Below, in pieces: positions 1-64,000 of a DNA stretch of 64,000 bases; position 1 is the stretch's first letter, and every line of letters begins with the position of its first letter. The position numbers and the translations under genes were made by a program. Under the pieces are notes generated by a model, which saw only the letters and a list, made by a program, of their open reading frames with translations, did no database searches and was not told where the DNA came from. Source of the DNA: Deltaproteobacteria bacterium. GTDB lineage: Bacteria > Desulfobacterota > Desulfuromonadia > Geobacterales > Pseudopelobacteraceae. The stretch covers positions 1-64,000 of the forward strand of contig JAJZRX010000004.1 in the NCBI GenBank assembly GCA_021850095.1, read 5' to 3'.

Positions 1-45
1 AGTTACAATTGGGCGATTAAAGTTCATATTGCGGCACAACTCCTA

Positions 46-117
46 GCCCGCCCATTTATGGGCAGGGCCAGCCCCCCTGTGGGGGGCGAATTTAAAAGCC
101 GCGTCCTGTGGGCGCGG
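46..117. repeat. three tandem GC-rich hairpins
   Basis: Three short hairpins follow one another: 46-68 (GCCC/GGGC outer and CCCA/TGGG inner stems), 71-87 (GCCCCCC/GGGGGGC around TGT), and 99-117 (CCGCG/CGCGG). On the minus strand the third is followed by a short T run, so it could be a backup terminator for the cytochrome transcript. No open frame with support was seen between 1 and 320, and nothing else was recognised there. Confidence 0.4.
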
Positions 118-320
118 ATTCTTTACTAGAACATTGCCAAAATAATGCATATAACCCCTCCAGGCCACGCCCCATAAGCACTTGCAAACCCCGCCGCACC
201 TGTTGTCCTATTTTAATTATAATCAGGCAGTGATCGGGTCACCTTATCTTGCAGGTTATATGCCGTACCATGACAAATAATGAATGTTTTTCATGAATTA
301 AGCCGACCATTCCGGTCAAA

Positions 321-357
321 AAAGAAGGGCCGGCGATTAATTCGCCGGCCCTTCTTT
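321..357 (-). terminator. intrinsic terminator of the cytochrome gene
   Basis: A perfect 16-bp stem (321-336 pairs with 342-357) closes a 5-nt loop and ends in A/T runs on both sides. It lies 22 bp downstream of the minus-strand cytochrome stop, so it is the likely end of that transcript. The flanking A and T runs would let it work in either direction. Confidence 0.9.
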
Positions 358-378
358 GCTTACCCCTGATGCGTCAGG

Positions 379-1236
379 TTATTTTTTCTTGACCGCCTTT
401 TTTGCGGGAGCCGCAGGAGCGGCTGCCGGTTTCGCAGCTGAATCCCAACGGTTCAGGTCATGGGCGATGCTGTGGCATTCGCCGCACTTGGTGAAGCGTG
501 CCAGCATGGAAGCCGGGTGCGGTGCACCATGGCAGCTCTGGCAGGTCGGAACCATCTTGTGCTTGTCTTTGTGGCAGGTTACGCAGGCAACGGCTTTATG
601 TTTCGTTGCGGTCTTGCTGTGCAGCTCGGAAGCTTTGGCGTGGCACGGTGCGCACATCTTGTTGGCCGTATCGGATGCATAGGTTACGACAGTCGGCATA
701 TGAGCCTTGTGGCAGCGTTTGCAGTCGGCGGAACCCATTTCGTTGCCGTGCGGCTTGTGGCACTGAGTACAGAGCGGGATTTTGCCGTGAATGTTATGAC
801 AGAAACTGCAGGCCAGTTTGGTATGCTTGCTTGGATTCTGCTTCAGCTGAACAATCTGCGGACTGTGGCAGGAAACACACTCTTCGGTGATGTTGTTGGC
901 CAGCTTGATGATTTTGGGCGTATGAGGGTTGTTATGGCAGCGCTGACAATTGGCAAGCTTGTAGTGCGGCTTGTCGCTGTGGCACTGGCTGCAGAGCGGC
1001 ACGTTGTTCTTCACCATCGGCCGGTGACCGGCGTGGCAATCCTGGCAGGACACAGCGGTTTTGTGCGCTCCGCCGTTGGCGGCGATATCCGCCGGCGGAT
1101 TGGTGTGACACTTGACGCAATCGTTACTGGTCAGTGCCGATTTGGGCGCATCCGCGGCAACGGCCACCAGAGCCGTCGTCCCCATCAGCATGGCTGCCAT
1201 GATCAGGGTTTTCATCAGTGTTACCGTACTCTTCAT
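379..1236 (-). CDS. periplasmic dodecahaem c-type cytochrome
   Basis: The protein carries twelve CXXCH haem-binding motifs in about 230 residues, with many additional His residues that could be distal ligands, so it should be a 12-haem periplasmic electron carrier. An N-terminal signal peptide (MKSTVTLMKTLIM..., ending near AVAA) indicates Sec export. The C-terminus is an unusual Ala/Pro/Lys-rich tail ending KKAVKKK. The open frame extends 46 codons further upstream, but ATG 1236 is preceded by a strong AGGAGG and begins the signal peptide, so it was chosen (285 aa). It stands alone and is followed by a strong terminator. Multihaem cytochromes of this type in Geobacter move electrons across the periplasm in metal reduction; the exact partner cannot be told from sequence. 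Confidence 0.9.
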   Translation of the reverse strand: MKSTVTLMKTLIMAAMLMGTTALVAVAADAPKSALTSNDCVKCHTNPPADIAANGGAHKTAVSCQDCHAGHRPMVKNNVPLCSQCHSDKPHYKLANCQRCHNNPHTPKIIKLANNITEECVSCHSPQIVQLKQNPSKHTKLACSFCHNIHGKIPLCTQCHKPHGNEMGSADCKRCHKAHMPTVVTYASDTANKMCAPCHAKASELHSKTATKHKAVACVTCHKDKHKMVPTCQSCHGAPHPASMLARFTKCGECHSIAHDLNRWDSAAKPAAAPAAPAKKAVKKK

Positions 1237-1468
1237 TTCAGTTCCTCCTACGCAGTTTGAATGTAAACCGAACCATTGATCCGGTTTCAGATGCAAAAGA
1301 TTTAACGTATACTTTTTCGGGATACTGCCATCATTACTGTTCGCAGTCAATCTAAAACTGAACAGCGTATACACTGTAACATATTAATTTCACTATACAT
1401 TAAAAGACTTATTCGATCCTGTTACTACACTACCTCCCGGCGAAACATGGAATGCAAACAGCAGATGC

Positions 1469-1497
1469 TTGACAGATCAGGCGTGCTCTGGTAATTG
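1469..1497 (+). promoter_or_regulatory. sigma-70 promoter of tRNA-Val
   Basis: TTGACA (1469-1474) and TAATTG (1492-1497) are separated by 17 bp. The predicted start near 1504 lies just ahead of the mature tRNA at 1511. Confidence 0.7.
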
Positions 1498-1510
1498 ACT
1501 AACCACAACA

Positions 1511-1585
1511 GGGCGCATAGCTCAGCGGGAGAGCACTGCCTTCACACGGCAGGGGTCGTAGGTTCAATCCCTACTGCGCCCACCA
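1511..1585 (+). tRNA. tRNA-Val (anticodon CAC)
   Basis: The cloverleaf is complete: acceptor stem 1511-1517 with 1575-1581, D-arm with AGCTCAG, anticodon stem CTGCC/GGCAG with loop TTCACAC (anticodon CAC), T-arm with GGTTCAATCC, discriminator A1582 and an encoded CCA at 1583-1585. Confidence 0.95.
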
Positions 1586-1594
1586 AAAACACGC

Positions 1595-1626
1595 ATGGCC
1601 AGGCCAACAAACCTGGCCATTTTTAA
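1595..1626 (+). terminator. terminator of tRNA-Val
   Basis: ATGGCCAGG (1595-1603) pairs perfectly with CCTGGCCAT (1612-1620) and is followed by TTTTTAATT. It lies 10 bp downstream of the tRNA. Confidence 0.85.
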
Positions 1627-1718
1627 TTATATTTTTAATTAGTTACAGCTTGATATCAATCAAATTAATTCGCTTTTATAACCACCAAAAATCAATTCCA
1701 CACTCAACAAGTCAAGTC

Positions 1719-1805
1719 TGTGCCCACCCTGTGCCCAAATTGTGCCCTTTGATATTTTATCAGACTGATTTTACAAGCGGGCTTGACCACTACCTCTGTG
1801 TGCCC
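1719..1805. repeat. TGTGCCC direct repeats downstream of tRNA-Val
   Basis: The heptamer TGTGCCC occurs at 1719, 1730, 1741 and 1799, the first three exactly 11 bp apart. They sit in the non-coding stretch between the tRNA terminator and the next gene (1627-1994). Helically phased repeats beside a tRNA can be arm-type integrase sites, but no integrase gene is present, so this role is only a guess. No other feature was recognised in this gap. Confidence 0.35.
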
Positions 1806-1994
1806 AAACATGATACTTGCCCTGCCGGATAGTGGTCACGAATAGCGCAGCACAGTTACTCCTTGAAACTCGGGCAGCCGTATTTCATAATACCTGTCAA
1901 GATATAAGAAGGGCTTGCCCCTCCCGGCTTCCACTTGATTGATTTTCCCGGTTACGTTACTGTTCCCGTCAAAAACAATCTGACAGGACATATC

Positions 1995-2477
1995 ATGATG
2001 AACGTATCCCCTGCCCTCAAAATTTATCTGGCTTCACCACTTGGTTTCAGCCCGGAAAATGATTCGTACCGCAACAAGATCAAACAGCACCTCATTCAGC
2101 ATGGACATGAAATATTCGATCCATGGTCGCAGGAAGAGGCAGCCCGCCGGATCAAAAATGCGCTGGAGATAGAGGATCAGAAAGAGCGCAAACATGCGAT
2201 CAGCCTGGCGGCGACTTTCACCGGAGCAGCAAACGCTGATGGAATACGTTGGGCCGATGTGGTGCTTGCCGTGCTGGATGGAGCTGAACTGGATTCAGGG
2301 ACGGCGGCAGAGCTTGGTTATGGTGCGGGGATTGGTAAAAAATGTATTGGATTGAGGACGGATTTTCGGGATAGCGGCGATCTGCCGGGATTGCCGTTCA
2401 ACCTCCAGGTGCTGCATTTCATCAACCAGAGCGGCGGTACGGTATTCAGGAAAATTGAGGATATCTGTTTGAGTTGA
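1995..2477 (+). CDS. nucleoside 2-deoxyribosyltransferase-family protein
   Basis: The protein begins with the family beta-strand LKIYLASPLGFSP and carries the ADVVLAVLDGAELDSGTAAELGYG segment, with the Asp and GTAxE residues that hold the sugar and nucleophile in nucleoside 2-deoxyribosyltransferases. About 160 aa fits the family. Such enzymes exchange or hydrolyse the base of deoxynucleosides in nucleotide salvage; the substrate cannot be inferred. The longer frame starts at 1935, but ATG 1995 (or 1998) follows AGGA and begins just before the conserved strand, so it was preferred. The gene lies alone between the tRNA and a membrane-protein gene. Confidence 0.75.
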   Translation: MMNVSPALKIYLASPLGFSPENDSYRNKIKQHLIQHGHEIFDPWSQEEAARRIKNALEIEDQKERKHAISLAATFTGAANADGIRWADVVLAVLDGAELDSGTAAELGYGAGIGKKCIGLRTDFRDSGDLPGLPFNLQVLHFINQSGGTVFRKIEDICLS

Positions 2478-2609
2478 GACCGTGCCGTTGCCGTTTTTTT
2501 GTGCAATTCGTAGAAGTACTTGTAATAGTGACAGAGACAACCCGAAGCACCAGAGTTTTACCGGCGGTTATCCACATATAGCGTTGATAACACCTGTCAA
2601 GGACAAAAT

Positions 2610-3140
2610 ATGGTGGTTGAAACACTTTTCAACAATCTGGCGACGGTATTTTCAGCAAATGATCTGCTGGCTTTCGGTTTGCTTCTTTGCATAGGACTTC
2701 TGCACCGCTGGGTTTCTCAATGGGGCACATTTTTTCTGGTAGCAAGTAACCTGCCGATTTCCCTGGCTCATGAACTGGCGCACTACCTGACGGCTCTTGC
2801 CTTGGGAGGTCAACCGACCGGGTTCACCATTTGGCCGAAGATCGGCAAGGACAAGCGGTGGGTGTTTGGAAGTATATCTTTCAGACCGACGATGCTTTCT
2901 GCGTTGCCAACAACCCTTGCCCCTCTATTGTGGCTGCCGGTTGGCGGGTTACTGCTTTTGAGCAGGGTCGAATTGGCACAAGGTTCACTCGAAAAATTAT
3001 GCATCATATATCTGGCTGCCTATGTATGCATTGCAGCAAGTATGCTGTCCTTTATGGACATCAAGGTTGCCGTGACCCATCCGATGAGTTTGCTGTTCTG
3101 GGGTGGGATCTGCTGGGGAACTTCGATTCTGCTGGGGTGA
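2610..3140 (+). CDS. integral membrane protein with a metalloprotease-like HELAH motif
   Basis: The 176-aa protein has several hydrophobic segments (about residues 17-34, 36-52, 98-118, 130-148 and 155-174). An HExxH-type motif, HELAH, falls near residues 54-58, just after the second segment. This arrangement resembles M50-like intramembrane metalloproteases, though the second metal-binding motif (NxxPxxxLDG type) is not visible, so activity is uncertain. The start ATG follows AAGGACA. It is 132 bp downstream of the deoxyribosyltransferase-like gene on the same strand and may be cotranscribed. It could equally be a non-catalytic relative. Positions 3141-3355 contain nothing recognised. Confidence 0.55.
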   Translation: MVVETLFNNLATVFSANDLLAFGLLLCIGLLHRWVSQWGTFFLVASNLPISLAHELAHYLTALALGGQPTGFTIWPKIGKDKRWVFGSISFRPTMLSALPTTLAPLLWLPVGGLLLLSRVELAQGSLEKLCIIYLAAYVCIAASMLSFMDIKVAVTHPMSLLFWGGICWGTSILLG

Positions 3141-3355
3141 TTTTACGAGTCCCGCATAGTGAACCGTGCAAACGCATCATTCTTCTGATATCTACGCTGG
3201 CGTTGTTGCCCCTGCCCGAGCAGCAACTACCGAGGTGCCAGTCTGCTACAAAGTGTGAATCGGCGTCCGAAATTGACCCACCTCAGGCCAGTGCCGCGTT
3301 CATTGAGATGGTCGTTCCTCCCCGCAGCTATCCTCACTTATGCCGCCTTCTATCG

Positions 3356-3466
3356 TCCCGTACGGTAAAATAATATTGCACCCTTGGCCGGCTTATGTTA
3401 ATCATACCGTACGGTAATAGATTGCTTTCAACCTTCACTTTTGATTATATTTTTTACCGTACGGTA
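3356..3466 (+). promoter_or_regulatory. hipBA promoter with three palindromic operators
   Basis: The 12-bp palindrome TACCGTACGGTA occurs at 3405-3416 and 3455-3466, with a one-mismatch copy at 3356-3367 (TCCCGTACGGTA). The centres are 49 and 50 bp apart. A sigma-70 promoter, TTGCTT (3422-3427) - 17 bp - TTATAT (3445-3450), sits between operators 2 and 3, so a repressor bound at operator 3 would cover the transcription start. HipB-type antitoxins autoregulate from repeated palindromes of this kind; binding here is inferred. Confidence 0.8.
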
Positions 3467-3479
3467 ACAAGGGGCTCTT

Positions 3480-3713
3480 ATGGACACTATTGTTCTTGGT
3501 AAAATAATCAAGGCGCGGCGTAAGGAAAAGAAGATGACCCTCAAGGATCTTTCCCTTCACTGCAATGTCGGAGAACGTTTTCTCTCCGAGTTGGAACGAG
3601 GCAAACCTACTATTGAGCTCGGTAAGGCTCTGAAGGTGCTCACGCGGCTCAACCTTGAGTTGTCCGTCCAAACTACCGAAGAAGTACAAAAACATAAGTA
3701 CAAATTAGTATGA
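3480..3713 (+). CDS. hipB: HipB-type antitoxin, XRE-family DNA-binding protein
   Basis: The 77-aa protein is mostly one XRE/Cro helix-turn-helix (MTLKDLSLHCNVGERFLSELERGK, residues about 19-42). It overlaps the hipA start by 4 bp (ATGA), a sign of translational coupling. HipB proteins bind and neutralise the HipA kinase and repress their own operon; three matching palindromes lie immediately upstream. The size and order (antitoxin first) are typical of hipBA loci. GGGGCTCTT just before the ATG is only a weak ribosome-binding site. Confidence 0.88.
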   Translation: MDTIVLGKIIKARRKEKKMTLKDLSLHCNVGERFLSELERGKPTIELGKALKVLTRLNLELSVQTTEEVQKHKYKLV

Positions 3714-4945
3714 GAGACTTGCTGAAGGTTTACCTTAACGAGGATCATGTTGGCAATCTGTGGCTTGAGAACAAGATCTACTGTTTTCAGTATGTTAACT
3801 TCAATACCCAACCGGTCTCTTTGTCCCTCCCTGTTCGCGAAGAACCATATCTAGCCGATGAGGCACAACCCTATTTTGCCAATCTGCTGCCTGAAGGTGA
3901 TACGAGAAATCTGATCGAGGCCAAGCTGGGGCTGACACGCGGGAACGACTTTGCATTGTTACGGGTGATCGGCGGCGATTGCGCCGGTGCCATCACTTTG
4001 TTCCCCCAAGAACAAACTCCATTCGCAGATGCATCTTATAATGAGTTGTCCAACGAAAGCCTGATCACACTGATCAAAGAGCTACCCAAGAACCCGCTCG
4101 GTGTCGGACGCAGTGAAAAAACCCGACTCTCACTGCCTGGTGCCCAGAACAAGACGACTCTGTACCGGAAGGATGGTATTTATTACGAACCGGAAAACGG
4201 GGCGCCTTCTTCTCATATTCTAAAGATACCAATTACACAGCATGATGGAATTGTGGACACTGTTCACAACGAAACATTTGTTATGATGTTGGCTAAAGAA
4301 GTTGGACTCAATGTTCCTGACGTCGAGATGGTTATGATTGGTGATATTCCGGTCTTTGTCATTGAGAGATATGATCGATTCATCGACGATGACATGAAGT
4401 TTAAAAGGGTACTGCAGGAAGATTTTTGTCAGCTGTTGGGGTTCGATCCGTGTGTTAAGTATCAACGGCAAGGTGGCCCGAGCCTTGAGCGTTGTGTAGA
4501 AATGATACGGGAACACAGTGTTGATATCACTGCGGATCTCGATCAGTTTTTAAAATGGGTGGCGTTCAATGTTGTTATTGGAAATGCCGACGCCCATGCA
4601 AAAAATCTGTCAATGAAGTGGAGTAAGGCCGGAATTCGATTGGCACCTTTCTACGACATTCTTTCCACGTCTGTATATGGGGATAGCCATGATAAAGATT
4701 TCGCGATGTCTATCGGTCGGCAATTTGATACCGAGAAACTCACCAAAGACGACTGGAAGACAATGGCTGAATACCTTGATATCAACTTCAGACTGGTTAG
4801 ACGCACAAACGAGTTATTGTTCAGTGATATTGAACCGGCACTCAAGATGATTCTGCATGAATTCAACTCCAGGTACGGCAGCAGCTCCACGGTTAACAAA
4901 ATAGTAGAGGAGGCGACAACTCGTAAGAAGCTGCTTCTAATCTGA
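3710..4945 (+). CDS. hipA: HipA-type serine/threonine kinase toxin
   Basis: The 411-aa protein shows the HipA kinase layout: an N-terminal HipA_N-type domain (residues about 1-105), the substrate/ATP region SLPGAQNK (141-148), the ERYDR segment (219-223), the catalytic loop NADAHAKN (292-299) and the metal-binding FYDILS (314-319). HipA enzymes phosphorylate glutamyl-tRNA synthetase or related targets and arrest growth until bound by HipB. All catalytic residues seen in active members are present, so the toxin is probably functional. A hairpin repeat follows 55 bp after the stop. Confidence 0.9.
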   Translation: MRDLLKVYLNEDHVGNLWLENKIYCFQYVNFNTQPVSLSLPVREEPYLADEAQPYFANLLPEGDTRNLIEAKLGLTRGNDFALLRVIGGDCAGAITLFPQEQTPFADASYNELSNESLITLIKELPKNPLGVGRSEKTRLSLPGAQNKTTLYRKDGIYYEPENGAPSSHILKIPITQHDGIVDTVHNETFVMMLAKEVGLNVPDVEMVMIGDIPVFVIERYDRFIDDDMKFKRVLQEDFCQLLGFDPCVKYQRQGGPSLERCVEMIREHSVDITADLDQFLKWVAFNVVIGNADAHAKNLSMKWSKAGIRLAPFYDILSTSVYGDSHDKDFAMSIGRQFDTEKLTKDDWKTMAEYLDINFRLVRRTNELLFSDIEPALKMILHEFNSRYGSSSTVNKIVEEATTRKKLLLI

Positions 4946-5000
4946 TTGGGATTCCGCCGGAGTGTTCGGTGCCGCCTGGATAGGACATCAGACAAGCTGT

Positions 5001-5036
5001 TGACATCCTCCCCGCCCTGAAGGACGGGTTTTTACG
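5001..5036 (+). repeat. IS605-end-like hairpin repeat, copy 1
   Basis: This 36-nt sequence (imperfect stem CCCGCCCT/AGGACGGG, then TTTTTACG) matches the copy at 7916-7951 at 34 of 36 positions in the same orientation. Sequences of this form are common at the ends of IS200/IS605-family elements, but no transposase gene lies nearby. It may also terminate the hipBA transcript. Confidence 0.6.
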
Positions 5037-5060
5037 GCCAAGACGATAAGGAAACCAACT

Positions 5061-5438
5061 ATGGCAAAAGGGTATCAGGGAAACAAAGACCGATTGGATG
5101 AGATTAGCACCTTTGGTAAAGCGGTTGGTAAACGGGCAGGCTTTAAATGTGAGTGGTGCGAAAGCAAAGAGGATCTCCGCGTCTGGGATTATAAACCTGA
5201 CGCAGCACCCAACATGGAAACACTGGCACTTTTGTGTCAACAATGCAGGAACTGGGCTGATGGCAGGAAAGCCTCGCCAGATGAACTACGCTCGATTCGC
5301 AACGCCCTGTGGAGTAACATCCCAGCGGTAGCAGAAGGAGCAGCCAGAGTTTTATCGCACTGCAAAGAGACGTGGGCCAGAGAGGCGATTGAAGAAAGCT
5401 TCATAGATGACGACGTCAAGGCAGAAATATTGAAATGA
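5061..5438 (+). CDS. PhnA-like zinc-ribbon protein
   Basis: The protein has a CEWC...LCQQC zinc-ribbon pair (residues about 30-62) and a C-terminal segment, RNALWSNIPAVAEGAARVLSHC, that matches the conserved WS-x-VPAVQV-x-A-x-R-L block of PhnA N-terminal-domain proteins. At 125 aa it is somewhat shorter than most PhnA-domain proteins and appears to lack the separate C-terminal PhnA beta-barrel. The biochemical role of the family is unclear despite the link of the name to phosphonate genes. The ATG is preceded by AAGGAAACC. It begins the block between the two hairpin repeats, 19 bp ahead of the dehydrogenase gene. Confidence 0.65.
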   Translation: MAKGYQGNKDRLDEISTFGKAVGKRAGFKCEWCESKEDLRVWDYKPDAAPNMETLALLCQQCRNWADGRKASPDELRSIRNALWSNIPAVAEGAARVLSHCKETWAREAIEESFIDDDVKAEILK

Positions 5439-5457
5439 AGAGGGAGTGACATAGCAT

Positions 5458-6324
5458 ATGAAAATCGGATTTGTAGGACTTGGCATCATGGGCAGCGCTA
5501 TGGCATCAAATTTACTTAAAGCGGGATTCAAGGTAACGGTATGGAATCGCTCAGCTGATAAATATTCTCCCCTTGTGGCTCTGGGGGCGACTGTCGCAAC
5601 GTCACCTCGTGCAGCAGCAGAGATTTCCGATGTCGTTATTGCCATGATGGCGACTCCCGCTGCCGTTCTGTCCGTAAGGGATGGTGCAGAAGGCATAATT
5701 GCTGGACTGTCATCGGGTAACGGCTATGTGGACATGTCCACCGTGGATGCTGACACCTCATTAGAGTCGTACCGACTAGCTCACGAAAAAGGGGCCCTGT
5801 TTTTGGAAGCACCTGTAGCTGGTAGCCGCAAACCTGCTGAAGACGCCACGCTGACAATCATGGCGGCGGGAGACCGCGAACTGTATGATTCTTCACTGCC
5901 AGTTTTGGAAAAGATGGGTAAGAAGTTATTGTTTCTTGGTGAAACAGGAAAAGCCTCCCGCATGAAGTTGGCCAATAATCTGGTAATGTGCGGTATGCTG
6001 ACTGCTCTGTGCGAAGGAATATCTCTGGCAGCGGGGAGTGGACTGGATACTGCTCAGTTGCTTGAAGTACTCGATTCCGGCGCAGTTGCCAACCCCATGT
6101 TCCGGCTGAAAGGGCCGCAAATAGCCGCCAACAAGGAGTTTCCAACAGCATTCCCGCTCAAGCATATGCAGAAGGACTTGCGGCTTGCCCTGCAGTTAGC
6201 GGAAGAAGTCGGTCAACCACTCTTTGTCACGGCTACCATCAATGAACTCTACAAGAAAGCTCTGTCTGAGAATCACGGCGATGCTGATTTTGCCGCGATC
6301 AGCAGGATTATCAGAAACACTTAA
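5458..6324 (+). CDS. NAD(P)-dependent beta-hydroxyacid dehydrogenase (glyoxylate/succinic semialdehyde reductase type)
   Basis: The N-terminal Rossmann motif GFVGLGIMGSAMA, the substrate loop EAPVAGSRKPAE (residues about 118-129, with the DVPVSGG-like Ser/Gly) and the catalytic Lys in KLANNLVMCG place it in the 3-hydroxyisobutyrate dehydrogenase superfamily. It closely resembles the Geobacter gamma-hydroxybutyrate dehydrogenase/succinic semialdehyde reductase group. Expected reaction: NADPH-linked reduction of glyoxylate or succinic semialdehyde. The length of 288 aa is normal. GAGGGAG lies just upstream of the ATG. It follows the PhnA-like gene closely and precedes the thiamine-binding-like gene. 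Confidence 0.85.
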   Translation: MKIGFVGLGIMGSAMASNLLKAGFKVTVWNRSADKYSPLVALGATVATSPRAAAEISDVVIAMMATPAAVLSVRDGAEGIIAGLSSGNGYVDMSTVDADTSLESYRLAHEKGALFLEAPVAGSRKPAEDATLTIMAAGDRELYDSSLPVLEKMGKKLLFLGETGKASRMKLANNLVMCGMLTALCEGISLAAGSGLDTAQLLEVLDSGAVANPMFRLKGPQIAANKEFPTAFPLKHMQKDLRLALQLAEEVGQPLFVTATINELYKKALSENHGDADFAAISRIIRNT

Positions 6325-6378
6325 ATTCTGACAAATCTCACGAATAATTAACAATACCGTGCAAAGGAGTCCTCAAAC

Positions 6379-6687
6379 ATGAAGGTACTGGTAGACTTAT
6401 GTATTGTGCCGATTGGTGTCGGTGTGTCCCTCTCCACATACATCGCGGAATGTGAAAAGGTTTTGACTGCAGCTGGTTTGAAAACCTCACTCCATTCCTA
6501 CGGGACCAATGTCGAAGGCGAATGGGACGATGTCTTTGCCGCTATAAAGCGCTGTCACGAAAAAGTCCATGCAATGGGAGCACCGCGTATCACAACAACC
6601 ATTAAGGCAGGAACTCGTACCGACCGTAACCAAACCATGGAAGACAAAATCGACAGTGTGAAAAGTAAGCTGGATGCCTGTTCTTAA
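6379..6687 (+). CDS. MTH1187/YkoF-type thiamine-binding-like protein (UPF0045)
   Basis: The 102-aa protein matches the small MTH1187 family: an N-terminal strand VDLCIVPIGVGVSLSTYIAECEKVL, a central LHSYGTNVEG and the C-terminal RITTTIKAGTRTDR. Members form ferredoxin-like oligomers that can bind thiamine or related ligands; function in bacteria is poorly defined. AAAGGAG stands 8 bp before the ATG. It is 54 bp after the dehydrogenase gene on the same strand and may share its transcript. Confidence 0.85.
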   Translation: MKVLVDLCIVPIGVGVSLSTYIAECEKVLTAAGLKTSLHSYGTNVEGEWDDVFAAIKRCHEKVHAMGAPRITTTIKAGTRTDRNQTMEDKIDSVKSKLDACS

Positions 6688-6791
6688 AACATGGACTCTC
6701 TGGGATTCCGCAAGAATTTAGTTGATGTAAAGCGGCCTCCTTGATATTATCCAAACACAATAATTGAGTTTGAATAATTGAAAGGCCATAT

Positions 6792-7904
6792 ATGAATAAC
6801 CCCTTCAAACTCGCCATCGCGCATGGCCCCAATTTCTGTAATAGGACGGCAGAAAAGAAACTCCTCTGCCATAACATGCGTTCCGGTATTCACACCGTTG
6901 TGTACGCTCCAAGGCGATACGGCAAATCCAGTCTTGCCGCAGTAGTCGGCGATCAGCTTACCGACATGACGTGCATTTATGTCGATTTGTTCTCTGCAAC
7001 ATCTCCCGAGGATGTGGCAGAAAAAATTTACCGGGGTATTGTGGGGACGTTGGGCCATAAAGCAGCTGACAAGACATCTTTAGCGGCCCGCATCCTCGCT
7101 TCATTTAAAAGTTTGAGATTGAATATTGAGTTTAGTCAAGTAACCTCGCTCCCAGAATTCTCTGTTTCGCTTGGCGAAGTTTCTGCCGAAATACATCTGG
7201 AACACATCATTTCCTCTTTGGACCATTATTGTGCATCTCACGGCATCAAAGTATGCCTGGTGCTAGATGAATTTCAGGAAATATGCGAACTGAAGGAGAG
7301 TAAAAAAATAGAAGCTCTTCTGCGGGGAGGCATGCAGTCTGCAAAACACGTCTCTTTCCTGGTAATGGGTAGTCGCCGGACTATTCTGCGAGATATGTTC
7401 GAGGACAGAAAACGCCCTTTTTACAAAAGTGCCTTCGTTTATATGCTACCTCAAATCCAATCCGATGAGTTTGCGGCATTTCTTGTCGAAAGATACGCCG
7501 AGTCCGGCAAGGTTCTTTCTCAATCCGATGCATTGAGTATGGTGGAGTTTGTCGATGCATACCCTTACTATGTTCAGAAGATTGCTATGTTACATTTTGA
7601 CATGGTTGGCGAATATGATGAACTCGCCAGAGCGAAAAAACTTCTGGTTGAGATGGAAGCCACTGATTTTGAGGGGATATTTCTTGGCTTGACCAATCAT
7701 CAAAAACGCCTTTTGAGGGCAATTGCAAAACAAAGGCCCGCCAGTATTCACAGTCAGGCATTTTTGGTGGCATATCGACTGGGTTCCCAGGGTGGGGTGC
7801 AGACCAGTCTCGCTAAACTCAAAAAAATGGATATGGTAGAAATGCGGGATAAATCGTGGCGGGTGGTAGATCCGGTTTTCGAAAAATGGCTTATTGAACA
7901 ATAG
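6792..7904 (+). CDS. P-loop ATPase of the archaeal-ATPase/AAA type
   Basis: A Walker A motif, APRRYGKSS, lies at residues about 40-48, and a Walker B strand, CLVLDEFQEI, near 155-165. The remainder (370 aa) resembles the 'ATPase domain predominantly from Archaea' (PF01637) family, with a C-terminal winged-helix-like region (SIHSQAFLVAYRLGSQGGVQTSLAKL). Members are often near mobile or defence loci, and their client is unknown. The ATG has only a weak AAAGG upstream. It is the last gene before the second hairpin repeat, and its base use is more AT-rich than the core genes around 13-25 kb, consistent with transfer. Confidence 0.7.
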   Translation: MNNPFKLAIAHGPNFCNRTAEKKLLCHNMRSGIHTVVYAPRRYGKSSLAAVVGDQLTDMTCIYVDLFSATSPEDVAEKIYRGIVGTLGHKAADKTSLAARILASFKSLRLNIEFSQVTSLPEFSVSLGEVSAEIHLEHIISSLDHYCASHGIKVCLVLDEFQEICELKESKKIEALLRGGMQSAKHVSFLVMGSRRTILRDMFEDRKRPFYKSAFVYMLPQIQSDEFAAFLVERYAESGKVLSQSDALSMVEFVDAYPYYVQKIAMLHFDMVGEYDELARAKKLLVEMEATDFEGIFLGLTNHQKRLLRAIAKQRPASIHSQAFLVAYRLGSQGGVQTSLAKLKKMDMVEMRDKSWRVVDPVFEKWLIEQ

Positions 7905-7915
7905 TTGAGACGTCT

Positions 7916-7951
7916 TGATATCCTCCCCGCTCTGAAGGACGGGTTTTTACG
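7916..7951 (+). repeat. IS605-end-like hairpin repeat, copy 2
   Basis: Direct repeat of 5001-5036 (two C-to-T differences). It starts 11 bp after the ATPase stop. With copy 1 it brackets a four-gene block of about 2.9 kb. Confidence 0.6.
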
Positions 7952-7991
7952 CAAATTATCAATCAGTTCAGACACAGAGCAGGAGAAACGT

Positions 7992-8601
7992 ATGAAGAAA
8001 TTGCAATCAATGGCAGTCCACGTGGAATGAAGGGCAACACCGGCCGCCTTTTGGAAGAGGTGCTTGCCGGAGTGGAGCAATTCGGTGCTGAAACAGAAAT
8101 CCTCTGCCTGAACACCCTGAAGGTTCAAACGTGTGTCGGCTGAGATGTCTGCCACAAAACCGGAATCCGCACCATCAAGGATGACTACGAAATGGTAAAG
8201 GAACAGCTGCTCGCCTGCGACGGCTTTATCCTGGCCAGTCCCAACTACATTTTCAGCGTCACGGCCCAGATGAAAGCCCTTTTTGACCGGTGCTGCGGCC
8301 TGATTCACTGTATGGCTCTGGAGGGAAAGTAGCCGCCATGGTTGAAACATCAGGTGGCGGCGGAGACAAAGAAGTTTTGGCGTACATGAGCCACTTTGCA
8401 GCCGCCCTCGGAGCGAACTCCGTTGGAGAGATCGGTTCGAATATGGCCGGGATCAGAGTCTTTCCGGATGAAGAAAACCTCTACGCCAAAGCCCGCACTC
8501 TCGGCCAGGAACTGTGCCAGAGCATCAAGGACAAACGGGTCTATTGCCCGCCTCAACAACGAAAAGCCTTTGCCAGGCAAAGGGGCATCCTGCTGACATA
8601 G
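7992..8601 (+). pseudogene. broken iron-sulfur flavoprotein (NADPH-dependent FMN reductase family) gene
   Basis: Read across three lesions, the product is a typical iron-sulfur flavoprotein of about 200 aa: IAINGSPRGMKGNTGRLLEE (FMN-binding), TCVG-x-DVCHK (cluster motif), ASPNYIFSVTAQMKALFDRC, then VETSGGGGDKEVL. The lesions are an apparent one-A deletion in the A-run near 7998-8000 (right after ATGAAGAA), an in-frame TGA at 8141-8143 where the second cluster Cys is expected, and another apparent one-A deletion in the A-run at 8326-8328. An AGGAG ribosome site precedes the ATG. The intact family is an FMN- and [4Fe-4S]-containing electron carrier. See the finding on the TGA. Confidence 0.8.
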
Positions 8602-8750
8602 ACAGGCTTCTGAACTCTCGAATGTGAAACAAAGTCAACAAAAACAGTGCATGTGTTGATAGCTTTGATAACCGCCCTCACTGCCGGTTCAAACTCCACC
8701 CACAAACCGAACAGGACAATTACCAACCCGCATAATGTTATTGGTTCCAT
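8553..8750 (-). CDS. possible small membrane protein downstream of lexA
   Basis: A 65-aa frame starts MEPITLCGLVIVLFGLWVEF and is hydrophobic over residues 4-18, like many single-span small proteins. Its ATG (8750) follows AAGGAA, and it lies 48 bp downstream of lexA on the same strand. Its 3' end overlaps the broken flavoprotein gene on the other strand, and the last 30 residues look non-conserved, so the frame may be extended by chance. No function is proposed. Confidence 0.35.
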   Translation of the reverse strand: MEPITLCGLVIVLFGLWVEFEPAVRAVIKAINTCTVFVDFVSHSRVQKPVYVSRMPLCLAKAFRC

Positions 8751-8798
8751 TTCCTTATCTCCCGTATTCTTAATTCTGTTCCAATTGCCATCTGATCG

Positions 8799-9425
8799 CT
8801 AAAGCTGCCGATAAATGCCGATCACCTTGCCAACGATGCTGACTTCACCGTTTTCGGGATAGATCAGGATCGGCTTCATGGAGGGATTCGCCGGCTGCAG
8901 GCGAATGTGATCGGGTTCCCGGTGAAAGTACTTCAGCGTTGCCTCGTCATCGACCATGGCAACGACTATATCCCTGTTATCAGCGGTCACCTGCGGTCGC
9001 ACAAGGGCCAGATCACCGTCCAGAATTCCGGCATTTATCATGGAATCGCCGCTGACCTTCAGAAAAAAGCAATCGGCTCCCTTGACCGCCACTTGATCAA
9101 CTGAAAAATACCCTTGAATATTTTCAATGGCCGTGGAGAGCTGACCGGCACGGACAGTGCCGACGATCGGCAGCGAGCAATGGCGGCTGTTCGGCACCTT
9201 CAGGGTGATACCACGATTGACGCTTTCCCGTTTGATATAGCCTTTGCGCTCCAGTGCATCGAGATGCTTCATAACCGGCAAGGTGCCGGATACTTTCAGA
9301 TGAGCGGCAATTTCCCGTTGGCTGGGCGGATAGCCGTTACTATCCGCGAAAGCGGTGATGAACTGCAGCACCTGCCGCTGGCGCGGGGTAAGTTCATTTC
9401 CGGATTTCAATTCATAGGTAGTCAT
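8799..9425 (-). CDS. lexA: LexA SOS repressor
   Basis: The protein has the LexA winged helix (LTPRQRQVLQFITAF ... GYPPSQREIAAHL, residues 12-43), the self-cleavage site A93-G94 (VRAGQL), the catalytic Ser128 (SGDSMI) and Lys165 (ATLKYF). RecA-stimulated autoproteolysis should inactivate it after DNA damage. The recognition helix (GTLPVMKHLDALERKG) differs from that of E. coli LexA, in keeping with a different operator. Length 208 aa is typical. No Shine-Dalgarno sequence precedes the ATG, and the predicted transcription start coincides with it (see the promoter entry). Confidence 0.95.
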   Translation of the reverse strand: MTTYELKSGNELTPRQRQVLQFITAFADSNGYPPSQREIAAHLKVSGTLPVMKHLDALERKGYIKRESVNRGITLKVPNSRHCSLPIVGTVRAGQLSTAIENIQGYFSVDQVAVKGADCFFLKVSGDSMINAGILDGDLALVRPQVTADNRDIVVAMVDDEATLKYFHREPDHIRLQPANPSMKPILIYPENGEVSIVGKVIGIYRQL

Positions 9426-9460
9426 GTGACTACCATAAAGAATTTACCCGTACCTGTCAA
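9417..9460 (-). promoter_or_regulatory. lexA promoter and autoregulatory operator
   Basis: On the minus strand TTGACA (9460-9455), a 17-bp spacer and TATGGT (9437-9432) form a sigma-70 promoter. A perfect 18-bp palindrome, GGTAGTCATGTGACTACC (9417-9434), overlaps the -10 element and the ATG. It fits the Geobacter LexA box GGTTN2CN4GN3ACC except for A in place of the fourth T. Confidence 0.8.
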
Positions 9461-9506
9461 GAGCTATGAGGGGCTGCAGGCAAGAGAATGCTGAAACAGA
9501 AAAGCC

Positions 9507-9544
9507 AAAAGGGGGTCAGCCAACAAGGCCACCCCCTTTTCTTT
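9507..9544 (-). terminator. terminator of the Spy-like gene
   Basis: AAAAGGGGGT (9507-9516) pairs with ACCCCCTTTT (9531-9540) and has an inner GCC/GGC pairing. It stands between the Spy-like gene and lexA, both on the minus strand. Confidence 0.85.
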
Positions 9545-9577
9545 TACCGTGTTACCGCTTCTGAAATCAGCTTTCGT

Positions 9578-10105
9578 TCAACGCCTCTTGATCGCCCGCT
9601 TGAGCGGCTTTTTCATACCGGCCTTCATCGGCATCATCTTCTTCATTTTGCTGAACTGCTCATCCGTCAGGGAAGCGCGTACTTCCTTCATATGTTTCAG
9701 CATCTCCAGATGATGGGCTGTTTTCAGCTCTTCGATTTTTTTGGTTGCGGCGTTGGCCTTCTCCAGATCAAAATCCTTGACCTCCATGATTTCCATCAGT
9801 TCAAGCTCGGCAATCTTCAGGTCGGCCTTGAAACGGGCCTGTTTTTTCTGCATTTCGTTATGCAACGGCTTCAGCTTTGCGACTTGCTCATCGTTAAGCC
9901 CCATCTTGTCCGCATTGGACAGGCAGGTACCCATCATGTCGCCCATTCCGTCCATCTGGCCCATTCCCATTCCCAAGGCCTGTCCATGTGCATGTCCTTG
10001 GCCATGCATCATATGATCCATCTGCGAAAAAGCTTTCTGCGGCGAACCCACCGCCAGCACAACTGCTGCCACTACCGATAATACGATCGAACACCTTGTT
10101 TTCAT
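9578..10105 (-). CDS. Spy/CpxP-like periplasmic protein, Met/His-rich
   Basis: The 175-aa protein has a signal peptide (MKTRCSIVLSVVAAVVLAVG...), then a Met/His-rich stretch (about residues 29-60, DHMMHGQGHAHG) likely to bind metal. A helical region follows with LNDEQVAKLKPLHNEMQ and SLTDEQFSKMKKM, the LTxxQ-like repeats of the Spy/CpxP family. Members are ATP-independent periplasmic chaperones or metal-stress sensors. The ATG follows AAAGGAG. It ends in a basic tail (KKPLKRAIKRR). It is 66 bp downstream of the coiled-coil gene on the same strand and has its own terminator. Confidence 0.75.
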   Translation of the reverse strand: MKTRCSIVLSVVAAVVLAVGSPQKAFSQMDHMMHGQGHAHGQALGMGMGQMDGMGDMMGTCLSNADKMGLNDEQVAKLKPLHNEMQKKQARFKADLKIAELELMEIMEVKDFDLEKANAATKKIEELKTAHHLEMLKHMKEVRASLTDEQFSKMKKMMPMKAGMKKPLKRAIKRR

Positions 10106-10170
10106 CGCTAATCTCCTTTCATTTTAACGGGAATACGTGCTATTTCCCGTCCGGCGTTTCCGGACGGAAG

Positions 10171-10458
10171 CTATTTAACGTCGGTGATGGCATCGTGCAG
10201 AATCGACTTTAACTCGCCCCAGACCCGTCCCGATCCGGCCTTAAGCTCTTCCCATTCGTGGTCGCTGGCGGTGGCTATCCCCTTCAGTTTGGCCGCCGTC
10301 TCATCCCGTTTGAGCTGCAGCGCCGAGATAGAGCAGGAATACTCATAGCGTTCTTCGGGCGTGGCACTTTCGGCCCTGTCTTTAAGCTGTTCGATCTGGC
10401 GTTCCCATTCAACTATCTGCGCTGATAATGCTTCGACGTACTCACTTCGATCTTCCAC
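10171..10458 (-). CDS. small coiled-coil protein
   Basis: A 95-aa, charged, helical protein (EYVEALSAQIVEWERQIEQLKDRAES...; LKRDETAAKLKGI) resembling short sll1863-type stress proteins. A start at ATG 10506 would overlap the upstream gene by 35 bp with no ribosome site. GTG 10458 follows GGGAGG at a good distance and begins 13 bp after the upstream stop, so it was chosen. No function is known. It is probably cotranscribed with the lipase-like lipoprotein gene. Confidence 0.65.
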   Translation of the reverse strand: MEDRSEYVEALSAQIVEWERQIEQLKDRAESATPEERYEYSCSISALQLKRDETAAKLKGIATASDHEWEELKAGSGRVWGELKSILHDAITDVK

Positions 10459-10471
10459 AACTGCCTCCCGT

Positions 10472-11842
10472 CTATTTTTTAAAACCGTCCAGCCATTTCC
10501 AGCCACGGCTCAACTCCGGGAAAGCGGCCGAAAAGTGCACCGTTTTGACCGGGTCGGTCGGAATGCTGATGGTGGCGGTTTCTTCCACCAGTTCCACGCC
10601 AGGTCCCCGTGAGGTGCGCATCTTGGCCCCGGCCGTGCTGAAAGCGTCGAAGGCGATTTGAGAGTTGGCATAGGGCACCAGTTCGTCGTTTCTGTGGTGG
10701 ATCATGCGGATCGGCACACTTGGAACCCATTCCCGGTATGAGTCGTTCTGCTTCAGAAAGGTCACCACCGGGCTGCTTTCATCAGCCAGCTGTGCAATAA
10801 ACTCCGGCGTCATGACGCTTTTGGGAGTGATCAGCTTGACCGGGCTGAAGGTCATCCCCATCGCCTCGCTGATCATATCGGATTGGGAACTGCCGTCTAC
10901 AAGCGGTGGCATACTCATATTGTAAGGGGGCAGCAGGGCGTAAGCCGGGCTGAAGAATGTCGTCTGGTTCCCATAGGCATAATTGTAGCCGGCCAGCAGC
11001 AGCGGCGCAAAATAAGGTGCTTTGAAGGTGTTGTCCGACAGCATTATGCCGCGCATGGAACCGGAAAGATCATGGGGACCGGAGAGCGGCGCCGCTGCGG
11101 TGACAGTGAACTCGCCGGCATATCTGGCCTGCAGTTCGCGGGTGGCAGTCATGGTCACATAGCCCCCTTCGGAATAGCCCATCAGAAAAAGCTGCTTGTT
11201 CCAGCGACAAGGGGAACCGGTTCCAGCGATGATATCGCGGCTGGCCTTCAACAGATCAATCACCTGTTGCGCCAGCGCATCACCCACAACCAGCGGCTGG
11301 GTGGACAGATTATCCCCCAGTCCCTCATAATCCACCAGAGCCACGGCATAGCCGGTGGCAGCGATGGCGGCAGCGACCATGACTTCCGGATAATCCTTGG
11401 GACGACTCTGGTGATCCAGATAGCGGGAAGGGGCAAAGGAGCGATACGCTTCCGTTCCGTGCTGATACATCAGGATCGGCACCGCCGGTGTGTCGCCAAG
11501 GAGCGATCCTACAATTGATTTCGGCAGGATCAGCAGTCCGGACATGGAATGCTGTTTGCCGTCCGCGCCGGTACTTTGATAGGTGACCTTCTGCATATCG
11601 AGGGTGTACCTGACGTTGAGCAATAGCGGGCCAAAACTATTGACAAAGGTGCCCCACTCCCAGCCGAGCAGCGCCCGCGCCGGTTGAACGCTGTTACTAA
11701 CGCTTTTCCACAGTGATGCAGGATCAACATTGACAACCCGCCCGCCGTCGGAGGAACCTGAAGAACCACAGCCGGCCGTGAGAAGGGCAGCGGTCGCAAG
11801 TGCCGCTAAAAACGGGCGCACAGGGGTTATTTTCGGGAACAT
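10472..11842 (-). CDS. secreted lipoprotein alpha/beta-hydrolase (secretory-lipase-like)
   Basis: A lipoprotein signal (LLTAGCGSSG, Cys at residue 25) is followed by an alpha/beta-hydrolase fold. The nucleophile elbow is GYSEGGY, the acid lies in RNDELVPYANS, and a late His is in KTVHFSA. The oxyanion region PILMYQHGTEAYRS and the overall 456 aa fit secretory-lipase or prolyl-oligopeptidase-like esterases. It probably acts at the outer membrane or periplasm on an ester substrate that cannot be named. AAGGAGA lies upstream of the ATG. It begins a minus-strand pair with the coiled-coil gene. Confidence 0.75.
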   Translation of the reverse strand: MFPKITPVRPFLAALATAALLTAGCGSSGSSDGGRVVNVDPASLWKSVSNSVQPARALLGWEWGTFVNSFGPLLLNVRYTLDMQKVTYQSTGADGKQHSMSGLLILPKSIVGSLLGDTPAVPILMYQHGTEAYRSFAPSRYLDHQSRPKDYPEVMVAAAIAATGYAVALVDYEGLGDNLSTQPLVVGDALAQQVIDLLKASRDIIAGTGSPCRWNKQLFLMGYSEGGYVTMTATRELQARYAGEFTVTAAAPLSGPHDLSGSMRGIMLSDNTFKAPYFAPLLLAGYNYAYGNQTTFFSPAYALLPPYNMSMPPLVDGSSQSDMISEAMGMTFSPVKLITPKSVMTPEFIAQLADESSPVVTFLKQNDSYREWVPSVPIRMIHHRNDELVPYANSQIAFDAFSTAGAKMRTSRGPGVELVEETATISIPTDPVKTVHFSAAFPELSRGWKWLDGFKK

Positions 11843-11872
11843 GGGTCAGTCTCCTTTTTGGTAATTCAGCAC

Positions 11873-12964
11873 CTATTTTCTGAATTGACTTTCCGGCTTA
11901 ACCCCTTCGTTGAGGATGATCGCCTCAACCCGCCGGTTCTGCTGTTTGCCGGCGGCGGTGTCATTGCTGGCAACCGGAAACTTTTTGCTGTAGCCGATGG
12001 TGACAATCCGCTCGGCGGCCACGCCCCGCTTCAGCAGAGCTTTTTTAACCGATTCGGCCCGTTGCTCGGAAAGACCCTGATTATACTCGTCGCTGCCGAC
12101 GCTGTCGGTATGACCTTCCACCAGCAGATTACGGTTCTGCTTCTGCTGGAGAAACTCGGCCAGTTTGTCCATACTGCGCTGGGCGCTGGCATTAAGATCG
12201 GATTTTGCGGTGGCAAACAGCACATCGCCGATTGTCAGTACGATTCCCCGGTCGGTCAGCTGTCCCTGCAGCTCGGTTAACTCTTTCATCAGCATGACGA
12301 GTTCGGCCTTGGCCATCTCGGCCGCCTTGGCCTGGGCCAAAGCCAGCTCCATGGCCTTGGCCGCCTCGCGGGCTTTTGCATCGGCCTTGGCGTTGGCCAG
12401 GGCGGCTTCCCGGGCCTGGATGTCGGCCAGAATCCGGGCCCGCTCCGCCTCGCTGCTGGCGGAGGCCAGCTGCCGCCGGGCCTCCGCCAGTGCGGCCGCT
12501 TGCTGATCAAGATCCAGCTGGGTTTTCATAAGCTGCAGCTCCGCCTTTTCCTTACCCAGGCTGACAATCTCATTGCGGGTGACGACACCTTCAGCCAAAG
12601 CCAGCGAGGCCAGGGATTTGCGCTCCGACAGGTAGGCCAGGCGGGCAATCTCGTCATAGATGCGCTTTTTCTCGCCGGAATCATACCCGCGCGACGGATC
12701 CAGAGGATTGGGGGAGGAAAGCTTTTTATTGACTTTCTCCGCATCCTGCAGCGCTTTTTCCGCTTCAAGCAGCGTTTTCAGGGAATAGGATTCGACAATC
12801 GGATTGGCCTGGGCCTGGGCGTAGGCGCTCCGGGCCTGATCCAGGCGATCCCGGGCGATCTGTTCACCGGGATCAACCGTCGCCGCGCAGCCGGCCAGAA
12901 CAGCTCCGGCCGAAACATTCACCACGGCAATTTTCAACGAACCGTATAATCTATTGAAATTCAT
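11873..12964 (-). CDS. OmpA-family lipoprotein with helical middle domain
   Basis: The start ATG 12964 follows GAGGAG and opens a lipoprotein signal ending LAGC (residue 26). A DUF4398-like region and a long Ala/Glu/Lys coiled coil (about residues 110-235) lead to a C-terminal OmpA peptidoglycan-binding domain: LVEGHTDSVGSDEYNQGLSEQRAESVKKAL and NRRVEAIIL. The protein (363 aa) should tether the outer membrane to peptidoglycan. The open frame runs 131 codons further upstream, but that stretch is a shadow of the neighbouring gene. It is 31 bp downstream of the DUF4398 lipoprotein gene, so the two form an operon. Confidence 0.88.
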   Translation of the reverse strand: MNFNRLYGSLKIAVVNVSAGAVLAGCAATVDPGEQIARDRLDQARSAYAQAQANPIVESYSLKTLLEAEKALQDAEKVNKKLSSPNPLDPSRGYDSGEKKRIYDEIARLAYLSERKSLASLALAEGVVTRNEIVSLGKEKAELQLMKTQLDLDQQAAALAEARRQLASASSEAERARILADIQAREAALANAKADAKAREAAKAMELALAQAKAAEMAKAELVMLMKELTELQGQLTDRGIVLTIGDVLFATAKSDLNASAQRSMDKLAEFLQQKQNRNLLVEGHTDSVGSDEYNQGLSEQRAESVKKALLKRGVAAERIVTIGYSKKFPVASNDTAAGKQQNRRVEAIILNEGVKPESQFRK

Positions 12965-12995
12965 ACAAGATTCTCCTCGTGGATTTAAGTGATGA

Positions 12996-13382
12996 TTATT
13001 GTGCGGCCGGCAGCTTACCGATTTCGTTGCGCACGGCCTGAATGGCCTCACGCAGTTCACGGGCTTCCTGCTTAGCCTTTTCAGCCGGGGCCAGAGCCTG
13101 GGCCAAATCGGCATCCGCCATGGCTTCATCCACCAGCTTATCGGCCAGCGCCATATCTTTGGCGGCCACGGCCGACCGGGCGGCCGCCAGCTTGTCTTCA
13201 GCCAATTTGAGCGGCGCCGGCGCATAAACCTGGGCTTCAACCGCTTTGGCGGCATTGATGCTTCCTTCCAATTGCGGAAAGCGTGAACTGACGGTATCGG
13301 TTGTCGCGCAGCCGGCAGCCATGCAGAGCCCGACAGCAACCGAGCCGGCGGCTGCATATCTCGACAGCATTTTCAGTGACAT
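12996..13382 (-). CDS. DUF4398-like lipoprotein
   Basis: A 128-aa lipoprotein with lipobox MAAGC (Cys about residue 25) and a repeated helical pattern (APLKLAEDKLAAARSAVAAKDMALADKLVDEA) typical of DUF4398 proteins, which often precede OmpA-family lipoproteins. The start ATG 13382 follows AAGGAGG; an in-frame ATG at 13442 lacks a ribosome site and would mask the signal peptide. Expected location: periplasm, lipid-anchored. Role: envelope structure, inferred from the neighbour. Confidence 0.8.
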   Translation of the reverse strand: MSLKMLSRYAAAGSVAVGLCMAAGCATTDTVSSRFPQLEGSINAAKAVEAQVYAPAPLKLAEDKLAAARSAVAAKDMALADKLVDEAMADADLAQALAPAEKAKQEARELREAIQAVRNEIGKLPAAQ

Positions 13383-13600
13383 ACAAAATCCTCCTTGTTT
13401 ATCTTTTAAAAGCACTTGGTCATAGAGTGAGTTGGTTTTCATTACGGCAGTTTATACCTTTATGCCCTGCAGTCAAGTTTCATGTCGGGGCGAGCCATCG
13501 GGTCGCCCCTCGACTCAGATGTTTACTCACCGGTTGAATAAGGCCGGATAATCGGTTACAAGAAACGTGAGGCTCTATTTTAGTTGTTGTATTGCCGCAC

Positions 13601-13616
13601 TGTCAGGCAGGTGACA
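13601..13616 (+). promoter_or_regulatory. CRP/FNR-type palindrome ahead of the beta-CASP gene
   Basis: TGTCAGGCAGGTGACA is a perfect 5-6-5 palindrome of the CRP/FNR-superfamily form, 24 bp before the ATG. It differs from the CooA box in the fifth half-site base (A, not G). A site so close to the start would fit repression better than activation. The binding factor is unknown. Confidence 0.45.
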
Positions 13617-13640
13617 GCAAACATCATACAGGGGGACAGC

Positions 13641-15050
13641 ATGAAAATAACCTTCATTGGCGCAGCCCGCACCGTGACCGGCTCTCAACATCTGGTCGAA
13701 GTCAACGGCAAAACCATCATGCTCGACTGCGGCCTGATTCAGGGCAAGCGCAAGGAATCCTTCGAGAAAAACCGCAGCGAATTCTGTCGGGGCACAACAA
13801 TCGACTGTCTGGTGCTTTCCCACGCTCACATTGATCACTCGGGCCGGATCCCCTGTCTGGTCAAGAACGGATTCAAGGGCGATATCTTCTGCACCTCGGC
13901 CACCCGCGACCTGTGCGCGGTGATGCTTATGGACAGCGCCTCCATCCAGGAAAAGGACGTGGAATTCGTCAACCGGAGGCGCCAGAAGCGGGGTCAGAAC
14001 CCCTTCGAGCCGCTTTACACCAAGGCCGATGCGGCCCAGGCCATGAATCGTTTTGTGGGGCTCAGCTACAACCGTCCCCACCAGCTCTTCCCCGGCGTTT
14101 CCCTGACCCTGGTGGATGCCGGCCACATGCTGGGCAGCGCCCATGTCATTCTCGATATCCATGAACAGAGCTCCGGACAAAAACGGCGCCTCGTTTTCAG
14201 CGGCGATATCGGCCGACCCGATATACCCATCATTCGCGACCCCGCACCGATCAGCGACGGAACCGACATTCTGATCATGGAAAGCACCTACGGCGACCGC
14301 CTGCACCCCGACGGTTCCGAATCCGAAAAAGAGCTGGAACGGATCGTCAATCAGACCGTCAGCCGTGGCGGGTCGCTGCTAATTCCGGCTTTTGCCGTCG
14401 GCCGCACCCAGCAGTTGGTTTACGCCCTGCACAAGCTGCACAGCAATGGCGCCATTCCCGATCTGCCGATTTTCATCGACAGCCCGCTGGCCACCCGCAC
14501 CACCGATGTCTTCCGCCTCCATCCGGAGGTCTACGATGACGAAATCCGCGAGTTTCTGCTGACCGACGACGACAACAATCCTTTCGGCTTCGGCCTTCTA
14601 CAGTACACCCAGTCGGTGGAGCAGTCAAAGGCGCTTAACGGCCTGAAAACACCGGCGATTATCATCAGTTCCAGCGGCATGCTGGAGGGGGGCCGGATTC
14701 TCCATCATCTGCGCAACCGGATTGAAGATCCGCGCAACACGGTTCTCTTCACCAGCTGGCAGGCGCCCGACACCCTCGGTCGCCGGCTCGTGGAAAACGA
14801 GAAAGTCGTTCGTATTTTCGGGGAAGAGTTTCAGGTGGGCGCCAGGGTGGAGGTTTTGCCAGGCTTCTCGGGCCATGCCGACAAGCAGGGGCTGATCGAT
14901 TTCGTGCGGGTCATGAACAAAAAACCGCAACGAACCTTTATCGTCCATGGCGAAGACGAAGCCTCCGCGAGTCTGGCCGCTGCGCTGCGCGATGATCTGG
15001 GCCTCGAAAATGTGGTCATACCCGATCAACTGCAATCCTTCGATGTCTGA
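13641..15050 (+). CDS. MBL-fold/beta-CASP RNA-processing nuclease-like protein
   Basis: The metallo-beta-lactamase motif SHAHIDHSG (motif 2), later metal ligands in DAGHMLGSAHVIL and SGDIGRP, and the beta-CASP segment (FAVGRTQQLVYAL, FIDSPLA, SGMLEGGRILHHL, with a final GFSGHADKQGL) place this 469-aa protein with bacterial CPSF73-like and KH-less archaeal-type beta-CASP ribonucleases. Expected role: endo/exonucleolytic RNA processing. ATG 13641 follows AGGGGG; the longer TTG-started frame was rejected. Its 3' end overlaps the JAMM gene by 8 bp, so the two are cotranslated. Confidence 0.88.
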   Translation: MKITFIGAARTVTGSQHLVEVNGKTIMLDCGLIQGKRKESFEKNRSEFCRGTTIDCLVLSHAHIDHSGRIPCLVKNGFKGDIFCTSATRDLCAVMLMDSASIQEKDVEFVNRRRQKRGQNPFEPLYTKADAAQAMNRFVGLSYNRPHQLFPGVSLTLVDAGHMLGSAHVILDIHEQSSGQKRRLVFSGDIGRPDIPIIRDPAPISDGTDILIMESTYGDRLHPDGSESEKELERIVNQTVSRGGSLLIPAFAVGRTQQLVYALHKLHSNGAIPDLPIFIDSPLATRTTDVFRLHPEVYDDEIREFLLTDDDNNPFGFGLLQYTQSVEQSKALNGLKTPAIIISSSGMLEGGRILHHLRNRIEDPRNTVLFTSWQAPDTLGRRLVENEKVVRIFGEEFQVGARVEVLPGFSGHADKQGLIDFVRVMNKKPQRTFIVHGEDEASASLAAALRDDLGLENVVIPDQLQSFDV

Positions 15051-15693
15051 CCAGAATCGGCATGAGCGGCGTGAAGCGGCGACAACGACCGTACGGATCG
15101 AAGAGCAGGCCTTCATGTCTCTGCTGCTCGCCTCGGCCGAAGCCTATCCCAGCCGGTTTCGCCCCGATATGCGCCGGAGGCCGAACGGCACGCCTCCGGA
15201 AGGTGAGGCCTACGGACTGCTCTTCGGCCAGAGGATTTTAAAGGGGCACGACGAGACCTTCAACGTAACGCTGGCGGTGCCGATCCAGATGGTGATGAGC
15301 AGGGATGCGGACGGCATCGAGGTGCATGGAGTCCACTTTTACCGGATCGTGGAGCTGGCCGAAACGTTCCCGGCTTATCAGTTTCTGGGAACCTATCACA
15401 GCCACCCTTACCAGGAGGAGGATTTTGAATGGCTGGATTCGGTGCGGCCGTCGGATTCGGATCGGCAAACCTCGCGTGAAACCGCCGAAGAGGTTGAGAA
15501 GAGCATTATTGACCTGATTATCGGCCTGACATGCCGGAATGAAGAATCCGGAACACCGCCCGAGCCGGCCGCAGCGAACATCATCCACTCCTGCTGCGGC
15601 AATTATCGCTACTCCCTGGGCTGCAGCCGCTCGGACTTCGTCACGAAAAAGTACACCCCGGTGGACAGCCTGCTCTGCCCGGCGACGCTATAA
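15043..15693 (+). CDS. JAMM/MPN-domain metalloprotease-like protein
   Basis: The 216-aa protein shows a JAMM-type zinc site: Glu in GEAYGLLFG (residues about 46-54), then TYHSHPY and PSDSD, i.e. E ... HxH ... PSxxD. JAMM proteins cleave isopeptide or peptide bonds, and bacterial ones often process ubiquitin-like sulfur carriers or other tagged proteins. The start ATG sits inside the last codons of the beta-CASP gene; the frame upstream of it is a shadow. The C-terminus adds a Cys-rich stretch (SCCGNYRYSLGC). The substrate is unknown; a ThiS/MoaD-type protein is one possibility. Confidence 0.7.
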   Translation: MSDQNRHERREAATTTVRIEEQAFMSLLLASAEAYPSRFRPDMRRRPNGTPPEGEAYGLLFGQRILKGHDETFNVTLAVPIQMVMSRDADGIEVHGVHFYRIVELAETFPAYQFLGTYHSHPYQEEDFEWLDSVRPSDSDRQTSRETAEEVEKSIIDLIIGLTCRNEESGTPPEPAAANIIHSCCGNYRYSLGCSRSDFVTKKYTPVDSLLCPATL

Positions 15694-16029
15694 CCCCAGC
15701 ATTGTGCCCCGCCCGATATTTTTCCCTTCCAAATCCTCAAAAACACCCCGCAGAGCTTCATCAAGTGACGAGCCATTCATCCCGGCCTGATCCAGCATTT
15801 CGGCCATGATGTCATGAATACGCAGCCGCTCGTCCGAATCCAGATGATCACCAAACTGCAGGGTGGCGACCAGGCGGCGGGGTACCGCACCTGAACCGAA
15901 AACCGAAAAGCTGGTGGACTGCCGCCTGAACAGGCCGTCTTTGGCGGTTTTGATCAGACAGTTAAATGAAGGTGTCTCCACCATCGCCAATTTCCTGCCA
16001 AAGGGGTAGCGCATATTGGAGATAATCAT
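15688..16029 (-). CDS. hypothetical protein, 113 aa
   Basis: No family is recognised. The protein is soluble, with a basic first third (MRYPFGRKL...) and an acidic helical last third (IHDIMAEMLDQAGMNGSSLDEALRGVFEDLEG). ATG 16029 follows GGGAGT. It converges on the JAMM gene with a 6-bp overlap and is 46 bp downstream of the alpha/beta-hydrolase stop, so it may end that transcript. Confidence 0.6.
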   Translation of the reverse strand: MIISNMRYPFGRKLAMVETPSFNCLIKTAKDGLFRRQSTSFSVFGSGAVPRRLVATLQFGDHLDSDERLRIHDIMAEMLDQAGMNGSSLDEALRGVFEDLEGKNIGRGTMLGL

Positions 16030-16075
16030 TTTGACTCCCGTGTTCTGACATCTGGTTTAACGTAATCCTCTGTTT

Positions 16076-16702
16076 TTACTCCGCATCCCCCAGCAGAAAC
16101 CCTCTGACAGCGTCAGCGACGGCTTTCGAGAAGAGCATCCCCATATGCGATGCCCGCACCAGAATCTGATGTGCGCCGGGCACCTGGGTTTCAACAACGG
16201 CCACCGTACCGTCATTGGGAACAGCCACACCCAAAAAACGGCCAAAACCGAATGAAAGCGTACCGGCCACAACCAGCAGTTCCCGACCGGCCAGGCTGGC
16301 CGGACGGCTGCGGACAAGCCCCTCGCAGGCCAGCGGACCAAGGATGAAGCGGCCGGCACGGCAGCGCTCAAGCGCCAAAGCCGCCCCGCTCCCCTGCTGG
16401 GGCGATCCGAGCAGCACGATGCGCCCCTGATTGGCAAGAGCACCCTGTTCCAGCATTTTGGCGATCACAATTCCGCCCAGGCTGTGTCCCAGAAGATGCA
16501 ACCTCCCCCCGCCCTGCCGCCCGGCAAAACTGCGCAGTTCCTGGGCTGCAGCGGCCAATGAGCTACGCCAGGTGCAATAGCGGAAATAGCGCACGTTCAA
16601 ACCGCAACGTTCCAGCCGGCTCCCCAGCCAACGTAGCTCCAGACCATTCATCCAGAGGCCATGTACCAGTATCACCGTCGCAGGAGAAGATTTCGGTTCC
16701 AT
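16076..16702 (-). CDS. PGAP1/lipase-like alpha/beta hydrolase
   Basis: A classical hydrolase fold: the oxyanion strand VILVHGLWMNG, nucleophile elbow GHSLGG, acid in PNDGTVAV and a C-terminal His in RASHMGML. At 208 aa it is a small esterase or lipase of the PGAP1/YpfH-like group with no signal peptide, so probably cytosolic. ATG 16702 was preferred over 16744 because it follows AGAGGTG; the upstream 14 codons lack homology to hydrolases. The substrate is unknown. Confidence 0.75.
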   Translation of the reverse strand: MEPKSSPATVILVHGLWMNGLELRWLGSRLERCGLNVRYFRYCTWRSSLAAAAQELRSFAGRQGGGRLHLLGHSLGGIVIAKMLEQGALANQGRIVLLGSPQQGSGAALALERCRAGRFILGPLACEGLVRSRPASLAGRELLVVAGTLSFGFGRFLGVAVPNDGTVAVVETQVPGAHQILVRASHMGMLFSKAVADAVRGFLLGDAE

Positions 16703-16847
16703 AATCAAACACCTCTGGCATAAAGCAGGATCGAGACAACACATTCATTACTTTACCACCTCTGCAAACATCTTCGATCATCGACTCTGCCCGACCGCAC
16801 TTGACGGAGGCTGCTTTGCCCCCCGGCATTCTTCCCGTTAAAAAATG

Positions 16848-16877
16848 TCAAGATGATTGCAATTGTTCACATCTTGA
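16848..16877 (+). promoter_or_regulatory. inverted repeat ahead of the MoaD/AOR/ALDH operon
   Basis: TCAAGATG (16848-16855) and CATCTTGA (16870-16877) form a perfect 8-bp inverted repeat with a 14-bp spacer, 62 bp before the first gene. The arrangement suits a dimeric regulator. No regulator gene is adjacent, and a clear -35/-10 pair was not seen. Confidence 0.5.
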
Positions 16878-16939
16878 TGTAAAATTCCGGTTATTTATTT
16901 CTGGCATTGAATTCAATGATGGCTAACAGGAAAAAGCGT

Positions 16940-17161
16940 ATGCAGATTACGGTGAAACTCTATGGCTCGTTATGCATCGGTCGATTCCAGTCTGCAGTGC
17001 GTGAATATACGGACGGCAGCACCATTCAAACCATCGTAACGGATCTTGGCATTCCATCAGAGTACCTTATCCGCTTGAAAAACGGATACCATGCACCACT
17101 TGAAGAGGTGCTGCACAACAACGACACAGTGTCCCTTCTTCCCATGCTTGACGGCGGGTAA
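16940..17161 (+). CDS. MoaD/ThiS-family sulfur-carrier-like protein
   Basis: A beta-grasp protein of 73 aa (MQITVKLYGSL ...) ending in the exposed LDGG tail required for adenylation and thiocarboxylate formation. Its position 21 bp before an aldehyde ferredoxin oxidoreductase gene points to supply of sulfur for the tungsto-pterin cofactor of that enzyme. ATG 16940 follows AGGAAA; the frame also contains upstream ATGs at 16907 and 16919, which would add residues unlike the family. It is the first gene of a three-gene operon. Confidence 0.8.
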   Translation: MQITVKLYGSLCIGRFQSAVREYTDGSTIQTIVTDLGIPSEYLIRLKNGYHAPLEEVLHNNDTVSLLPMLDGG

Positions 17162-17182
17162 TTCATTAAAAGGAGCAAGAAC

Positions 17183-19018
17183 ATGCGCATACTCAATCAG
17201 AACTCGGTTGCGGATCCGTCCTCCGTAGTGTACCGCCGCTGCATCGTCGATCTGGAGGCCGGCACAACAACTCAAGAAGATGTGCCCTGCAGGAACCTGG
17301 AAGATGTCCTGGGAGGCTTCGGCAGATCATACCAGATCCTGGCCGAACGTAAAATCACGGAAGCCTACTGCCCGGAAAACCCGCTCATCCTCAACACCGG
17401 CCTTCTGACCGGTTCAACCGTAATGACCGGCCTGAGAGCGTATTTTTCATCCTATAGTCCGCTCAAACAGTCGCGAAAGGGGTTGCCATCGGCCATGTGG
17501 TCGGCCGGAAGCGGCAATTTCGGCAACAAACTGAAATGGAGCGGCCTGGATGAAGTTATCTTTGAAAAACGGTCAGCAACGCCAGTATATGCGGTTTTTA
17601 CTGAAGGCGAACATGGCCCGCAGATCGAGATAAAGCCGGCCAGCCATCTGCTGGGGCTTACCGGTCACGAAAAGATCATGGCTCTGTACAAGGAATACGC
17701 GGATGCGCATTTTGCCGTGATCGGCCCCGCCGGAGAAAACTTCGACACAGTCTACATGGGCGCAATAGTTTTGAGCACGGATAATCAGCTCAAGTCGGGA
17801 GAGGGAAAAACACGCTTCGCCGGCCGGGGCGGCATGGGCAGCATGATGGGGTACAAAAACCTGATCGCCATTGTTGCCCAAAGCGGCGACAAAATGGGCC
17901 GAATCACCCCTGATATGCGCGACGTCAACCGGGATGTCATCAAGAATGGCGGTTCAGCCAGATTTCAGCCGATCAGCCAGGGAGGGCACGGCGGAACCTG
18001 GGCCAACATTGATGTATTGCAGGCCTTTCACGCGGTTCCGGAAAACAACTTCCGTCCCAAGGGGGATGAGGATGTCGCCGGACTGTTCCGCCCGAACGTG
18101 GAAAAGGATTTTGACATCCAGAGCGAGGCCTGTTTCCGCTGCGGCATCCGCTGTCACAACAACCTGTATCACCGCAATGCCGACGGCAGCCGGGGAGCGT
18201 TTGCCGCAAAGTTCGACTTCGAGCCGCTGATCCTGTTCGGATCAAATATCGGCATCAACGACAGCCGCCAGGTCGCGGAACTGATCCATCTCTGCGACTA
18301 TCTGGGCATGGACGCCATTTCCCTGGGCACCACCATATCCTATGTGCTCGACTACAACGCCCGCCACCCTGACAAGCCCCTGTGCGATGGAGTCACATTC
18401 GGCCAGTTCGATCAGATCAGGGAACTGATTGTGAAGACTGGACGGGGAAACGTGAGTCAGGTCGGGCGGGGGGTCAAACGTCTTTCCGAGCAGACCGGCG
18501 AAACCTCATATGCCATGCATGTCAAAGGGCTGGAACTGCCGGCCTACCTGCCGGACACCAACCCGGCCTACGCTTTTGCCATCGCCGGCGGTCATATGTC
18601 CATGGGAACGCACATGTATCTTGCCAAGGAAGGGAAAACCGGACTGGATGACTGGGTCGAGGTTATCACCCGCCAGGGTCTTCTGCAGGTCGGTTATGAC
18701 ATGATCGGCCTGTGCAAGTTTGTCGGCGTCGGCATGGGGCATGAGCTGATTTCCCGGGCGATCGGCGAAGCGACCGGATTGAAGGTTTCGTCCGAAGAGA
18801 TCGTCGCCGCCGTTCGTCGCGCCTATCTGCGCGGATTGGCGCTGGAGCGCCGTCAAGGTTACGATGATGATGACTACACACTGCCGGATCAGGTTTTTGA
18901 AAGTCCCAACCCCAAGGTGAACCTGCCCGCCATTGTCACCCGGGAGTTCTTCGCGCAGATGAAGCAAAGGGTCTGGGCGGTCTTCAAGCCGGAAATGGAA
19001 GGACTGCTGCCGGAATAA
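17183..19018 (+). CDS. aor: tungsten-type aldehyde:ferredoxin oxidoreductase
   Basis: The 611-aa protein has the AOR layout: N-terminal pterin-binding domain, GRGGMGSMMG (residues about 215-224), the first cluster Cys residues C317, C320, C324 (ACFRCGIRC), the DAISLGTTISY pterin motif near 375-390 and a distal Cys in GLCKF. The family oxidises aldehydes to acids, reducing ferredoxin, and in reverse can reduce acids. The N-terminus is unusual in lacking the common MxGxxGKxLxVDLT opening, so the enzyme belongs to a divergent AOR subgroup whose aldehyde is unknown. AAAGGAG precedes the ATG. Confidence 0.85.
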   Translation: MRILNQNSVADPSSVVYRRCIVDLEAGTTTQEDVPCRNLEDVLGGFGRSYQILAERKITEAYCPENPLILNTGLLTGSTVMTGLRAYFSSYSPLKQSRKGLPSAMWSAGSGNFGNKLKWSGLDEVIFEKRSATPVYAVFTEGEHGPQIEIKPASHLLGLTGHEKIMALYKEYADAHFAVIGPAGENFDTVYMGAIVLSTDNQLKSGEGKTRFAGRGGMGSMMGYKNLIAIVAQSGDKMGRITPDMRDVNRDVIKNGGSARFQPISQGGHGGTWANIDVLQAFHAVPENNFRPKGDEDVAGLFRPNVEKDFDIQSEACFRCGIRCHNNLYHRNADGSRGAFAAKFDFEPLILFGSNIGINDSRQVAELIHLCDYLGMDAISLGTTISYVLDYNARHPDKPLCDGVTFGQFDQIRELIVKTGRGNVSQVGRGVKRLSEQTGETSYAMHVKGLELPAYLPDTNPAYAFAIAGGHMSMGTHMYLAKEGKTGLDDWVEVITRQGLLQVGYDMIGLCKFVGVGMGHELISRAIGEATGLKVSSEEIVAAVRRAYLRGLALERRQGYDDDDYTLPDQVFESPNPKVNLPAIVTREFFAQMKQRVWAVFKPEMEGLLPE

Positions 19019-19038
19019 AGCGGGCAAAGGAGCGTGGC

Positions 19039-20616
19039 ATGAATATTACCGGAAAACAATGTATAAACGGCCAATGGGTTGCCCGGTCGTCGGTCACCTT
19101 TTCCTCCTTTGATGCCGCCACCGGCGCAGCCCTGCCCTGCACGTTTTTTGAAGCCACCGGGGAAGAAGTGCGGCAGGCTGTCGCGGCTGCCACAGCGGCC
19201 TTTGCTCACTACCGGCAGACCGGAATCGAAGAGCGGGCCGTTTTTCTGGAAACGATTGCCGGTGAACTGGATGGGCTGGATGATGATTTCGTTCAGCTGG
19301 TTATGCGGGAGAGCGGTCTGCCGGAAGCCCGGATTCGCGGAGAACGGCAGCGCACCAGCAACCAGATGCGCCTCTTCGCCCAGGTGCTGCGGCGGGGCGA
19401 TTTCCTGGGTGTCCGGATTGACACGGCTCTCCCTGAACGCCAGCCCCTGCCCCGGCCGGATATCCGCCAGTACCGCATACCCCTGGGACCGGTGGCCGTA
19501 TTCGGCGCCAGCAACTTCCCGCTGGCCTTTTCCGTCGCCGGAGGCGACACCGCATCCGCCCTGGCGGCCGGCTGTCCGGTGGTTGTCAAGGCGCATCCCG
19601 GCCATCCGGCCACTTCCGAGCTGGCAGCCGGTGCGATCGTCCGTGCGGTTCAGCGCTGCAATCTGCCGGCCGGTGTTTTCGGCATGCTCTGCGGCGCCGC
19701 CATCGGGGCGGATCTTGTCAAAGCTCCCGGCATCAAGGCGGTCGCTTTCACCGGTTCATTACAGGCTGGACAGGCTCTCACCGCACTGGCGCACCAGCGC
19801 CCGGAACCGATACCGGTATTTGCCGAGATGTCCAGCATCAATCCGGTCATCCTGCTGCCCGGCGCCCTTGAAGAGCGCGGCACACAGATCGCCGCCGGCC
19901 TGGCCGCTTCCGCCACTCTGGGATCAGGCCAGTTCTGCACCAAGCCGGGACTGGTGATCGGATTCAAAGGTGCATATTTCGACCAGTTCTGCGACGAGTT
20001 AGCCGCGGCAATCGGGGAAAAGGAGCCGGCGGTGATGCTTAACCGCGGGATTCTGAAGAACTATGATGACGGGATCGATCGTCTGTGCCGACTGCCGGGC
20101 ATTACGTGCCTGAACGGCGGCAGGCATCACGAGAACCGGGCGTTGCCCTCTGTTTTCCGTGCCGATTCCTCCCTGCTGCAGCACCCGGATCAACTCTTGG
20201 AACATGAGGTTTTCGGACCGGTTACGGTTCTGGTTTCCATCGACAACCAGCAGGAATTGCTGGAGCTGCTCCCGGAGTTGCACGGCCATCTCACCGCCAG
20301 CCTGTTTGCCGAGCAGGGCGAGCTGAATGACTGCCTGGCATTGATAACAGCTCTTGAAACACGAGTCGGCCGCATCATCCTCAACGACTACCCGACCGGC
20401 GTGGAAGTCTGCGATGCGATCGTGCATGGCGGGCCGTATCCGGCCACATCGGACAGCCGCACAACCTCGGTCGGTTCGCTGGCCCTGGATCGCTTCCTCC
20501 GCCCGGTCTGCTACCAGGGATATCCGGACAGCCTCCTTCCCGCCCCGCTGAAGAACGCCAACCCTCTCGGTATCATGCGCTTGGTGAATGGCAGATGGAC
20601 GGATGCTTCCCTGTAA
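19039..20616 (+). CDS. NAD(P)-dependent aldehyde dehydrogenase (alpha-ketoglutaric semialdehyde dehydrogenase-like)
   Basis: The protein (525 aa) is an ALDH-superfamily member: coenzyme motifs FGASNFPLAFS and FTGSLQAGQ, general-base Glu in FAEMSSINPV, catalytic Cys in SGQFCTKPG. The spacing and EMSSINP variant match the alpha-ketoglutaric semialdehyde dehydrogenase group that uses NADP. Placed 20 bp after aor, it gives the operon a pyridine-nucleotide route beside the ferredoxin route for oxidising an aldehyde. AAAGGAG precedes the ATG. Confidence 0.85.
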   Translation: MNITGKQCINGQWVARSSVTFSSFDAATGAALPCTFFEATGEEVRQAVAAATAAFAHYRQTGIEERAVFLETIAGELDGLDDDFVQLVMRESGLPEARIRGERQRTSNQMRLFAQVLRRGDFLGVRIDTALPERQPLPRPDIRQYRIPLGPVAVFGASNFPLAFSVAGGDTASALAAGCPVVVKAHPGHPATSELAAGAIVRAVQRCNLPAGVFGMLCGAAIGADLVKAPGIKAVAFTGSLQAGQALTALAHQRPEPIPVFAEMSSINPVILLPGALEERGTQIAAGLAASATLGSGQFCTKPGLVIGFKGAYFDQFCDELAAAIGEKEPAVMLNRGILKNYDDGIDRLCRLPGITCLNGGRHHENRALPSVFRADSSLLQHPDQLLEHEVFGPVTVLVSIDNQQELLELLPELHGHLTASLFAEQGELNDCLALITALETRVGRIILNDYPTGVEVCDAIVHGGPYPATSDSRTTSVGSLALDRFLRPVCYQGYPDSLLPAPLKNANPLGIMRLVNGRWTDASL

Positions 20617-20661
20617 CGGAGCATACAACAGCAGATTTTGAGGATATGGGCAAAATAATTA

Positions 20662-20691
20662 TTGACAAATTTACAGAGCAACTGCTACTTT
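20662..20691 (+). promoter_or_regulatory. promoter of the SAM-riboswitch operon
   Basis: TTGACA (20662-20667) and TACTTT (20686-20691) are 18 bp apart, placing transcription start about 35 nt before the riboswitch. Confidence 0.5.
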
Positions 20692-20731
20692 AATTCCACA
20701 ATTTTAGTATCATTTTAGTCAACATACACTT

Positions 20732-21013
20732 CTTATCCAGAGCGACCGAGGGACTGGCCCTATGACGTCGCGGCAACCAGCCCGCCAGGGCAAGGTGCCA
20801 AATCCAGCGGAACTTTTATTCAAATTTCAAATCAAAGATGAAATCAAGGCGGCAAGGATTGAGGCGACGATGGCATACATTGAGTATGTTGAGGAGCCGA
20901 AGACGAGCCAACGAAGAGAGCGCTTTGATTTGGAATTTGAAATGGTTCCGGGAGATAAGGAAGAGCGCCATCCCAAAGATCCTCTTCCGCACCCCGGAAG
21001 GGGATTAATTTTT
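20732..21013 (+). promoter_or_regulatory. SAM-I (S-box) riboswitch with enlarged P4 and a terminator platform
   Basis: SAM-I signatures are present in order: CTTATC (P1 5', 20732-20737), GAGGGACTGGCCC (20749-20761), GGCAACCAGC (from 20772), AAGGTGCCAAATCCAGC (20792-20808) and GATAAG (P1 3', 20954-20959). P4 is greatly extended: CGGAAC (20808-20813) pairs with GTTCCG (20945-20950), and a further stem of about 20 bp joins 20818-20837 to 20923-20942. GGAAGAG (20959-20965) can pair with CTCTTCC (20982-20988) as an antiterminator. The latter region otherwise pairs with GGAAGGGG (20996-21003), giving a terminator ending ATTAATTTTT. SAM binding should therefore stop transcription of the downstream sulfur operon. 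Confidence 0.93.
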
Positions 21014-21025
21014 GGAGGTAACCGT

Positions 21026-22162
21026 ATGAACATCGGCACACAGGCAGTACACATCGGACTTGAATGGGACACACGCACCGGGGCGGTAACGGTTCCGGTT
21101 TATCAGACCGCCACCTTCCGCCATCCGGGACTGGGTCAGAGCACCGGCTACGACTACAGCCGCTCCGGCAACCCCACCCGCCAGGCGCTGGAGGACGGCA
21201 TCGCACGGCTGGACCGGGCCGCGCGCGGCTTCGCCTACTCTTCCGGCATGGCGGCCATCGCCAATCTGCTGCTGCTGTTCAAGTCCGGTGATCATATCAT
21301 CGTGACCGAAGACCTGTACGGCGGCACCTGCCGCCTGTTCGACAAGATTTTCAGCCAATACGGCCTTTCCTTTACGTATGTCGACACCAGCGATACCGCC
21401 GCCGTGCGGGCTGCCATGCTGCCGACCACCAAAGCGGTTTTCGTCGAAACCCTCACCAATCCGCTGCTGAAATTCGCTGACCTGCCGGCCATCGCCGCCA
21501 TCTGCCAGGAGAACCATCTGCTGCTGATCGCCGACAATACCTTTCTGACCCCCTATCTGCTGCGCCCGCTGGAGCAGGGCGCCGATATCGCCGTTTACAG
21601 CGCCACCAAGTATCTGGCCGGGCATAACGACACCGTGGCCGGCCTGGTGACGGTCAAGGATCCGCAACTGGCGGAGCAGGTCTACTTCCACCAGAACTCG
21701 GTCGGCGCGACGCTGGGTCCGCAGGATTCCTGGCTGACGATCCGCGGCATGAAGACCCTCGCGGTACGTCTTGATCGCCAGCAGGAAAACGCCCTGATAA
21801 TAGCGACCTGGCTGGCGGCCCATCCGCGCATAACCAGGGTGCATTTTCCGGGTCTGGCCGATCACCCTCACCACGGCCTGATGAAACAAAACTGCGGCGG
21901 TTTTGGCGCCATGATCGCCTTTGAGGTTGACAATCACGCTCTGGTGGAGCAGGTTCTGCTGAAAACCGGGCTGATCTCGTTCGCCGAAAGCCTGGGGGGA
22001 GTGGAGAGCCTGATCACCTTCCCGGAGGTGCAGACCCACGCCGACATCCCGCCCGAACTGCGCGCCCGGCTCGGCATAAATAATGTTTTACTGCGCCTGT
22101 CGGTCGGGATCGAGGATGTGGACGATCTGATTGAAGATCTGCGGCAGGCACTGGAAGGATAA
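21026..22162 (+). CDS. PLP-dependent trans-sulfuration enzyme (cystathionine gamma-synthase/lyase type)
   Basis: The 378-aa Cys/Met-metabolism PLP enzyme has YDYSRSGNPTRQALE, the cofactor ring-stacking EDLYGGT, and the Schiff-base Lys in YSATKYLAGHND. In this family the same fold makes cystathionine gamma-synthase, gamma-lyase or O-acyl-homoserine sulfhydrylase, and motif reading alone does not separate them. The start ATG 21026 follows GGAGGT directly after the riboswitch terminator; the 88 upstream codons belong to the riboswitch, not to the protein. SAM control shows a role in homocysteine/methionine supply. Confidence 0.85.
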   Translation: MNIGTQAVHIGLEWDTRTGAVTVPVYQTATFRHPGLGQSTGYDYSRSGNPTRQALEDGIARLDRAARGFAYSSGMAAIANLLLLFKSGDHIIVTEDLYGGTCRLFDKIFSQYGLSFTYVDTSDTAAVRAAMLPTTKAVFVETLTNPLLKFADLPAIAAICQENHLLLIADNTFLTPYLLRPLEQGADIAVYSATKYLAGHNDTVAGLVTVKDPQLAEQVYFHQNSVGATLGPQDSWLTIRGMKTLAVRLDRQQENALIIATWLAAHPRITRVHFPGLADHPHHGLMKQNCGGFGAMIAFEVDNHALVEQVLLKTGLISFAESLGGVESLITFPEVQTHADIPPELRARLGINNVLLRLSVGIEDVDDLIEDLRQALEG

Positions 22163-22173
22163 GGGGAATATAC

Positions 22174-23307
22174 ATGAAACTCGCGACAAAACTGATCCAT
22201 GGCGGCCCGACGGTTGACCAGCAGACCGGCGCCCTGGGGGTGCCGATCTACCAGATCTCCACCTACCGTCAGACGTCGGTGGACCATTTCAGCAAATATG
22301 ACTATGCCCGGGGCGACAACCCGACCCGCGAAGCGCTGGAAGACACGATCGCCGTACTGGAGGGGGGCAGCCGCTGTCTGGCCTTCGCCTCCGGCATGGC
22401 CGCCATATCCACAACCCTGATGATTTTTTCCCCCGGCGACCATCTGGTGGTCTGCGACGACGTCTACGGCGGCGCCTACCGGGTCATTTCTACCATCTTC
22501 AGCCGCATGGGCATCAGCTCCAGCTTTGTGGACGCCACCGATCTGAACGCCATTGAAGCCGCCATCCGGCCGGAAACCAAGGGCATCTACCTGGAGACCC
22601 CCTCCAATCCGCTCCTGAAGGTGACCGACCTGCGCGGTGCGGCTGAAATCGCCCGCCGCCACGGCATCATCACCCTGGTGGACAACACCTTCATGACCCC
22701 CTATCTGCAGCGCCCGCTGGAACTGGGCTGCGACATCGTCCTGCACAGCGGCACCAAGTTTCTAAACGGCCACAGCGACGTTCTGTGCGGTTTTGCCGTC
22801 GTCAAGGACAAGGAATTGGGACAGCGCATCCGCTACATCCAGAACGCCTTCGGAACCGGGCTGGGCCCGCAGGATTCATTCCTGACGCTGCGGGGCGTCA
22901 AGACCCTCAAGGTCAGAATGGATCAGAGCCAACGGAACACACTCAAAATTGTCGACTGGCTGAAGGCGCACCAGCGGGTCACCGCCGTGCACTACCCCGG
23001 TCTGCCGGAACATCCCGGATATGCGATCCATGCCGCCCAGGCCGATGGGCCAGGAGCGGTCTTTTCCTTCGAGCTGGACTCCTATGAAACCACCAAACGG
23101 CTCCTGGAAGGTTCCCACCTGGCGGCCTTTGCGGTCAGCCTGGGCGGGGTCGAGAGCATCATCTCCTACCCGGCCAAAATGTCACATGCCTCGGTGCCGA
23201 AGGAAGAACGGGAACGCAAGGGCATCAAGGATACGCTGGTGCGGCTCTCGGTCGGCCTGGAAGACCCGGACGATCTTATTGCCGATCTGCAGCAGGCCAT
23301 GGGCTGA
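22174..23307 (+). CDS. PLP-dependent trans-sulfuration enzyme (cystathionine beta-lyase type)
   Basis: A paralogue of the preceding enzyme (377 aa): YDYARGDNPTREALE, CDDVYGGAYR and the active-site Lys in HSGTKFLNGHSD. Together the two could carry homoserine ester to cystathionine and on to homocysteine, or provide sulfhydrylase activity. Geobacter genomes often hold such adjacent pairs. The gene starts 11 bp after the first, with AAGGGGA upstream. It shares the SAM-I riboswitch transcript. Confidence 0.85.
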   Translation: MKLATKLIHGGPTVDQQTGALGVPIYQISTYRQTSVDHFSKYDYARGDNPTREALEDTIAVLEGGSRCLAFASGMAAISTTLMIFSPGDHLVVCDDVYGGAYRVISTIFSRMGISSSFVDATDLNAIEAAIRPETKGIYLETPSNPLLKVTDLRGAAEIARRHGIITLVDNTFMTPYLQRPLELGCDIVLHSGTKFLNGHSDVLCGFAVVKDKELGQRIRYIQNAFGTGLGPQDSFLTLRGVKTLKVRMDQSQRNTLKIVDWLKAHQRVTAVHYPGLPEHPGYAIHAAQADGPGAVFSFELDSYETTKRLLEGSHLAAFAVSLGGVESIISYPAKMSHASVPKEERERKGIKDTLVRLSVGLEDPDDLIADLQQAMG

Positions 23308-23311
23308 TCTG

Positions 23312-24115
23312 GTGAAAATTCGCATCAATGAAAAATGGGTCGAAGTCAACAACGGCCTTTCTCTTTCGATGCTGGCGGAAGTACACAAACCTGGCGCGGA
23401 CGTACTGATTCTGAACGGCTTTCCGTCTCTTGGCGATACACTCTTGAAAGAGGGCGACGAGGCCTTCCTGATCCGGCGCGGGCAGCAACCCGACCGGGAT
23501 GAGTTGGAAAGCCTGATGGCGGCCCGGCACACCCCCGGAGTGCATGCTAAGTTAAAGCAGGCCTGCGTCGGCATTGCCGGCGTCGGCGGACTCGGCTCGG
23601 CCGTGGCGGTGGCACTGGCCCGCATCGGGGTCGGACGGCTGATCATCGCCGACTTTGACGTCGTAGAACCCTCCAACCTCAATCGCCAGCAGTACTTCAT
23701 CGACCAGATCGGCTGCCTCAAGGTACAGGCATTGGCCGAAAACCTGAGCAGAATCAATCCCTATGTCAGCGTCGAGCCACACCCACTGCTGCTGACGCCT
23801 GAAAACATAGCGGACATTTTCGCCCCCTGCCCGGTCGTTGTGGAAGCCTTCGATCGGGCCGACATGAAAGCGATGCTGGTGGACACCGTACTCGACAAAC
23901 TGCCGCAAGCAACGGTCGTGGCCGCTTCCGGCCTGGCTGGCTACGGGCCGAACAACTCGATTTCAACTCGCCGCGTATCCCGGCGACTTCATCTGGTGGG
24001 TGACGACGTCTCGGAAGCCAAACCGGGCAACGGCCTGATGGCGCCCCGGGTCGGTATTGCCGCACACCATCAGGCCAATCAGGCCGTACGGATCATCCTG
24101 GGAGAAGAGCAATGA
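23312..24115 (+). CDS. ThiS-like/ThiF-like fusion protein (E1-type adenylyltransferase)
   Basis: Residues 1-60 form a ThiS-like beta-grasp domain (MKIRINEKWVEVNNGLSLSML...GDEAFLIRRG). Residues 75-267 form an E1/ThiF domain with GVGGLGSAVAVALARIGVG and DFDVVEPSNLNRQQY, which binds ATP. A free C-terminal GG is absent because the two domains are joined, so the N-terminal part may guide a separate carrier rather than be activated. GTG 23312 is the only start that leaves the ThiS-like domain intact; the upstream frame is a shadow. Its 4-bp overlap with mnmA and its operon position point to sulfur transfer in methionine or thiamine synthesis. Confidence 0.75.
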   Translation: MKIRINEKWVEVNNGLSLSMLAEVHKPGADVLILNGFPSLGDTLLKEGDEAFLIRRGQQPDRDELESLMAARHTPGVHAKLKQACVGIAGVGGLGSAVAVALARIGVGRLIIADFDVVEPSNLNRQQYFIDQIGCLKVQALAENLSRINPYVSVEPHPLLLTPENIADIFAPCPVVVEAFDRADMKAMLVDTVLDKLPQATVVAASGLAGYGPNNSISTRRVSRRLHLVGDDVSEAKPGNGLMAPRVGIAAHHQANQAVRIILGEEQ

Positions 24116-25158
24116 GCACAATAGCGGTCGCCATGAGCGGCGGCGTCGATTCATCCGTCACCGCCGCCCTTTTGAAACAACAGGGGCACGAGATCATCGG
24201 CATCACGATGCGCCTGTTCGAACCGCGCACCAGCGGTGCCGGTTCAGCGGTCCATGATGCCGCCGTCGTGGCCGCTCATCTGGGCATCCCCCATCATGTA
24301 GCCGATTTTGAGGATGATTTCAGCAACCTGATCATCAGTGATTTCATCGACGAATACCGCTGCGGCCAGACCCCCAACCCCTGTGTGCGCTGCAACCGCT
24401 ACATCAAGTTCGGCCGACTGTTGGACAAGGCCCGGGAACTGGGCGCCGACCAGCTGGCCACCGGCCACTACGTCCGCAAAACAACCGACCCGGACGGTAC
24501 CTGCCACCTGCGCACGGCCCGCAACATCCGCAAGGACCAATCCTACTTCCTCTACACCCTCTCGCAGCAGCAATTGCGACAGATTCTGTTCCCGCTGGGC
24601 AACATCGAGAGCAAGGACGAAGTACGCCGGATGGCCCGCGAATTCGGCCTGCCGGTGGCAGAAAAAAGCGACAGCCAGGAGATTTGCTTCATCCCCAATG
24701 ATGATTACGTCGCTTTTCTGGAAGGAAGCGGGGCTCTGCCGGGAATAGCGGGCGACATCGTACACATGGACGGACAGACCATCGGGCGTCACCAGGGCAC
24801 CCACCGCTATACGATCGGTCAGCGCAAAGGGCTGGGGATCGCCTGGAGCGAACCTCTGTATGTAACGGCCATCGATGCCGAACGGAATCTGGTCGTGGTT
24901 GGGGAGCAGCCCAATGTTTTTGCGAAGGGCCTGAAAGCGGAAGATGTCAGCTGGATCATTGCGCCGGAAGCCGACCAGTTTGCGGGCCATTGCAAGATCC
25001 GCTACCGCCACCAGCCGGTGGCCTGTCAAGTACGCCTGACCGCCGAAGGCGGCTGTGAAGTCATTTTCGACGAACCGCAGAAAGCCGTTACACCGGGACA
25101 GGCACTGGTTTTCTACCACGGAGATGAGGTGCTGGGGGGCGGCAGGATTGTGGGTTAA
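24112..25158 (+). CDS. mnmA: tRNA-specific 2-thiouridylase MnmA
   Basis: PP-loop motif AMSGGVDSSV (residues 7-16), catalytic Cys in NPCVRCN, the second catalytic Cys in SQEICF, and the THRYTIGQRKGLGI segment identify MnmA. It adenylates U34 of tRNA-Lys, -Glu and -Gln and replaces O2 by sulfur delivered from a persulfide. 348 aa is typical. The ATG overlaps the ThiF-like stop (ATGA), so it is translated as the last gene of the SAM-controlled sulfur operon, which is an unusual place for it. Confidence 0.95.
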   Translation: MSTIAVAMSGGVDSSVTAALLKQQGHEIIGITMRLFEPRTSGAGSAVHDAAVVAAHLGIPHHVADFEDDFSNLIISDFIDEYRCGQTPNPCVRCNRYIKFGRLLDKARELGADQLATGHYVRKTTDPDGTCHLRTARNIRKDQSYFLYTLSQQQLRQILFPLGNIESKDEVRRMAREFGLPVAEKSDSQEICFIPNDDYVAFLEGSGALPGIAGDIVHMDGQTIGRHQGTHRYTIGQRKGLGIAWSEPLYVTAIDAERNLVVVGEQPNVFAKGLKAEDVSWIIAPEADQFAGHCKIRYRHQPVACQVRLTAEGGCEVIFDEPQKAVTPGQALVFYHGDEVLGGGRIVG

Positions 25159-25234
25159 CAAGCAGGATTTTGAGCGATAAGTGGCAGGCCATAATGCTTC
25201 CTGATTTGTTCATCTGGGAAAAAGAAAGAAACCT

Positions 25235-25510
25235 TCAGCGATACACCTCATCATGACTGCCAATATCTAGAAGAATGATCTCCTTTTCCGTTACAAGTAA
25301 AGTAAGGGTGATTCTGTAACTGTAGGTGAGACTGACGGCCTGACAACCGGCCAGTTTCCCACCCAGCGGATGCAGCTTCAGAGCGGATTGAAAGGGATCC
25401 AGCCGCAGTTCGGTAACAATTTCTGCAAAGCGGGGTTTCAGGTCAGGGTGTTTCTTGAAGAATTTGCGGGCCTGACGCAGAAACTGCTGTGGAGTGGTTA
25501 CAATGTACAT
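25235..25510 (-). CDS. RelE/YafQ-type mRNA interferase toxin
   Basis: The 91-aa protein has the RelE fold pattern: KFFKKHPDLKPRFAEIVTELRLDPF, KLHPLGGKLAGCQAVSL, YRITLTLLVTEKEIILLDIGSHDEVY, with the C-terminal DIGSHDEVYR typical of the YafQ/RelE group. Such toxins cut mRNA on the ribosome. The start overlaps the antitoxin stop by one base (TGATG), giving coupled translation, with the antitoxin first. Confidence 0.85.
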   Translation of the reverse strand: MYIVTTPQQFLRQARKFFKKHPDLKPRFAEIVTELRLDPFQSALKLHPLGGKLAGCQAVSLTYSYRITLTLLVTEKEIILLDIGSHDEVYR

Positions 25511-25779
25511 CAGTCAACTTCTGCATCAAGCGCTTTAAGCAATTCATCAGCCGAGGCAAACTGCTTGATTCTGCCCGCCTTGACATCCTCCAGCGAGGCC
25601 CGCACCCGCGCCAGATAGGCCTCATTGGCCTCTGACACTAATTCCTGGTAACGCACTTCAGACATTACAACATACTGAGGCTGGTTATTGCGGATGATAT
25701 GCACATCGCCTTTGGCAATGATATCGTCCAGAGCAGCAATACCGCGCCGTTTGATCTCCTGTGCAGGAATGACATTCAT
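25510..25779 (-). CDS. Phd/YefM-type antitoxin
   Basis: An 89-aa protein whose N-terminus (MNVIPAQEIKRRGIAALDDII...GDVHIIRNNQPQYVVMSEVRYQEL) matches the Phd/YefM DNA-binding fold. The C-terminal helix (VRASLEDVKAGRIKQFASADELLKAL) would wrap the toxin. It precedes the RelE-type toxin by a one-base overlap. A perfect 10-bp inverted repeat lies 12 bp upstream of its start, as expected for autorepression. AAAGGAGT precedes the ATG. Confidence 0.85.
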   Translation of the reverse strand: MNVIPAQEIKRRGIAALDDIIAKGDVHIIRNNQPQYVVMSEVRYQELVSEANEAYLARVRASLEDVKAGRIKQFASADELLKALDAEVD

Positions 25780-25790
25780 TTACATACTCC

Positions 25791-25816
25791 TTTAAGTACC
25801 TATTAAGGTACTTAAA
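25791..25816 (-). promoter_or_regulatory. operator of the relE-type toxin-antitoxin operon
   Basis: TTTAAGTACC (25791-25800) and GGTACTTAAA (25807-25816) form a perfect 10-bp inverted repeat around TATTAA, just before the antitoxin. It is the probable autorepression site. The stretch 25817-26106 holds no supported gene, only a short GGCCTTCGGCC hairpin in a CATCCGGCCTTCGGCCACCTTC motif. Confidence 0.7.
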
Positions 25817-26106
25817 TCATAACACATGGCCTCTGGAATTTACATAAAATTTCCTGCACATCCTTGGCGGCTTGGTATTTTTCTATTGTAATAATTACCT
25901 TAAATCTGGCGTAGTGATTCAGGATAGTACCATTTCCTGGAGAATTGATCTGAGCCGTGCAGCCGAAACATCAACCTGCTCTGTTTTGGAATAGGGGGGA
26001 AAGCCGGAATCATGGACACCGCAGCCCCCTCATCCGGCCTTCGGCCACCTTCTCCCTCATGGAGCAGGGTACAGCGGAAGATCAGCGCATAAATGCAGGC
26101 TATAAT

Positions 26107-26412
26107 CTACTTCACCACCAGCCCCTCCACTGTCAGGCTGCCAGTGCCGATGGTCAGAAGCCCCTTCAAGACCGTCGGCAGACCGCTCTTGCCGCTATAA
26201 TCCGCCTTATGTCCTCCAATCAGTGTGATCGCCTTGCCGCTGTTCATGTTCAGGCTTTCTGCCAGCTCCGTATCCAGAGCAAGAATGGTGGAACCGCTGG
26301 CGGCAGCTCCGATATAGGCCAGGTTCAGCGATTCATAGGGAGCTGCACCGATCTTGGCCTTGGGGGCTTTGGTGAAGGTGGCGGTGACGGTTTTGGCCGC
26401 TGTCATCGTCAC
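26107..26412 (-). pseudogene. C-terminal remnant of an InlB-repeat surface protein
   Basis: The frame begins inside a divergent InlB B-repeat (VTMTAAKTVTATFT) and continues into a Geobacter-type C-terminal tail (APYESLNLAYIGAAASGSTILALD...LTIGTGSLTVEGLVVK). A TAG stop sits just before it, and there is no signal peptide or ribosome site, so only the last 100 codons of a much longer surface protein survive. The break point near 26414 is followed by IS-like sequence. Confidence 0.6.
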
Positions 26413-26440
26413 CTAGCAATTTCCGATCTGATTAGTACAG

Positions 26441-26464
26441 TGACCTTCCCCCGTTTTCTGGCAC
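26441..26464 (+). mobile_element. possible IS-end remnant
   Basis: TGACCTTCCCCCGTTTTCTG followed by GCAC resembles the terminal repeats of IS3-family elements, 28 bp from the truncated InlB-repeat frame. No transposase or second end was found. Confidence 0.3.
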
Positions 26465-26524
26465 AAAAGATGTCTAAGCTTTTCGGCTTTCAAAATCTGC
26501 AGAATGAAACCATAGTTAGCCGTA

Positions 26525-28075
26525 TTAGCCCAGTTTCTCCCAGGTCGCATTTCCCTTCGGGTTGTGGATCTTGAATTCCAGATACAGAGCCGCCTTCTTC
26601 AGTTTTTCAGCGAGGTCCGGCAACTCCATCAGCGCACTCAATGACAGCAACACCCGCTGTCGGGCGCTTTCGGATGCAAACCCTTCACCTTCAGCGATGC
26701 CCCGCAGGTAACTCAAGGCCGATTTAAGCTCTTCTTCGCTCTTCAGCCGCGACGGATCGGCGATAAAAAGCAGGTACTGCGCTTTTTCCCGCACCCGCCC
26801 TCCCAGATGTTTGTCGGCCAGCAACGACTCGATCACAGCCGCAATGCTGCCCACCTCTGCTTTGCCAAGCTTCTTGTTTTCGAGACAGGCCGCAAGGTAT
26901 TTCAAGGCCGCCAGCCTGCTTTGAGGATCATTCATCTTGAAAAGCAGTAATTGGGAAGCCTGCAGTTTCAGCGTTTCCGGTTCACCAGGATTCAGAAAAC
27001 ACCGCAGCATCAGCGACATTTTTTCCAGCGCGACCTTGCTCAGGGCTTCGCCCTCCATTTTGCCGCGCATCTGCTCCAGCAGTTCACGCTTGTTGGCATA
27101 CTCGCCGTAACGGATTCGGATGATCAAGGCCCGGACTTCCTCGTCGCTGGTCGCTTCCCACAGTTCATCAACCGCTTTGAGTATTCTGGAACAGATCGAA
27201 CGGATTTTCTGATCCTTGGGCAGTTCATCCTGGTTCCAGTAATCGGGATAGGTGTCCAGAACGGTGTCAGCATCTTCGGGACTCTTGGCCTTTTCAAGGA
27301 TCATTCGGAAATAGTCCAGAATTTTTATTTGATAGCCGCTTCCTCCGTCATTCAGCGGGCGCAGCAGATCCGCCAGAAAGGTGCTGTTCAAACCCGATGA
27401 ACCACTGCTGAGATAGCGATAGACCGCCTCGGCCTTTTCCACCTGTTTTTCAATATATTTACGTTTCAGGGTCGCGCCCAGTTCGGTGGAAGTGACTTTC
27501 TTGAAAAACACGCTCAACAGGTTGGAGGCATGATGTTTGATGTTTTGGTCGGCATCGTCGGAAACGACAATTTCCAGACAGGCGTCAAAGATCCTGACCT
27601 GTTCCTGCTCATCCCGGGAACAATCGATATAATCCTCCAGAATCGTGAGAATTTCTATCATCAGGGCCCGGTTGCGGCTGTTGAGCAGCGTCATGAAAGT
27701 ATCGCGCAGACTGCTGGAATCGACGATTCCAAACAGAAACTTGACCGCCGAGTTGCGGCCGGCCTCCCCTTTGCCGTCGGCGGATTTGAGCAGTTTCAGA
27801 ATGCTTTCAGCCGGATCGGTGACCCAGCCCGGGACGAGATCCTCCATGAAATGTTCCGCTTTTCTGCGGACGCGGGCATCCAGGTCGTAGATGAAATAGC
27901 GGGCGACTTCGACCCGGAAATCGCGGGTGGCCGTGGAGGCGGCAATGATCTCGAAAGCACCGGCCTTGTCCTTTGAGGACAGCTGCGCTATTTCCCGCTT
28001 TGCCTTGGATGCGTCGTTGATTTTTATATAGAAATTGACTATGTCTTTGACGGTGACTTCCTCTTCAAAATCCAT
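26525..28075 (-). CDS. HEAT-like helical-repeat protein
   Basis: The 516-aa protein is almost entirely alpha-helical, with repeating helix pairs (e.g. FEIIAASTATRDFRVEVARYFIYDLDARVRRKAEHFMEDL; SRNRALMIEILTILEDYIDCS), resembling HEAT/Armadillo repeats. No catalytic motif, signal peptide or membrane segment is seen, so it is probably a cytosolic scaffold. No close family is recognised. It is divergent from the CO operon, with its start 375 bp from the first hydrogenase gene. Confidence 0.6.
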   Translation of the reverse strand: MDFEEEVTVKDIVNFYIKINDASKAKREIAQLSSKDKAGAFEIIAASTATRDFRVEVARYFIYDLDARVRRKAEHFMEDLVPGWVTDPAESILKLLKSADGKGEAGRNSAVKFLFGIVDSSSLRDTFMTLLNSRNRALMIEILTILEDYIDCSRDEQEQVRIFDACLEIVVSDDADQNIKHHASNLLSVFFKKVTSTELGATLKRKYIEKQVEKAEAVYRYLSSGSSGLNSTFLADLLRPLNDGGSGYQIKILDYFRMILEKAKSPEDADTVLDTYPDYWNQDELPKDQKIRSICSRILKAVDELWEATSDEEVRALIIRIRYGEYANKRELLEQMRGKMEGEALSKVALEKMSLMLRCFLNPGEPETLKLQASQLLLFKMNDPQSRLAALKYLAACLENKKLGKAEVGSIAAVIESLLADKHLGGRVREKAQYLLFIADPSRLKSEEELKSALSYLRGIAEGEGFASESARQRVLLSLSALMELPDLAEKLKKAALYLEFKIHNPKGNATWEKLG

Positions 28076-28328
28076 GTCGGTCGCCTTTCAAGAGTTTTGT
28101 GAGAGTATAGACGCAGCCTTCAGCATTCGCAACTTGGTTATTATATTTCAGATCCTGATGTTGATCCGCTGGTCAAGCAGCAAGCCGCCTGCCATGAATT
28201 GAAGCCAGCCGCAGTTTAATTCCCGGCTTTTCCCCACATTTTACCGATCAACCGGCCTTTCTTCCAAAACCCTGTAAAAACATACATATCCAAGCCCCCG
28301 GCACCCCTGTTTAAATTTTTCAGAAAAC

Positions 28329-28371
28329 TGTCGGCCACCCGACAGACCGCTGACCAGATTTTACCTATAGT
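28329..28371 (+). promoter_or_regulatory. CooA-dependent promoter of the CO/hydrogenase operon
   Basis: TGTCGGCCACCCGACA (28329-28344) is a perfect 5-6-5 palindrome matching the CooA box TGTCG-N6-CGACA. A -10 element, TATAGT, lies at 28366-28371. The predicted start near 28378 puts the box centre at -41.5, the class II activator position. Elsewhere in the 28076-28449 gap there is an 11-bp direct repeat, GACCAGATTTT (28352 and about 28411), and a small CCCG/CGGG hairpin. Confidence 0.88.
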
Positions 28372-28449
28372 CGCTACAACGCATAACAGCCATCAGCCCG
28401 TAAAGCGGGCCGACCAGATTTTGCGTCATCCCCGACGAAAGGGAACTTC

Positions 28450-29361
28450 ATGGAAACCCGGCCTGTAATCAATCCAATCCCCCCCGTTCGCCTGTACCGC
28501 ATCAATGCCGGTTCCTGCAATGGCTGCGATGTAGAGCTGGCTGCCACCGCTGCCGTTGCCAGCTTCGATGTGGAGCGGTTGGGATGTTGCTACAGTGAGT
28601 CTCCCGCCGAGGCCGACATCGTGCTGATCACCGGGCCGCTGACGCTACGCGTCAAGGACAAGGTGCTTCGCCTTCATGGGGAGGTGCCAAAGCCGAAGGT
28701 GACGGTTGCGGTGGGAGTCTGTCCGATTTCCGGCGGAGTCTTTCGCGACAGTTACGCCGTGGCAGGCCCCGCAGACGACTATCTGCCGGTGGATGTCAAC
28801 GTCCCAGGCTGTCCGCCGCATCCCAGGGCCATTCTCGCAGGCATCGCCAAGGCAGCGGCTCTCTGGCGGGAACTCTCCGGATGCGGGCAGACTTTGCCCG
28901 AACCGGCCGTTCCCGGCAGCTATGACGAAGACGCGGCTGCCCCGCTCGGGCTGCGAGGAAAGATGCGCTTCAACGCGGCGGCCTGTGTCGGATGCCGCAT
29001 GTGCGAACACGTCTGTGCCGGCGGAGCAATTCGTATCGACGAGCTCGGCCCGGGGCTGCGCTTTACCCTGTGGCATAACAGCTGCGTCTTCTGCGGGCTT
29101 TGCAGCCATTACTGCCCCACCAAGGCACTGACAGTGACCGATCAATGGCAGCTGTCCCACTTTCAGGAAGACAAGTTCAGTCTGACCGAGCAGGGTTTCA
29201 TCCCATTCGTTGCCTGCACCGGCTGCGGCCATATCATGCTTCCGGCAACCCCGGAACTACTGCGGGTCTCCTACCGGAAGACAAACCCGGAAATCGAGCG
29301 ACTGAAAACCCTTTGTCCGGAATGCCGGCAAAAACAGAGCCTCGGAGGAATAAGACGATGA
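28450..29361 (+). CDS. NiFe hydrogenase small subunit fused to a ferredoxin domain (CooL-CooX type)
   Basis: Residues 1-140 are NuoB/CooL-like with the proximal-cluster Cys residues in GSCNGCDVE, VGVCPISGG and VPGCPPHP. Residues about 170-230 are a NuoI/CooX-like ferredoxin with CVGCRMCEHVC and CVFCGLCSHYCP. The C-terminus adds a rubredoxin-like Cys quartet (ACTGCGH ... LCPEC). In R. rubrum these are separate proteins, so this is a fusion. It passes electrons from CooF to the NiFe site. It starts 79 bp after the CooA promoter start and overlaps the next gene by 4 bp. Confidence 0.88.
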   Translation: METRPVINPIPPVRLYRINAGSCNGCDVELAATAAVASFDVERLGCCYSESPAEADIVLITGPLTLRVKDKVLRLHGEVPKPKVTVAVGVCPISGGVFRDSYAVAGPADDYLPVDVNVPGCPPHPRAILAGIAKAAALWRELSGCGQTLPEPAVPGSYDEDAAAPLGLRGKMRFNAAACVGCRMCEHVCAGGAIRIDELGPGLRFTLWHNSCVFCGLCSHYCPTKALTVTDQWQLSHFQEDKFSLTEQGFIPFVACTGCGHIMLPATPELLRVSYRKTNPEIERLKTLCPECRQKQSLGGIRR

Positions 29362-29900
29362 TTGATTTCAAGGAAAAGGTTTCGGAAACGCTCTCGCTCC
29401 GGACCGGCGCGGAGGTCACCATTGAGTGGAGAATCAACATCAAAGGTGTAATGACCGGCTGGTGCCGGCTGCGGGAGGCGGCCCTCATTCTGCCGGCAGC
29501 CGAGGCGGTAGCCGGTCTGGAGGGACGGCTCAGCATGATAACTGCCTATCTCTCCGACTCAGCGAAACAGAAGGGGGTGCGTGAGATCGCCTTCCATTTC
29601 GACCTGGACGGCACGACCCTGACGCTGGGCATCGAGCTGCCGCTGGAGGGAGCCCGAATCCCGTCGCTGACCCCCCTCTTCCGCAATGCCGACTGGCACG
29701 AGCGGGAATTCATGGAACTGTACGATATCCAGGTGATCGGCCACCCCGCCCCCCGGCGGCTCTTCCTCGACCGGTCCATCGACCCGGCGGCCTTCGAGCG
29801 GTTGATCCCCTACTCCACCTTCAGTAACGGCGCCAACAGCAAGGCGCTCTGGGAAAAGGTCATGGCCCGGAGCGGTAACAACCGGAAGGAGCTCCAATGA
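29358..29900 (+). CDS. NuoC-like hydrogenase subunit (CooU type)
   Basis: A 180-aa protein of the NuoC/30-kDa family: LTPLFRNADWHEREFMELYDIQVIGHPAPRRLFLD is the family signature. In group 4 hydrogenases this subunit joins the small and large subunits. ATG 29358 overlaps the preceding stop (ATGA), and its 3' end overlaps the large subunit by 4 bp. A longer frame upstream is a shadow of the fusion gene. Confidence 0.85.
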   Translation: MIDFKEKVSETLSLRTGAEVTIEWRINIKGVMTGWCRLREAALILPAAEAVAGLEGRLSMITAYLSDSAKQKGVREIAFHFDLDGTTLTLGIELPLEGARIPSLTPLFRNADWHEREFMELYDIQVIGHPAPRRLFLDRSIDPAAFERLIPYSTFSNGANSKALWEKVMARSGNNRKELQ

Positions 29901-30979
29901 GCGGCACGGTAATAACGCTCGGTCCCCAGCAGCTCGCCCTGGAGGAGCCGATGTACTTCAGTGTGGAAGTCGATGGCGAGATCGTGGTGGGGCTCGACGT
30001 CCTGGCGGGCCACGTCCACCGGGGGATGGAACATCTGGTGATGAAGCGCAACTTCTACCAGAACATCACCCTGCTGGAACGGCTCTGCTCGCTCTGCTCC
30101 AACAGCCACCCGAGCACTTTCTGCACGGCGGTGGAAGAATTGGCGGGCATCCGGATTCCGGCCCGGGCCGAGTACCTGCGAGCCATTGCCGACGAGATCA
30201 AGCGGATCTCCTCGCACCTGTTCAACTGCGCCATCATTGCCCACATCATCGGCCAGGGGACTCTCTTCAAAAGGGTGATGGAGGTTCGCGAGATCATGCA
30301 GGACACCAAGGAGTCGATTTACGGCAACCGGATGGACCTGGCCGCCAACTGCATCGGCGGGGTGCGCTACGACCTGACTCCGGAGTCGGCCGTGTATCTC
30401 GGGAAACAGATGGAGCGGATCAAAGGCCCGCTGGAGGAACTGTACCGGATCTACGCCACGGACCACGCCATCAGGACACGAACCGAAGGATTGGGGGTCC
30501 TGCCTAACCGGGATGCCATCAATTACGCCGTGGTCGGGCCGGTGGCAAGGGCTTCCGGCATTGACTACGACGTGCGTCGAAAAAGCCCCTACTGGGCCTA
30601 TGATCGATTGAGATTCCAGGTTGCGGTGGAGCAGGCCGGCGACGTCCGGGCCCGGGCCATGGTGCGGTTGCGGGAAGCACGGGAGGCGGTTTCTCTGATC
30701 GAACAGTGCCTGGTCGACCTGCCGCCGGGACCGCTTTGCAGCGACACCCTGCCGGAGATTCCGGCCGGGGAGACGATCGCCAAGTCGGAAGCGCCCCGTG
30801 GGGAGCTGATTTATTATCTCAACACCGACGGGACGGACATGCCGGTGCGCCTCAAGTGGCGGGTCCCCAGCTACATGAACTGGGATGCCCTGCAGGTGAT
30901 GCTGAAGGGGCAGCGGGTAGCCGACATCCCCTTGATCGTAAACAGCATCGATCCCTGCATCTCCTGCACCGACCGCTGA
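29897..30979 (+). CDS. cooH: NiFe hydrogenase large subunit (CooH type, group 4)
   Basis: The 360-aa protein holds both NiFe ligand pairs: RLCSLCSNSHP (residues about 63-73) and DPCISCTDR at the very end. It is a NuoD-like group 4 hydrogenase subunit that reduces protons to H2 (or the reverse). It ends right after the second CxxC with no extension, so it needs no maturation protease cleavage, as described for R. rubrum CooH. It overlaps the CooU-like gene by 4 bp and is followed by hypA. Confidence 0.92.
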   Translation: MSGTVITLGPQQLALEEPMYFSVEVDGEIVVGLDVLAGHVHRGMEHLVMKRNFYQNITLLERLCSLCSNSHPSTFCTAVEELAGIRIPARAEYLRAIADEIKRISSHLFNCAIIAHIIGQGTLFKRVMEVREIMQDTKESIYGNRMDLAANCIGGVRYDLTPESAVYLGKQMERIKGPLEELYRIYATDHAIRTRTEGLGVLPNRDAINYAVVGPVARASGIDYDVRRKSPYWAYDRLRFQVAVEQAGDVRARAMVRLREAREAVSLIEQCLVDLPPGPLCSDTLPEIPAGETIAKSEAPRGELIYYLNTDGTDMPVRLKWRVPSYMNWDALQVMLKGQRVADIPLIVNSIDPCISCTDR

Positions 30980-30989
30980 GGAACATGTC

Positions 30990-31364
30990 ATGCACGAGAT
31001 AGCCATCGTCAGCAGCCTCTTTGAGATTATCAACCGCAAGGTGAAAGAACACCGGATCGAGACCATTTCACGGGTCTGTCTGAAGGTAGGTGAATTGACG
31101 GCGGTGGAACCGATGACGCTCACGGCCTGCTTCGAGGTGCTGGCGGAGGGAACCGCCGCCCAGGGGGCGGAACTGATGATCGGGACAGTACCGCTGATGG
31201 GGCTTTGCGGAAGTTGCGGAATCAGCTCCAGGGTCGTCAGGTACGATTCGGTTTGTCCCTGCTGCCGCGGCGATACCGTGGCGCTCTTGAACGGTCAGGA
31301 ACTGTACATCGAAAGTCTGGAGGCAACATGCAAAGGAGAACAGAGTGAAAAAACAGCAACTTGA
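30990..31364 (+). CDS. hypA: hydrogenase nickel-insertion protein HypA
   Basis: The family start MHEIAIVSSLFEII, in which Met1-His2 bind nickel, the zinc motif CGSC ... CPCC and 124 aa identify HypA. It delivers nickel to the hydrogenase large subunit with HypB. The gene lies 10 bp after cooH, and its end overlaps cooF by 20 bp, so its dedicated client is probably the hydrogenase here. No hypB is present in the window. Confidence 0.93.
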   Translation: MHEIAIVSSLFEIINRKVKEHRIETISRVCLKVGELTAVEPMTLTACFEVLAEGTAAQGAELMIGTVPLMGLCGSCGISSRVVRYDSVCPCCRGDTVALLNGQELYIESLEATCKGEQSEKTAT

Positions 31365-31920
31365 GAATGCAATCATATTTTCCGACCCTGCGAGGTGTCT
31401 CGGCTGCCACAGTTGCGAGATGTCCTGCGCCATCGCCCACGGAGGGTGCGACCTGTACACGGCGGCCCTGCAAGGGCTCACACTCAGGCCCCGCAACCGG
31501 GTTGTGACGGCCGGGGGAGTGACAATGCCGATCCAGTGCCGGCAGTGCGAAGAGGCGCCCTGTGCCTTTGCCTGTCCCACCGGAGCGATCGTCCAGCAGG
31601 ACGGCATGGTCACCATTCGGGAAAAGAACTGCGTCGGCTGCAAGGTCTGCGTGATGGTCTGCCCCTTCGGCGCCATCAGCGTCAAGGCCGAGGGCGATGC
31701 GGCACCCCAGTGGCGGACCAACCGGGGGGTGGCCCGCAAGTGCGACCTCTGCGCCCACACCGGGAGAGACCAACCGGCCTGCATCGAGGCCTGCCCCACC
31801 AAAGCCATCAGCCTGATCGACATGGACGCATTCCGCCAGGCACAGCTCGAAGCAAGGGTGGCGGAACTCGCCCAGTCCCACCGACATCTCACACCGGCTT
31901 CAAATCAAGTTGGAATCTGA
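31345..31920 (+). CDS. cooF: four-cluster ferredoxin CooF
   Basis: Four [4Fe-4S] motifs are present: CLGCHSCEMSC, CRQCEEAPCAFACP, CVGCKVCVMVCP and CDLC ... CIEACP, in the HycB/CooF arrangement (191 aa). It accepts electrons from CooS and passes them to the hydrogenase. The start is GTG 31345, preceded by AAAGGAG, inside the end of hypA. A GC-rich inverted repeat of about 90 nt separates it from cooS. Confidence 0.92.
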   Translation: MKKQQLENAIIFSDPARCLGCHSCEMSCAIAHGGCDLYTAALQGLTLRPRNRVVTAGGVTMPIQCRQCEEAPCAFACPTGAIVQQDGMVTIREKNCVGCKVCVMVCPFGAISVKAEGDAAPQWRTNRGVARKCDLCAHTGRDQPACIEACPTKAISLIDMDAFRQAQLEARVAELAQSHRHLTPASNQVGI

Positions 31921-31966
31921 TTTAGTGCTAATCTTCCGCTCGACGGAAAATGCACAATCATTTGTT

Positions 31967-32056
31967 CCTCCCCCCAGCGGGGGGAGGTTGGGAGGGGGGC
32001 GCTGCATTGGCGGCCTTTCCCCCCCCTCCCTAACCCTCCCCCGCTGGGGGAGGGGA
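31967..32056. repeat. REP-like GC-rich inverted repeat between cooF and cooS
   Basis: Two CCTCCCC/GGGGAGG hairpins lie in mirrored orientation: 31967-31987 and about 32035-32056, joined by TTGGGAGGGGGG and CCCCCCCTCCC arms that also pair. The result is one large cruciform-forming unit like REP/BIME elements. It may end or slow transcription between cooF and cooS, or protect mRNA ends. Confidence 0.7.
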
Positions 32057-32126
32057 TCTGTTTAAGATGATTAGCGGAAAAAGAACGCCAATCAGGAGCT
32101 GTAATTACACAAAGGAAGGAAAAACC

Positions 32127-34034
32127 ATGACCATGAACAACTCCATCGATCCGTCCGTGGCAGCGCTGCTGCCGGTGGCAAAGAAGCAGGGAATTGCCAC
32201 CGTCTGGGACCGCTACAAGGCCATGCAGCCCCAGTGCGGTTTCGGCCAGCTCGGAGTCTGCTGCCGCATCTGCTGGAAAGGTCCCTGTCGCATCGACCCG
32301 TTCGGTGACGGACCACAGCGGGGAATCTGCGGCGCCGACGCCGACACGATCGTGGCCCGCAACGTCATCCGCATGATCGCCGGCGGGGCGGCGGCCCATT
32401 CCGAGCACGGCCGTCACGTGGCCCTGGCCCTGCTGGGGGTGGCTGAAGGAAAACTTCCCGATTACACCATCCGGGATGAGGCCAAGCTCCGTTCCATTGC
32501 CACAAAGCTCGGCCTGGAGACCGCCGGAAAAGATATTCCTAGCATGGCCAAGGCGGTCGCCCTGGCCACGTTATGGGATTTCCAGAATCAGGACCATGAC
32601 AAACCGTGCAGCTGGATCGAGTCAACCCTGACCGGCAAACGGCTCGAAAAACTGGCCGGCCTGCAGGTTCTGCCCCACAACATCGATGCGGTCGTCACCC
32701 AGATCATGGCCCGCACCAATGTGGGCTGCGATGCGGACCCCGTCAACCTGGTACTCGGCGGGATCAAGGGGGCCCTGGCCGACTTCAACGGCATGTGCCT
32801 GGCTACGGAAATTTCCGATGTCCTGTTCGGCACTCCCCAACCGGCGGTCACCGCCGCAAACCTGGGAGTCCTGAAGGAAGATGCCGTCAACATCGCGCTG
32901 CATGGTCACAATCCACTGCTGAGCGAAGTGGTCTGCGATGTAGCCCTGCAGATGGAGGAGGAGGCCCGCCGGGCCGGTGCGAAGAGTGGCATCAACATTG
33001 TGGGAGTCTGCTGCACCGGCAACGAGGTGATGGTCCGACGCGGCATCCCGCTTGCCACAAACTACCTCTCCCAGGAGCTGGCCCTGGTCACCGGGGCGGT
33101 GGATGCCATGGTGGTGGACGTGCAGTGTATCATGCCGTCCATCAGCGAGATCGGCGCCTGCTTCCACACCGAGATCATCACCACCATGGATGACAGCAAG
33201 ATTTCCGGTACGACCCACGTCAGCTTCCACGAGGCGACTGCCGCCGATAACGCCCGGCAGATCGTCACCCTGGCCATCGCGGCCTTCAGGCGGCGCAATC
33301 CGCAGCGGGTCACCATCCCGGACTTCAAGCAGACCGCGGTGGTCGGCTTCGGTGCCGAGGCCATCATGGGAGCGATGGGTGCCCTGAACGCCGATGACCC
33401 GCTCAAACCGCTGCTCGATAACATCGTCAATGGCAACATCCGGGGAATCGCCCTGTTTGCGGGCTGCAACAGCACCCGGATCACCCAGGACAGCAGCTTC
33501 GTGACCATCGCCCGCAAGTTGGCCCGCAACAATGTCCTGCTGCTGGCCACCGGCTGCGGCGCCGGTTCCTTTGCCAAGCACGGCATGATGACCCAGGAGG
33601 CGACCCTGGAGTACGCCGGGGAATCACTCAAGTCCGTACTGACCGCGATCGGAACCGCAGCCGGGCTCGGCGGCCCCCTGCCGCTGGTGCTGCACATGGG
33701 GTCCTGCGTCGACAACAGCCGGGCAGTGGCGGTAGCGGTGGCAGTAGCCAACCGGTTGGGAGTTGACCTGGACAGCCTGCCCCTGGTGGCCTCGGCTCCC
33801 GAAGCCATGTCCGAAAAGGCGGTTGCAATCGGGACCTGGAGCGTGGCCCTCGGAATCCCGACCCATCTGGGAACCATGCCCCAGATAAGCGGGTCGCCGC
33901 TGGTGGCGGAACTGCTGACTGAAACAGCCAAGCAGCTGCTGGGCGGCTATTTTATCGTCGAACTCGACCCGGAGCGGGCGGCGGACAAACTTTTGACGAC
34001 CATCGACGAGCGCCGCAAATCGCTCGGAATATAG
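32127..34034 (+). CDS. cooS: anaerobic Ni,Fe carbon monoxide dehydrogenase CooS
   Basis: The 635-aa catalytic subunit oxidises CO to CO2. It shows the D/B-cluster region CGFGQLGVCCRICWKGPCRI (residues about 37-56) and C-cluster ligands in HGHNPLLSE (His), GVCCTGNE, DVQCIMPS, FAGCNSTR, ATGCGAGSFAKHG and HMGSCVDNSR. All expected ligands are present. ATG 32127 follows AAAGGAAGGAAA. It works with CooF and CooC on either side. The long frame upstream of 32127 is not part of the protein. Confidence 0.96.
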   Translation: MTMNNSIDPSVAALLPVAKKQGIATVWDRYKAMQPQCGFGQLGVCCRICWKGPCRIDPFGDGPQRGICGADADTIVARNVIRMIAGGAAAHSEHGRHVALALLGVAEGKLPDYTIRDEAKLRSIATKLGLETAGKDIPSMAKAVALATLWDFQNQDHDKPCSWIESTLTGKRLEKLAGLQVLPHNIDAVVTQIMARTNVGCDADPVNLVLGGIKGALADFNGMCLATEISDVLFGTPQPAVTAANLGVLKEDAVNIALHGHNPLLSEVVCDVALQMEEEARRAGAKSGINIVGVCCTGNEVMVRRGIPLATNYLSQELALVTGAVDAMVVDVQCIMPSISEIGACFHTEIITTMDDSKISGTTHVSFHEATAADNARQIVTLAIAAFRRRNPQRVTIPDFKQTAVVGFGAEAIMGAMGALNADDPLKPLLDNIVNGNIRGIALFAGCNSTRITQDSSFVTIARKLARNNVLLLATGCGAGSFAKHGMMTQEATLEYAGESLKSVLTAIGTAAGLGGPLPLVLHMGSCVDNSRAVAVAVAVANRLGVDLDSLPLVASAPEAMSEKAVAIGTWSVALGIPTHLGTMPQISGSPLVAELLTETAKQLLGGYFIVELDPERAADKLLTTIDERRKSLGI

Positions 34035-34045
34035 GCTTCATACAA

Positions 34046-34070
34046 ACGGGGCGGGGCCGAAAAGCCCCGT
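34046..34070 (+). promoter_or_regulatory. intercistronic hairpin between cooS and cooC
   Basis: GCCCCGT (34064-34070) can pair with ACGGGGC at 34046-34052; alternatively GCCCCG (34064-34069) pairs with CGGGGC at 34052-34057. No T run follows, so it is more likely an mRNA-stabilising or attenuating hairpin than a terminator. Confidence 0.45.
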
Positions 34071-34099
34071 CCTAATACCCTAAGGACGGTGACATTAGC

Positions 34100-35002
34100 A
34101 TGTGCGATCAACACGACCACGGTGAGCATTCCCATCACCACCAAAACCAACAGCAGGCCGATAGTGGGCCTGCTTCGAAAGGCATCAAAATTGCGATTAC
34201 CGGCAAGGGAGGAGTGGGCAAAACCACCCTCGCCAGCCTGCTTGCCCGTGCTTTTGCCAACGACGGCAATCGGGTGCTGGCAATCGACGCCGACCCCGAT
34301 GCAAACCTGGCTACTTCGCTGGGAATCCCGCACGAGCAGGCCAGATGGCTGCAGCCGATTGCCAAGATGAAGGAACTGGCAGAGGAGCGGACAGGGGCAA
34401 ACGGCGGGTATGGAACGATGTTCAAGCTCAATCCGACGGTCAGTGATCTGCCGGAAAAATTCTGCCTGAGCCATGAAGGGGTGCGTTTTTTATGGATGGG
34501 AACCCTTGAAAGCGGCGGCAGCGGCTGCGCCTGCCCCGAGAGCACCCTGGTCAGGCGCCTGATGGCACATCTTCTCCTGACACAGGAGGATGTGGTCATC
34601 ATGGATATGGAGGCCGGCCTGGAACACCTCGGCAGGCGGACGGCCGAATCCGTTGATGCGCTGGTAGTCGTGGTAGAACCGGGACAACGCAGCATTCAGA
34701 CCGCCTGTCAAATCACGAAGCTGGCTGAAGACGTGGGCATTAATCAGGTCTTCGTTGTCGGTAGCAAAGTACGTGACGATATAGACCGGCACCTGATTGA
34801 AACGGCACTACCCCACAATCGATTGCTCGGATTCATAACCTACAGCGAGGAGATCAAACGGGCCGACCAGGAAAATACTGCACCGGACAAGGCTGCCTTC
34901 AATTCACTGGCGGAAGTGCGGGAAATAAAGGACCGGATTGTTGCTCGCCTGACCGGCAGCGGAAGGCAGTACCTACAGGAAAGCATGATTTCAAGAATAT
35001 GA
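34100..35002 (+). CDS. cooC: CODH nickel-insertion ATPase CooC with His-rich N-terminus
   Basis: A MinD-like ATPase with a deviant Walker A, GKGGVGKTT (residues 35-43), and the Cys pair in GCACPES expected for the dimer metal site. It inserts nickel into CooS. Unlike typical CooC (about 260 aa) it has an N-terminal extension of 28 residues with six His in the first 14 (H5, H7, H10, H12-14), resembling the nickel-binding tail of CooJ. No separate cooJ is present, so the extension may take that role. It is 65 bp after cooS. Confidence 0.92.
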   Translation: MCDQHDHGEHSHHHQNQQQADSGPASKGIKIAITGKGGVGKTTLASLLARAFANDGNRVLAIDADPDANLATSLGIPHEQARWLQPIAKMKELAEERTGANGGYGTMFKLNPTVSDLPEKFCLSHEGVRFLWMGTLESGGSGCACPESTLVRRLMAHLLLTQEDVVIMDMEAGLEHLGRRTAESVDALVVVVEPGQRSIQTACQITKLAEDVGINQVFVVGSKVRDDIDRHLIETALPHNRLLGFITYSEEIKRADQENTAPDKAAFNSLAEVREIKDRIVARLTGSGRQYLQESMISRI

Positions 35003-35104
35003 AGGTACGGCTATTGATTGCCGGTTTCGGTCTTTACTTACAAAGTCCTCATAGGTAGACTGAATTTCACTATTGTTTTTAGAACACTGCTGAGAGGAAA
35101 AACA

Positions 35105-35770
35105 GTGCCTGCCAAGATGAAGCTGACTGAAATGAATCTCCTGAGACTCTTCAGCTCCCCCGATTATGAAAACCTCCTCAAGGACTTCACTACACAGCGT
35201 TTCCCCAAAAAAAGCCTGATTTACTCTCCCTTCGAGGAAAGGAACCTGGTCTTCATTGTCAAGAGTGGAAGGGTACGGGTGTACCTGGCCTACGAAGACA
35301 AGGAATTCACCCTCACGTTCCTGGAGGCCGGCGATGTCTACAGCACACATACCAGGGCCTTTGTGCAGGCCCTGGACGGCACCGAAATCCTGGTCTGCAA
35401 TACCACCAAGCTTCAACAACAACTGTCGGCCCTTCCCGAGGTGTCACTCACCATGGTCAAGGTACTGGGAGACCTGCTCAAAAACTCCATATCGACGATC
35501 GAAGGCCTGGTCTTCAAGGACGTGCGACGGCGACTGGTGGAGTACCTGCTCGGAGCGGCGGCGGAGCGGGGTCGTCACACTAGTGACGGCACGATCGTCG
35601 AACTGGGGCTGAGCACGGAGGATATTGCCCTGCTGGTCGGCACTACCCGGCAGACCATCTCCCAAATTCTAAATGACTTCATCAAGGCCGACGTCCTTGA
35701 GAAACTTAACCGGCGAACGCTCCTTATCAAGAACCCGGCTGCCCTGAAGGAGTGGAAGGACTCGCTCTGA
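35105..35770 (+). CDS. cooA: CO-sensing haem transcription factor CooA
   Basis: A CRP/FNR-family protein (221 aa). The effector domain holds His82 in GDVYSTHT, which aligns with the haem ligand His77 of R. rubrum CooA; Cys75 there is Ser80 here. The helix-turn-helix is TEDIALLVGTTRQTISQILNDF. GTG 35105 follows AGAGGA and gives the N-terminus Met-Pro-Ala-Lys, keeping the Pro2 that is the second haem ligand in CooA. CO binding should displace Pro2 and let it bind the box at 28329-28344. No CooA box precedes cooA itself. Confidence 0.9.
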   Translation: MPAKMKLTEMNLLRLFSSPDYENLLKDFTTQRFPKKSLIYSPFEERNLVFIVKSGRVRVYLAYEDKEFTLTFLEAGDVYSTHTRAFVQALDGTEILVCNTTKLQQQLSALPEVSLTMVKVLGDLLKNSISTIEGLVFKDVRRRLVEYLLGAAAERGRHTSDGTIVELGLSTEDIALLVGTTRQTISQILNDFIKADVLEKLNRRTLLIKNPAALKEWKDSL

Positions 35771-35854
35771 GCGGTCGCTTTCCGTGTGTTGACCGGCACT
35801 CAGGAAATCCCCCCCCAAAAGGCAGGGGGGCACAAAAAAACAGGGGGAAACCTT

Positions 35855-36835
35855 ATGCAGATGGCCACACTTGCAAGCATAGGCGCACTGATCGTAACTG
35901 CCGGCATCGCCCGGGCCGACAACAGTATTACATTTTACCGGGACGGTGCTGTTATTGAACGTGAAGCGGTTGCGATGAAAGGGATCGCGGAGGTACCGTT
36001 GGAAGCAGGCCTGCTGGAAGGCACCCTGAAGGTAGTTCCGGCATCCGGCACGACCATCCAGGGAGTCGAGGTCAGCGCTGCCCGCCAGGATGGTAAAACC
36101 GGCAAGGAGCTTGAGGCGCTGACCGAACAGCGCCAGCGCTTGGAGGACCGTCTGCAGGCTCTGGCGACCCGGGAAAAGATCTTCACGGCCGCCGCCAAAT
36201 CCCAGAGCGGCAAGGCTCCCCGCAAGACCAAGAACAATCCGGATCCGATGCAGACCATCCGCCAGGGAACCGACTACGCCATCGCCCAACTGGAGTCGGT
36301 CTACACCGCCCGCCGCAAGACCGAACAGGAGATCAAGAAGATCGACAACCGCATTGCCGCGCTTAAAAAGAGCGGCAGAAGCGGAAAGTGCACGGCGCGC
36401 ATCAATGTCACACCGCCCCGCGGCAAGCTGACTGTGCGTTACGCCACCACCGAAATCGGATGGCAGCCGCTTTACGACCTGCATCTGACCGGTTCCGGGA
36501 CGGCACAACTGCAGCTTTCTGCAAAATTCACCGCCAACTACAGCGGTTATGCCCAACGGGTTTCAGCCGGCTCACTTTCAGAGGCGGGCCGGGCGGCAAC
36601 TTTCCCGGCTCTGACCGGCGGAAAAACCAGACTGGCGGTTTTCCAGCTCCCGATGGCAGAGGAAAGTTTCGGCAATGACATCTACAACCAGTTTTCCGGC
36701 CGCCTCGACAACACCAGCGGCCAGTATCTTCCAGCGGGAGAGAGCGGGTTGTATAAAGGGGGAACTTACCTGGGACGCTTCAGATTTGAAGGGCTTTCCT
36801 CGGGGCGCAGTCGATTGATTTCAAGCGGGAACTAA
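35855..36835 (+). CDS. DUF4139-like (mucoidy-inhibitor MuiA family-like) exported protein
   Basis: The 326-aa protein has a signal peptide (MQMATLASIGALIVTAGIARA), an N-terminal ITFYRDGAVIEREA strand as in DUF4140, a coiled coil (about residues 85-175), and VRYATTEIGWQPLYDLHL, the opening of a DUF4139 domain. It is shorter than most family members. ATG 35855 follows AGGGGGAAA. A C-run/G-run hairpin between cooA and this gene (35808-35826) could separate the transcripts. The role of the family is not established. Confidence 0.6.
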   Translation: MQMATLASIGALIVTAGIARADNSITFYRDGAVIEREAVAMKGIAEVPLEAGLLEGTLKVVPASGTTIQGVEVSAARQDGKTGKELEALTEQRQRLEDRLQALATREKIFTAAAKSQSGKAPRKTKNNPDPMQTIRQGTDYAIAQLESVYTARRKTEQEIKKIDNRIAALKKSGRSGKCTARINVTPPRGKLTVRYATTEIGWQPLYDLHLTGSGTAQLQLSAKFTANYSGYAQRVSAGSLSEAGRAATFPALTGGKTRLAVFQLPMAEESFGNDIYNQFSGRLDNTSGQYLPAGESGLYKGGTYLGRFRFEGLSSGRSRLISSGN

Positions 36836-36848
36836 GAGGGACGGGACG

Positions 36849-36874
36849 GATTCGTTCCAGATTCGGAACGGATC
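36849..36874. terminator. hairpin between convergent genes
   Basis: GATTCGTTCC (36849-36858) pairs with GGAACGGATC (36865-36874) with one G-T pair. It lies between the convergent ends of the DUF4139-like gene and the hybrid kinase and overlaps the kinase stop codon. No long T run. Confidence 0.45.
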
Positions 36875-39551
36875 ATGCCGCCGGGTGCAACAGATCGACG
36901 ACCTTGGCCATCAGCGCATCGGCTGTGAATGGCTTCTGCAGAAAATGCAGCCCTTCTTCCAGGACGCCGTTGGTGACAATCACGTTGTTGGTGTAACCCG
37001 ACATGTAGAGCACCTTGTCTATTTCGGGATGATCGGTAGTTATCTGTTCAAAAAGCTGTTTTCCGTTCATTCCCGGCATAACGACATCGGTGATAACCAG
37101 ATCAATCTTTGTGGCTGCCTTTCGGACAATTTCGAGTGCCTGTTCGGGATGATCCGCGACCAGCACAGTGTAACCGAACCCATCCAGCAGATCAGTGACC
37201 ATCGTACGGACCATTTCATTGTCCTCGACCAGCAGAACGGTTTCCACGCCAGCCTGTTTCTGGCCGCCGACCGCTTGCGACTGCTCAACGCTGTTCGGCC
37301 GTTCGTCAGTCAGCGGGAAATAGATTTTAAAGGTCGTACCGTTTCCGGGCCTGCTCAGAGCCGAGATATAACCATTGTGCTGCTTGATGATCCCGTAGAC
37401 ATTTGCAAGACCAAGTCCGGTGCCATGGCCAACCTGTTTCGTCGTAAAGAATGGCTCAAAAATATGCCGCATGGTTTCATCACTCATGCCGCAGCCGTTG
37501 TCATGGAATGACATCAGAACATAATAGCCGGATTTCATTCCCGGATGCAGACGAGCGTACTCATCGTCGATCATGACATGGCCGGTATCAATTGAAATGG
37601 CGCCATTTTCTGCAATTGCATCCTGAGCATTGATCGCCAGATTCAGAAGCATCTGTTCGACTTTGGACCGGTCGGCCCGAATCGTGGCCGGCTGCAGGGC
37701 CAGTTGCAGATCAATATCGATATTTTCCCGCAATGTCCGACGCATGATCGAGAAGAATGATGAAATGATTTCGTTCAGATCCTGCGCCTGCATCTGCATG
37801 ACCTGCTTGCGGCCAAAGCTCAATAATTGCTGGGTCAGATCACGCGCCTTATCCGAAGCCTTGATGATGCCATCGATCTTGGAATGCAGTTTTTCATCGG
37901 CCGGCAAAGCCCGTTTCAGCATTTCAGCATAGATGATGATCGGCGTCAGCAGATTATTGAAATCGTGAGCCACCCCGCCGGCCAGGTGTCCGATTGCCTC
38001 CATCTTCTGCGACTGGCTCAACAGATGTTCCAGTTTTTCCCGTTCCTGTTCGTTCTTGCTCCGTTTAATAGCGATTTCGGCAAAGGCGGCCGCCTGCTGA
38101 ATCAGTCGGATTTCATCTTCGGTGGGATTGGCCGGTGTGCGGTGGTAGATGGCAAAGGTGCCCAGCAACTGCCCGGTTGAGGAAAGAATCGGTTCTGACC
38201 AGCACGACCGGAGACCGGCCTCCAGCGCCGGTACGAATCCCTGCCAGAATGGGTGGTTATTGATGTCTTCCACCACGACCCGCTCACGACGAAAAGCGGC
38301 CGTGCCGCATGAGCCAATTCCATTGCCGATTCTGGTGCCGTTTACCGCACTGTTGTACTGATTCGGCAGGCTGGGCGCAGCACCGGTAGTCAGACGCAGG
38401 CCTTCCTCATCAGCCAGCAGTACCGAGCAGAGCGCTCCAGGACTCTCCTTTTCAACCGAAAGGGCTATGAACGAGAGCAACTGCGGCAGCGGATCATCTC
38501 CGGCAATCCGCTCCAGAATCTCGGCACGGACCCGTTCGCGCAATTCTGACCTTTTCAGGGCTGTGATGTCCTTGACTATGTGAACAGTATTGACGATCAC
38601 GCCCTCGGCAGACAGAACCGGGTCGACCGACACCTCAAACCATTTGTTGTCAATACTCATCAGCACTGAAGCACGTTTTCCGGTTTTCATCATCTGCTCG
38701 AAAGGACAGATGTGATTCGGCGTGAACTGTTTATGGGCCGCTTCGCAACAGCTTAGTCCGACGACTTCCCTGGGTGATTTGCCGAATATGTCAAAAGTGG
38801 CCTTGTTGGCCCGGATAATCCGCTGATCCATGTCCAGCAGCCAGATAGAATCTCCAACGGAATCAAAGGTATCCCGCCACTCCGAAGCCACATTTTCCAG
38901 AGACTGTTCAAACACCTTCCGCTCGCTGATGTCCCGCACCACGCTCAGGACCAGTTGACGGTGGCCGATCTCGACCGGTTGGGCATGTCCCTCGATCGGC
39001 AGGACTGTCCCGGATACGTGCAAATACTCCGACTGAAATACCGCATGGCCGGACGTCAAGATCTGCCTGATACGCCCCTCCACCTGATCCGCTTTTTCAG
39101 GAGGCATAAAATCCTGAACTCTCATCGCCTCCAGCTCTCGTCGACTGCGGCCGGTCAGCTTGCAAAGGGCATTATTGAACTGCAGCAGTTTCCCGCTTTC
39201 GTCCAGCAATAGAATGGCATCCAGGGCGGAATCAAGCAGTTTGGCCTTGAGCTGCAGCTCATCCTGTTGCGTGAGCAACTCAAGCTTGGCGTCTTCGATT
39301 TTTCTCATCTGCCGAAAAAAAAGAAAAAACAAGACCGCGACCAGCAGCGCCAACAGCCCGCCGATGGCAAACTCCAGGTAAACTGTTGTGTACCAGGTTT
39401 CAAGCGCCTCTTTGCGAGTGACGCCGGTCAACTCCGCTAGCCGGAACTCACTGACACCGTGCCAATAGAGCAGACCGGCCAGTACCAGCAGGAAGCCCGC
39501 CCCGCTGAACAGGAATTTTCGTTTGATATGAGAGTAGTATGTTGTCGGCAT
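36873..39551 (-). CDS. membrane hybrid sensor histidine kinase (PAS-PAS-GAF-HisKA-HATPase-REC)
   Basis: Two transmembrane segments near residues 8-25 and 58-80 enclose a short periplasmic loop. Then come PAS domains (about 100-330), a GAF domain (about 345-500), HisKA with phospho-His in [13 protein letters not shown], HATPase ([20 protein letters not shown]) and a C-terminal REC with Asp in [16 protein letters not shown] 39551 (892 aa) follows TTGGAAG and was preferred over the ATG seven codons upstream. It is the last gene of the long minus-strand signalling region; its ligand is unknown. Confidence 0.88.
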
Positions 39552-39646
39552 GGCAGCTTCCAAATGGAGCATTTTTTAACAGCACATAAATCAGCAAATG
39601 TAAGTGCAATGCATATCCTGCAACGGTATTGCTACGGCAACACGGC

Positions 39647-41764
39647 TCAGGCCAACCATTCCCGGCAAAACCGGACAAACTCATCCGGCGCCAAGGAACG
39701 ACTGAAATAGTAACCCTGAATAATCGCACACCCCTTTGCCGCCAGATAGGCAAACTGTTCTTCGGTCTCCACCCCTTCGGCCACCAGTTCCATATCAAGC
39801 CCCTGCCCCATCGCAATGATTGTATTGACCACGGCAGCATCGTTTCTGGTCGTCAGCATCCGGTGTACGAATGACATGTCGATTTTCAACTCGTTGATCG
39901 GCAGGCGCCCCAGGTAGGCCAGAGAAGAATAACCGGTACCAAAATCATCCAGTGACAAGGTCAAGCCGGTTTTGGTCAAGGTTGTCAGCACTTCCATCGT
40001 GCGGACGCTGTCGATCATCACCATGCTTTCAGTCAATTCCAGACAGAGAAAGTGCGGATCAAACCCGGTTTCATGCAGGATGCGCCGGACCGTTACGTCC
40101 AGGTCGCTGCGCATGAATTGCAGCGCGGAGATATTAACCGACATTCGCAGGGGAGGCAATCCTTCGTTTAGCCATGCGACCGCCTGCGAGCAGGCCTGTC
40201 GCAGAACCCATTCGCCAATCACCACGATCAGGCCGCTTTCTTCCAGAATCGGGATAAACTGACCTGGCGAAACCGGCGCCTCGCCGGTCGGAGTCCAGCG
40301 TAGCAGCGCCTCAACACCGACGATTGTTCCGCGGGTTCGATTGATCTGGGGTTGGTACTGCAGGCTGAACTCACCCCGTTCCAATGCCTTGTGCAGCCTC
40401 GACTCCATCAAAAATCGCTGTTCCAATTGACTGTTGAGTTCGCGGCTGTAGAAACTGACCATATTCCTGCCAATTTTCTTCGATTGATACATGGCCGCTT
40501 CGGCGTTTTTCAGCAGACTCTCGACGCATTCGCCATCCTCCGGATAGACACCAACTCCGATACTGACGGTTGTAATAATGTCGGTCCCCTTGATCTGGAA
40601 AACTTCGTTCATCGCGCTGCGAATCTTCTCGCCAAGAAAAACAGCTTCGTCCGCTTCAGACGAGAGCGGCAGTATGATCGTGAACTCGTCGCCCACAAAA
40701 CGGGATATGAAGCAGCCCTGACCACAGACGAGTTCCAACCGCAACGCCATTTCCTTCAGCAGAAGATCGCCGAACTCGTGACCGAACGTGTCGTTGACGA
40801 TCTTAAGATTATCGACATCCAGCACAAGCAGCGACAGATACTGATTCTGGCTGTCAATAAGTTCAAGCTGCAGTTCCAGATGTTTTTGAAAATAGTAGCG
40901 ATTGGGCAAACCGGTCAGGACGTCGAAGTTGGCCTGATAATACAACTGCTCCTCGTGCCGCTTGCGCTCGGTAATATCTTCCTTGATCGCGACGAAATTG
41001 GTGATTACCCCGGCTTCGTCCTTGATCGGCGCTATGCTGCACAGTTCCCAATAGAGCGTGCCATCCTTGGCTCTGTTACAGAATTCACCCTGCCACTCCT
41101 TGCCGGAGCTGATCGTATTCCACAGTTCGGCATAATAACTGTCCAGATGCTTGCCCGACTTGAGCAGACGGGGAGTCTGTCCCACCACTTCATCACGTGA
41201 GTAACCGAATATCTGGCTGAATTTGGGATTGACATATTCGATGACGCCGTTCAGATCGGTGATTATGACACTGTTGGCGCTCTGTTCGACCGCCGCTGTC
41301 AATTTGCGCAATTCGGCGGTGCGCTGATCCACCATCCGCTCCAGATTAAAGTGATAATCACGGTTTTCCCGTATCAGGTTGGCGCGTTCCAGGCAACGGG
41401 CAACAACCATTTCCAGCTCCACCAGATCCGGAACCGGCTTTGCCAGATAATCCCAGGCTCCGCGCCGCAGAGCCAGCACGGCGTCAGCCAGCACGCCGGT
41501 GCCGGACAGAACAATCACCGGCAGATTTTCATCGAACCTGTTGACCGCATCGACAACTTCCAGACCGTCCATATACGGCATGCGCAAGTCGGTAATAACA
41601 ACGTCCGGGCGCAAAGCGTGGAACATCTCGATTCCCTGCCGGCCGTCGCAGGCCTGCAACACGTTGAAACCGCAGTCCTCGAAAAAGGCGGCAATACTGC
41701 TGCGGACAGCTTCTTCATCATCAATGGTCAACAACACCAGGTTGCTCTCAATCCCCCGCATCAC
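39647..41764 (-). CDS. response regulator with PAS, GGDEF-like and EAL domains
   Basis: Domain order in 705 aa: REC (phospho-Asp in VITDLRMPYMDG), PAS (about 150-270), GGDEF with the active site altered to VGDEF, and EAL with EALLRW, NISALQF, ELTES, DDFGTGYSSL and EGVET intact. It is therefore most likely a c-di-GMP phosphodiesterase whose GGDEF may be regulatory. It overlaps the upstream single-domain regulator by 17 bp, and the kinase two genes upstream is a likely partner. Confidence 0.87.
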   Translation of the reverse strand: MMRGIESNLVLLTIDDEEAVRSSIAAFFEDCGFNVLQACDGRQGIEMFHALRPDVVITDLRMPYMDGLEVVDAVNRFDENLPVIVLSGTGVLADAVLALRRGAWDYLAKPVPDLVELEMVVARCLERANLIRENRDYHFNLERMVDQRTAELRKLTAAVEQSANSVIITDLNGVIEYVNPKFSQIFGYSRDEVVGQTPRLLKSGKHLDSYYAELWNTISSGKEWQGEFCNRAKDGTLYWELCSIAPIKDEAGVITNFVAIKEDITERKRHEEQLYYQANFDVLTGLPNRYYFQKHLELQLELIDSQNQYLSLLVLDVDNLKIVNDTFGHEFGDLLLKEMALRLELVCGQGCFISRFVGDEFTIILPLSSEADEAVFLGEKIRSAMNEVFQIKGTDIITTVSIGVGVYPEDGECVESLLKNAEAAMYQSKKIGRNMVSFYSRELNSQLEQRFLMESRLHKALERGEFSLQYQPQINRTRGTIVGVEALLRWTPTGEAPVSPGQFIPILEESGLIVVIGEWVLRQACSQAVAWLNEGLPPLRMSVNISALQFMRSDLDVTVRRILHETGFDPHFLCLELTESMVMIDSVRTMEVLTTLTKTGLTLSLDDFGTGYSSLAYLGRLPINELKIDMSFVHRMLTTRNDAAVVNTIIAMGQGLDMELVAEGVETEEQFAYLAAKGCAIIQGYYFSRSLAPDEFVRFCREWLA

Positions 41765-42146
41765 GGTTCACCCCCGATGCAATCCCGTTAATTCTTTTGG
41801 TCAGACTTGAAAGCTCATGGATCGGTTTCAGAAAAATGTCGCCGGCCGTCATGCCGATGGCGCGCAATTCGTCTGACAGAACATAAGCCATGCCGGTATG
41901 CAGCAGAAAACCGGTTTCGGGGCAGATACGGTGGGCTTGGCAAATAAAGACCTCCCCGTTCATGCCGGGCAGGCGCAGATCGGTGATACAGATCGCGGGA
42001 CGGATAGCGGCAATAACGTCCAGCGCCTCCTCGCCGCTGGCCGCACAACGCACGTTGTACCCCTCATCTTCCAGATAAGCGCTGATGCAGTCACGAATCA
42101 TCTCATCATCATCAACCAGCAGGAGTGTAATCCCGGCACCATTCAT
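41748..42146 (-). CDS. single-domain response regulator
   Basis: A 132-aa receiver: acidic pocket LLVDDDE, phospho-acceptor Asp in ICITDLRLPGMNG, Thr in LLHTGMA, Lys in FLKPI. It has no output domain. Its start overlaps the histidine kinase stop by 4 bp, so it is the probable phosphotransfer target, and its end overlaps the EAL-protein gene by 17 bp. It could be a relay or sink between them. Confidence 0.85.
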   Translation of the reverse strand: MNGAGITLLLVDDDEMIRDCISAYLEDEGYNVRCAASGEEALDVIAAIRPAICITDLRLPGMNGEVFICQAHRICPETGFLLHTGMAYVLSDELRAIGMTAGDIFLKPIHELSSLTKRINGIASGVNRDAGD

Positions 42147-43330
42147 AAACTGCTCCCATGAACCGGAAGTTTAATCATAAAACAACACCCCGCGCCCGGT
42201 TGCGACGAAACGTCGATTGTGCCGCGATGGCCATTGGTCACGATGGCATAGGCGACCGAAAGCCCCAGTCCGGTGCCCACGCCAACCTCCTTGGTGGAAA
42301 AGAAAGGGTCGAATGCCCGCAGGCGAGTGGCTTCATCCATACCGGTTCCATTATCCTCAATTTCAATGACAGCGAAGCATCCTTCGAGATATGTCCGCAG
42401 ATGTATGCACGGCGTCCGGCCGGTAACAAGCGGTGACATGGCCTGTACCGCGTTTTTGAGAATATTGAGAACGACCTGCTCCATATCCAGCCGCGTCATC
42501 ATCAGCGACGGAATATCCGCCGCATACTCCCGCACCAGTTCTATCGTACGGAAATCGTACGCCTTCTTCATCGTGTAGTCACTGGCGGCCAGCTCCAGGG
42601 ACTGATCCAGCATGGTCGCCAGGTCAACGGTTTCCTGCCGTGCATCGCCACGGCGGCTGAAATGCAGCATATTGTTGATAATGGCCGAAGCGCGCACCCC
42701 CGCCGTGCGGATATGGCTGATAAACTCCAGAATGCCCCGTTTTTCCAGATAGGCGCGCACCAGATCCAGACTGACGCCCACTTCGTCGGCCGCTTTCAGG
42801 TTAGCCGCAATGACGGGAGATACACGCCGCTCGATATTCTGGGCATGCTGCATGATGGCTCCCAGCGGATTGTTGATCTCGTGGGCCATGCCGGCTGCCA
42901 GTCCGCCGACCATGATCATCTTTTCGGTCTGGGCCATGATTTCCTCAATCCGGACATGCTCGGTTATATTATCGATGCGGACAACCGCCATTTTTGACGT
43001 ACCGGAATTGAGCGGATAGATCTGCAGCGAGTAATAGCGCAAATCAGCGCCGCTGCCGCATTGAGTCCTGGCGTTGGTCAGAGGAGTCTGGCTGTCGATG
43101 ACTTCGGCCACCCGCCGCAGCTGAGCGGCAAAACACGGAATCAGATCAGCCAGCGGCACCCCGACCGCATCAGACGCGCTCATGCCGCTGAACTGTTCGA
43201 AACGCCGATTGACAAGATCAACCCGGCCGTCATGATCCACCCTGGCAATTATGGACGGGAGCGTATCGAGAATGTCCAGCAGAGCTTTTTTGTTTTGTTC
43301 CCTATGTTCGGAAGCGCGAGTGCGTGACAC
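42143..43330 (-). CDS. soluble PAS sensor histidine kinase
   Basis: A 395-aa kinase without transmembrane segments: PAS (about 15-130), HisKA with GMAHEINNPLGA, and HATPase with LNILKNAVQAM, IEDNGTGMDE and GTGLGLSVAYAI. It overlaps the single-domain regulator by 4 bp, forming a two-component pair. The PAS ligand is unknown. Confidence 0.87.
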   Translation of the reverse strand: MSRTRASEHREQNKKALLDILDTLPSIIARVDHDGRVDLVNRRFEQFSGMSASDAVGVPLADLIPCFAAQLRRVAEVIDSQTPLTNARTQCGSGADLRYYSLQIYPLNSGTSKMAVVRIDNITEHVRIEEIMAQTEKMIMVGGLAAGMAHEINNPLGAIMQHAQNIERRVSPVIAANLKAADEVGVSLDLVRAYLEKRGILEFISHIRTAGVRASAIINNMLHFSRRGDARQETVDLATMLDQSLELAASDYTMKKAYDFRTIELVREYAADIPSLMMTRLDMEQVVLNILKNAVQAMSPLVTGRTPCIHLRTYLEGCFAVIEIEDNGTGMDEATRLRAFDPFFSTKEVGVGTGLGLSVAYAIVTNGHRGTIDVSSQPGAGCCFMIKLPVHGSSL

Positions 43331-43368
43331 TAAAGTTTCTCCAAGTTATGATCCCCTGCTTTGAGCTA

Positions 43369-43947
43369 CTATTCCTTGTTGCTGGAAAGCAGCTCCACCA
43401 GCTTGCGGCTGATTTTCTCCGGAGGAAAAACATAATCGACGGCACCGGTTTCGGAGGCGGCCTTCGGCATGCCGTAAATGGCGGACGTTTCCCGATCCTG
43501 GGCGATCGTAACCCCGCCGATCTCCTTGATATGCCGGATTCCTTCCGCGCCGTCCCTGCCCATGCCGGTCAACACGACGCCAACAATGCGTTTCCGCCGC
43601 AGCGGTTTCAGAAGTGATTTCATCGCCAGGTCAACCGAAGGCTGGACAAAATTGACTCGCGGTCCCTCCTCCAGAATGATGCGGCTGTTGCCTTCCAGCC
43701 GCAGGTGAAAACCACCCGGCGCCAGGTAGATCTGTCCGCTGCGGAGATAGTCGCCGTCCTCCGCCAGCGAAACCGGCATGGCGGACACGGCGGCCAGGCT
43801 TAAGACGATGCGGTAATCCATACCGGGCGGAATGTGCAGCACGATCACAAAAGCTGCGTTCAGGGGCGGCAGACCATCAAACAGTCGCCTGAGTGCCAGC
43901 GGACCGCCGGTTGAAACCCCGATCATGACGATATTCGGTGCGGTCAC
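43369..43947 (-). CDS. stand-alone CheB methylesterase domain
   Basis: The 192-aa protein keeps the CheB catalytic triad (Ser in GVSTGGP, His in VLHIPPGM, Asp in TGMGRDG) but lacks a receiver domain. It could demethylate chemoreceptors without phosphorylation control, or glutamyl sites on another protein. It overlaps the upstream response regulator by 4 bp, which may supply the missing receiver in trans. A second, full-length CheB lies 3 kb upstream. Confidence 0.85.
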   Translation of the reverse strand: MTAPNIVMIGVSTGGPLALRRLFDGLPPLNAAFVIVLHIPPGMDYRIVLSLAAVSAMPVSLAEDGDYLRSGQIYLAPGGFHLRLEGNSRIILEEGPRVNFVQPSVDLAMKSLLKPLRRKRIVGVVLTGMGRDGAEGIRHIKEIGGVTIAQDRETSAIYGMPKAASETGAVDYVFPPEKISRKLVELLSSNKE

Positions 43948-44336
43948 AGCCTGTCTCCGTCCGTCGGCAGGAGACTGAGGTAATAGTGCAGAGAATCCAG
44001 CAGACTGTTCGTATCAAATGGCTTGGTCACATAATCGGTGACATACTCCTGCAGTCCCTCCATCTTTTCGCCGGGGGCGTCCATGGCCGTCAGCATGACA
44101 ACAATGTTCCCCTCGTACAGCCCCTGCTCGACAATCCGGCGGATCGTGTCCCAGCCATCCATGACCGGCATCATGATGTCCATCAGGATCACCCCCCTGA
44201 AACCGGCCCGAAGACGATCAAGGCACTCCTCACCGCCAGAAGCGGCAATAATATCCAACCCTTCCGACTGGAGCAGGATCTTAACCGCCTCCCTGATCAT
44301 GGTCTCATCATCGACGATCATTATTCTGCTATCCAT
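43944..44336 (-). CDS. single-domain response regulator
   Basis: A 130-aa receiver: IVDDETMIRE, phospho-Asp in VILMDIMMPVMDGW, Thr in VMLTAMD, Lys in VTKPFD. ATG 44336 lies inside the last codons of the upstream kinase (8-bp overlap). The longer frame upstream is a shadow. It is paired with that kinase and overlaps the stand-alone CheB domain downstream. Confidence 0.85.
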   Translation of the reverse strand: MDSRIMIVDDETMIREAVKILLQSEGLDIIAASGGEECLDRLRAGFRGVILMDIMMPVMDGWDTIRRIVEQGLYEGNIVVMLTAMDAPGEKMEGLQEYVTDYVTKPFDTNSLLDSLHYYLSLLPTDGDRL

Positions 44337-46653
44337 GGGCTGCCATCTCCTTTTCACTCTTTTGAATACCTTTGAACTTCCGGTCGAATGCGCAAAATAT
44401 GCTGGTTCCCTTTCCCAGACCGGCGCTTTCGGCCCAGATGCGGCCATGATGATTCTGAACGATGCGCTTGCAGATCGAAAGTCCCAGACCGGATGCTTCC
44501 AGATCATGGCGCGATTCATCAACCTTGAAGAATTCGTCGAAAATCGATTCAAGATGCTGGGGGGCGAGCCCGATGCCGTCATCAATGACCGCCACCGTCA
44601 CCGTATCGTGACACTCTTCGGCCACAATCCTGACACGACCGTTTTCGTGGGAATAGCGCGCCGCATTCAGGATCAGATTGGTAAAGAGTTCATGCAGTTG
44701 GGCCGGCGCCGCCAGAACGCTTATGGCGGGATCGATCTCGTTGTGACAGGATATCTTCTTGCTGTTCATGCCGCCGGAACATTCATCCAGACACTCCTGC
44801 ACCACCGAGTACAGCGAGACCGTTTCCAGTTCGTAGGGCCTGATGTCGGAATACAGCGTGACCAGCATTCTGGTTTTGTCGGTCAGTTCCTTGATGGAAA
44901 CGGTATTTTTGCAGCAGATATCCAGCATGTTTTTAAGATCGGGATCGGTAACGCGCTCCCTGACCAGCGGCAACAGAGCGAACAGCGGGGTCAACGGTGT
45001 TTTAAGGTCGTGCCCCAGGCGCACCATGAAGGACTCCATCATGCGCGCGTGGTGAAGTTGCGCTTCCAGACGGGATCGTTCCTGCTCTGCCAGGCGATGC
45101 TCGGTAATGTCGCGGATAGACTCTATCCCGCCGACCTGATTGCCCTGTTTGTCGAACAACGGCGTGGCAATCCCCCAGAGGTAGCGGTCGCGGCCATTGC
45201 ACAGCGATGGAACGTGTGTTTCGGCTAAAAGACTCCGCCCGTCGCGTCTGACATTGGTGTAATTGGAATCGACAACGTCCGGATCCTCGTCAATCAGATC
45301 AATCAAAATCGGCCGCCGTTCCCCGTAAAACGGAATCGAATACACCTGATCACCCTGGCCGACAACGTCTTCTTTTTTCAAACCGGTCATATCTTCTATG
45401 GCCCGGTTCCAGGCGATTACCCTCTTGCCCTTATCCACCACGAAGGTGGCGTCCGGCAAAAACTCGACAATATCCAGCAGCTGCTGATAGGCATGCCGAG
45501 CCTGATCTTCGGCCGCCTTGCGTTCGGTGATATCGCGAAAAGACCACAGCCGGCCGTAATAGCGCCCCTCATCCCCCAGGAGCGGCACGGTGTAGCGATC
45601 CAGGATCTTGCCGTCACACAGGGAAATTTCGTCCCGGCAACTCATCTGCCGGTTTTGGTACAGGTATTTTACCTTCTCCAGAAACTTTTTAGGCTCACGC
45701 ATACGATCCGTCACATACTTAAGTACCGGTTCATCCTCCCGGGTTTCCAGCAATTGAGACGGAATGCCCATGATTTCAACGAAACGGCGATTGAAGGAGA
45801 GTATTCTTGCGTTTTCATCAACCACCAGAATCCCATCGATGGATGCCTCCTGTTGCGTTGAAAGCAGGATATTCTGGAATACCAGCGCCTCTTCCGCCCG
45901 CTTGCGCTCGGTGATGTCAAGAATGACCCCCACCAACCCGCCTAGCGACCCGTCGCTCCCGAAGAAGGTGGCCTTATTGCAGATGACATCCCGCAGCGTG
46001 CCATCCGCATACCTGATGGGGGTCTCCAAAGCCTGGGAACCCGGATTTTCAAACAGTGCCCGATCCTGCAGGCGGTAACGATCCGCCAATTCGGCCGGCC
46101 AGAGTTCATCCAGCGTTTTCCCGACAATCTGTTCGCGGGAAAACCCGAGATAGGTTTCAAAAGCCTTGTTACACCCCAGATAGCGATAGTTCAGATCCTT
46201 GAAAAAAATCGGACTCGGGATCGTATCAATCAACGTTTGCAGAAAATTCAGCTGCGACTGCTTCTCCGCTTCAGCGAGCTGCACACGGGAGATGGCGCCG
46301 GTAAGGGCGGCCGACTCCTTGTTGATCAGCTCACCCAGTTTCGCAACCAGCTCGTTTTGCGAATTTTCGGCGGCACAGGCCTGAAAGTCTCCCAGGGCAA
46401 TCCGGTTGAGGGTGTCGTAATGCTCACAAAGCCCGATCGCCATTTCATGGGCATCTTCATTCAGTTTCTGTATATGGTCGGCCAACTGATTGCAGAGGAT
46501 TTTCAGGTCACCGAAACTATCGACCTCCGCAGTGACATCGACGCGCAACGATGTATCGCCCTGGCTGATCCGGGCGAGCAGACTGTGTATCTCGGCCAGA
46601 CCGGCCGCCAACCTATCGGCGGATACGCAATTATCTGGTTTTGTTTGCTTCAT
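44329..46653 (-). CDS. multi-PAS sensor histidine kinase
   Basis: A 774-aa soluble kinase. The N-terminus carries two HAMP-like segments (about residues 20-115: ARISQGDTSLRVDV, NRIALGDFQAC). Three PAS domains follow (about 130-260, 265-390 and 395-520), then HisKA with VRLGHDLKTPL and HATPase with LNAARYSHENG, IDDGIGL and GLGLSICKRI. ATG 46653 follows AGAGG and was chosen over the ATG two codons upstream. The tandem HAMP units without membrane segments suggest signal input from a partner, possibly the chemoreceptor array next door. Confidence 0.87.
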   Translation of the reverse strand: MKQTKPDNCVSADRLAAGLAEIHSLLARISQGDTSLRVDVTAEVDSFGDLKILCNQLADHIQKLNEDAHEMAIGLCEHYDTLNRIALGDFQACAAENSQNELVAKLGELINKESAALTGAISRVQLAEAEKQSQLNFLQTLIDTIPSPIFFKDLNYRYLGCNKAFETYLGFSREQIVGKTLDELWPAELADRYRLQDRALFENPGSQALETPIRYADGTLRDVICNKATFFGSDGSLGGLVGVILDITERKRAEEALVFQNILLSTQQEASIDGILVVDENARILSFNRRFVEIMGIPSQLLETREDEPVLKYVTDRMREPKKFLEKVKYLYQNRQMSCRDEISLCDGKILDRYTVPLLGDEGRYYGRLWSFRDITERKAAEDQARHAYQQLLDIVEFLPDATFVVDKGKRVIAWNRAIEDMTGLKKEDVVGQGDQVYSIPFYGERRPILIDLIDEDPDVVDSNYTNVRRDGRSLLAETHVPSLCNGRDRYLWGIATPLFDKQGNQVGGIESIRDITEHRLAEQERSRLEAQLHHARMMESFMVRLGHDLKTPLTPLFALLPLVRERVTDPDLKNMLDICCKNTVSIKELTDKTRMLVTLYSDIRPYELETVSLYSVVQECLDECSGGMNSKKISCHNEIDPAISVLAAPAQLHELFTNLILNAARYSHENGRVRIVAEECHDTVTVAVIDDGIGLAPQHLESIFDEFFKVDESRHDLEASGLGLSICKRIVQNHHGRIWAESAGLGKGTSIFCAFDRKFKGIQKSEKEMAAHG

Positions 46654-46699
46654 AAGCACCTCTTCGTGCGTTGCATTCTGATCGGCCGGCGGGGAACGA

Positions 46700-47791
46700 T
46701 CAGACCCTGAAACCGCGTTTTCCCTGGGCTGACAGCCACATGAACAATCGCCGTGACATATCCGCCAAGGGAACTATGTCGTCAACGCCCCCCCTGGCGA
46801 TCGCCTCTTTCGGCATGCCGAACACCACACAGCTCTCCTCGTCCTGGGCCAGCGTACAGGCTCCGGCCCGGTGCATTTCCAGCATACCGGCCGCACCGTC
46901 ATCTCCCATGCCGGTCATGATGATCCCGATCGCGTTTTTGCCGGCGCAATTGGCCGCCGAGCGGAACAGCACATCCACCGATGGCCGGTGGCGGCTGACG
47001 GCCGGGCCGTCGGAAAGTTCGGTGACATAATTGGCGCCGCTTCTTTTCAGGAGCAGGTGACGGTTGCCGGGCGCCAGATAGGCATGCCCCGGTAGCACCC
47101 GCTCGCCCTGCTCGGCTTCTTTAACCGCTATGCGGCAGATTCCGTCCAGGCGTTTGGCAAACGTTTTGGTAAAGGCCTCCGGCATATGCTGGGTTATCAG
47201 GATGGCCGGGCAATCGGGCGGCATATCAACCAAAAAGGTTCTGAGCGCTTCGGTGCCGCCGGTGGATGCTCCCAGCAGAATGACCTTCTCGGTGGTGGAA
47301 AAAGTGTGCTGTTCAGCCGCCAGCACGACATCGGCACTGTTTTTGCGCTCCACCTGAACCGGGGCGACACTCCGCAATGGCATACGCGGTATCCTGGCGC
47401 GAGCCGCTCCGCGAATCTTGGCGGTCAGCTCTTCGGCATATTCCCGCAGGCCGTTTTGTATATCGAGCCTGGGTTTGGTGACGTAATCAAAGGCTCCCAG
47501 TTCCAGGGCATGCAGGGTGATGGCGGAGCTTTTTTCAGTCAGGGACGAAACCATCACGACCGGCATCGGACGCAGGCGCATCAGTTTTTCCAGAAAGGCC
47601 AGACCGTCCATCCTCGGCATTTCCACATCCAGGGTCAGCACATCCGGGTTGAGCGCCTTGATTTTCTCGCGGGCCACCAGCGGGTCCGGAGCGGTTCCAA
47701 CCACCTCCATATCCGGCTGTTTATTGATGATTTCGGTCAGCAGCGAGCGGATCAGCGCCGAATCATCGACTATCAGTACTTTGATGGACAT
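46700..47791 (-). CDS. cheB: chemotaxis methylesterase/glutaminase CheB
   Basis: Receiver domain with D55 in [12 protein letters not shown], then the methylesterase domain with Ser in [10 protein letters not shown], His in TQHMPEAF and Asp in GMGDDGA (363 aa). It removes methyl groups from receptors in response to CheA phosphorylation. ATG 47791 was chosen over 47815 because it begins the receiver's first strand. It lies 4 bp after cheD. Confidence 0.93.
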
Positions 47792-47795
47792 GACG

Positions 47796-48356
47796 TTATC
47801 CGATCGTGGTGGCATACAATGACATAAAAAGCTCGGGCGACAGGGTCTGGGGCTGAATCCGTTTCACGAACACCTGGCCGGTGGCCGGATAAAAACAGAT
47901 CTTGCGCGGAAAGGTATCGCCCACATCAACCGCGACAACCCGGATCTTCTGTTCCTTCAGGTAACGCAGTGCAAAATCCGCATTTTGCCGGCCGACATCG
48001 CTGACCCCCTCCATGACCCTGCCGGCCCCGAAAACCTTCGCCTCCAGGCTGGCGCGTTCGGCGCCCAGCTGCAGGACGTGCTCCATCAACAGCTTCATGG
48101 CGTGGACCCCATAGCGGGCCGAGCCGTTTCCGGACCGGCCCTGCGCATCAGCGGTTCCCGGCAGCATGTAATGATTCATCCCGCCGACCCCCGTAACAGC
48201 ATCATACAGACAGACCGACACGCATGAACCCAGCACCGTCGTGATAACCGTATCATCATCGGTCGCATGATACTGTCCAGGAAGTATCTTAACAGCCTTC
48301 ACGGCAAAAAGACGGTCATGATAGGTGCTGCTGGAAAAATATCTGCCCCGGTGCAT
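47796..48356 (-). CDS. cheD: chemoreceptor glutamine deamidase CheD
   Basis: The catalytic Cys is in [13 protein letters not shown] and the His in [10 protein letters not shown] (186 aa, normal length). CheD deamidates receptor glutamines. It lies between cheR and cheB in the chemosensory operon. Confidence 0.92.
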
Positions 48357-48361
48357 GGCTG

Positions 48362-49234
48362 TCAGACCTTCGGAGAATAAACGGTTTTACCGCAGACCCT
48401 GAAAAGGTCGGCGGCGTGATGAAAACTCTCCGAATGCCCGGCAAAGAAGAGACCATGGGGCTGCAGACAGGGGCGCATCTTTTTCAGGATTTCGTACTGG
48501 GTATTCTTATCGAAATAGATCATCACATTCCGGCAAAAGATGACATCGAATTTTTCGCGAATCCCCCACTGCTGATCCAGCAGGTTGAAACGCCTGAAGG
48601 TGATCAGCTGTTGAAGCTCGGGACGTACTTTGGCAAAACCGGCGTTTTTCCCCTCGCCTTTAAGAAAAAAACGCTTGAGCTGATCGGGAGGAATTTTCTT
48701 CATCTGGTCAAGCGGATAAACGCCGCGACGGGCCTTCTCCAGCACGTTGGTATCGATATCGGTGGCCAGTATCCGGACCGGGGCGTTGAAACTATTGAAG
48801 TATTCCACAACCGTCATGGCGATGGAATACGGTTCCTCGCCACTGGATGAAGCACAGGTCCAGATGTTGACCGGATTTGATTTCGGGATGCTTGCAAGGT
48901 GTTTTGAAAGGATCGGAAAATGGTGCGCCTCCCTGAAAAAGGAGGTCATATTGGTTGTGAGGGCGTTTATGAATTCCTCACGTTCCTCCAGATCGCCGCT
49001 TTCCAAGAGCCGGATGTAGGCGCTGAATGAATCGATCCCCCGGATTCTCAAGCGGCGGGCCAGGCGGCTGTAAACCAGGTCTTTCTTGGAGGGGGCCAGT
49101 GAAATGCCGGCCACCCGGTAAATAAGGCTCCTGATATGGTGGAAATCCTCACTGGTGAAAGGGAACACATACAGTTCCCTTTCACCAGCGGGCATTTCGA
49201 ATACCGGTTTTTTATTTTCTACTTGAGCCGGCAT
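48362..49234 (-). CDS. cheR: chemoreceptor methyltransferase CheR
   Basis: 290 aa with an N-terminal CheR helical domain ([13 protein letters not shown]), the SAM motif [15 protein letters not shown] and [15 protein letters not shown] near the C-terminus. It methylates receptor glutamates. The adjacent receptor ends in DWKEF, a CheR-docking pentapeptide form. ATG follows GGGAG. Confidence 0.93.
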
Positions 49235-49282
49235 CCATCACTCCCGGCGGACGGCCGCCAGGGCCGGTCCCCATTCCAGATT

Positions 49283-51022
49283 TCAGAATTCCTTCCAGTC
49301 ATCTTCCGCATCCGCGGCTTTCGGTGCGGACAGCTTGAGTGCATCAGCTTTTTTGGGGCTTTTGGGTGCGCCCAGTCGGACAGATTTCTTTGAAGTCAGC
49401 TCCGGATGCAGTGCCTGTATCGTGCGGGCTTTTTTCTCGGCCGCGCTCTTTTGAATCTGAACCGATTCTTCCAGCTTGAAGCGGGTGACGACCTGTACCA
49501 GCTGCAGGGCCTGCTCTTCCAGCGACTCGGCAGCAGCGGCGGCCTGCTCCACCAGGGCGGCGTTCTGCTGGGTCACGTCGTCCATCTGGGTGATGGCGGT
49601 GTTGACCTGTTCGATGCCGCTGGACTGCTCCAGCGATGCGGCTGAAATCTCGGCCATGATATCGGTCACCCTCTTGATGCTGGTAACGATTTCCTGGGTC
49701 GTGTGCCCGGCCTCTTCCACCAGCCGGCTGCCATCCTGCACCTTGCCGACCGAATCCTCGATCAGGGCCTTGATCTCCTTGGCAGCGGCTGCGCTGCGCT
49801 GGGCCAGGCTGCGCACCTCGGCGGCCACAACCGCGAAACCGCGCCCCTGCTCGCCGGCCCGGGCAGCTTCAACCGCCGCATTCAGAGCCAGGATATTGGT
49901 CTGAAAGGCAATCCCGTCGATGACACCGATGATATCGGAGATTTTGCGGGAACTGTCGGTGATCGACTCCATCGTCCGCACGACCTTGTTGATGACGTCC
50001 CCCCCTTTGACCGCCACACCGCTGGCGCTGATCGCCAGCTGATTGGCCTGTTGGGCGTTATCGGCGTTCTGTTTGACGGTGGAAGTCAGCTCCTCCATGC
50101 TGGAGGCGGTTTCTTCAAGGGCCGAGGCCTGCTCCTCGGTACGCTGCGACAGATCGGCATTGCCGGCCGAAATCTGCTCGGTGGCCGTGGCGATCGAGTC
50201 GGCGCCGTTGCGTACCTCGCCCACTATTTTTGCCAGCCCTTCATTCATCTCCTTCAACGACCCCAACAGCTGCCCGGCTTCGTCCTGACTGTCGATTTCG
50301 ATTTTAACGGTCAGATCGCCGGCCGCGATCTGCTCCGAGGCGCTGATGGCCTTGTCGAGGGCCTGCTTGATCCGGCTGGCCACCAGCCAGGCGAAAGCAA
50401 AGATGACCAGCGCCAGCAACAGGGTGCCACCCAGGATCTGCCAACGCATCTTGGCCACTTCTGCCTTAACGTCATCGACGTAGATACCGCTGCCGACCAC
50501 CCAATCCCAACCCTTGATCAATTTGACGTAGGAAATTTTATCGACCGGCTGGGTAGCCCCCGGCTTGGCCCACTGGTATTCCACGGTGCCGGCTTCCTTT
50601 TCCTTGGCGACTTTTGCAAATTCAACGAAGATCTGTTTACCGTGCGGATCCTTGATGTCGGCCACGTTTTTCCCGTTCAGTTCCGGTTTAACGCCGTGCA
50701 TCAGCATTTTGGGTTCAAGGTCATTGATCCAGAAATACTCGCCACCGTGATAGCGCAGATCCTTGATGTTTTCCAGCGAACGGTTTTTCGCCTCTTCGAC
50801 GGTTATCTTGCCGTCCTTGGCATCCTGCATATGGCTTTCCACCAACGATAAAGCGGTATCCACGACTCCCTTGGTCGCCGCGATCTTTTCGGCCATCAGA
50901 TGTTTTTCCATGAAGGGCAGGACGTAGAACAGGACTCCCAGAATCAACAACACAATGGTTGCGATCGAAATGCTCAGGATTTTCGTCAGAATCTTCCAGT
51001 TTTTAAAGCTCTTGATTTTCAT
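49283..51022 (-). CDS. methyl-accepting chemotaxis protein with Cache domain
   Basis: 579 aa: TM1 (about 15-33), a periplasmic single-Cache domain ([26 protein letters not shown]..., about 40-190), TM2 (about 195-215), HAMP, and the cytoplasmic signalling helix with the hairpin tip [26 protein letters not shown]-like segment. The C-terminus WKEF (EDDWKEF) is the tether for CheR/CheB. Cache domains of this class bind small carboxylates; the ligand is unknown. It is the only receptor in the operon. Confidence 0.92.
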
Positions 51023-51050
51023 ATTGGTATCACCTTTCCCTTGGATATTT

Positions 51051-51542
51051 TCAGTTTGCCTGTTCCATGACCTGCATCTCTTCGCTGCTCATCAGTTTTT
51101 CGATATCCACCAGAATCAGCATCTGGTCGTTCAGAGTGCCGAGACCGGTGATGTAACCGGTATCCAGCGCGGTTCCCATTTCAGGAGCCGGCTTGATCTG
51201 CTCCGGATTGAGGGCCACCACATCGGAGACGCCGTCCACCACCATGCCGATGATTCGCCCCAATACATTCATGATGATGACCACCGTGAATTCATGATAG
51301 GTGGGCTCGCCGACCTTGAACTTGATCCGCATATCCACGATCGGCACGATCACGCCCCGCAGATTGATGACCCCCTTGATGAATTCCGGCGCGTTGGCGA
51401 TATGCGTGACCACGTCATAACCGCGAATTTCCTGGACCTTTAGGATGTCAATACCGTACTCTTCCGTGCCCAGGGTGAAGGTAAGATACTCGGCAACCGT
51501 GCCGATCCCGCCCCTGTCACTATGTTCCTGACCTGTCTGCAT
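51051..51542 (-). CDS. cheW: chemotaxis coupling protein CheW
   Basis: 163 aa, CheW fold ([51 protein letters not shown]). It couples the receptor to CheA. GGAGGT lies a little far (11 nt) from the ATG. It lies between cheA and the receptor gene. Confidence 0.93.
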
Positions 51543-51579
51543 AATCTGAACTACCTCCGTTACCTGTGGTATGTAATCT

Positions 51580-53706
51580 TTAGTTCCGGTTGCGCATCTG
51601 CAGCAAAGAAGTGACGTCCAGAATCAGGGCCACCCGCCCGTCGCCGAGAATCGTGGCCCCGGCGGTGCCGTCCACCTTGCGGTAATTGGTTTCGATGCTC
51701 TTGATCACGACCTGATGCTCATCCAGCAGCGCATCCACCAGGACAGCCGCCTTTTCTCCATCCACATCGATCAGAACCAGAATCCCCTTTTCCGGATCCG
51801 TCACCCGCGCCGGCAGATTGAACAGTTCGTACAAGGGGATGATCGGGATGTAGTCGCCGCGCACCAGGACGACACTTTTGCCGTTGACCGTCTTCAGGCT
51901 GGCGGAGTTGGGCTGGAGTGACTCGATGATCGAATTGAGCGGAACAATGAACTTCTCGTCGCCGACGGCAACCGACAGCCCGTCCAGAATGGCCAGCGTC
52001 AGCGGCAGACTGATCGTGACCCGCGTGCCCTGACCCGGCTGGGAGACAATCGCGACCTTGCCGCTCATCGACTGCACATTGCGCAGCACGACATCCATAC
52101 CGACACCGCGTCCGGAGATGTCCGTGACCGCCTCGGCCGTGGAAAAACCGGGAGCGAAGATCAGCTGCCAGACTTCCTCATCGCTCATGCTGTCGGAAGA
52201 CGGGATACCGCGCTCGGCCGCCTTGGCCAGAATCTTTTCACGATTCAGGCCGGCTCCGTCATCAATGACGTCGATCACAATCCGGCCGCCGGTTTGGGAT
52301 GCACGCAGGGTTATGGTTCCGCCCGGCTCTTTCCCGGCGGCAATCCTGGCCGCCGGTGTTTCCAGGGCGTGATCCAGACAGTTGCGCACCAGGTGGGTCA
52401 GCGGATCGCTGATTTTTTCGATCAGTCCCTTGTCCAGCTCGGTGGTGTCTCCGATCGTTTTCAGCTCCACCTGTTTGCCGAGTTTCGAGGCCAGTTCACG
52501 CACCAACCGGGGAAAACGGCTGAAAACGATGCTGATCGGGACCAGGCGGATCGACATGACGCTTTGCTGCAGATCACGGGTGTTGCGCTCCAGCTGCAGC
52601 AGACTGCGGTGCAGGTTCTCGTGCAGCACCGGGTCGAGAGCGGCGGCGGTCTGGGCCAGCATCAGCTGGGTAATCACCAGTTCTCCGACCTGATTGATCA
52701 ACTGATCGACCTTGGTGACGCCGACCCGGATCGAAGATTCGGCTTCGCTGCCACGGCGGCCATAGGCGCCGGGCGCCAATTCGTTCTTATCGTAGGCCCT
52801 TCTGCCGGCTGACGGATCAGCCGCGCCGCTGGCCGCCTGCCCAAACGTCTCACCAGGGGTGACGGCATCGACAACCGCCACTGCCGGCGCTTCGGGAGCG
52901 GAAACAGGATTATTGGCGGCGGAGCTTTCCCATATCTCACGAACCTTCAGTTGATCCTCTTCGGCCACAAATTCAAAAATCTCACGGATATCTGCTTCGC
53001 TGGACGCTGTCACCAGGGTCATGCGCCAACAGCAGAAACAGCTTTCCGGATCGAGTTCGCTGAAATCGAGGTTGGCGGGCAGTTCGGCTGCCACGGTCAG
53101 CTCGCCCAGTTCCTCCAGCTCGGCAAACAGGCTCTCCAGACGGGTACCCCGCTTGAAGATGTCCGGATCCGGCCTGAATTCCAGCTCGAAGCAATGACAA
53201 TCCGGGCTTGAAGCGGCGGATTCCGGCTGGAGCGGCAGCTCTTCGGCAATAGCGGCTATTGAATCGCCCGCTTCAGGAGCTGTGGCAACGGCACCCGAAT
53301 CGATCACCTGCTGCAGCTTGCCGCGAATCCGGTCGATGGCTTCCTGGCTCACATCCGCGCCGTCACGGTGTCCGGCCAACTGCATCGAGATCACGTCGCC
53401 GGCTTCCAGAAACAGATCCACCATGGCCGGGCTGAAGGGAATTTCGCGGTTGCGGATGCGATCAAGCAGTGATTCCAGCACATGGGTAACCACGGTCATA
53501 TCCTGGAAACCGAAGATCCCCGCCCCCCCTTTGATCGAATGCGCGGCCCGGAAAATGGCGTTGAGCTGTTCGTCGTCAGGTCCCGCATCATCAAGCGAAA
53601 CGAGAATCTGCTCCATCTCGGCCAGGTGTTCGGCGCACTCCTCGAAAAAGACCTGGTTGAACTGGTTCAGATCGATGCTTTTATTGTCTTGTCCTGATTG
53701 GGTCAT
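51580..53706 (-). CDS. cheA: chemotaxis histidine kinase CheA
   Basis: 708 aa: Hpt domain with phospho-His56 ([11 protein letters not shown]), a linker/P2-like region (about 130-290), P3 dimerisation ([17 protein letters not shown]), HATPase ([30 protein letters not shown]) and C-terminal CheW-like P5. It is the central kinase of the operon. The linker carries a Cys pair (ESCFCCW) and is unusually long. AAGGAAACC precedes the ATG. Confidence 0.95.
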
Positions 53707-53724
53707 GCCGGTTTCCTTGGAGGA

Positions 53725-54063
53725 TCAGAGAGGTAGATTCAATTCGCGTTCAAAACCCAAAAACTGGATTCTGGATCTGAAAGCATCGGATATGTTGGTC
53801 AGCTGCGCTTCGATGCCGTTATGTCTCAGGTTACGGATAAATTGTGCCAGAAGCTGGCAACCGCAGGCGTCGAAATCGGTGACGTCCGCCAGGTCGATTT
53901 CCGGGACGCCGCCCGAAGAACCGGCCTGACATTCACCACAGGCATCGGAACCGGCCAGACGTTCGAAATACTGCACCAGCTGTGGGAACTTTTCCGTTAT
54001 GCCGCTCATGGACCAGTCGCCGGACAGACTTATTTTTAAAACTTCCTGTGTTTCGGAAATCAT
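53725..54063 (-). CDS. STAS-domain protein with Cys at the phospho-Ser position
   Basis: 112 aa with the STAS fold (LKISLSGDWSMSGI...; PEIDLADVTDFDACGCQLLAQFIRNL). Where anti-sigma antagonists have D-S-S-G, this has D-A-C-G, so it cannot be phosphorylated on Ser. It also has SDACGEC in the preceding loop, giving four Cys that might bind a metal or form disulfides. ATG 54063 follows AAGGAG. It is next to cheA and the second STAS gene, so it may act in signalling to or from the array. Confidence 0.75.
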   Translation of the reverse strand: MISETQEVLKISLSGDWSMSGITEKFPQLVQYFERLAGSDACGECQAGSSGGVPEIDLADVTDFDACGCQLLAQFIRNLRHNGIEAQLTNISDAFRSRIQFLGFERELNLPL

Positions 54064-54089
54064 GGCATCTCCTTGCGCCGTGATGGGAA

Positions 54090-54401
54090 TCATGCGAAAA
54101 ACCGTTTGACGACAGACGCATCCTGATGAATGACCACCGGATGGAAGCGGTGCTTTTCAAGATGCCGGAGCCAAAGGGCCAGAACACAGTAACCGCTCTC
54201 ATCAATGGTGGTGACGCCATTCAGATCAATTTCGGTGACAATCCGCCCTTCGGGGTTGACGGCGACATAATGCAGGGCCCGATCGGAAATCCGCAGCGAT
54301 TGCAATGCAATCATCTGCAGGTGAGCAGCCACGGTGCCGACAGTCCAGTCCCCATCCACCCGAACAGAATACGTGCCGTTGTCATTCCAGTTGCAATCCA
54401 T
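54090..54401 (-). CDS. STAS-domain protein, phospho-Ser type
   Basis: 103 aa, STAS-like: YSVRVDGDWTVGTVAAHL and EIDLNGVTTIDESGYCVLALWLRHL. The D-E-S-G segment keeps the Ser phosphorylated in SpoIIAA-type antagonists. It is the first gene of the chemosensory operon, 26 bp before its Cys-type partner, 43 bp after the predicted sigma-54 -12 element. GGAGGACATC precedes the ATG. Confidence 0.75.
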   Translation of the reverse strand: MDCNWNDNGTYSVRVDGDWTVGTVAAHLQMIALQSLRISDRALHYVAVNPEGRIVTEIDLNGVTTIDESGYCVLALWLRHLEKHRFHPVVIHQDASVVKRFFA

Positions 54402-54443
54402 GATGTCCTCCGCTTTACACCATTTTGATTTGCGGCTTATGGA

Positions 54444-54458
54444 GCAGAGTACATGCCA
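54444..54458 (-). promoter_or_regulatory. candidate sigma-54 promoter of the chemosensory operon
   Basis: On the minus strand TGGCATGTACTCTGC (54458-54444) matches TGGCAC-N5-TTGC at 8 of 10 defined positions, with GG and GC exactly 10 bp apart. The predicted start near 54432 leaves a 30-nt leader with a ribosome site. Confidence 0.65.
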
Positions 54459-54594
54459 AAACAGACAGTTGTTTTTATTTCATTATTACAGATAGTTACA
54501 TCCAGGCCTGCAGTGGAGGGGGTGCGACGGGAGGTGACATGCCAGCAGCACGCTTAAAGTCAACTAGTTGGTATAATTTGTTTTTTCAGAGGCG

Positions 54595-54622
54595 GACAAA
54601 AGTTGCAGCTGCAACTTTTGTC
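54595..54622. promoter_or_regulatory. 28-bp perfect palindrome, likely activator (UAS) site
   Basis: The arms GACAAAAGTTGCAG and CTGCAACTTTTGTC join without a spacer. It lies about 160 bp upstream of the candidate sigma-54 start and 29 bp downstream of the NtrC-type regulator gene, fitting an enhancer for that regulator. The core TTGCAGCTGCAA is a Fis-type HTH target form. Confidence 0.7.
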
Positions 54623-54650
54623 GCAGGTCTATGGCGGGCTTATTTTGATT

Positions 54651-56060
54651 TTAGTGTTCTGAACGGGACAGCCGCTTGTTGAGGGCCTGGCGGCTGATGC
54701 CCAGATAGGCGGCCGCCAGACGCTGATTGTTACCGGACAGGCGCAGCGCTTCGGCAATCAGCAGATCTTCGCTTTCCTTCAACGTTGGAAATTTTCCGCG
54801 CAACGGGCAGACCGGGCAACGTTCCGTAACATCAATGGCAACGGCCGAAACCGCCAACTTGCCGCCGATCTCCTCGGCAAATGATTCCAGCGCGAGAATC
54901 CGTCCGGAGTTGCGGGCCACGGCGTCGTGGATCATCGCCTCCAGTTCACGGATGTTACCGGGAAAGAGGTAGGCCGCCAGATAGCGGCCCAGTTCAGGCG
55001 GCGCGACCGGCCGGGGCTTGCCCAGACTGGCGGCGGCTTTTTCAATAAAATGATCCACCAGCAGCGGTATATCCTCGCGCCGTTCCCGAAGCGGCGGCAA
55101 CGCCACCTGATGGGCGCAGAGCCGGTAATACAGATCGGCCCGGAAACTGCCGTTCTCCATACGTTCCTTGAGATCGGCATGGGTGGCAGCCACAATCCGG
55201 GCATCGCTTTTGGAAGCCGTATCGCTCCCCAGCGGCAGATATTCACCCTCCTGCAGCAGCCGCAGCAGCTTGACCTGCGATGAAAGCGACAGATCGCCGA
55301 TTTCATCCAGAAAGAGCGTGCCGCCGGCCGCCTGGCGGATCAAACCTTCGCGAGCCCGCTCGGCGCCGGTAAAAGCACCCCGCTGATGCCCGAAAAGCGT
55401 GTCGCTGAAGATCGTATCATCCAACCCGGCCAGATTGACCGCCACAAACCGGCCGCTGCGGCCGCTCAACTCATGCACGGAACGGGCGACCAGCTCCTTG
55501 CCGGTGCCGGTTTCGCCGGTTATCAGCATCGGCTGGCGGGAAGGCGCCACCGATTCGAGATACAGGAAAATGTTACGCATGCGCTGCGAAACGGTAACGA
55601 TTCCACTGAAGGCGGACTCATTCCCAAGCTTCCCCTCGGCGAGAGAACGCTGCAGCTGATCCAGCTGACGGCGCGTACAGGCCAGTTCATAACTGTTGCG
55701 CACCGTTGCGGCCAGGCGCTCCCGCTCCACCGGTTTGACCAGATAATCGTCGGCGCCGGCCTGGATGCAAGCCACCGCCGTTTCCAGATCATTGACCGCC
55801 GTCAGCATGACGACCGCAATATCCGGATGAGTCGCTTTGATCTGCTTCAGCAGTTCTCCGCCGGTAAGGTACGGCATGGTCATATCCAGCAGCACCAGCG
55901 CCACCGGCTGTTCCGCCAGCATCCCCATCACCAGGCGGCTGTCGGACTGGGTCAGTACATTGCTGAATCCGGCCCGACGCAGGATCAGCCGGCTGCTGAA
56001 CAGTAATTCCTCCTCATCGTCCACCAGCAGGATGGCCGGAGTGATAGTTTTGGAATTCAT
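54651..56060 (-). CDS. NtrC-family sigma-54-dependent response regulator
   Basis: 469 aa: receiver (LLVDDEEELL; phospho-Asp in ALVLLDMTMPYLTGG), AAA+ domain with Walker A GETGTGKELVA, the sigma-54 contact loop GAFTGAE and Walker B GGTLFLDEIGD, and a C-terminal Fis-type HTH (LSGNNQRLAAAYLGISRQALNKRL). It should activate sigma-54 promoters when phosphorylated. It overlaps its kinase gene by 4 bp and lies directly upstream of the palindrome and the chemosensory operon, its likely target. Confidence 0.93.
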   Translation of the reverse strand: MNSKTITPAILLVDDEEELLFSSRLILRRAGFSNVLTQSDSRLVMGMLAEQPVALVLLDMTMPYLTGGELLKQIKATHPDIAVVMLTAVNDLETAVACIQAGADDYLVKPVERERLAATVRNSYELACTRRQLDQLQRSLAEGKLGNESAFSGIVTVSQRMRNIFLYLESVAPSRQPMLITGETGTGKELVARSVHELSGRSGRFVAVNLAGLDDTIFSDTLFGHQRGAFTGAERAREGLIRQAAGGTLFLDEIGDLSLSSQVKLLRLLQEGEYLPLGSDTASKSDARIVAATHADLKERMENGSFRADLYYRLCAHQVALPPLRERREDIPLLVDHFIEKAAASLGKPRPVAPPELGRYLAAYLFPGNIRELEAMIHDAVARNSGRILALESFAEEIGGKLAVSAVAIDVTERCPVCPLRGKFPTLKESEDLLIAEALRLSGNNQRLAAAYLGISRQALNKRLSRSEH

Positions 56061-57307
56061 GCGCCGCCTCCCTGTTTCAGAGCCGTCTTCAGCCTGACGA
56101 CAGCCCGCGTCCCCCGCCCCGCTTCGCTTTCAAAAGTCAATGTCCCGCCATGCTCCTGAATGATGCTGTCACTGATCGACAACCCCAGGCCGGTGCCGCC
56201 GTCCTCGTGACGGGTCGAAAAAAAGGGCTCCTTCAAGCGGTTCAGCGTTTCAGACGACATGCCGCACCCTTGATCTGCCACGCTGATGACAACTTCGTTA
56301 CGCTGAGCATCAAAACCAGTGCTGACACAAATGGCCTGCTGCCGGCTCGAAATTGCCTGCAGTGCATTGGTCAGCAGGTTGATCAGCACCTGTTCGATCT
56401 GCTGCGAAACCCCGGCCACCAACGGCAGTTCATCGGCCAGGTCCATGCTGAAAGCGTCCGTAGACCGGCGGATGTGATGATCCAAAAGCGCCACAGCGTT
56501 TGCAACCGCCCGGTTGACACAAAAACCGGACTCACCGGCAGCGGATACCGGCCGAGCGTATTGCTTCAGCTGACTGACAATCGTACTGATCCGGCGTGAG
56601 CCGTCCGACAAACCGTTCAGCAACCGGGCGGTGGTGGCCGGTATTTCAGCAAAGGGCAGTCCGCCCAGCGTAAAACCGGGATGTTTCCCGGCATATTCGG
56701 CCAGCACCGGCAGGGCCTCGTTCCAGATTTCGGTCAGAAGATCGCTGTTGAAGGCAATGTAGTTGTTGGGGTTGTTGATCTCGTGGGCGACTCCCGAAGC
56801 CAGCCGGCCGATGGAGGCCATCTTGTGGGCCTGGATCAGGCGGCTTTGGGAAGCCTGCACCTGACGGGTCCGCTCCTCGACCAGTTTTTCCAGATTCTGC
56901 TGGTAAGCACGGTTTTCCAGTAGCAGGCGGGCCCGGTCAAGCACCCGCTCCAGGGTGATTTTCAGCTCTTCAAAGTTCATGATCGGCTTGCTGACATAAT
57001 CCCAGGCACCCAGATTGAGGGCCCGGACCGCCTCATCCAGCGCACCCAATCCGGATACGACAACAATCGGCGTAAAGGGCGCTTCAGCCCGAACGGCCTC
57101 CAGCAGACCGAAACCGTCCAGCACCGGCATGCGCAGATCGGTCAGAACAACGTCCGGCATTTCCCGCCGAAACACTTCCAGCCCTTCCCGGCCGTTTTCC
57201 GCCGCAAGCACCCGATAGCCCACATCTTCCAGATAGGCGGCCATCGAATCACGGACGTAATATTCGTCATCAATGACCAGGACCGTTTGGGGAGCCGTAT
57301 GATCCAT
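56057..57307 (-). CDS. histidine kinase with N-terminal receiver domain
   Basis: 416 aa: REC (VLVIDDEYYVRDS; phospho-Asp in VVLTDLRMPVLDG; Lys in VSKPI), a coiled coil (ENRAYQQNLEKLVEERTRQVQ), HisKA (GVAHEINNPNN) and HATPase (LLTNALQAI, VADQGCGMSSE, GTGLGLSISDSII). No membrane segment, so its input is through the receiver or a protein partner. It forms a coupled pair with the NtrC-type regulator (ATG-TGA overlap). Confidence 0.9.
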   Translation of the reverse strand: MDHTAPQTVLVIDDEYYVRDSMAAYLEDVGYRVLAAENGREGLEVFRREMPDVVLTDLRMPVLDGFGLLEAVRAEAPFTPIVVVSGLGALDEAVRALNLGAWDYVSKPIMNFEELKITLERVLDRARLLLENRAYQQNLEKLVEERTRQVQASQSRLIQAHKMASIGRLASGVAHEINNPNNYIAFNSDLLTEIWNEALPVLAEYAGKHPGFTLGGLPFAEIPATTARLLNGLSDGSRRISTIVSQLKQYARPVSAAGESGFCVNRAVANAVALLDHHIRRSTDAFSMDLADELPLVAGVSQQIEQVLINLLTNALQAISSRQQAICVSTGFDAQRNEVVISVADQGCGMSSETLNRLKEPFFSTRHEDGGTGLGLSISDSIIQEHGGTLTFESEAGRGTRAVVRLKTALKQGGGA

Positions 57308-57369
57308 TACAACGCCTCGCTAGCAGTTAGTAAAAGGTTGCCCGAAATCCGAACCCATGCCCGACAAAT

Positions 57370-57702
57370 TTAATGGAAAATCTCTTCAAGGTCGCTCATA
57401 TCCCACAGAGTGTCACGCCAGTTACTGATTGTGCCTCTGTCCTGGCATTTCGGACATATCCAGAAAATGTCATCAGATTCCGGGTCAATCCAGCAGGCTA
57501 TGCTTTCCTTGCATGGTTTTCTGTTCGGTTTCCTACGACACAGAACCTGATATCCCAACGGATTATCTACGTCAGGATGTGAAGCCAACATTACAATGGC
57601 GGCAAAATATTCTGCAAGTTTCCGTGCTTGGAGTGGCTCGACAATCATCTCGCCGTTGTCGTCAAGGAAATGGGTTATGTCCGTTACCCAGGTATCTGCC
57701 AT
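57370..57702 (-). CDS. conserved hypothetical protein with zinc-binding Cys
   Basis: 110 aa: MADTWVTDITHFLDDNGEM at the start, then Cys pairs in VLCRRKPNRKPC and FWICPKCQDRG that suggest a zinc ribbon. Similar small proteins are widespread in Geobacter-like genomes, without known function. Its ATG overlaps the stop of a 26-codon frame by one base, so translation may be coupled. Confidence 0.6.
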   Translation of the reverse strand: MADTWVTDITHFLDDNGEMIVEPLQARKLAEYFAAIVMLASHPDVDNPLGYQVLCRRKPNRKPCKESIACWIDPESDDIFWICPKCQDRGTISNWRDTLWDMSDLEEIFH

Positions 57703-57782
57703 TACATCCTTCCCGCTGCCAGAAACTCGGCAACCTTCTTCTTTGGAATTTTACCCAATTCCCGAATGGAACGGCCATGCAT
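57702..57782 (-). CDS. 26-codon frame coupled to the next gene
   Basis: A short frame, MHGRSIRELGKIPKKKVAEF... (26 aa, ends GRM), stops on TAATG shared with the next gene. GGCAGGTCA precedes the ATG. It may be a leader peptide or the tail of a lost gene, since the frame stays open upstream of the ATG (QPTEKNNAQQGLQPARKPGRS). A CCTGCC/GGCAGG hairpin lies just upstream (about 57787-57807). Confidence 0.35.
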   Translation of the reverse strand: MHGRSIRELGKIPKKKVAEFLAAGRM

Positions 57783-57857
57783 TGACCTGCCAGGTTTTCG
57801 GGCAGGTTGTAAGCCTTGTTGGGCATTGTTTTTTTCTGTGGGCTGAATGAAAAGGAT

Positions 57858-58211
57858 TTAACCGGCATTTATTCTTTTTGCACGTTTGGTTTGATGCGGT
57901 GTTTGTCCCTCTGCTTTTCTTGATGCCATTTCACGGACTAATCGTAACTCCAGTCGGCATCCAAGAGCGTGAGCGTATTTTTCCAGCGTCGCTATTGATG
58001 GGGAATGTTTCCCTCGCCCGGATTCAAGGCGGGCTATTGCAGATTGAGTAGTGCCGATGCGCTCCGCCACTTCAGCTTGTGTGACACCGGCGGCGGCACG
58101 AGCCTTGAGAAATTCGTCGAGAAATCTGAATTCTTCGTCCAGTCGATCATATTCAGTTTTTACGTCTGCCCTTTCAAGGGCGCGGGCTTTAAGTTCTTTG
58201 TGAGTGAGCAT
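57858..58211 (-). CDS. higA: HigA-type antitoxin (XRE family)
   Basis: 117 aa with an XRE HTH (GVTQAEVAERIGTTQSAIARLESGRG, about residues 42-67). It follows the toxin gene with a 23-bp overlap, the reversed toxin-first order of HigBA systems. It should bind the toxin and repress the operon. The C-terminus is basic and extended. Confidence 0.85.
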   Translation of the reverse strand: MLTHKELKARALERADVKTEYDRLDEEFRFLDEFLKARAAAGVTQAEVAERIGTTQSAIARLESGRGKHSPSIATLEKYAHALGCRLELRLVREMASRKAEGQTPHQTKRAKRINAG

Positions 58212-58530
58212 TTTTGTACTCCTTCATTCTCCGTTGTGCGGTTGCAAGTTCTCTTGGCGGGGTTTTGTCTGTCTTTTTTACAAATTGATGCAACATTACA
58301 ATCTTTCGGCCAACCATGGTACAGTAGAAAACGCGTGCGATTCCTTCTGCTGATTTCAGCCTCAACTCGAAAAGACCGTCTCCCATCGCCCTTGTGTGCG
58401 GCATACCCAAATCCGGGCCATATTCCTCCATTCTGTCGGTATACCGAAGATAGCGGCCAAGAAATCCGGCGGGCATCGCCAGGATTTCCTCTTGAACTGA
58501 ATCGCTGTAGTAGGTGATTGTCCAATGCAT
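58189..58530 (-). CDS. higB: HigB-type toxin (phage Gp49-like, RelE superfamily)
   Basis: 113 aa: ITYYSDSVQEEILAMP, LGMPHTRAMGDGLFELRLKSAEGIARVFYCTMVGRKIVMLHQFVKKTDKTPPRELATAQRRMKEY. This is the Gp49/HigB signature, with the KKT-x-KTP segment. It should cut mRNA in translating ribosomes. The ATG lacks a clear ribosome site. It comes first in the pair. Confidence 0.87.
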   Translation of the reverse strand: MHWTITYYSDSVQEEILAMPAGFLGRYLRYTDRMEEYGPDLGMPHTRAMGDGLFELRLKSAEGIARVFYCTMVGRKIVMLHQFVKKTDKTPPRELATAQRRMKEYKNAHSQRT

Positions 58531-58557
58531 GATTTTAATATAGCGTATTTGCTATTT

Positions 58558-58954
58558 TCAGTCTATCTGATTTTGTAATTTCACGGTGCCACTGCGCTTT
58601 CGCTCGCTGATTGATGTGTCAATGGCGCGTTTGCCAAGGAGAACTGAAATTTCGTGCAGCACATCTGGATGGGACAGTTCGTTCCATGTTTTGAATACAA
58701 AATGGTCGATTGAGAAGCCGACTTCTCTTCGATGAAATATCCAAAATCCGCGCCGTGCCGCCAACGACAACACTGTCGCCTGGAGGCGCAATGCATATGA
58801 CTTTGCTTGAACAAATGCCTCTTTCATGCGCGATTTATGCTTTACCTTCATACTCCTCCCCCGCATCATGCACCATCGCCGCATCAGACCCTGCACTTGG
58901 CAGAGCTTTGATCGCCTCGGGAAAACGATCAAGGATACGCAGTAGATTATCCAT
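58558..58954 (-). pseudogene. split hypothetical gene
   Basis: Two frames read as one protein: 58954-58835 (MDNLLRILDRFPEAIKALPS..., 39 aa, stop TAA) and 58827-58558 (MKEAFVQAKSYALRLQATVL..., 89 aa). The break near 58840 looks like a frameshift. They could still be two small genes. Family unknown. It lies upstream of higBA on the minus strand. Confidence 0.5.
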
Positions 58955-59001
58955 GGCCCGAGATTCCCCTGGCGGGGCAATCCGATGTGCGGGCTAAAAA
59001 A

Positions 59002-59035
59002 GAATCCGATAACCGCGTCAGCAGTTACCGGATTC
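59002..59035 (-). terminator. terminator of the PpiC gene
   Basis: GAATCCG (59002-59008) pairs with CGGATTC (59029-59035), with further imperfect pairs inside, and on the minus strand six T residues follow. It lies about 53 bp after the foldase stop. Confidence 0.8.
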
Positions 59036-59087
59036 AATAGTCTATGGCGTGGCAGTTCAGATACGAACCGTGTCAGCTCTTCAAACT

Positions 59088-60095
59088 CTACTTGAGCAGA
59101 ACTTCAATCTTGGCTGTTTTCCTGGCTTCGGTGACATAATCGCCAACGGCGGTATTGATTTTCTGGCCCTTGAGATACTCCTCGATCCTGGGTTGCGCCT
59201 CTTTGAAGGTCACCGTTTCAGCGGCTTTCTTATCGGTCAGCTTGATGATGTGGTAACCGAACTGGGTTTCAACGACATCGCTGATCTCACCCGGTTTGAG
59301 CGCGAAGGCGGCCTGCTCAAAGGGCGGCACCATCTGGCCTTTGCCGAAAAAGCCCAGATCGCCCCCCTGCTGACTGCTGGGACAGGAGGAGTTGCCCTTG
59401 GCCAGTTCCTCGAAACGTGCGCCGCCGGCCAGCTCCTTGCGGAGTTTTTCGGCTTTTTCGCGGGCTTTTTTCTTGTCTTCGGCGGAGGCGTTCGGCTCCG
59501 TGCCGATCAGGATATGGCTGGCCTTGACCGTTTCGCTGCGGGTGAATTTATCGGGATTCTGATCATAGAATGCGCGGGCTTCCTGCTCGGTCACCTTGAT
59601 CGTCGGCACGATGGTTGATTCCACAAATTTGGAGATCAGCAGATCCCGGCGCGTATAGTCGCGCAGAACCTTCTCATCCATGTCCAGATCCTTGATCGCC
59701 TTGGCAAAATCCTGCTCGTTGGCAAAACGGGCCTTGCCCTGGGCCAGTTTTTCATCGACCTGCTTGTCCAGATCTTTTACTTCAAGCTTGGAAGCCGCCT
59801 GATACAGCAGCTCGGCCGACAGCAGCTGCTCCAGCGCCTGCTTGTCAACCATGGCCTGCTGTTCGGCAGGCACGCTCTGGCCGCGCAGCATGACCTTTTC
59901 GGCCCGCCGCAGCTCGATGGCATCGATGGTCACTCCGTTGACTATAGCAACCGGCCCCTGAATGGCAGTGGCCTGCGCAACAGCCGGAGCTGACGCCTTA
60001 CCCGGCTCGGCGGCCTGTGAAACAGCACTGCAACCCAGCAGCGCGGCGATAACGAATCCTCTTAAAAGCCGTATGGAAGTTGTATCTTTTTGCAT
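59088..60095 (-). CDS. periplasmic PpiC/SurA-type peptidyl-prolyl isomerase
   Basis: 335 aa: signal peptide (to about residue 28, AVSQA), a SurA-like helical domain (residues 45-175), then a parvulin domain: ASHILIGTEPNAS, GGDLGFFGKGQMVPPFEQAAFAL and TQFGYHIIKL. It should help outer-membrane or secreted proteins fold. The start ATG 60095 follows AAGGAG; the longer frame lacks a ribosome site. It has its own terminator and diverges from cheY. Confidence 0.9.
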   Translation of the reverse strand: MQKDTTSIRLLRGFVIAALLGCSAVSQAAEPGKASAPAVAQATAIQGPVAIVNGVTIDAIELRRAEKVMLRGQSVPAEQQAMVDKQALEQLLSAELLYQAASKLEVKDLDKQVDEKLAQGKARFANEQDFAKAIKDLDMDEKVLRDYTRRDLLISKFVESTIVPTIKVTEQEARAFYDQNPDKFTRSETVKASHILIGTEPNASAEDKKKAREKAEKLRKELAGGARFEELAKGNSSCPSSQQGGDLGFFGKGQMVPPFEQAAFALKPGEISDVVETQFGYHIIKLTDKKAAETVTFKEAQPRIEEYLKGQKINTAVGDYVTEARKTAKIEVLLK

Positions 60096-60171
60096 CGATT
60101 CAGATCTCCTTGAGATAAAATTTTTATGACTGTAGCACAACAGGACGGCACATGAAAAGCCAAACATACTT

Positions 60172-60200
60172 TTGACTTTTGTTACGCTTTCAGTTAGATT
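60172..60200 (+). promoter_or_regulatory. promoter of cheY-cheX-like operon
   Basis: TTGACT (60172-60177), 17-bp spacer, TAGATT (60195-60200); predicted start near 60207, about 78 nt before the cheY ATG. Confidence 0.55.
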
Positions 60201-60284
60201 CGCGTTCGCATTTTGAAATAATCTGCCGCAGCGGCTTGACCTATTCAGGTGCAGCTGAACAGTCCAACAGGAGGATACTCAGAA

Positions 60285-60644
60285 ATGAAGAAGGTTCTCG
60301 TAGTTGATGACAGCCTTTCGGTGGCCCGCCAGCTTGAAAAGATAATCAGCGAATCCGGTGATTTCACCTGTGTCGGTCACGCAAAAAACGGCGCTGAAGC
60401 GATCAAGATGAATCACAGCGAAAATCCGGACATCATCTGCATGGACATGAACATGCCCGGCATGGATGGCTTGACCGCACTGCGGACCCTGTCGGTGATG
60501 GACAAGGATGTCAAGGTCGTCATGGTTACATCCTTGGGCGGCGTCGGCGACAAGTTCACCGAGGCTTTGAAACTGGGCGCGAAAAATGTCATTTCAAAAC
60601 CGTTTGAAACCGACAACGTCCTGCGGATCCTGCGCGAGCTGTGA
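60285..60644 (+). CDS. CheY-like single-domain response regulator
   Basis: 119 aa receiver: VLVVDDSLSV, phospho-Asp in DIICMDMNMPGMDG, Thr in VMVTSLG and Lys in ISKPFET. ATG 60285 follows AGGAGGA; the 12 upstream codons lack support. It is followed by a CheX-like gene, its likely phosphatase. It is outside the main chemosensory operon. Confidence 0.9.
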   Translation: MKKVLVVDDSLSVARQLEKIISESGDFTCVGHAKNGAEAIKMNHSENPDIICMDMNMPGMDGLTALRTLSVMDKDVKVVMVTSLGGVGDKFTEALKLGAKNVISKPFETDNVLRILREL

Positions 60645-60714
60645 TCCGGATTAACCTTTAAATCCTTGGAAGAATACATTTCCGGCTTACCACGAGCGAC
60701 AAGGAGTTGCAGAC

Positions 60715-61581
60715 ATGGCAGTTAAATTTTTCGGACAATTTTTAGTTGAGCAGGGCCTCGTATCCCGGGAAGCACTGATCAGTGCCATCGAACTTCAGGA
60801 TCAGAAGAATCTCAAGCTGGGCGAAATGGCCGTGGCAATGGGCTACATCACCCAGGCCGACATCGAAAAGGCCCACAATGCCCAGATGTCCAAGGACATG
60901 AGACTGGGGGATCTGCTGGTTGAAATGGGCTTTTTGACGCTGACCCAGCTGAACGATGTCATCACCCGCCAGAAAAACACCCATCTTTATATCGGCGAAG
61001 CGTTGGTGCAGATCGGCGCGCTGACCAGCGAGAACCTGCAGAAGCATCTGGCCGACTTCAAGGCCGATCAGGCCCAGTATGTATCCGATGGCATCGCACT
61101 CCCCCCGGGCGTTGCCAACAGCAAGATCTGGGAGATGACCGCCGATCTGACCTACAAGATGATCACCCGTGTGCTGGATCTGCAGTTCCGGCCCGGCAAA
61201 TGTGCCCTGACCGAAACCCTGGCCCCCAACTTCATGATGGCGGCCATGGATTTCAACGGAGACGTTGAGGCCCGCTACCTGATCTCCGTGTCGGAAGGAC
61301 TGCAGAAAACCATCGCCAAAGCCATACTGCGCGAAGAGTCCGTGGACGGCGAGCCGGCCGAGGTACTGGAAGACACCGTAATGGAATTTGTCAACGTGGT
61401 CTGCGGCAACGTGGCCGCCAAGGCTTCCCAGATGGGAGTCATCATGAACATCAACCCGCCGGTCACGATTCGCCCCCCGGCCGCCGGACTGCCGGTGCCG
61501 GAAGGGCACACCGCGCTCTGCTTTCCGATCCACATTGAAGACGGTGACAAGATGGAGCTGATCCTGCTGATCAAGAAGTGA
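60715..61581 (+). CDS. CheX-like phosphatase with two MshEN/GspE-N-like repeats
   Basis: 288 aa: residues 1-125 contain two GspE/MshE N-terminal-like repeats (FGQFLVEQGLVSREALISAIELQ; LGDLLVEMGFLTLTQLNDVI). Residues 140-288 are a CheX/CheC-type domain with the catalytic E-x2-N in VMEFVNVVCGN. Such domains dephosphorylate CheY, and MshEN repeats can bind c-di-GMP. The start follows AAGGAG. It is probably cotranscribed with the CheY-like gene. Confidence 0.8.
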   Translation: MAVKFFGQFLVEQGLVSREALISAIELQDQKNLKLGEMAVAMGYITQADIEKAHNAQMSKDMRLGDLLVEMGFLTLTQLNDVITRQKNTHLYIGEALVQIGALTSENLQKHLADFKADQAQYVSDGIALPPGVANSKIWEMTADLTYKMITRVLDLQFRPGKCALTETLAPNFMMAAMDFNGDVEARYLISVSEGLQKTIAKAILREESVDGEPAEVLEDTVMEFVNVVCGNVAAKASQMGVIMNINPPVTIRPPAAGLPVPEGHTALCFPIHIEDGDKMELILLIKK

Positions 61582-61598
61582 TTTTGAAATTTTCCGCT

Positions 61599-61634
61599 AA
61601 AAAGGCATCCTCACGCTTCGAGGATGCCTTTTTT
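61599..61634 (+). terminator. terminator of cheY-cheX-like operon
   Basis: AAAAGGCATCCTC (61600-61612) pairs with GAGGATGCCTTTT (61620-61632), followed by TT. It can also end the converging methyltransferase transcript. Confidence 0.9.
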
Positions 61635-61664
61635 ATCCGGTCTGTTTTCGAACGACAACCCGCC

Positions 61665-62384
61665 TTACCGCCAGACCTCATCCGTATACTCCCCCTGCAT
61701 ATCCCGCACAAAGAGCGGCTTCTCCACCACCGGCGCACTGCGCCGCCCCTTGGCCAGTTCGACCATGAACATGCTGGCCGGAGCTTCGGCGTTATTGTGG
61801 ATGGTCCGCAGGCGCAGTACCGACAGTTTCAGTCCGGCGGCCAGCGCCATCAGTTCGGCCAGGCGTGACGGGAGCTGGATCAGGCAGATTCGGCCGGATG
61901 GTTTCACCAGATATTTGGCGGCCGCCAAAAAGTCAGCCAGGCCGGCCGTGGTTTCATGCCGGGCGGCATCACGTCCGGCCCGGGGGCTGACCCTGCCGCT
62001 GCCCGCTGTCCGAAAAGGGGGGTTGGAAACAACCAGATCAAAACTGGAATCAGAGTACGTTTTTCGCAGATGGAGGATGTCTTCAGCCTGCACAGAAACC
62101 CGTCCGGCAAAGTCATTGTGGATGATATTGCGTTCGACAATTCCGGCCATGACGGGATTTTTTTCAACCGCCACAACAGAAGCATCCGGATTGACCCGCG
62201 CCAACACCAACCCGATAACGCCGCAACCAGCCCCCAGATCGACAATATTGCCCCCCGGTTTCAAGACCAGGCAGAAACGGGCCAGAAGCAGGGCATCCAG
62301 CGAATAGCGGTAGCCTTGCCTGGGCTGAAACAGCCGCAGATCAAACAATTTGAGTTCGTCTTCAGTCAACTCGGCATTCCTCAC
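61665..62384 (-). CDS. tRNA1(Val) adenine-N6 methyltransferase-like (TrmN6/YfiC family)
   Basis: SAM-binding motif I (GNIVDLGAGCGVIGLVLA), the NPPF catalytic motif (LVVSNPPFRTAG) and the N-terminal DLRLFQPRQGYRYSLDALLLARF match TrmN6-type enzymes, which methylate A37 of tRNA-Val. About 239 aa. GTG 62384 follows GAGGTGG and was preferred over GTG 62417, which has no ribosome site; either way it overlaps the upstream YfhO gene. Confidence 0.8.
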   Translation of the reverse strand: MRNAELTEDELKLFDLRLFQPRQGYRYSLDALLLARFCLVLKPGGNIVDLGAGCGVIGLVLARVNPDASVVAVEKNPVMAGIVERNIIHNDFAGRVSVQAEDILHLRKTYSDSSFDLVVSNPPFRTAGSGRVSPRAGRDAARHETTAGLADFLAAAKYLVKPSGRICLIQLPSRLAELMALAAGLKLSVLRLRTIHNNAEAPASMFMVELAKGRRSAPVVEKPLFVRDMQGEYTDEVWR

Positions 62385-64000
62385 TACCACCTCTTTTGCG
62401 CCGCAGAAACCACTCACGGATCAGCATTCCTGCAAACAGGGCAAACGACATGAGCGTCAAATACTTGCCGATTTTGAAAGGAAGCGGATCGAAGACAAAT
62501 TCTACCCTATGTTTTCCCGGCGTCAGGTAAACGCCGCGCAGAACATGATTAACCGGATAGATATCCGTTTCCTGGCCATCCACGTAGGCTTTCCAGCTTC
62601 GGTAATACTTTTCCCCTGCCACAAGCAGAGAATTGCTCTGCACATGGGCATCAATAACAATCATATTGCTTTCAAACTTTTCAATCGACACCGTTCCAGA
62701 AGCCGCATTCGGCACGGGAGCGCCTCCCAGCCTTATGGGTGGCGGCACTTCCACCACCGCCATCATCCGGGGATCAAACTGCGGGTTTTGAAGAATGGCA
62801 AGCGCCTGCTGGCCTGCGGCCTGGTAAACGGTTGTCACCAGCCACGCCTTTGGCATGACAGTACTGTTTTCAAGCACAATCTGACTGCCATCCGGCGATT
62901 GGAAAACCGGCACAAATTTTCTGCCAAGCGTTTCCTTCTCACGGGCATATTGCTCAGAATTGTAGACCAGGTACTTGACATTCATAAGATCAAGCATCCC
63001 CGAATTCAGGTTCAAGCCTTCAAGGTAATCCTGCCAGCGTTTCTGCTGCACCGGATTAGAGGTAAACAGGACCGGAATATTATTGGAAACGTAGTTCATC
63101 GGATCACTGCCATCCATCGGAAGTGTCCGGTACTGAACGGAAGCCCTGGAAATGAACTCCATAACGGGCGTTTTGACAACTCGTCCCTTCACCGGCGCAT
63201 CCACCAAAAACAAGAATTTATCGTTCACCCGCCAGACGTCAACCAGATAGACCACGATCAACAGGACAGCAAGCAGCCAAACATGCTTCAATCGCATCCC
63301 GAACAGTATGATTCCGGATGACAGAGCAGCCAGAACCGCGGCAATTCCGGTTTCGGCAAGCAGGTTGTTCCAGCGCTGTCCAACCAGATAATCACCCTGT
63401 TCATAACGTGTCGGCTGGGAAAGTGCCTCGTAAAACATTTCTGTCCATTTGCCCCCCCCAGTCTGCAACACCGCCCAGAAGACCAGCAGCCCGGCCGAAA
63501 ATGCGACAAGGCCCAGCTGGTACCTGTGAAAGAGCTTTGAAAGCCTGATTTCCGCATCCATCAGCAGGTCAAGCCCGCGCGCAGCCATTACGGCAAGTCC
63601 CATTACCGGAATGAACATCATCATCTTGGGCACCCGAAAGCGGTTGATGCCGGGAAAATAATCGTAAAGAAGGTTATAGAAGGGGGTGTACTTACCCATC
63701 GAGAACAAAATTCCACCCGCGATCGCAAGAACAGCCAATAAACTGTACCTGTCTCGTCTGAACAAAAGCGGCAAAGGCAAAAGAAGCCAGGGAAGCAGTC
63801 CCATATAACTTGCTGTTTGGGTAAACACCATACGCCCCCAGTAATAGCTGGTTATATTTGGTGGATTAGGTCCTGCTTCCTGTCGGGAAAATCCAAAAAA
63901 ACCGGGTATCACAAATGCCACGACCTCTTCAGGTGGCAATGACCAGGACATGGCCTCTTCCCGTTCGAGCCCGCCCTTACCCTGATTGGCGCCACTCTGC
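62362..64000 (-). CDS. YfhO-family membrane protein, partial
   Basis: A large membrane protein truncated by the window end; the frame is open through the last base. Hydrophobic segments occupy the first 300 residues seen (e.g. LLPWLLLPLPLLF, PVMGLAVMAARGLDLLM), then a periplasmic region, a final SKYLT-like membrane segment (YLTLMSFALFAGMLI) and a basic tail. The AMSWSLPPEEV and YRSWKAYVDGQETDIYPVN segments are typical of YfhO. The family is linked to glycosylation of cell-wall polymers. It overlaps the methyltransferase gene by 23 bp. Confidence 0.8.
   Translation of the reverse strand, partial: QSGANQGKGGLEREEAMSWSLPPEEVVAFVIPGFFGFSRQEAGPNPPNITSYYWGRMVFTQTASYMGLLPWLLLPLPLLFRRDRYSLLAVLAIAGGILFSMGKYTPFYNLLYDYFPGINRFRVPKMMMFIPVMGLAVMAARGLDLLMDAEIRLSKLFHRYQLGLVAFSAGLLVFWAVLQTGGGKWTEMFYEALSQPTRYEQGDYLVGQRWNNLLAETGIAAVLAALSSGIILFGMRLKHVWLLAVLLIVVYLVDVWRVNDKFLFLVDAPVKGRVVKTPVMEFISRASVQYRTLPMDGSDPMNYVSNNIPVLFTSNPVQQKRWQDYLEGLNLNSGMLDLMNVKYLVYNSEQYAREKETLGRKFVPVFQSPDGSQIVLENSTVMPKAWLVTTVYQAAGQQALAILQNPQFDPRMMAVVEVPPPIRLGGAPVPNAASGTVSIEKFESNMIVIDAHVQSNSLLVAGEKYYRSWKAYVDGQETDIYPVNHVLRGVYLTPGKHRVEFVFDPLPFKIGKYLTLMSFALFAGMLIREWFLRRKRGGSEECRVD

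Follow-up and report, generated by a model that had tools for sequence, protein, structure and literature searches.

A SAM-I (S-box) riboswitch located upstream of a methionine-pathway gene pair carries a MITE-like transposable element in the apical loop of its P4 arm. The riboswitch lies in a 64,000-nucleotide stretch of Geobacterales DNA (hereafter, the window, meaning the whole stretch analyzed). The element very probably folds on itself, leaving the aptamer core and the expression platform undisturbed, and termination at high SAM is most likely kept. Peripheral arms vary widely from one riboswitch family to another, and where they came from can usually not be seen. Here, the source of an arm can be seen directly, through a many-copy MITE family, an empty site, a full-length insertion, and shrunken remnants, and the gain of helices by structured RNAs becomes testable with real before-and-after pairs.

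The SAM-I riboswitch and its P4 arm

The aptamer is recognized by the Rfam model RF00162 at positions 20730-20844 (70.8 bits, E 1.5e-14, for a gathering score of 44.4), and the cmscan analysis of the window returned only this SAM riboswitch and one tRNA. The covariance model mis-closes P1 and P4 with a false partner within the insert (AAAGATGAAAT), a reason for caution wherever such searches meet riboswitches bearing inserts of this size. Folding places P1 at 20730-20737/20954-20961, and P4 at 20803-20805/20951-20953 together with 20808-20814/20944-20950. The features of the locus are as follows:

20730..20961, + strand: SAM-I (S-box) aptamer, P4 extended by the MITE (RF00162, MFE fold and pair probabilities, ortholog leader alignment)
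20742..20771, + strand: P2 arm, with P2a 20742-20746/20767-20771 and P2b 20749-20752/20758-20761 (pair probability 0.98-0.99, whether the insert is present or removed)
20772..20799, + strand: P3 arm (pair probability 0.88-1.00, with or without the insert)
20803..20953, + strand: P4 arm, ancestral base CGGAAC.../...GTTCCG, insert in the apical loop (folding; relatives show CGAAACCTTGACCGGTTTCG)
20816..20818, + strand: left target-site trimer TTA (family-wide TWA duplication; consensus comparison)
20819..20941, + strand: inserted MITE-like palindromic element, 123 bp, outer stem 20819-20837/20923-20941 (nine copies in its own genome; family consensus, target-site duplications)
20959..20988, + strand: antiterminator, GGAAGAG 20959-20965 (overlapping the P1 3' strand) with CTCTTCC 20982-20988 (sequence inspection; conserved in relatives)
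20979..21013, + strand: intrinsic terminator, ATCCTCTTCCG 20979-20989 with CGGAAGGGGAT 20995-21005, then TAATTTTT (folds; conserved in relatives)
21026..22162, + strand: cystathionine gamma-synthase/lyase family PLP enzyme (MetB/MetC type), first regulated gene (NCBIfam; 84-90% identical in orthologous loci)
22174..23307, + strand: cystathionine beta-lyase type, second gene of the pair (NCBIfam; 91-96% identical in orthologous loci)

The initial annotation had described a normal aptamer core with a giant P4 (20808-20950), containing a stem of about 20 bp with one G-T pair and an internal CATAC/GTATG hairpin, and this description holds. P2 and P3 are of normal size, and the P4 arm measures 143 nt, for a normal length of about 20 nt in the lineage. 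The long stem (20819-20837/20923-20941) comprises 19 bp, the G-T pair included, and is surmounted by a ladder of short helices that ends in the CATAC/GTATG terminal hairpin. The end point set by the annotation, 21013, was also right, since it takes in the expression platform (terminator 20979-21005 and U-tract). The full leader reaches -116.9 kcal/mol, compared to a mean of -85.7 for shuffled sequences (z -6.0), none of the 100 shuffles being equally stable. All four helices of the P1-P4 four-way junction, with P1 closed, are present in the MFE fold, with pair probabilities of 0.76 for P1, 0.98-0.99 for P2, 0.88-1.00 for P3, and 0.85-0.99 for P4.

One claim had to be corrected from the SAM-I structure, namely that P4 helps form the SAM pocket. 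The ligand lies between P1, P3, and the joining strands, P4 taking no part in holding it, which makes a long distal P4 a smaller cause for concern than was supposed.

The antiterminator and terminator pairings are alternatives, and a Shine-Dalgarno sequence lies 3' of TAATTTTT, ahead of the start codon of the first regulated gene at 21026, which constitutes a classical S-box platform. Both pairings are conserved in relatives, and methionine-pathway genes lie downstream, as befits a SAM-I expression platform. The metB/metC-type pair is followed by thiF and mnmA genes. In PMC2700814, SAM-riboswitch control is described for the same gene pair (metC-1-metC-2) of Geobacter metallireducens and G. 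sulfurreducens.

A reading frame without stops (20762-22162) also starts at an ATG of the aptamer, crosses the element, and continues into MetB. In that frame, a TAG is present in most copies of the element (GAAGATAGCG), and relatives are devoid of the insert; this frame was, thus, rejected as a gene and is probably due to chance.

The inserted element and its family

With the P4 arm as a query, nine copies of the element were found in its own genome, the other eight being 77-87% identical (E ~1e-12 to 1e-33), and copies occur in 30 of the 39 related genomes searched; matches extend to 37 of the 39 same-genus genomes with a query that also contained the riboswitch. This search had been suggested by the initial annotation, which proposed that a mobile hairpin had entered the aptamer at a tolerant place, a proposal supported by the dispersed copies, the TWA duplication found across the family, and the empty sites of orthologs. 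In one canonical orientation, the copies share the ends TTCCRATTYCARATCAAAG ... CTTTGATWTGGAATTGGAA, with TTCCRATTYCARATCAAAG as terminal inverted repeats at both ends, and the element has TTCCRATTYCARATC termini and TWA duplications. Among 159 flanked copies, 89 have TTA or TAA on both sides (47 TTA/TTA, 41 TAA/TAA, and one mixed). The trimers are therefore identical left and right in 88 of these 89; a target duplication of 3 bp is thereby shown, and such duplications are the signature of transposition. The element is palindromic over its entire length and has no coding capacity of note. Base pairing covaries within the family, with 215 doubly compensated cells for 89 expected if the two sides were independent, although relatedness inflates such counts. 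Given its dispersed copies, target duplication, full-length palindrome, and lack of coding capacity, the element answers to the definition of a MITE.

No pair of ends at the length of an insertion sequence, as expected for an autonomous partner, was found among the matches listed for four genomes with one terminal-repeat pattern. When about 100 copy loci were scanned, no Rfam family was detected in the element outside known riboswitches; the few loci overlapping an Rfam RNA were always cases of the element inside a known riboswitch. In one genome (G039), several copies (C98, C161, C166, C109, and C55) are interrupted by some 80 nt of additional sequence, always at one and the same internal point, which would fit the existence of a longer subfamily.

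Against the family consensus, the window copy has an identity of 94.4%, where the copies of the family average 89.3%. All 22 pairs of its outer stem are formed, which ranks it first of the 159 copies, and this stem includes a double change from C-G to A-T. Since consensus identity is this high and every outer pair is intact, the copy is presumably young or maintained as a helix. Its right target trimer (20942-20944) reads ATG instead of TTA, having decayed or lost about 2 nt, and this insertion, taken by itself, is therefore without a perfect target duplication. Although the genome is a draft of 118 contigs, misassembly is unlikely because identity between the window copy and the other copies of the genome is no higher than 77-87%.

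The orthologous leaders provide the empty sites. All 13 same-genus leaders preceding a MetB that is 84-90% identical have a P4 of about 20 nt, with CGAAACCTTGACCGGTTTCG or a similar sequence in identical surroundings, and 18 orthologous leaders from named Geobacterales contigs, a set partly overlapping the 13, agree; for these further Geobacterales, the statement covers orthologs with a recognizable aptamer. Among the leaders compared, an element between CGGAAC and GTTCCG is found only in the window. A long P4 shared as a normal trait of the lineage had been named in the initial annotation as a finding that would count against its idea, and an old trait of this kind would have arisen without mobile DNA. 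SAM-I and other riboswitches are known to tolerate variable insertions (PMC2258182). Nevertheless, practically no credence can be given to this reading: none of the orthologs compared has a long P4, copies of the insert exist at other sites, and the empty sites refute it.

The element in other riboswitches

The survey of 39 genomes of the genus covered 61 SAM-I and about 105 cobalamin riboswitch hits, and the full element was found in three aptamers of each class. Two of the cobalamin cases belong to a single genome (G002), where copies are located in L4 of riboswitches of 303 and 304 nt (98.7 and 93.2 bits). These two loci are 83% identical over 614 bp, and are thus probably the outcome of one insertion followed by duplication. 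In five other species, L4 measures 87, 54, 38, 38, and 36 nt, and the match of each of these remnants to the ends of the element exceeds that of every one of 1000 shuffles, whereas the ordinary 19-20-nt loops of relatives do not. Related bacteria, thus, display for one cobalamin riboswitch arm a size series of 130, 87, 54, 38, and 36 nt. The aptamer-core tree, otherwise too weak to distinguish single from multiple L4 insertions, supports a clade of three genomes (G007, G023, and G052) at 0.95; in that clade at least, the arm was therefore present once and shrank by internal deletion, with the terminal stem kept. The third cobalamin copy (G039) occupies a different internal loop (68.7 bits). 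A 19-nt internal-loop sequence in another genome (G043) was tried as a remnant of that insertion and rejected, 646 of 1000 shuffles being equally good.

The P3 loop of the metX SAM-I riboswitch holds a copy in two genomes (G052 and G039; 222 and 224 nt), and the same site is empty in a third (G041), with flanks matching at 98% and 95%. A second genus carries a P3 insert of about 110-130 nt in its metX SAM-I riboswitch in the four genomes searched (4/4). Compared to the element, this insert scores 21.0, 15.5, and 9.6 bits in three of them, for a maximum of 6.7 in 1000 shuffles, and no relationship to the element was detected for the P3 insert of the fourth. By sequence similarity, the insert is a divergent relative of the element. 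It is single-copy and its stem is largely kept, with one of 47 pairs doubly compensated.

Several further observations concern the surroundings of such riboswitches. Two metX SAM-I riboswitches (L075 in G009 and L074 in G003) have a P3 that is 20-30 nt longer than usual, which may be the worn remnant of an older insertion. Two tandem cobalamin riboswitches, the first of which carries the element, precede a cbiM-like start (L052 in G002:C6, and L252), with a terminator-like hairpin between them. At another locus (L057 in G006; 1501-1627 and 1723-1909), the element lies about 100 nt from a cobalamin riboswitch, outside the aptamer, and a terminator-like hairpin separates the two. Finally, a degraded copy of the element has two c-di-GMP-I riboswitches, less than 500 nt apart, within a few hundred bases of it (L060).

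A rough expectation, which assumes a non-coding fraction of 12% and is subject to found-case bias, is about 0.6 riboswitch insertions, versus three or four independent events. Ordinary insertion at TWA sites seems to have left the riboswitch cases as survivors, the element doing little harm as it folds on itself in a loop. On the preferred reading, new riboswitch arms are seeded by MITEs that aptamer loops tolerate, and these arms later shrink. A broader proposal, that MITE insertion is a general route by which aptamers acquire peripheral helices (landing in apical loops, tolerance through self-folding, pruning by internal deletions to a short stable arm, and selection of some arms that help folding), is tentative, and we give it somewhat less than an even chance.

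Switch function, competing readings, and known systems

The sequence of events very probably started with a non-autonomous palindromic MITE (~123 bp, with a 3-bp TWA duplication) landing in the apical loop of the SAM-I P4. As the element is a near-perfect inverted repeat, its transcript would fold as an autonomous hairpin prolonging P4, and the four-way junction, the SAM pocket, and the downstream antiterminator and terminator would be left unchanged. High SAM would then most likely still lead to transcription termination. The insertion being 5' of the P1 closing strand, the interval between aptamer completion and the terminator should also be unaltered. In the computed ensembles, taking out the insert alters none of the first three decimals of the pair probabilities of P1, P2, and P3, and the probability of the outermost P4 stem goes from 0.989 without it to 0.986 with it; by computation, the insert thus behaves as an independent domain. 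With unchanged core helix probabilities and an intact terminator and antiterminator, the switch probably still works, SAM binding and regulation being retained.

A different outcome would be a broken riboswitch, regulation being lost and the leader left constitutively on, or off through premature termination or RNase III cleavage. Inserting into a conserved RNA is a priori risky, and RNase III can target the hairpins of MITEs that are transcribed, a point reviewed for Correia elements (PMC10969869). This outcome is, however, unlikely, as no damage is seen in the aptamer core, P1, the antiterminator, or the terminator, all of them conserved, and the insert, having no U-tract at its end, is not itself an intrinsic terminator. 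Riboswitches bearing the element also persist, in the paralogues of G002, in metX of G052 and G039, and in four species of the second genus. The long arm could also be a functional add-on under selection, either the second sensor evoked in the initial annotation or an arm binding a protein or RNase. The perfectly paired outer stem of the window copy, with its compensatory change, and the P3 arm length kept across the four species of the second genus would fit this view. Nevertheless, it is distinctly improbable: compensated pairs are a property of the whole family and nothing special to the window copy, the same sequence sits at many unrelated sites, the cobalamin arms shrink to 36-54 nt, which goes against a conserved content, and the second-genus arm shows hardly any double compensation. 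The sensor hypothesis, in particular, finds no support in these unrelated locations or in the Rfam result on the copy loci.

It might also be argued that the element actively targets hairpin loops or inverted repeats, most of its riboswitch insertions being in apical loops. This is very improbable, since the site rule is simply TWA, and randomly re-paired controls show as much self-complementarity as the true flanks of the 159 copies (for true flanks versus controls, mean pairing score 3.06 versus 3.04, fold energy -5.70 versus -5.91); hairpin-targeted insertion was, thus, rejected for the family. An ordinary insertion with a retained switch remains the preferred reading.

SAM-I riboswitches, MITEs, the tolerance of variable insertions, and a BOX element between T-boxes (PMC3049150) were already known. 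In the searchable literature, outside which most subscription papers lie, there was no report of a MITE within a riboswitch aptamer arm, still less of stages by which a MITE erodes into a short arm. The SAM-I riboswitches of G. metallireducens and G. sulfurreducens (PMC2700814) have the same aptamer core, kind of gene pair, and terminator platform; compared to these Geobacter riboswitches (metC-1-metC-2, metX), the P4 described here carries a transposable element where about 20 nt is normal in the lineage. The variable insertions of Barrick and Breaker 2007 (PMC2258182), a paper in which the word 'transposon' is absent, differ in that, here, a mobile-element origin is identified, with empty sites and partly eroded intermediates. 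In the pneumococcal trp operon, BOX, a MITE-type repeat, is co-transcribed with riboswitches that apparently still regulate, but it lies between two T-box riboswitches, and not inside an aptamer arm (PMC3049150).

Within Geobacter, the palindromic 'multicopy nucleotide sequences' are likewise dispersed intergenic palindromes, and one of these families may be the element described here; the passages dealing with them make no mention of insertion into riboswitch aptamers (PMC2700814, PMC2996986). The Chunjie MITE of Geobacter uraniireducens, which occurs in a related family, can likewise be part of a transcribed unit, and differs in its size (235 bp, versus ~123 bp here) (PMC10969869). ERIC sequences (PMC10969869) resemble the element as full-length imperfect palindromes, dispersed mostly in non-coding DNA and without coding capacity; the element differs by its sequence, its 3-bp TWA duplication, and its Geobacterales distribution.

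In size, too, the element is like ERIC, which measures about 125 bp.

Two other features of the window may be mentioned. Two hairpin-forming 37-mers (TCCTCCCCGCCCTGAAGGACGGGTTTTT), 95% identical, are found at 5000-5036 and 7915-7951, and resemble the right end of IS200/IS605-type elements. On the minus strand, two short overlapping open reading frames (25235-25779) have the appearance of a toxin-antitoxin pair, the toxin of RelE/ParE type and the antitoxin of Phd/YefM type.
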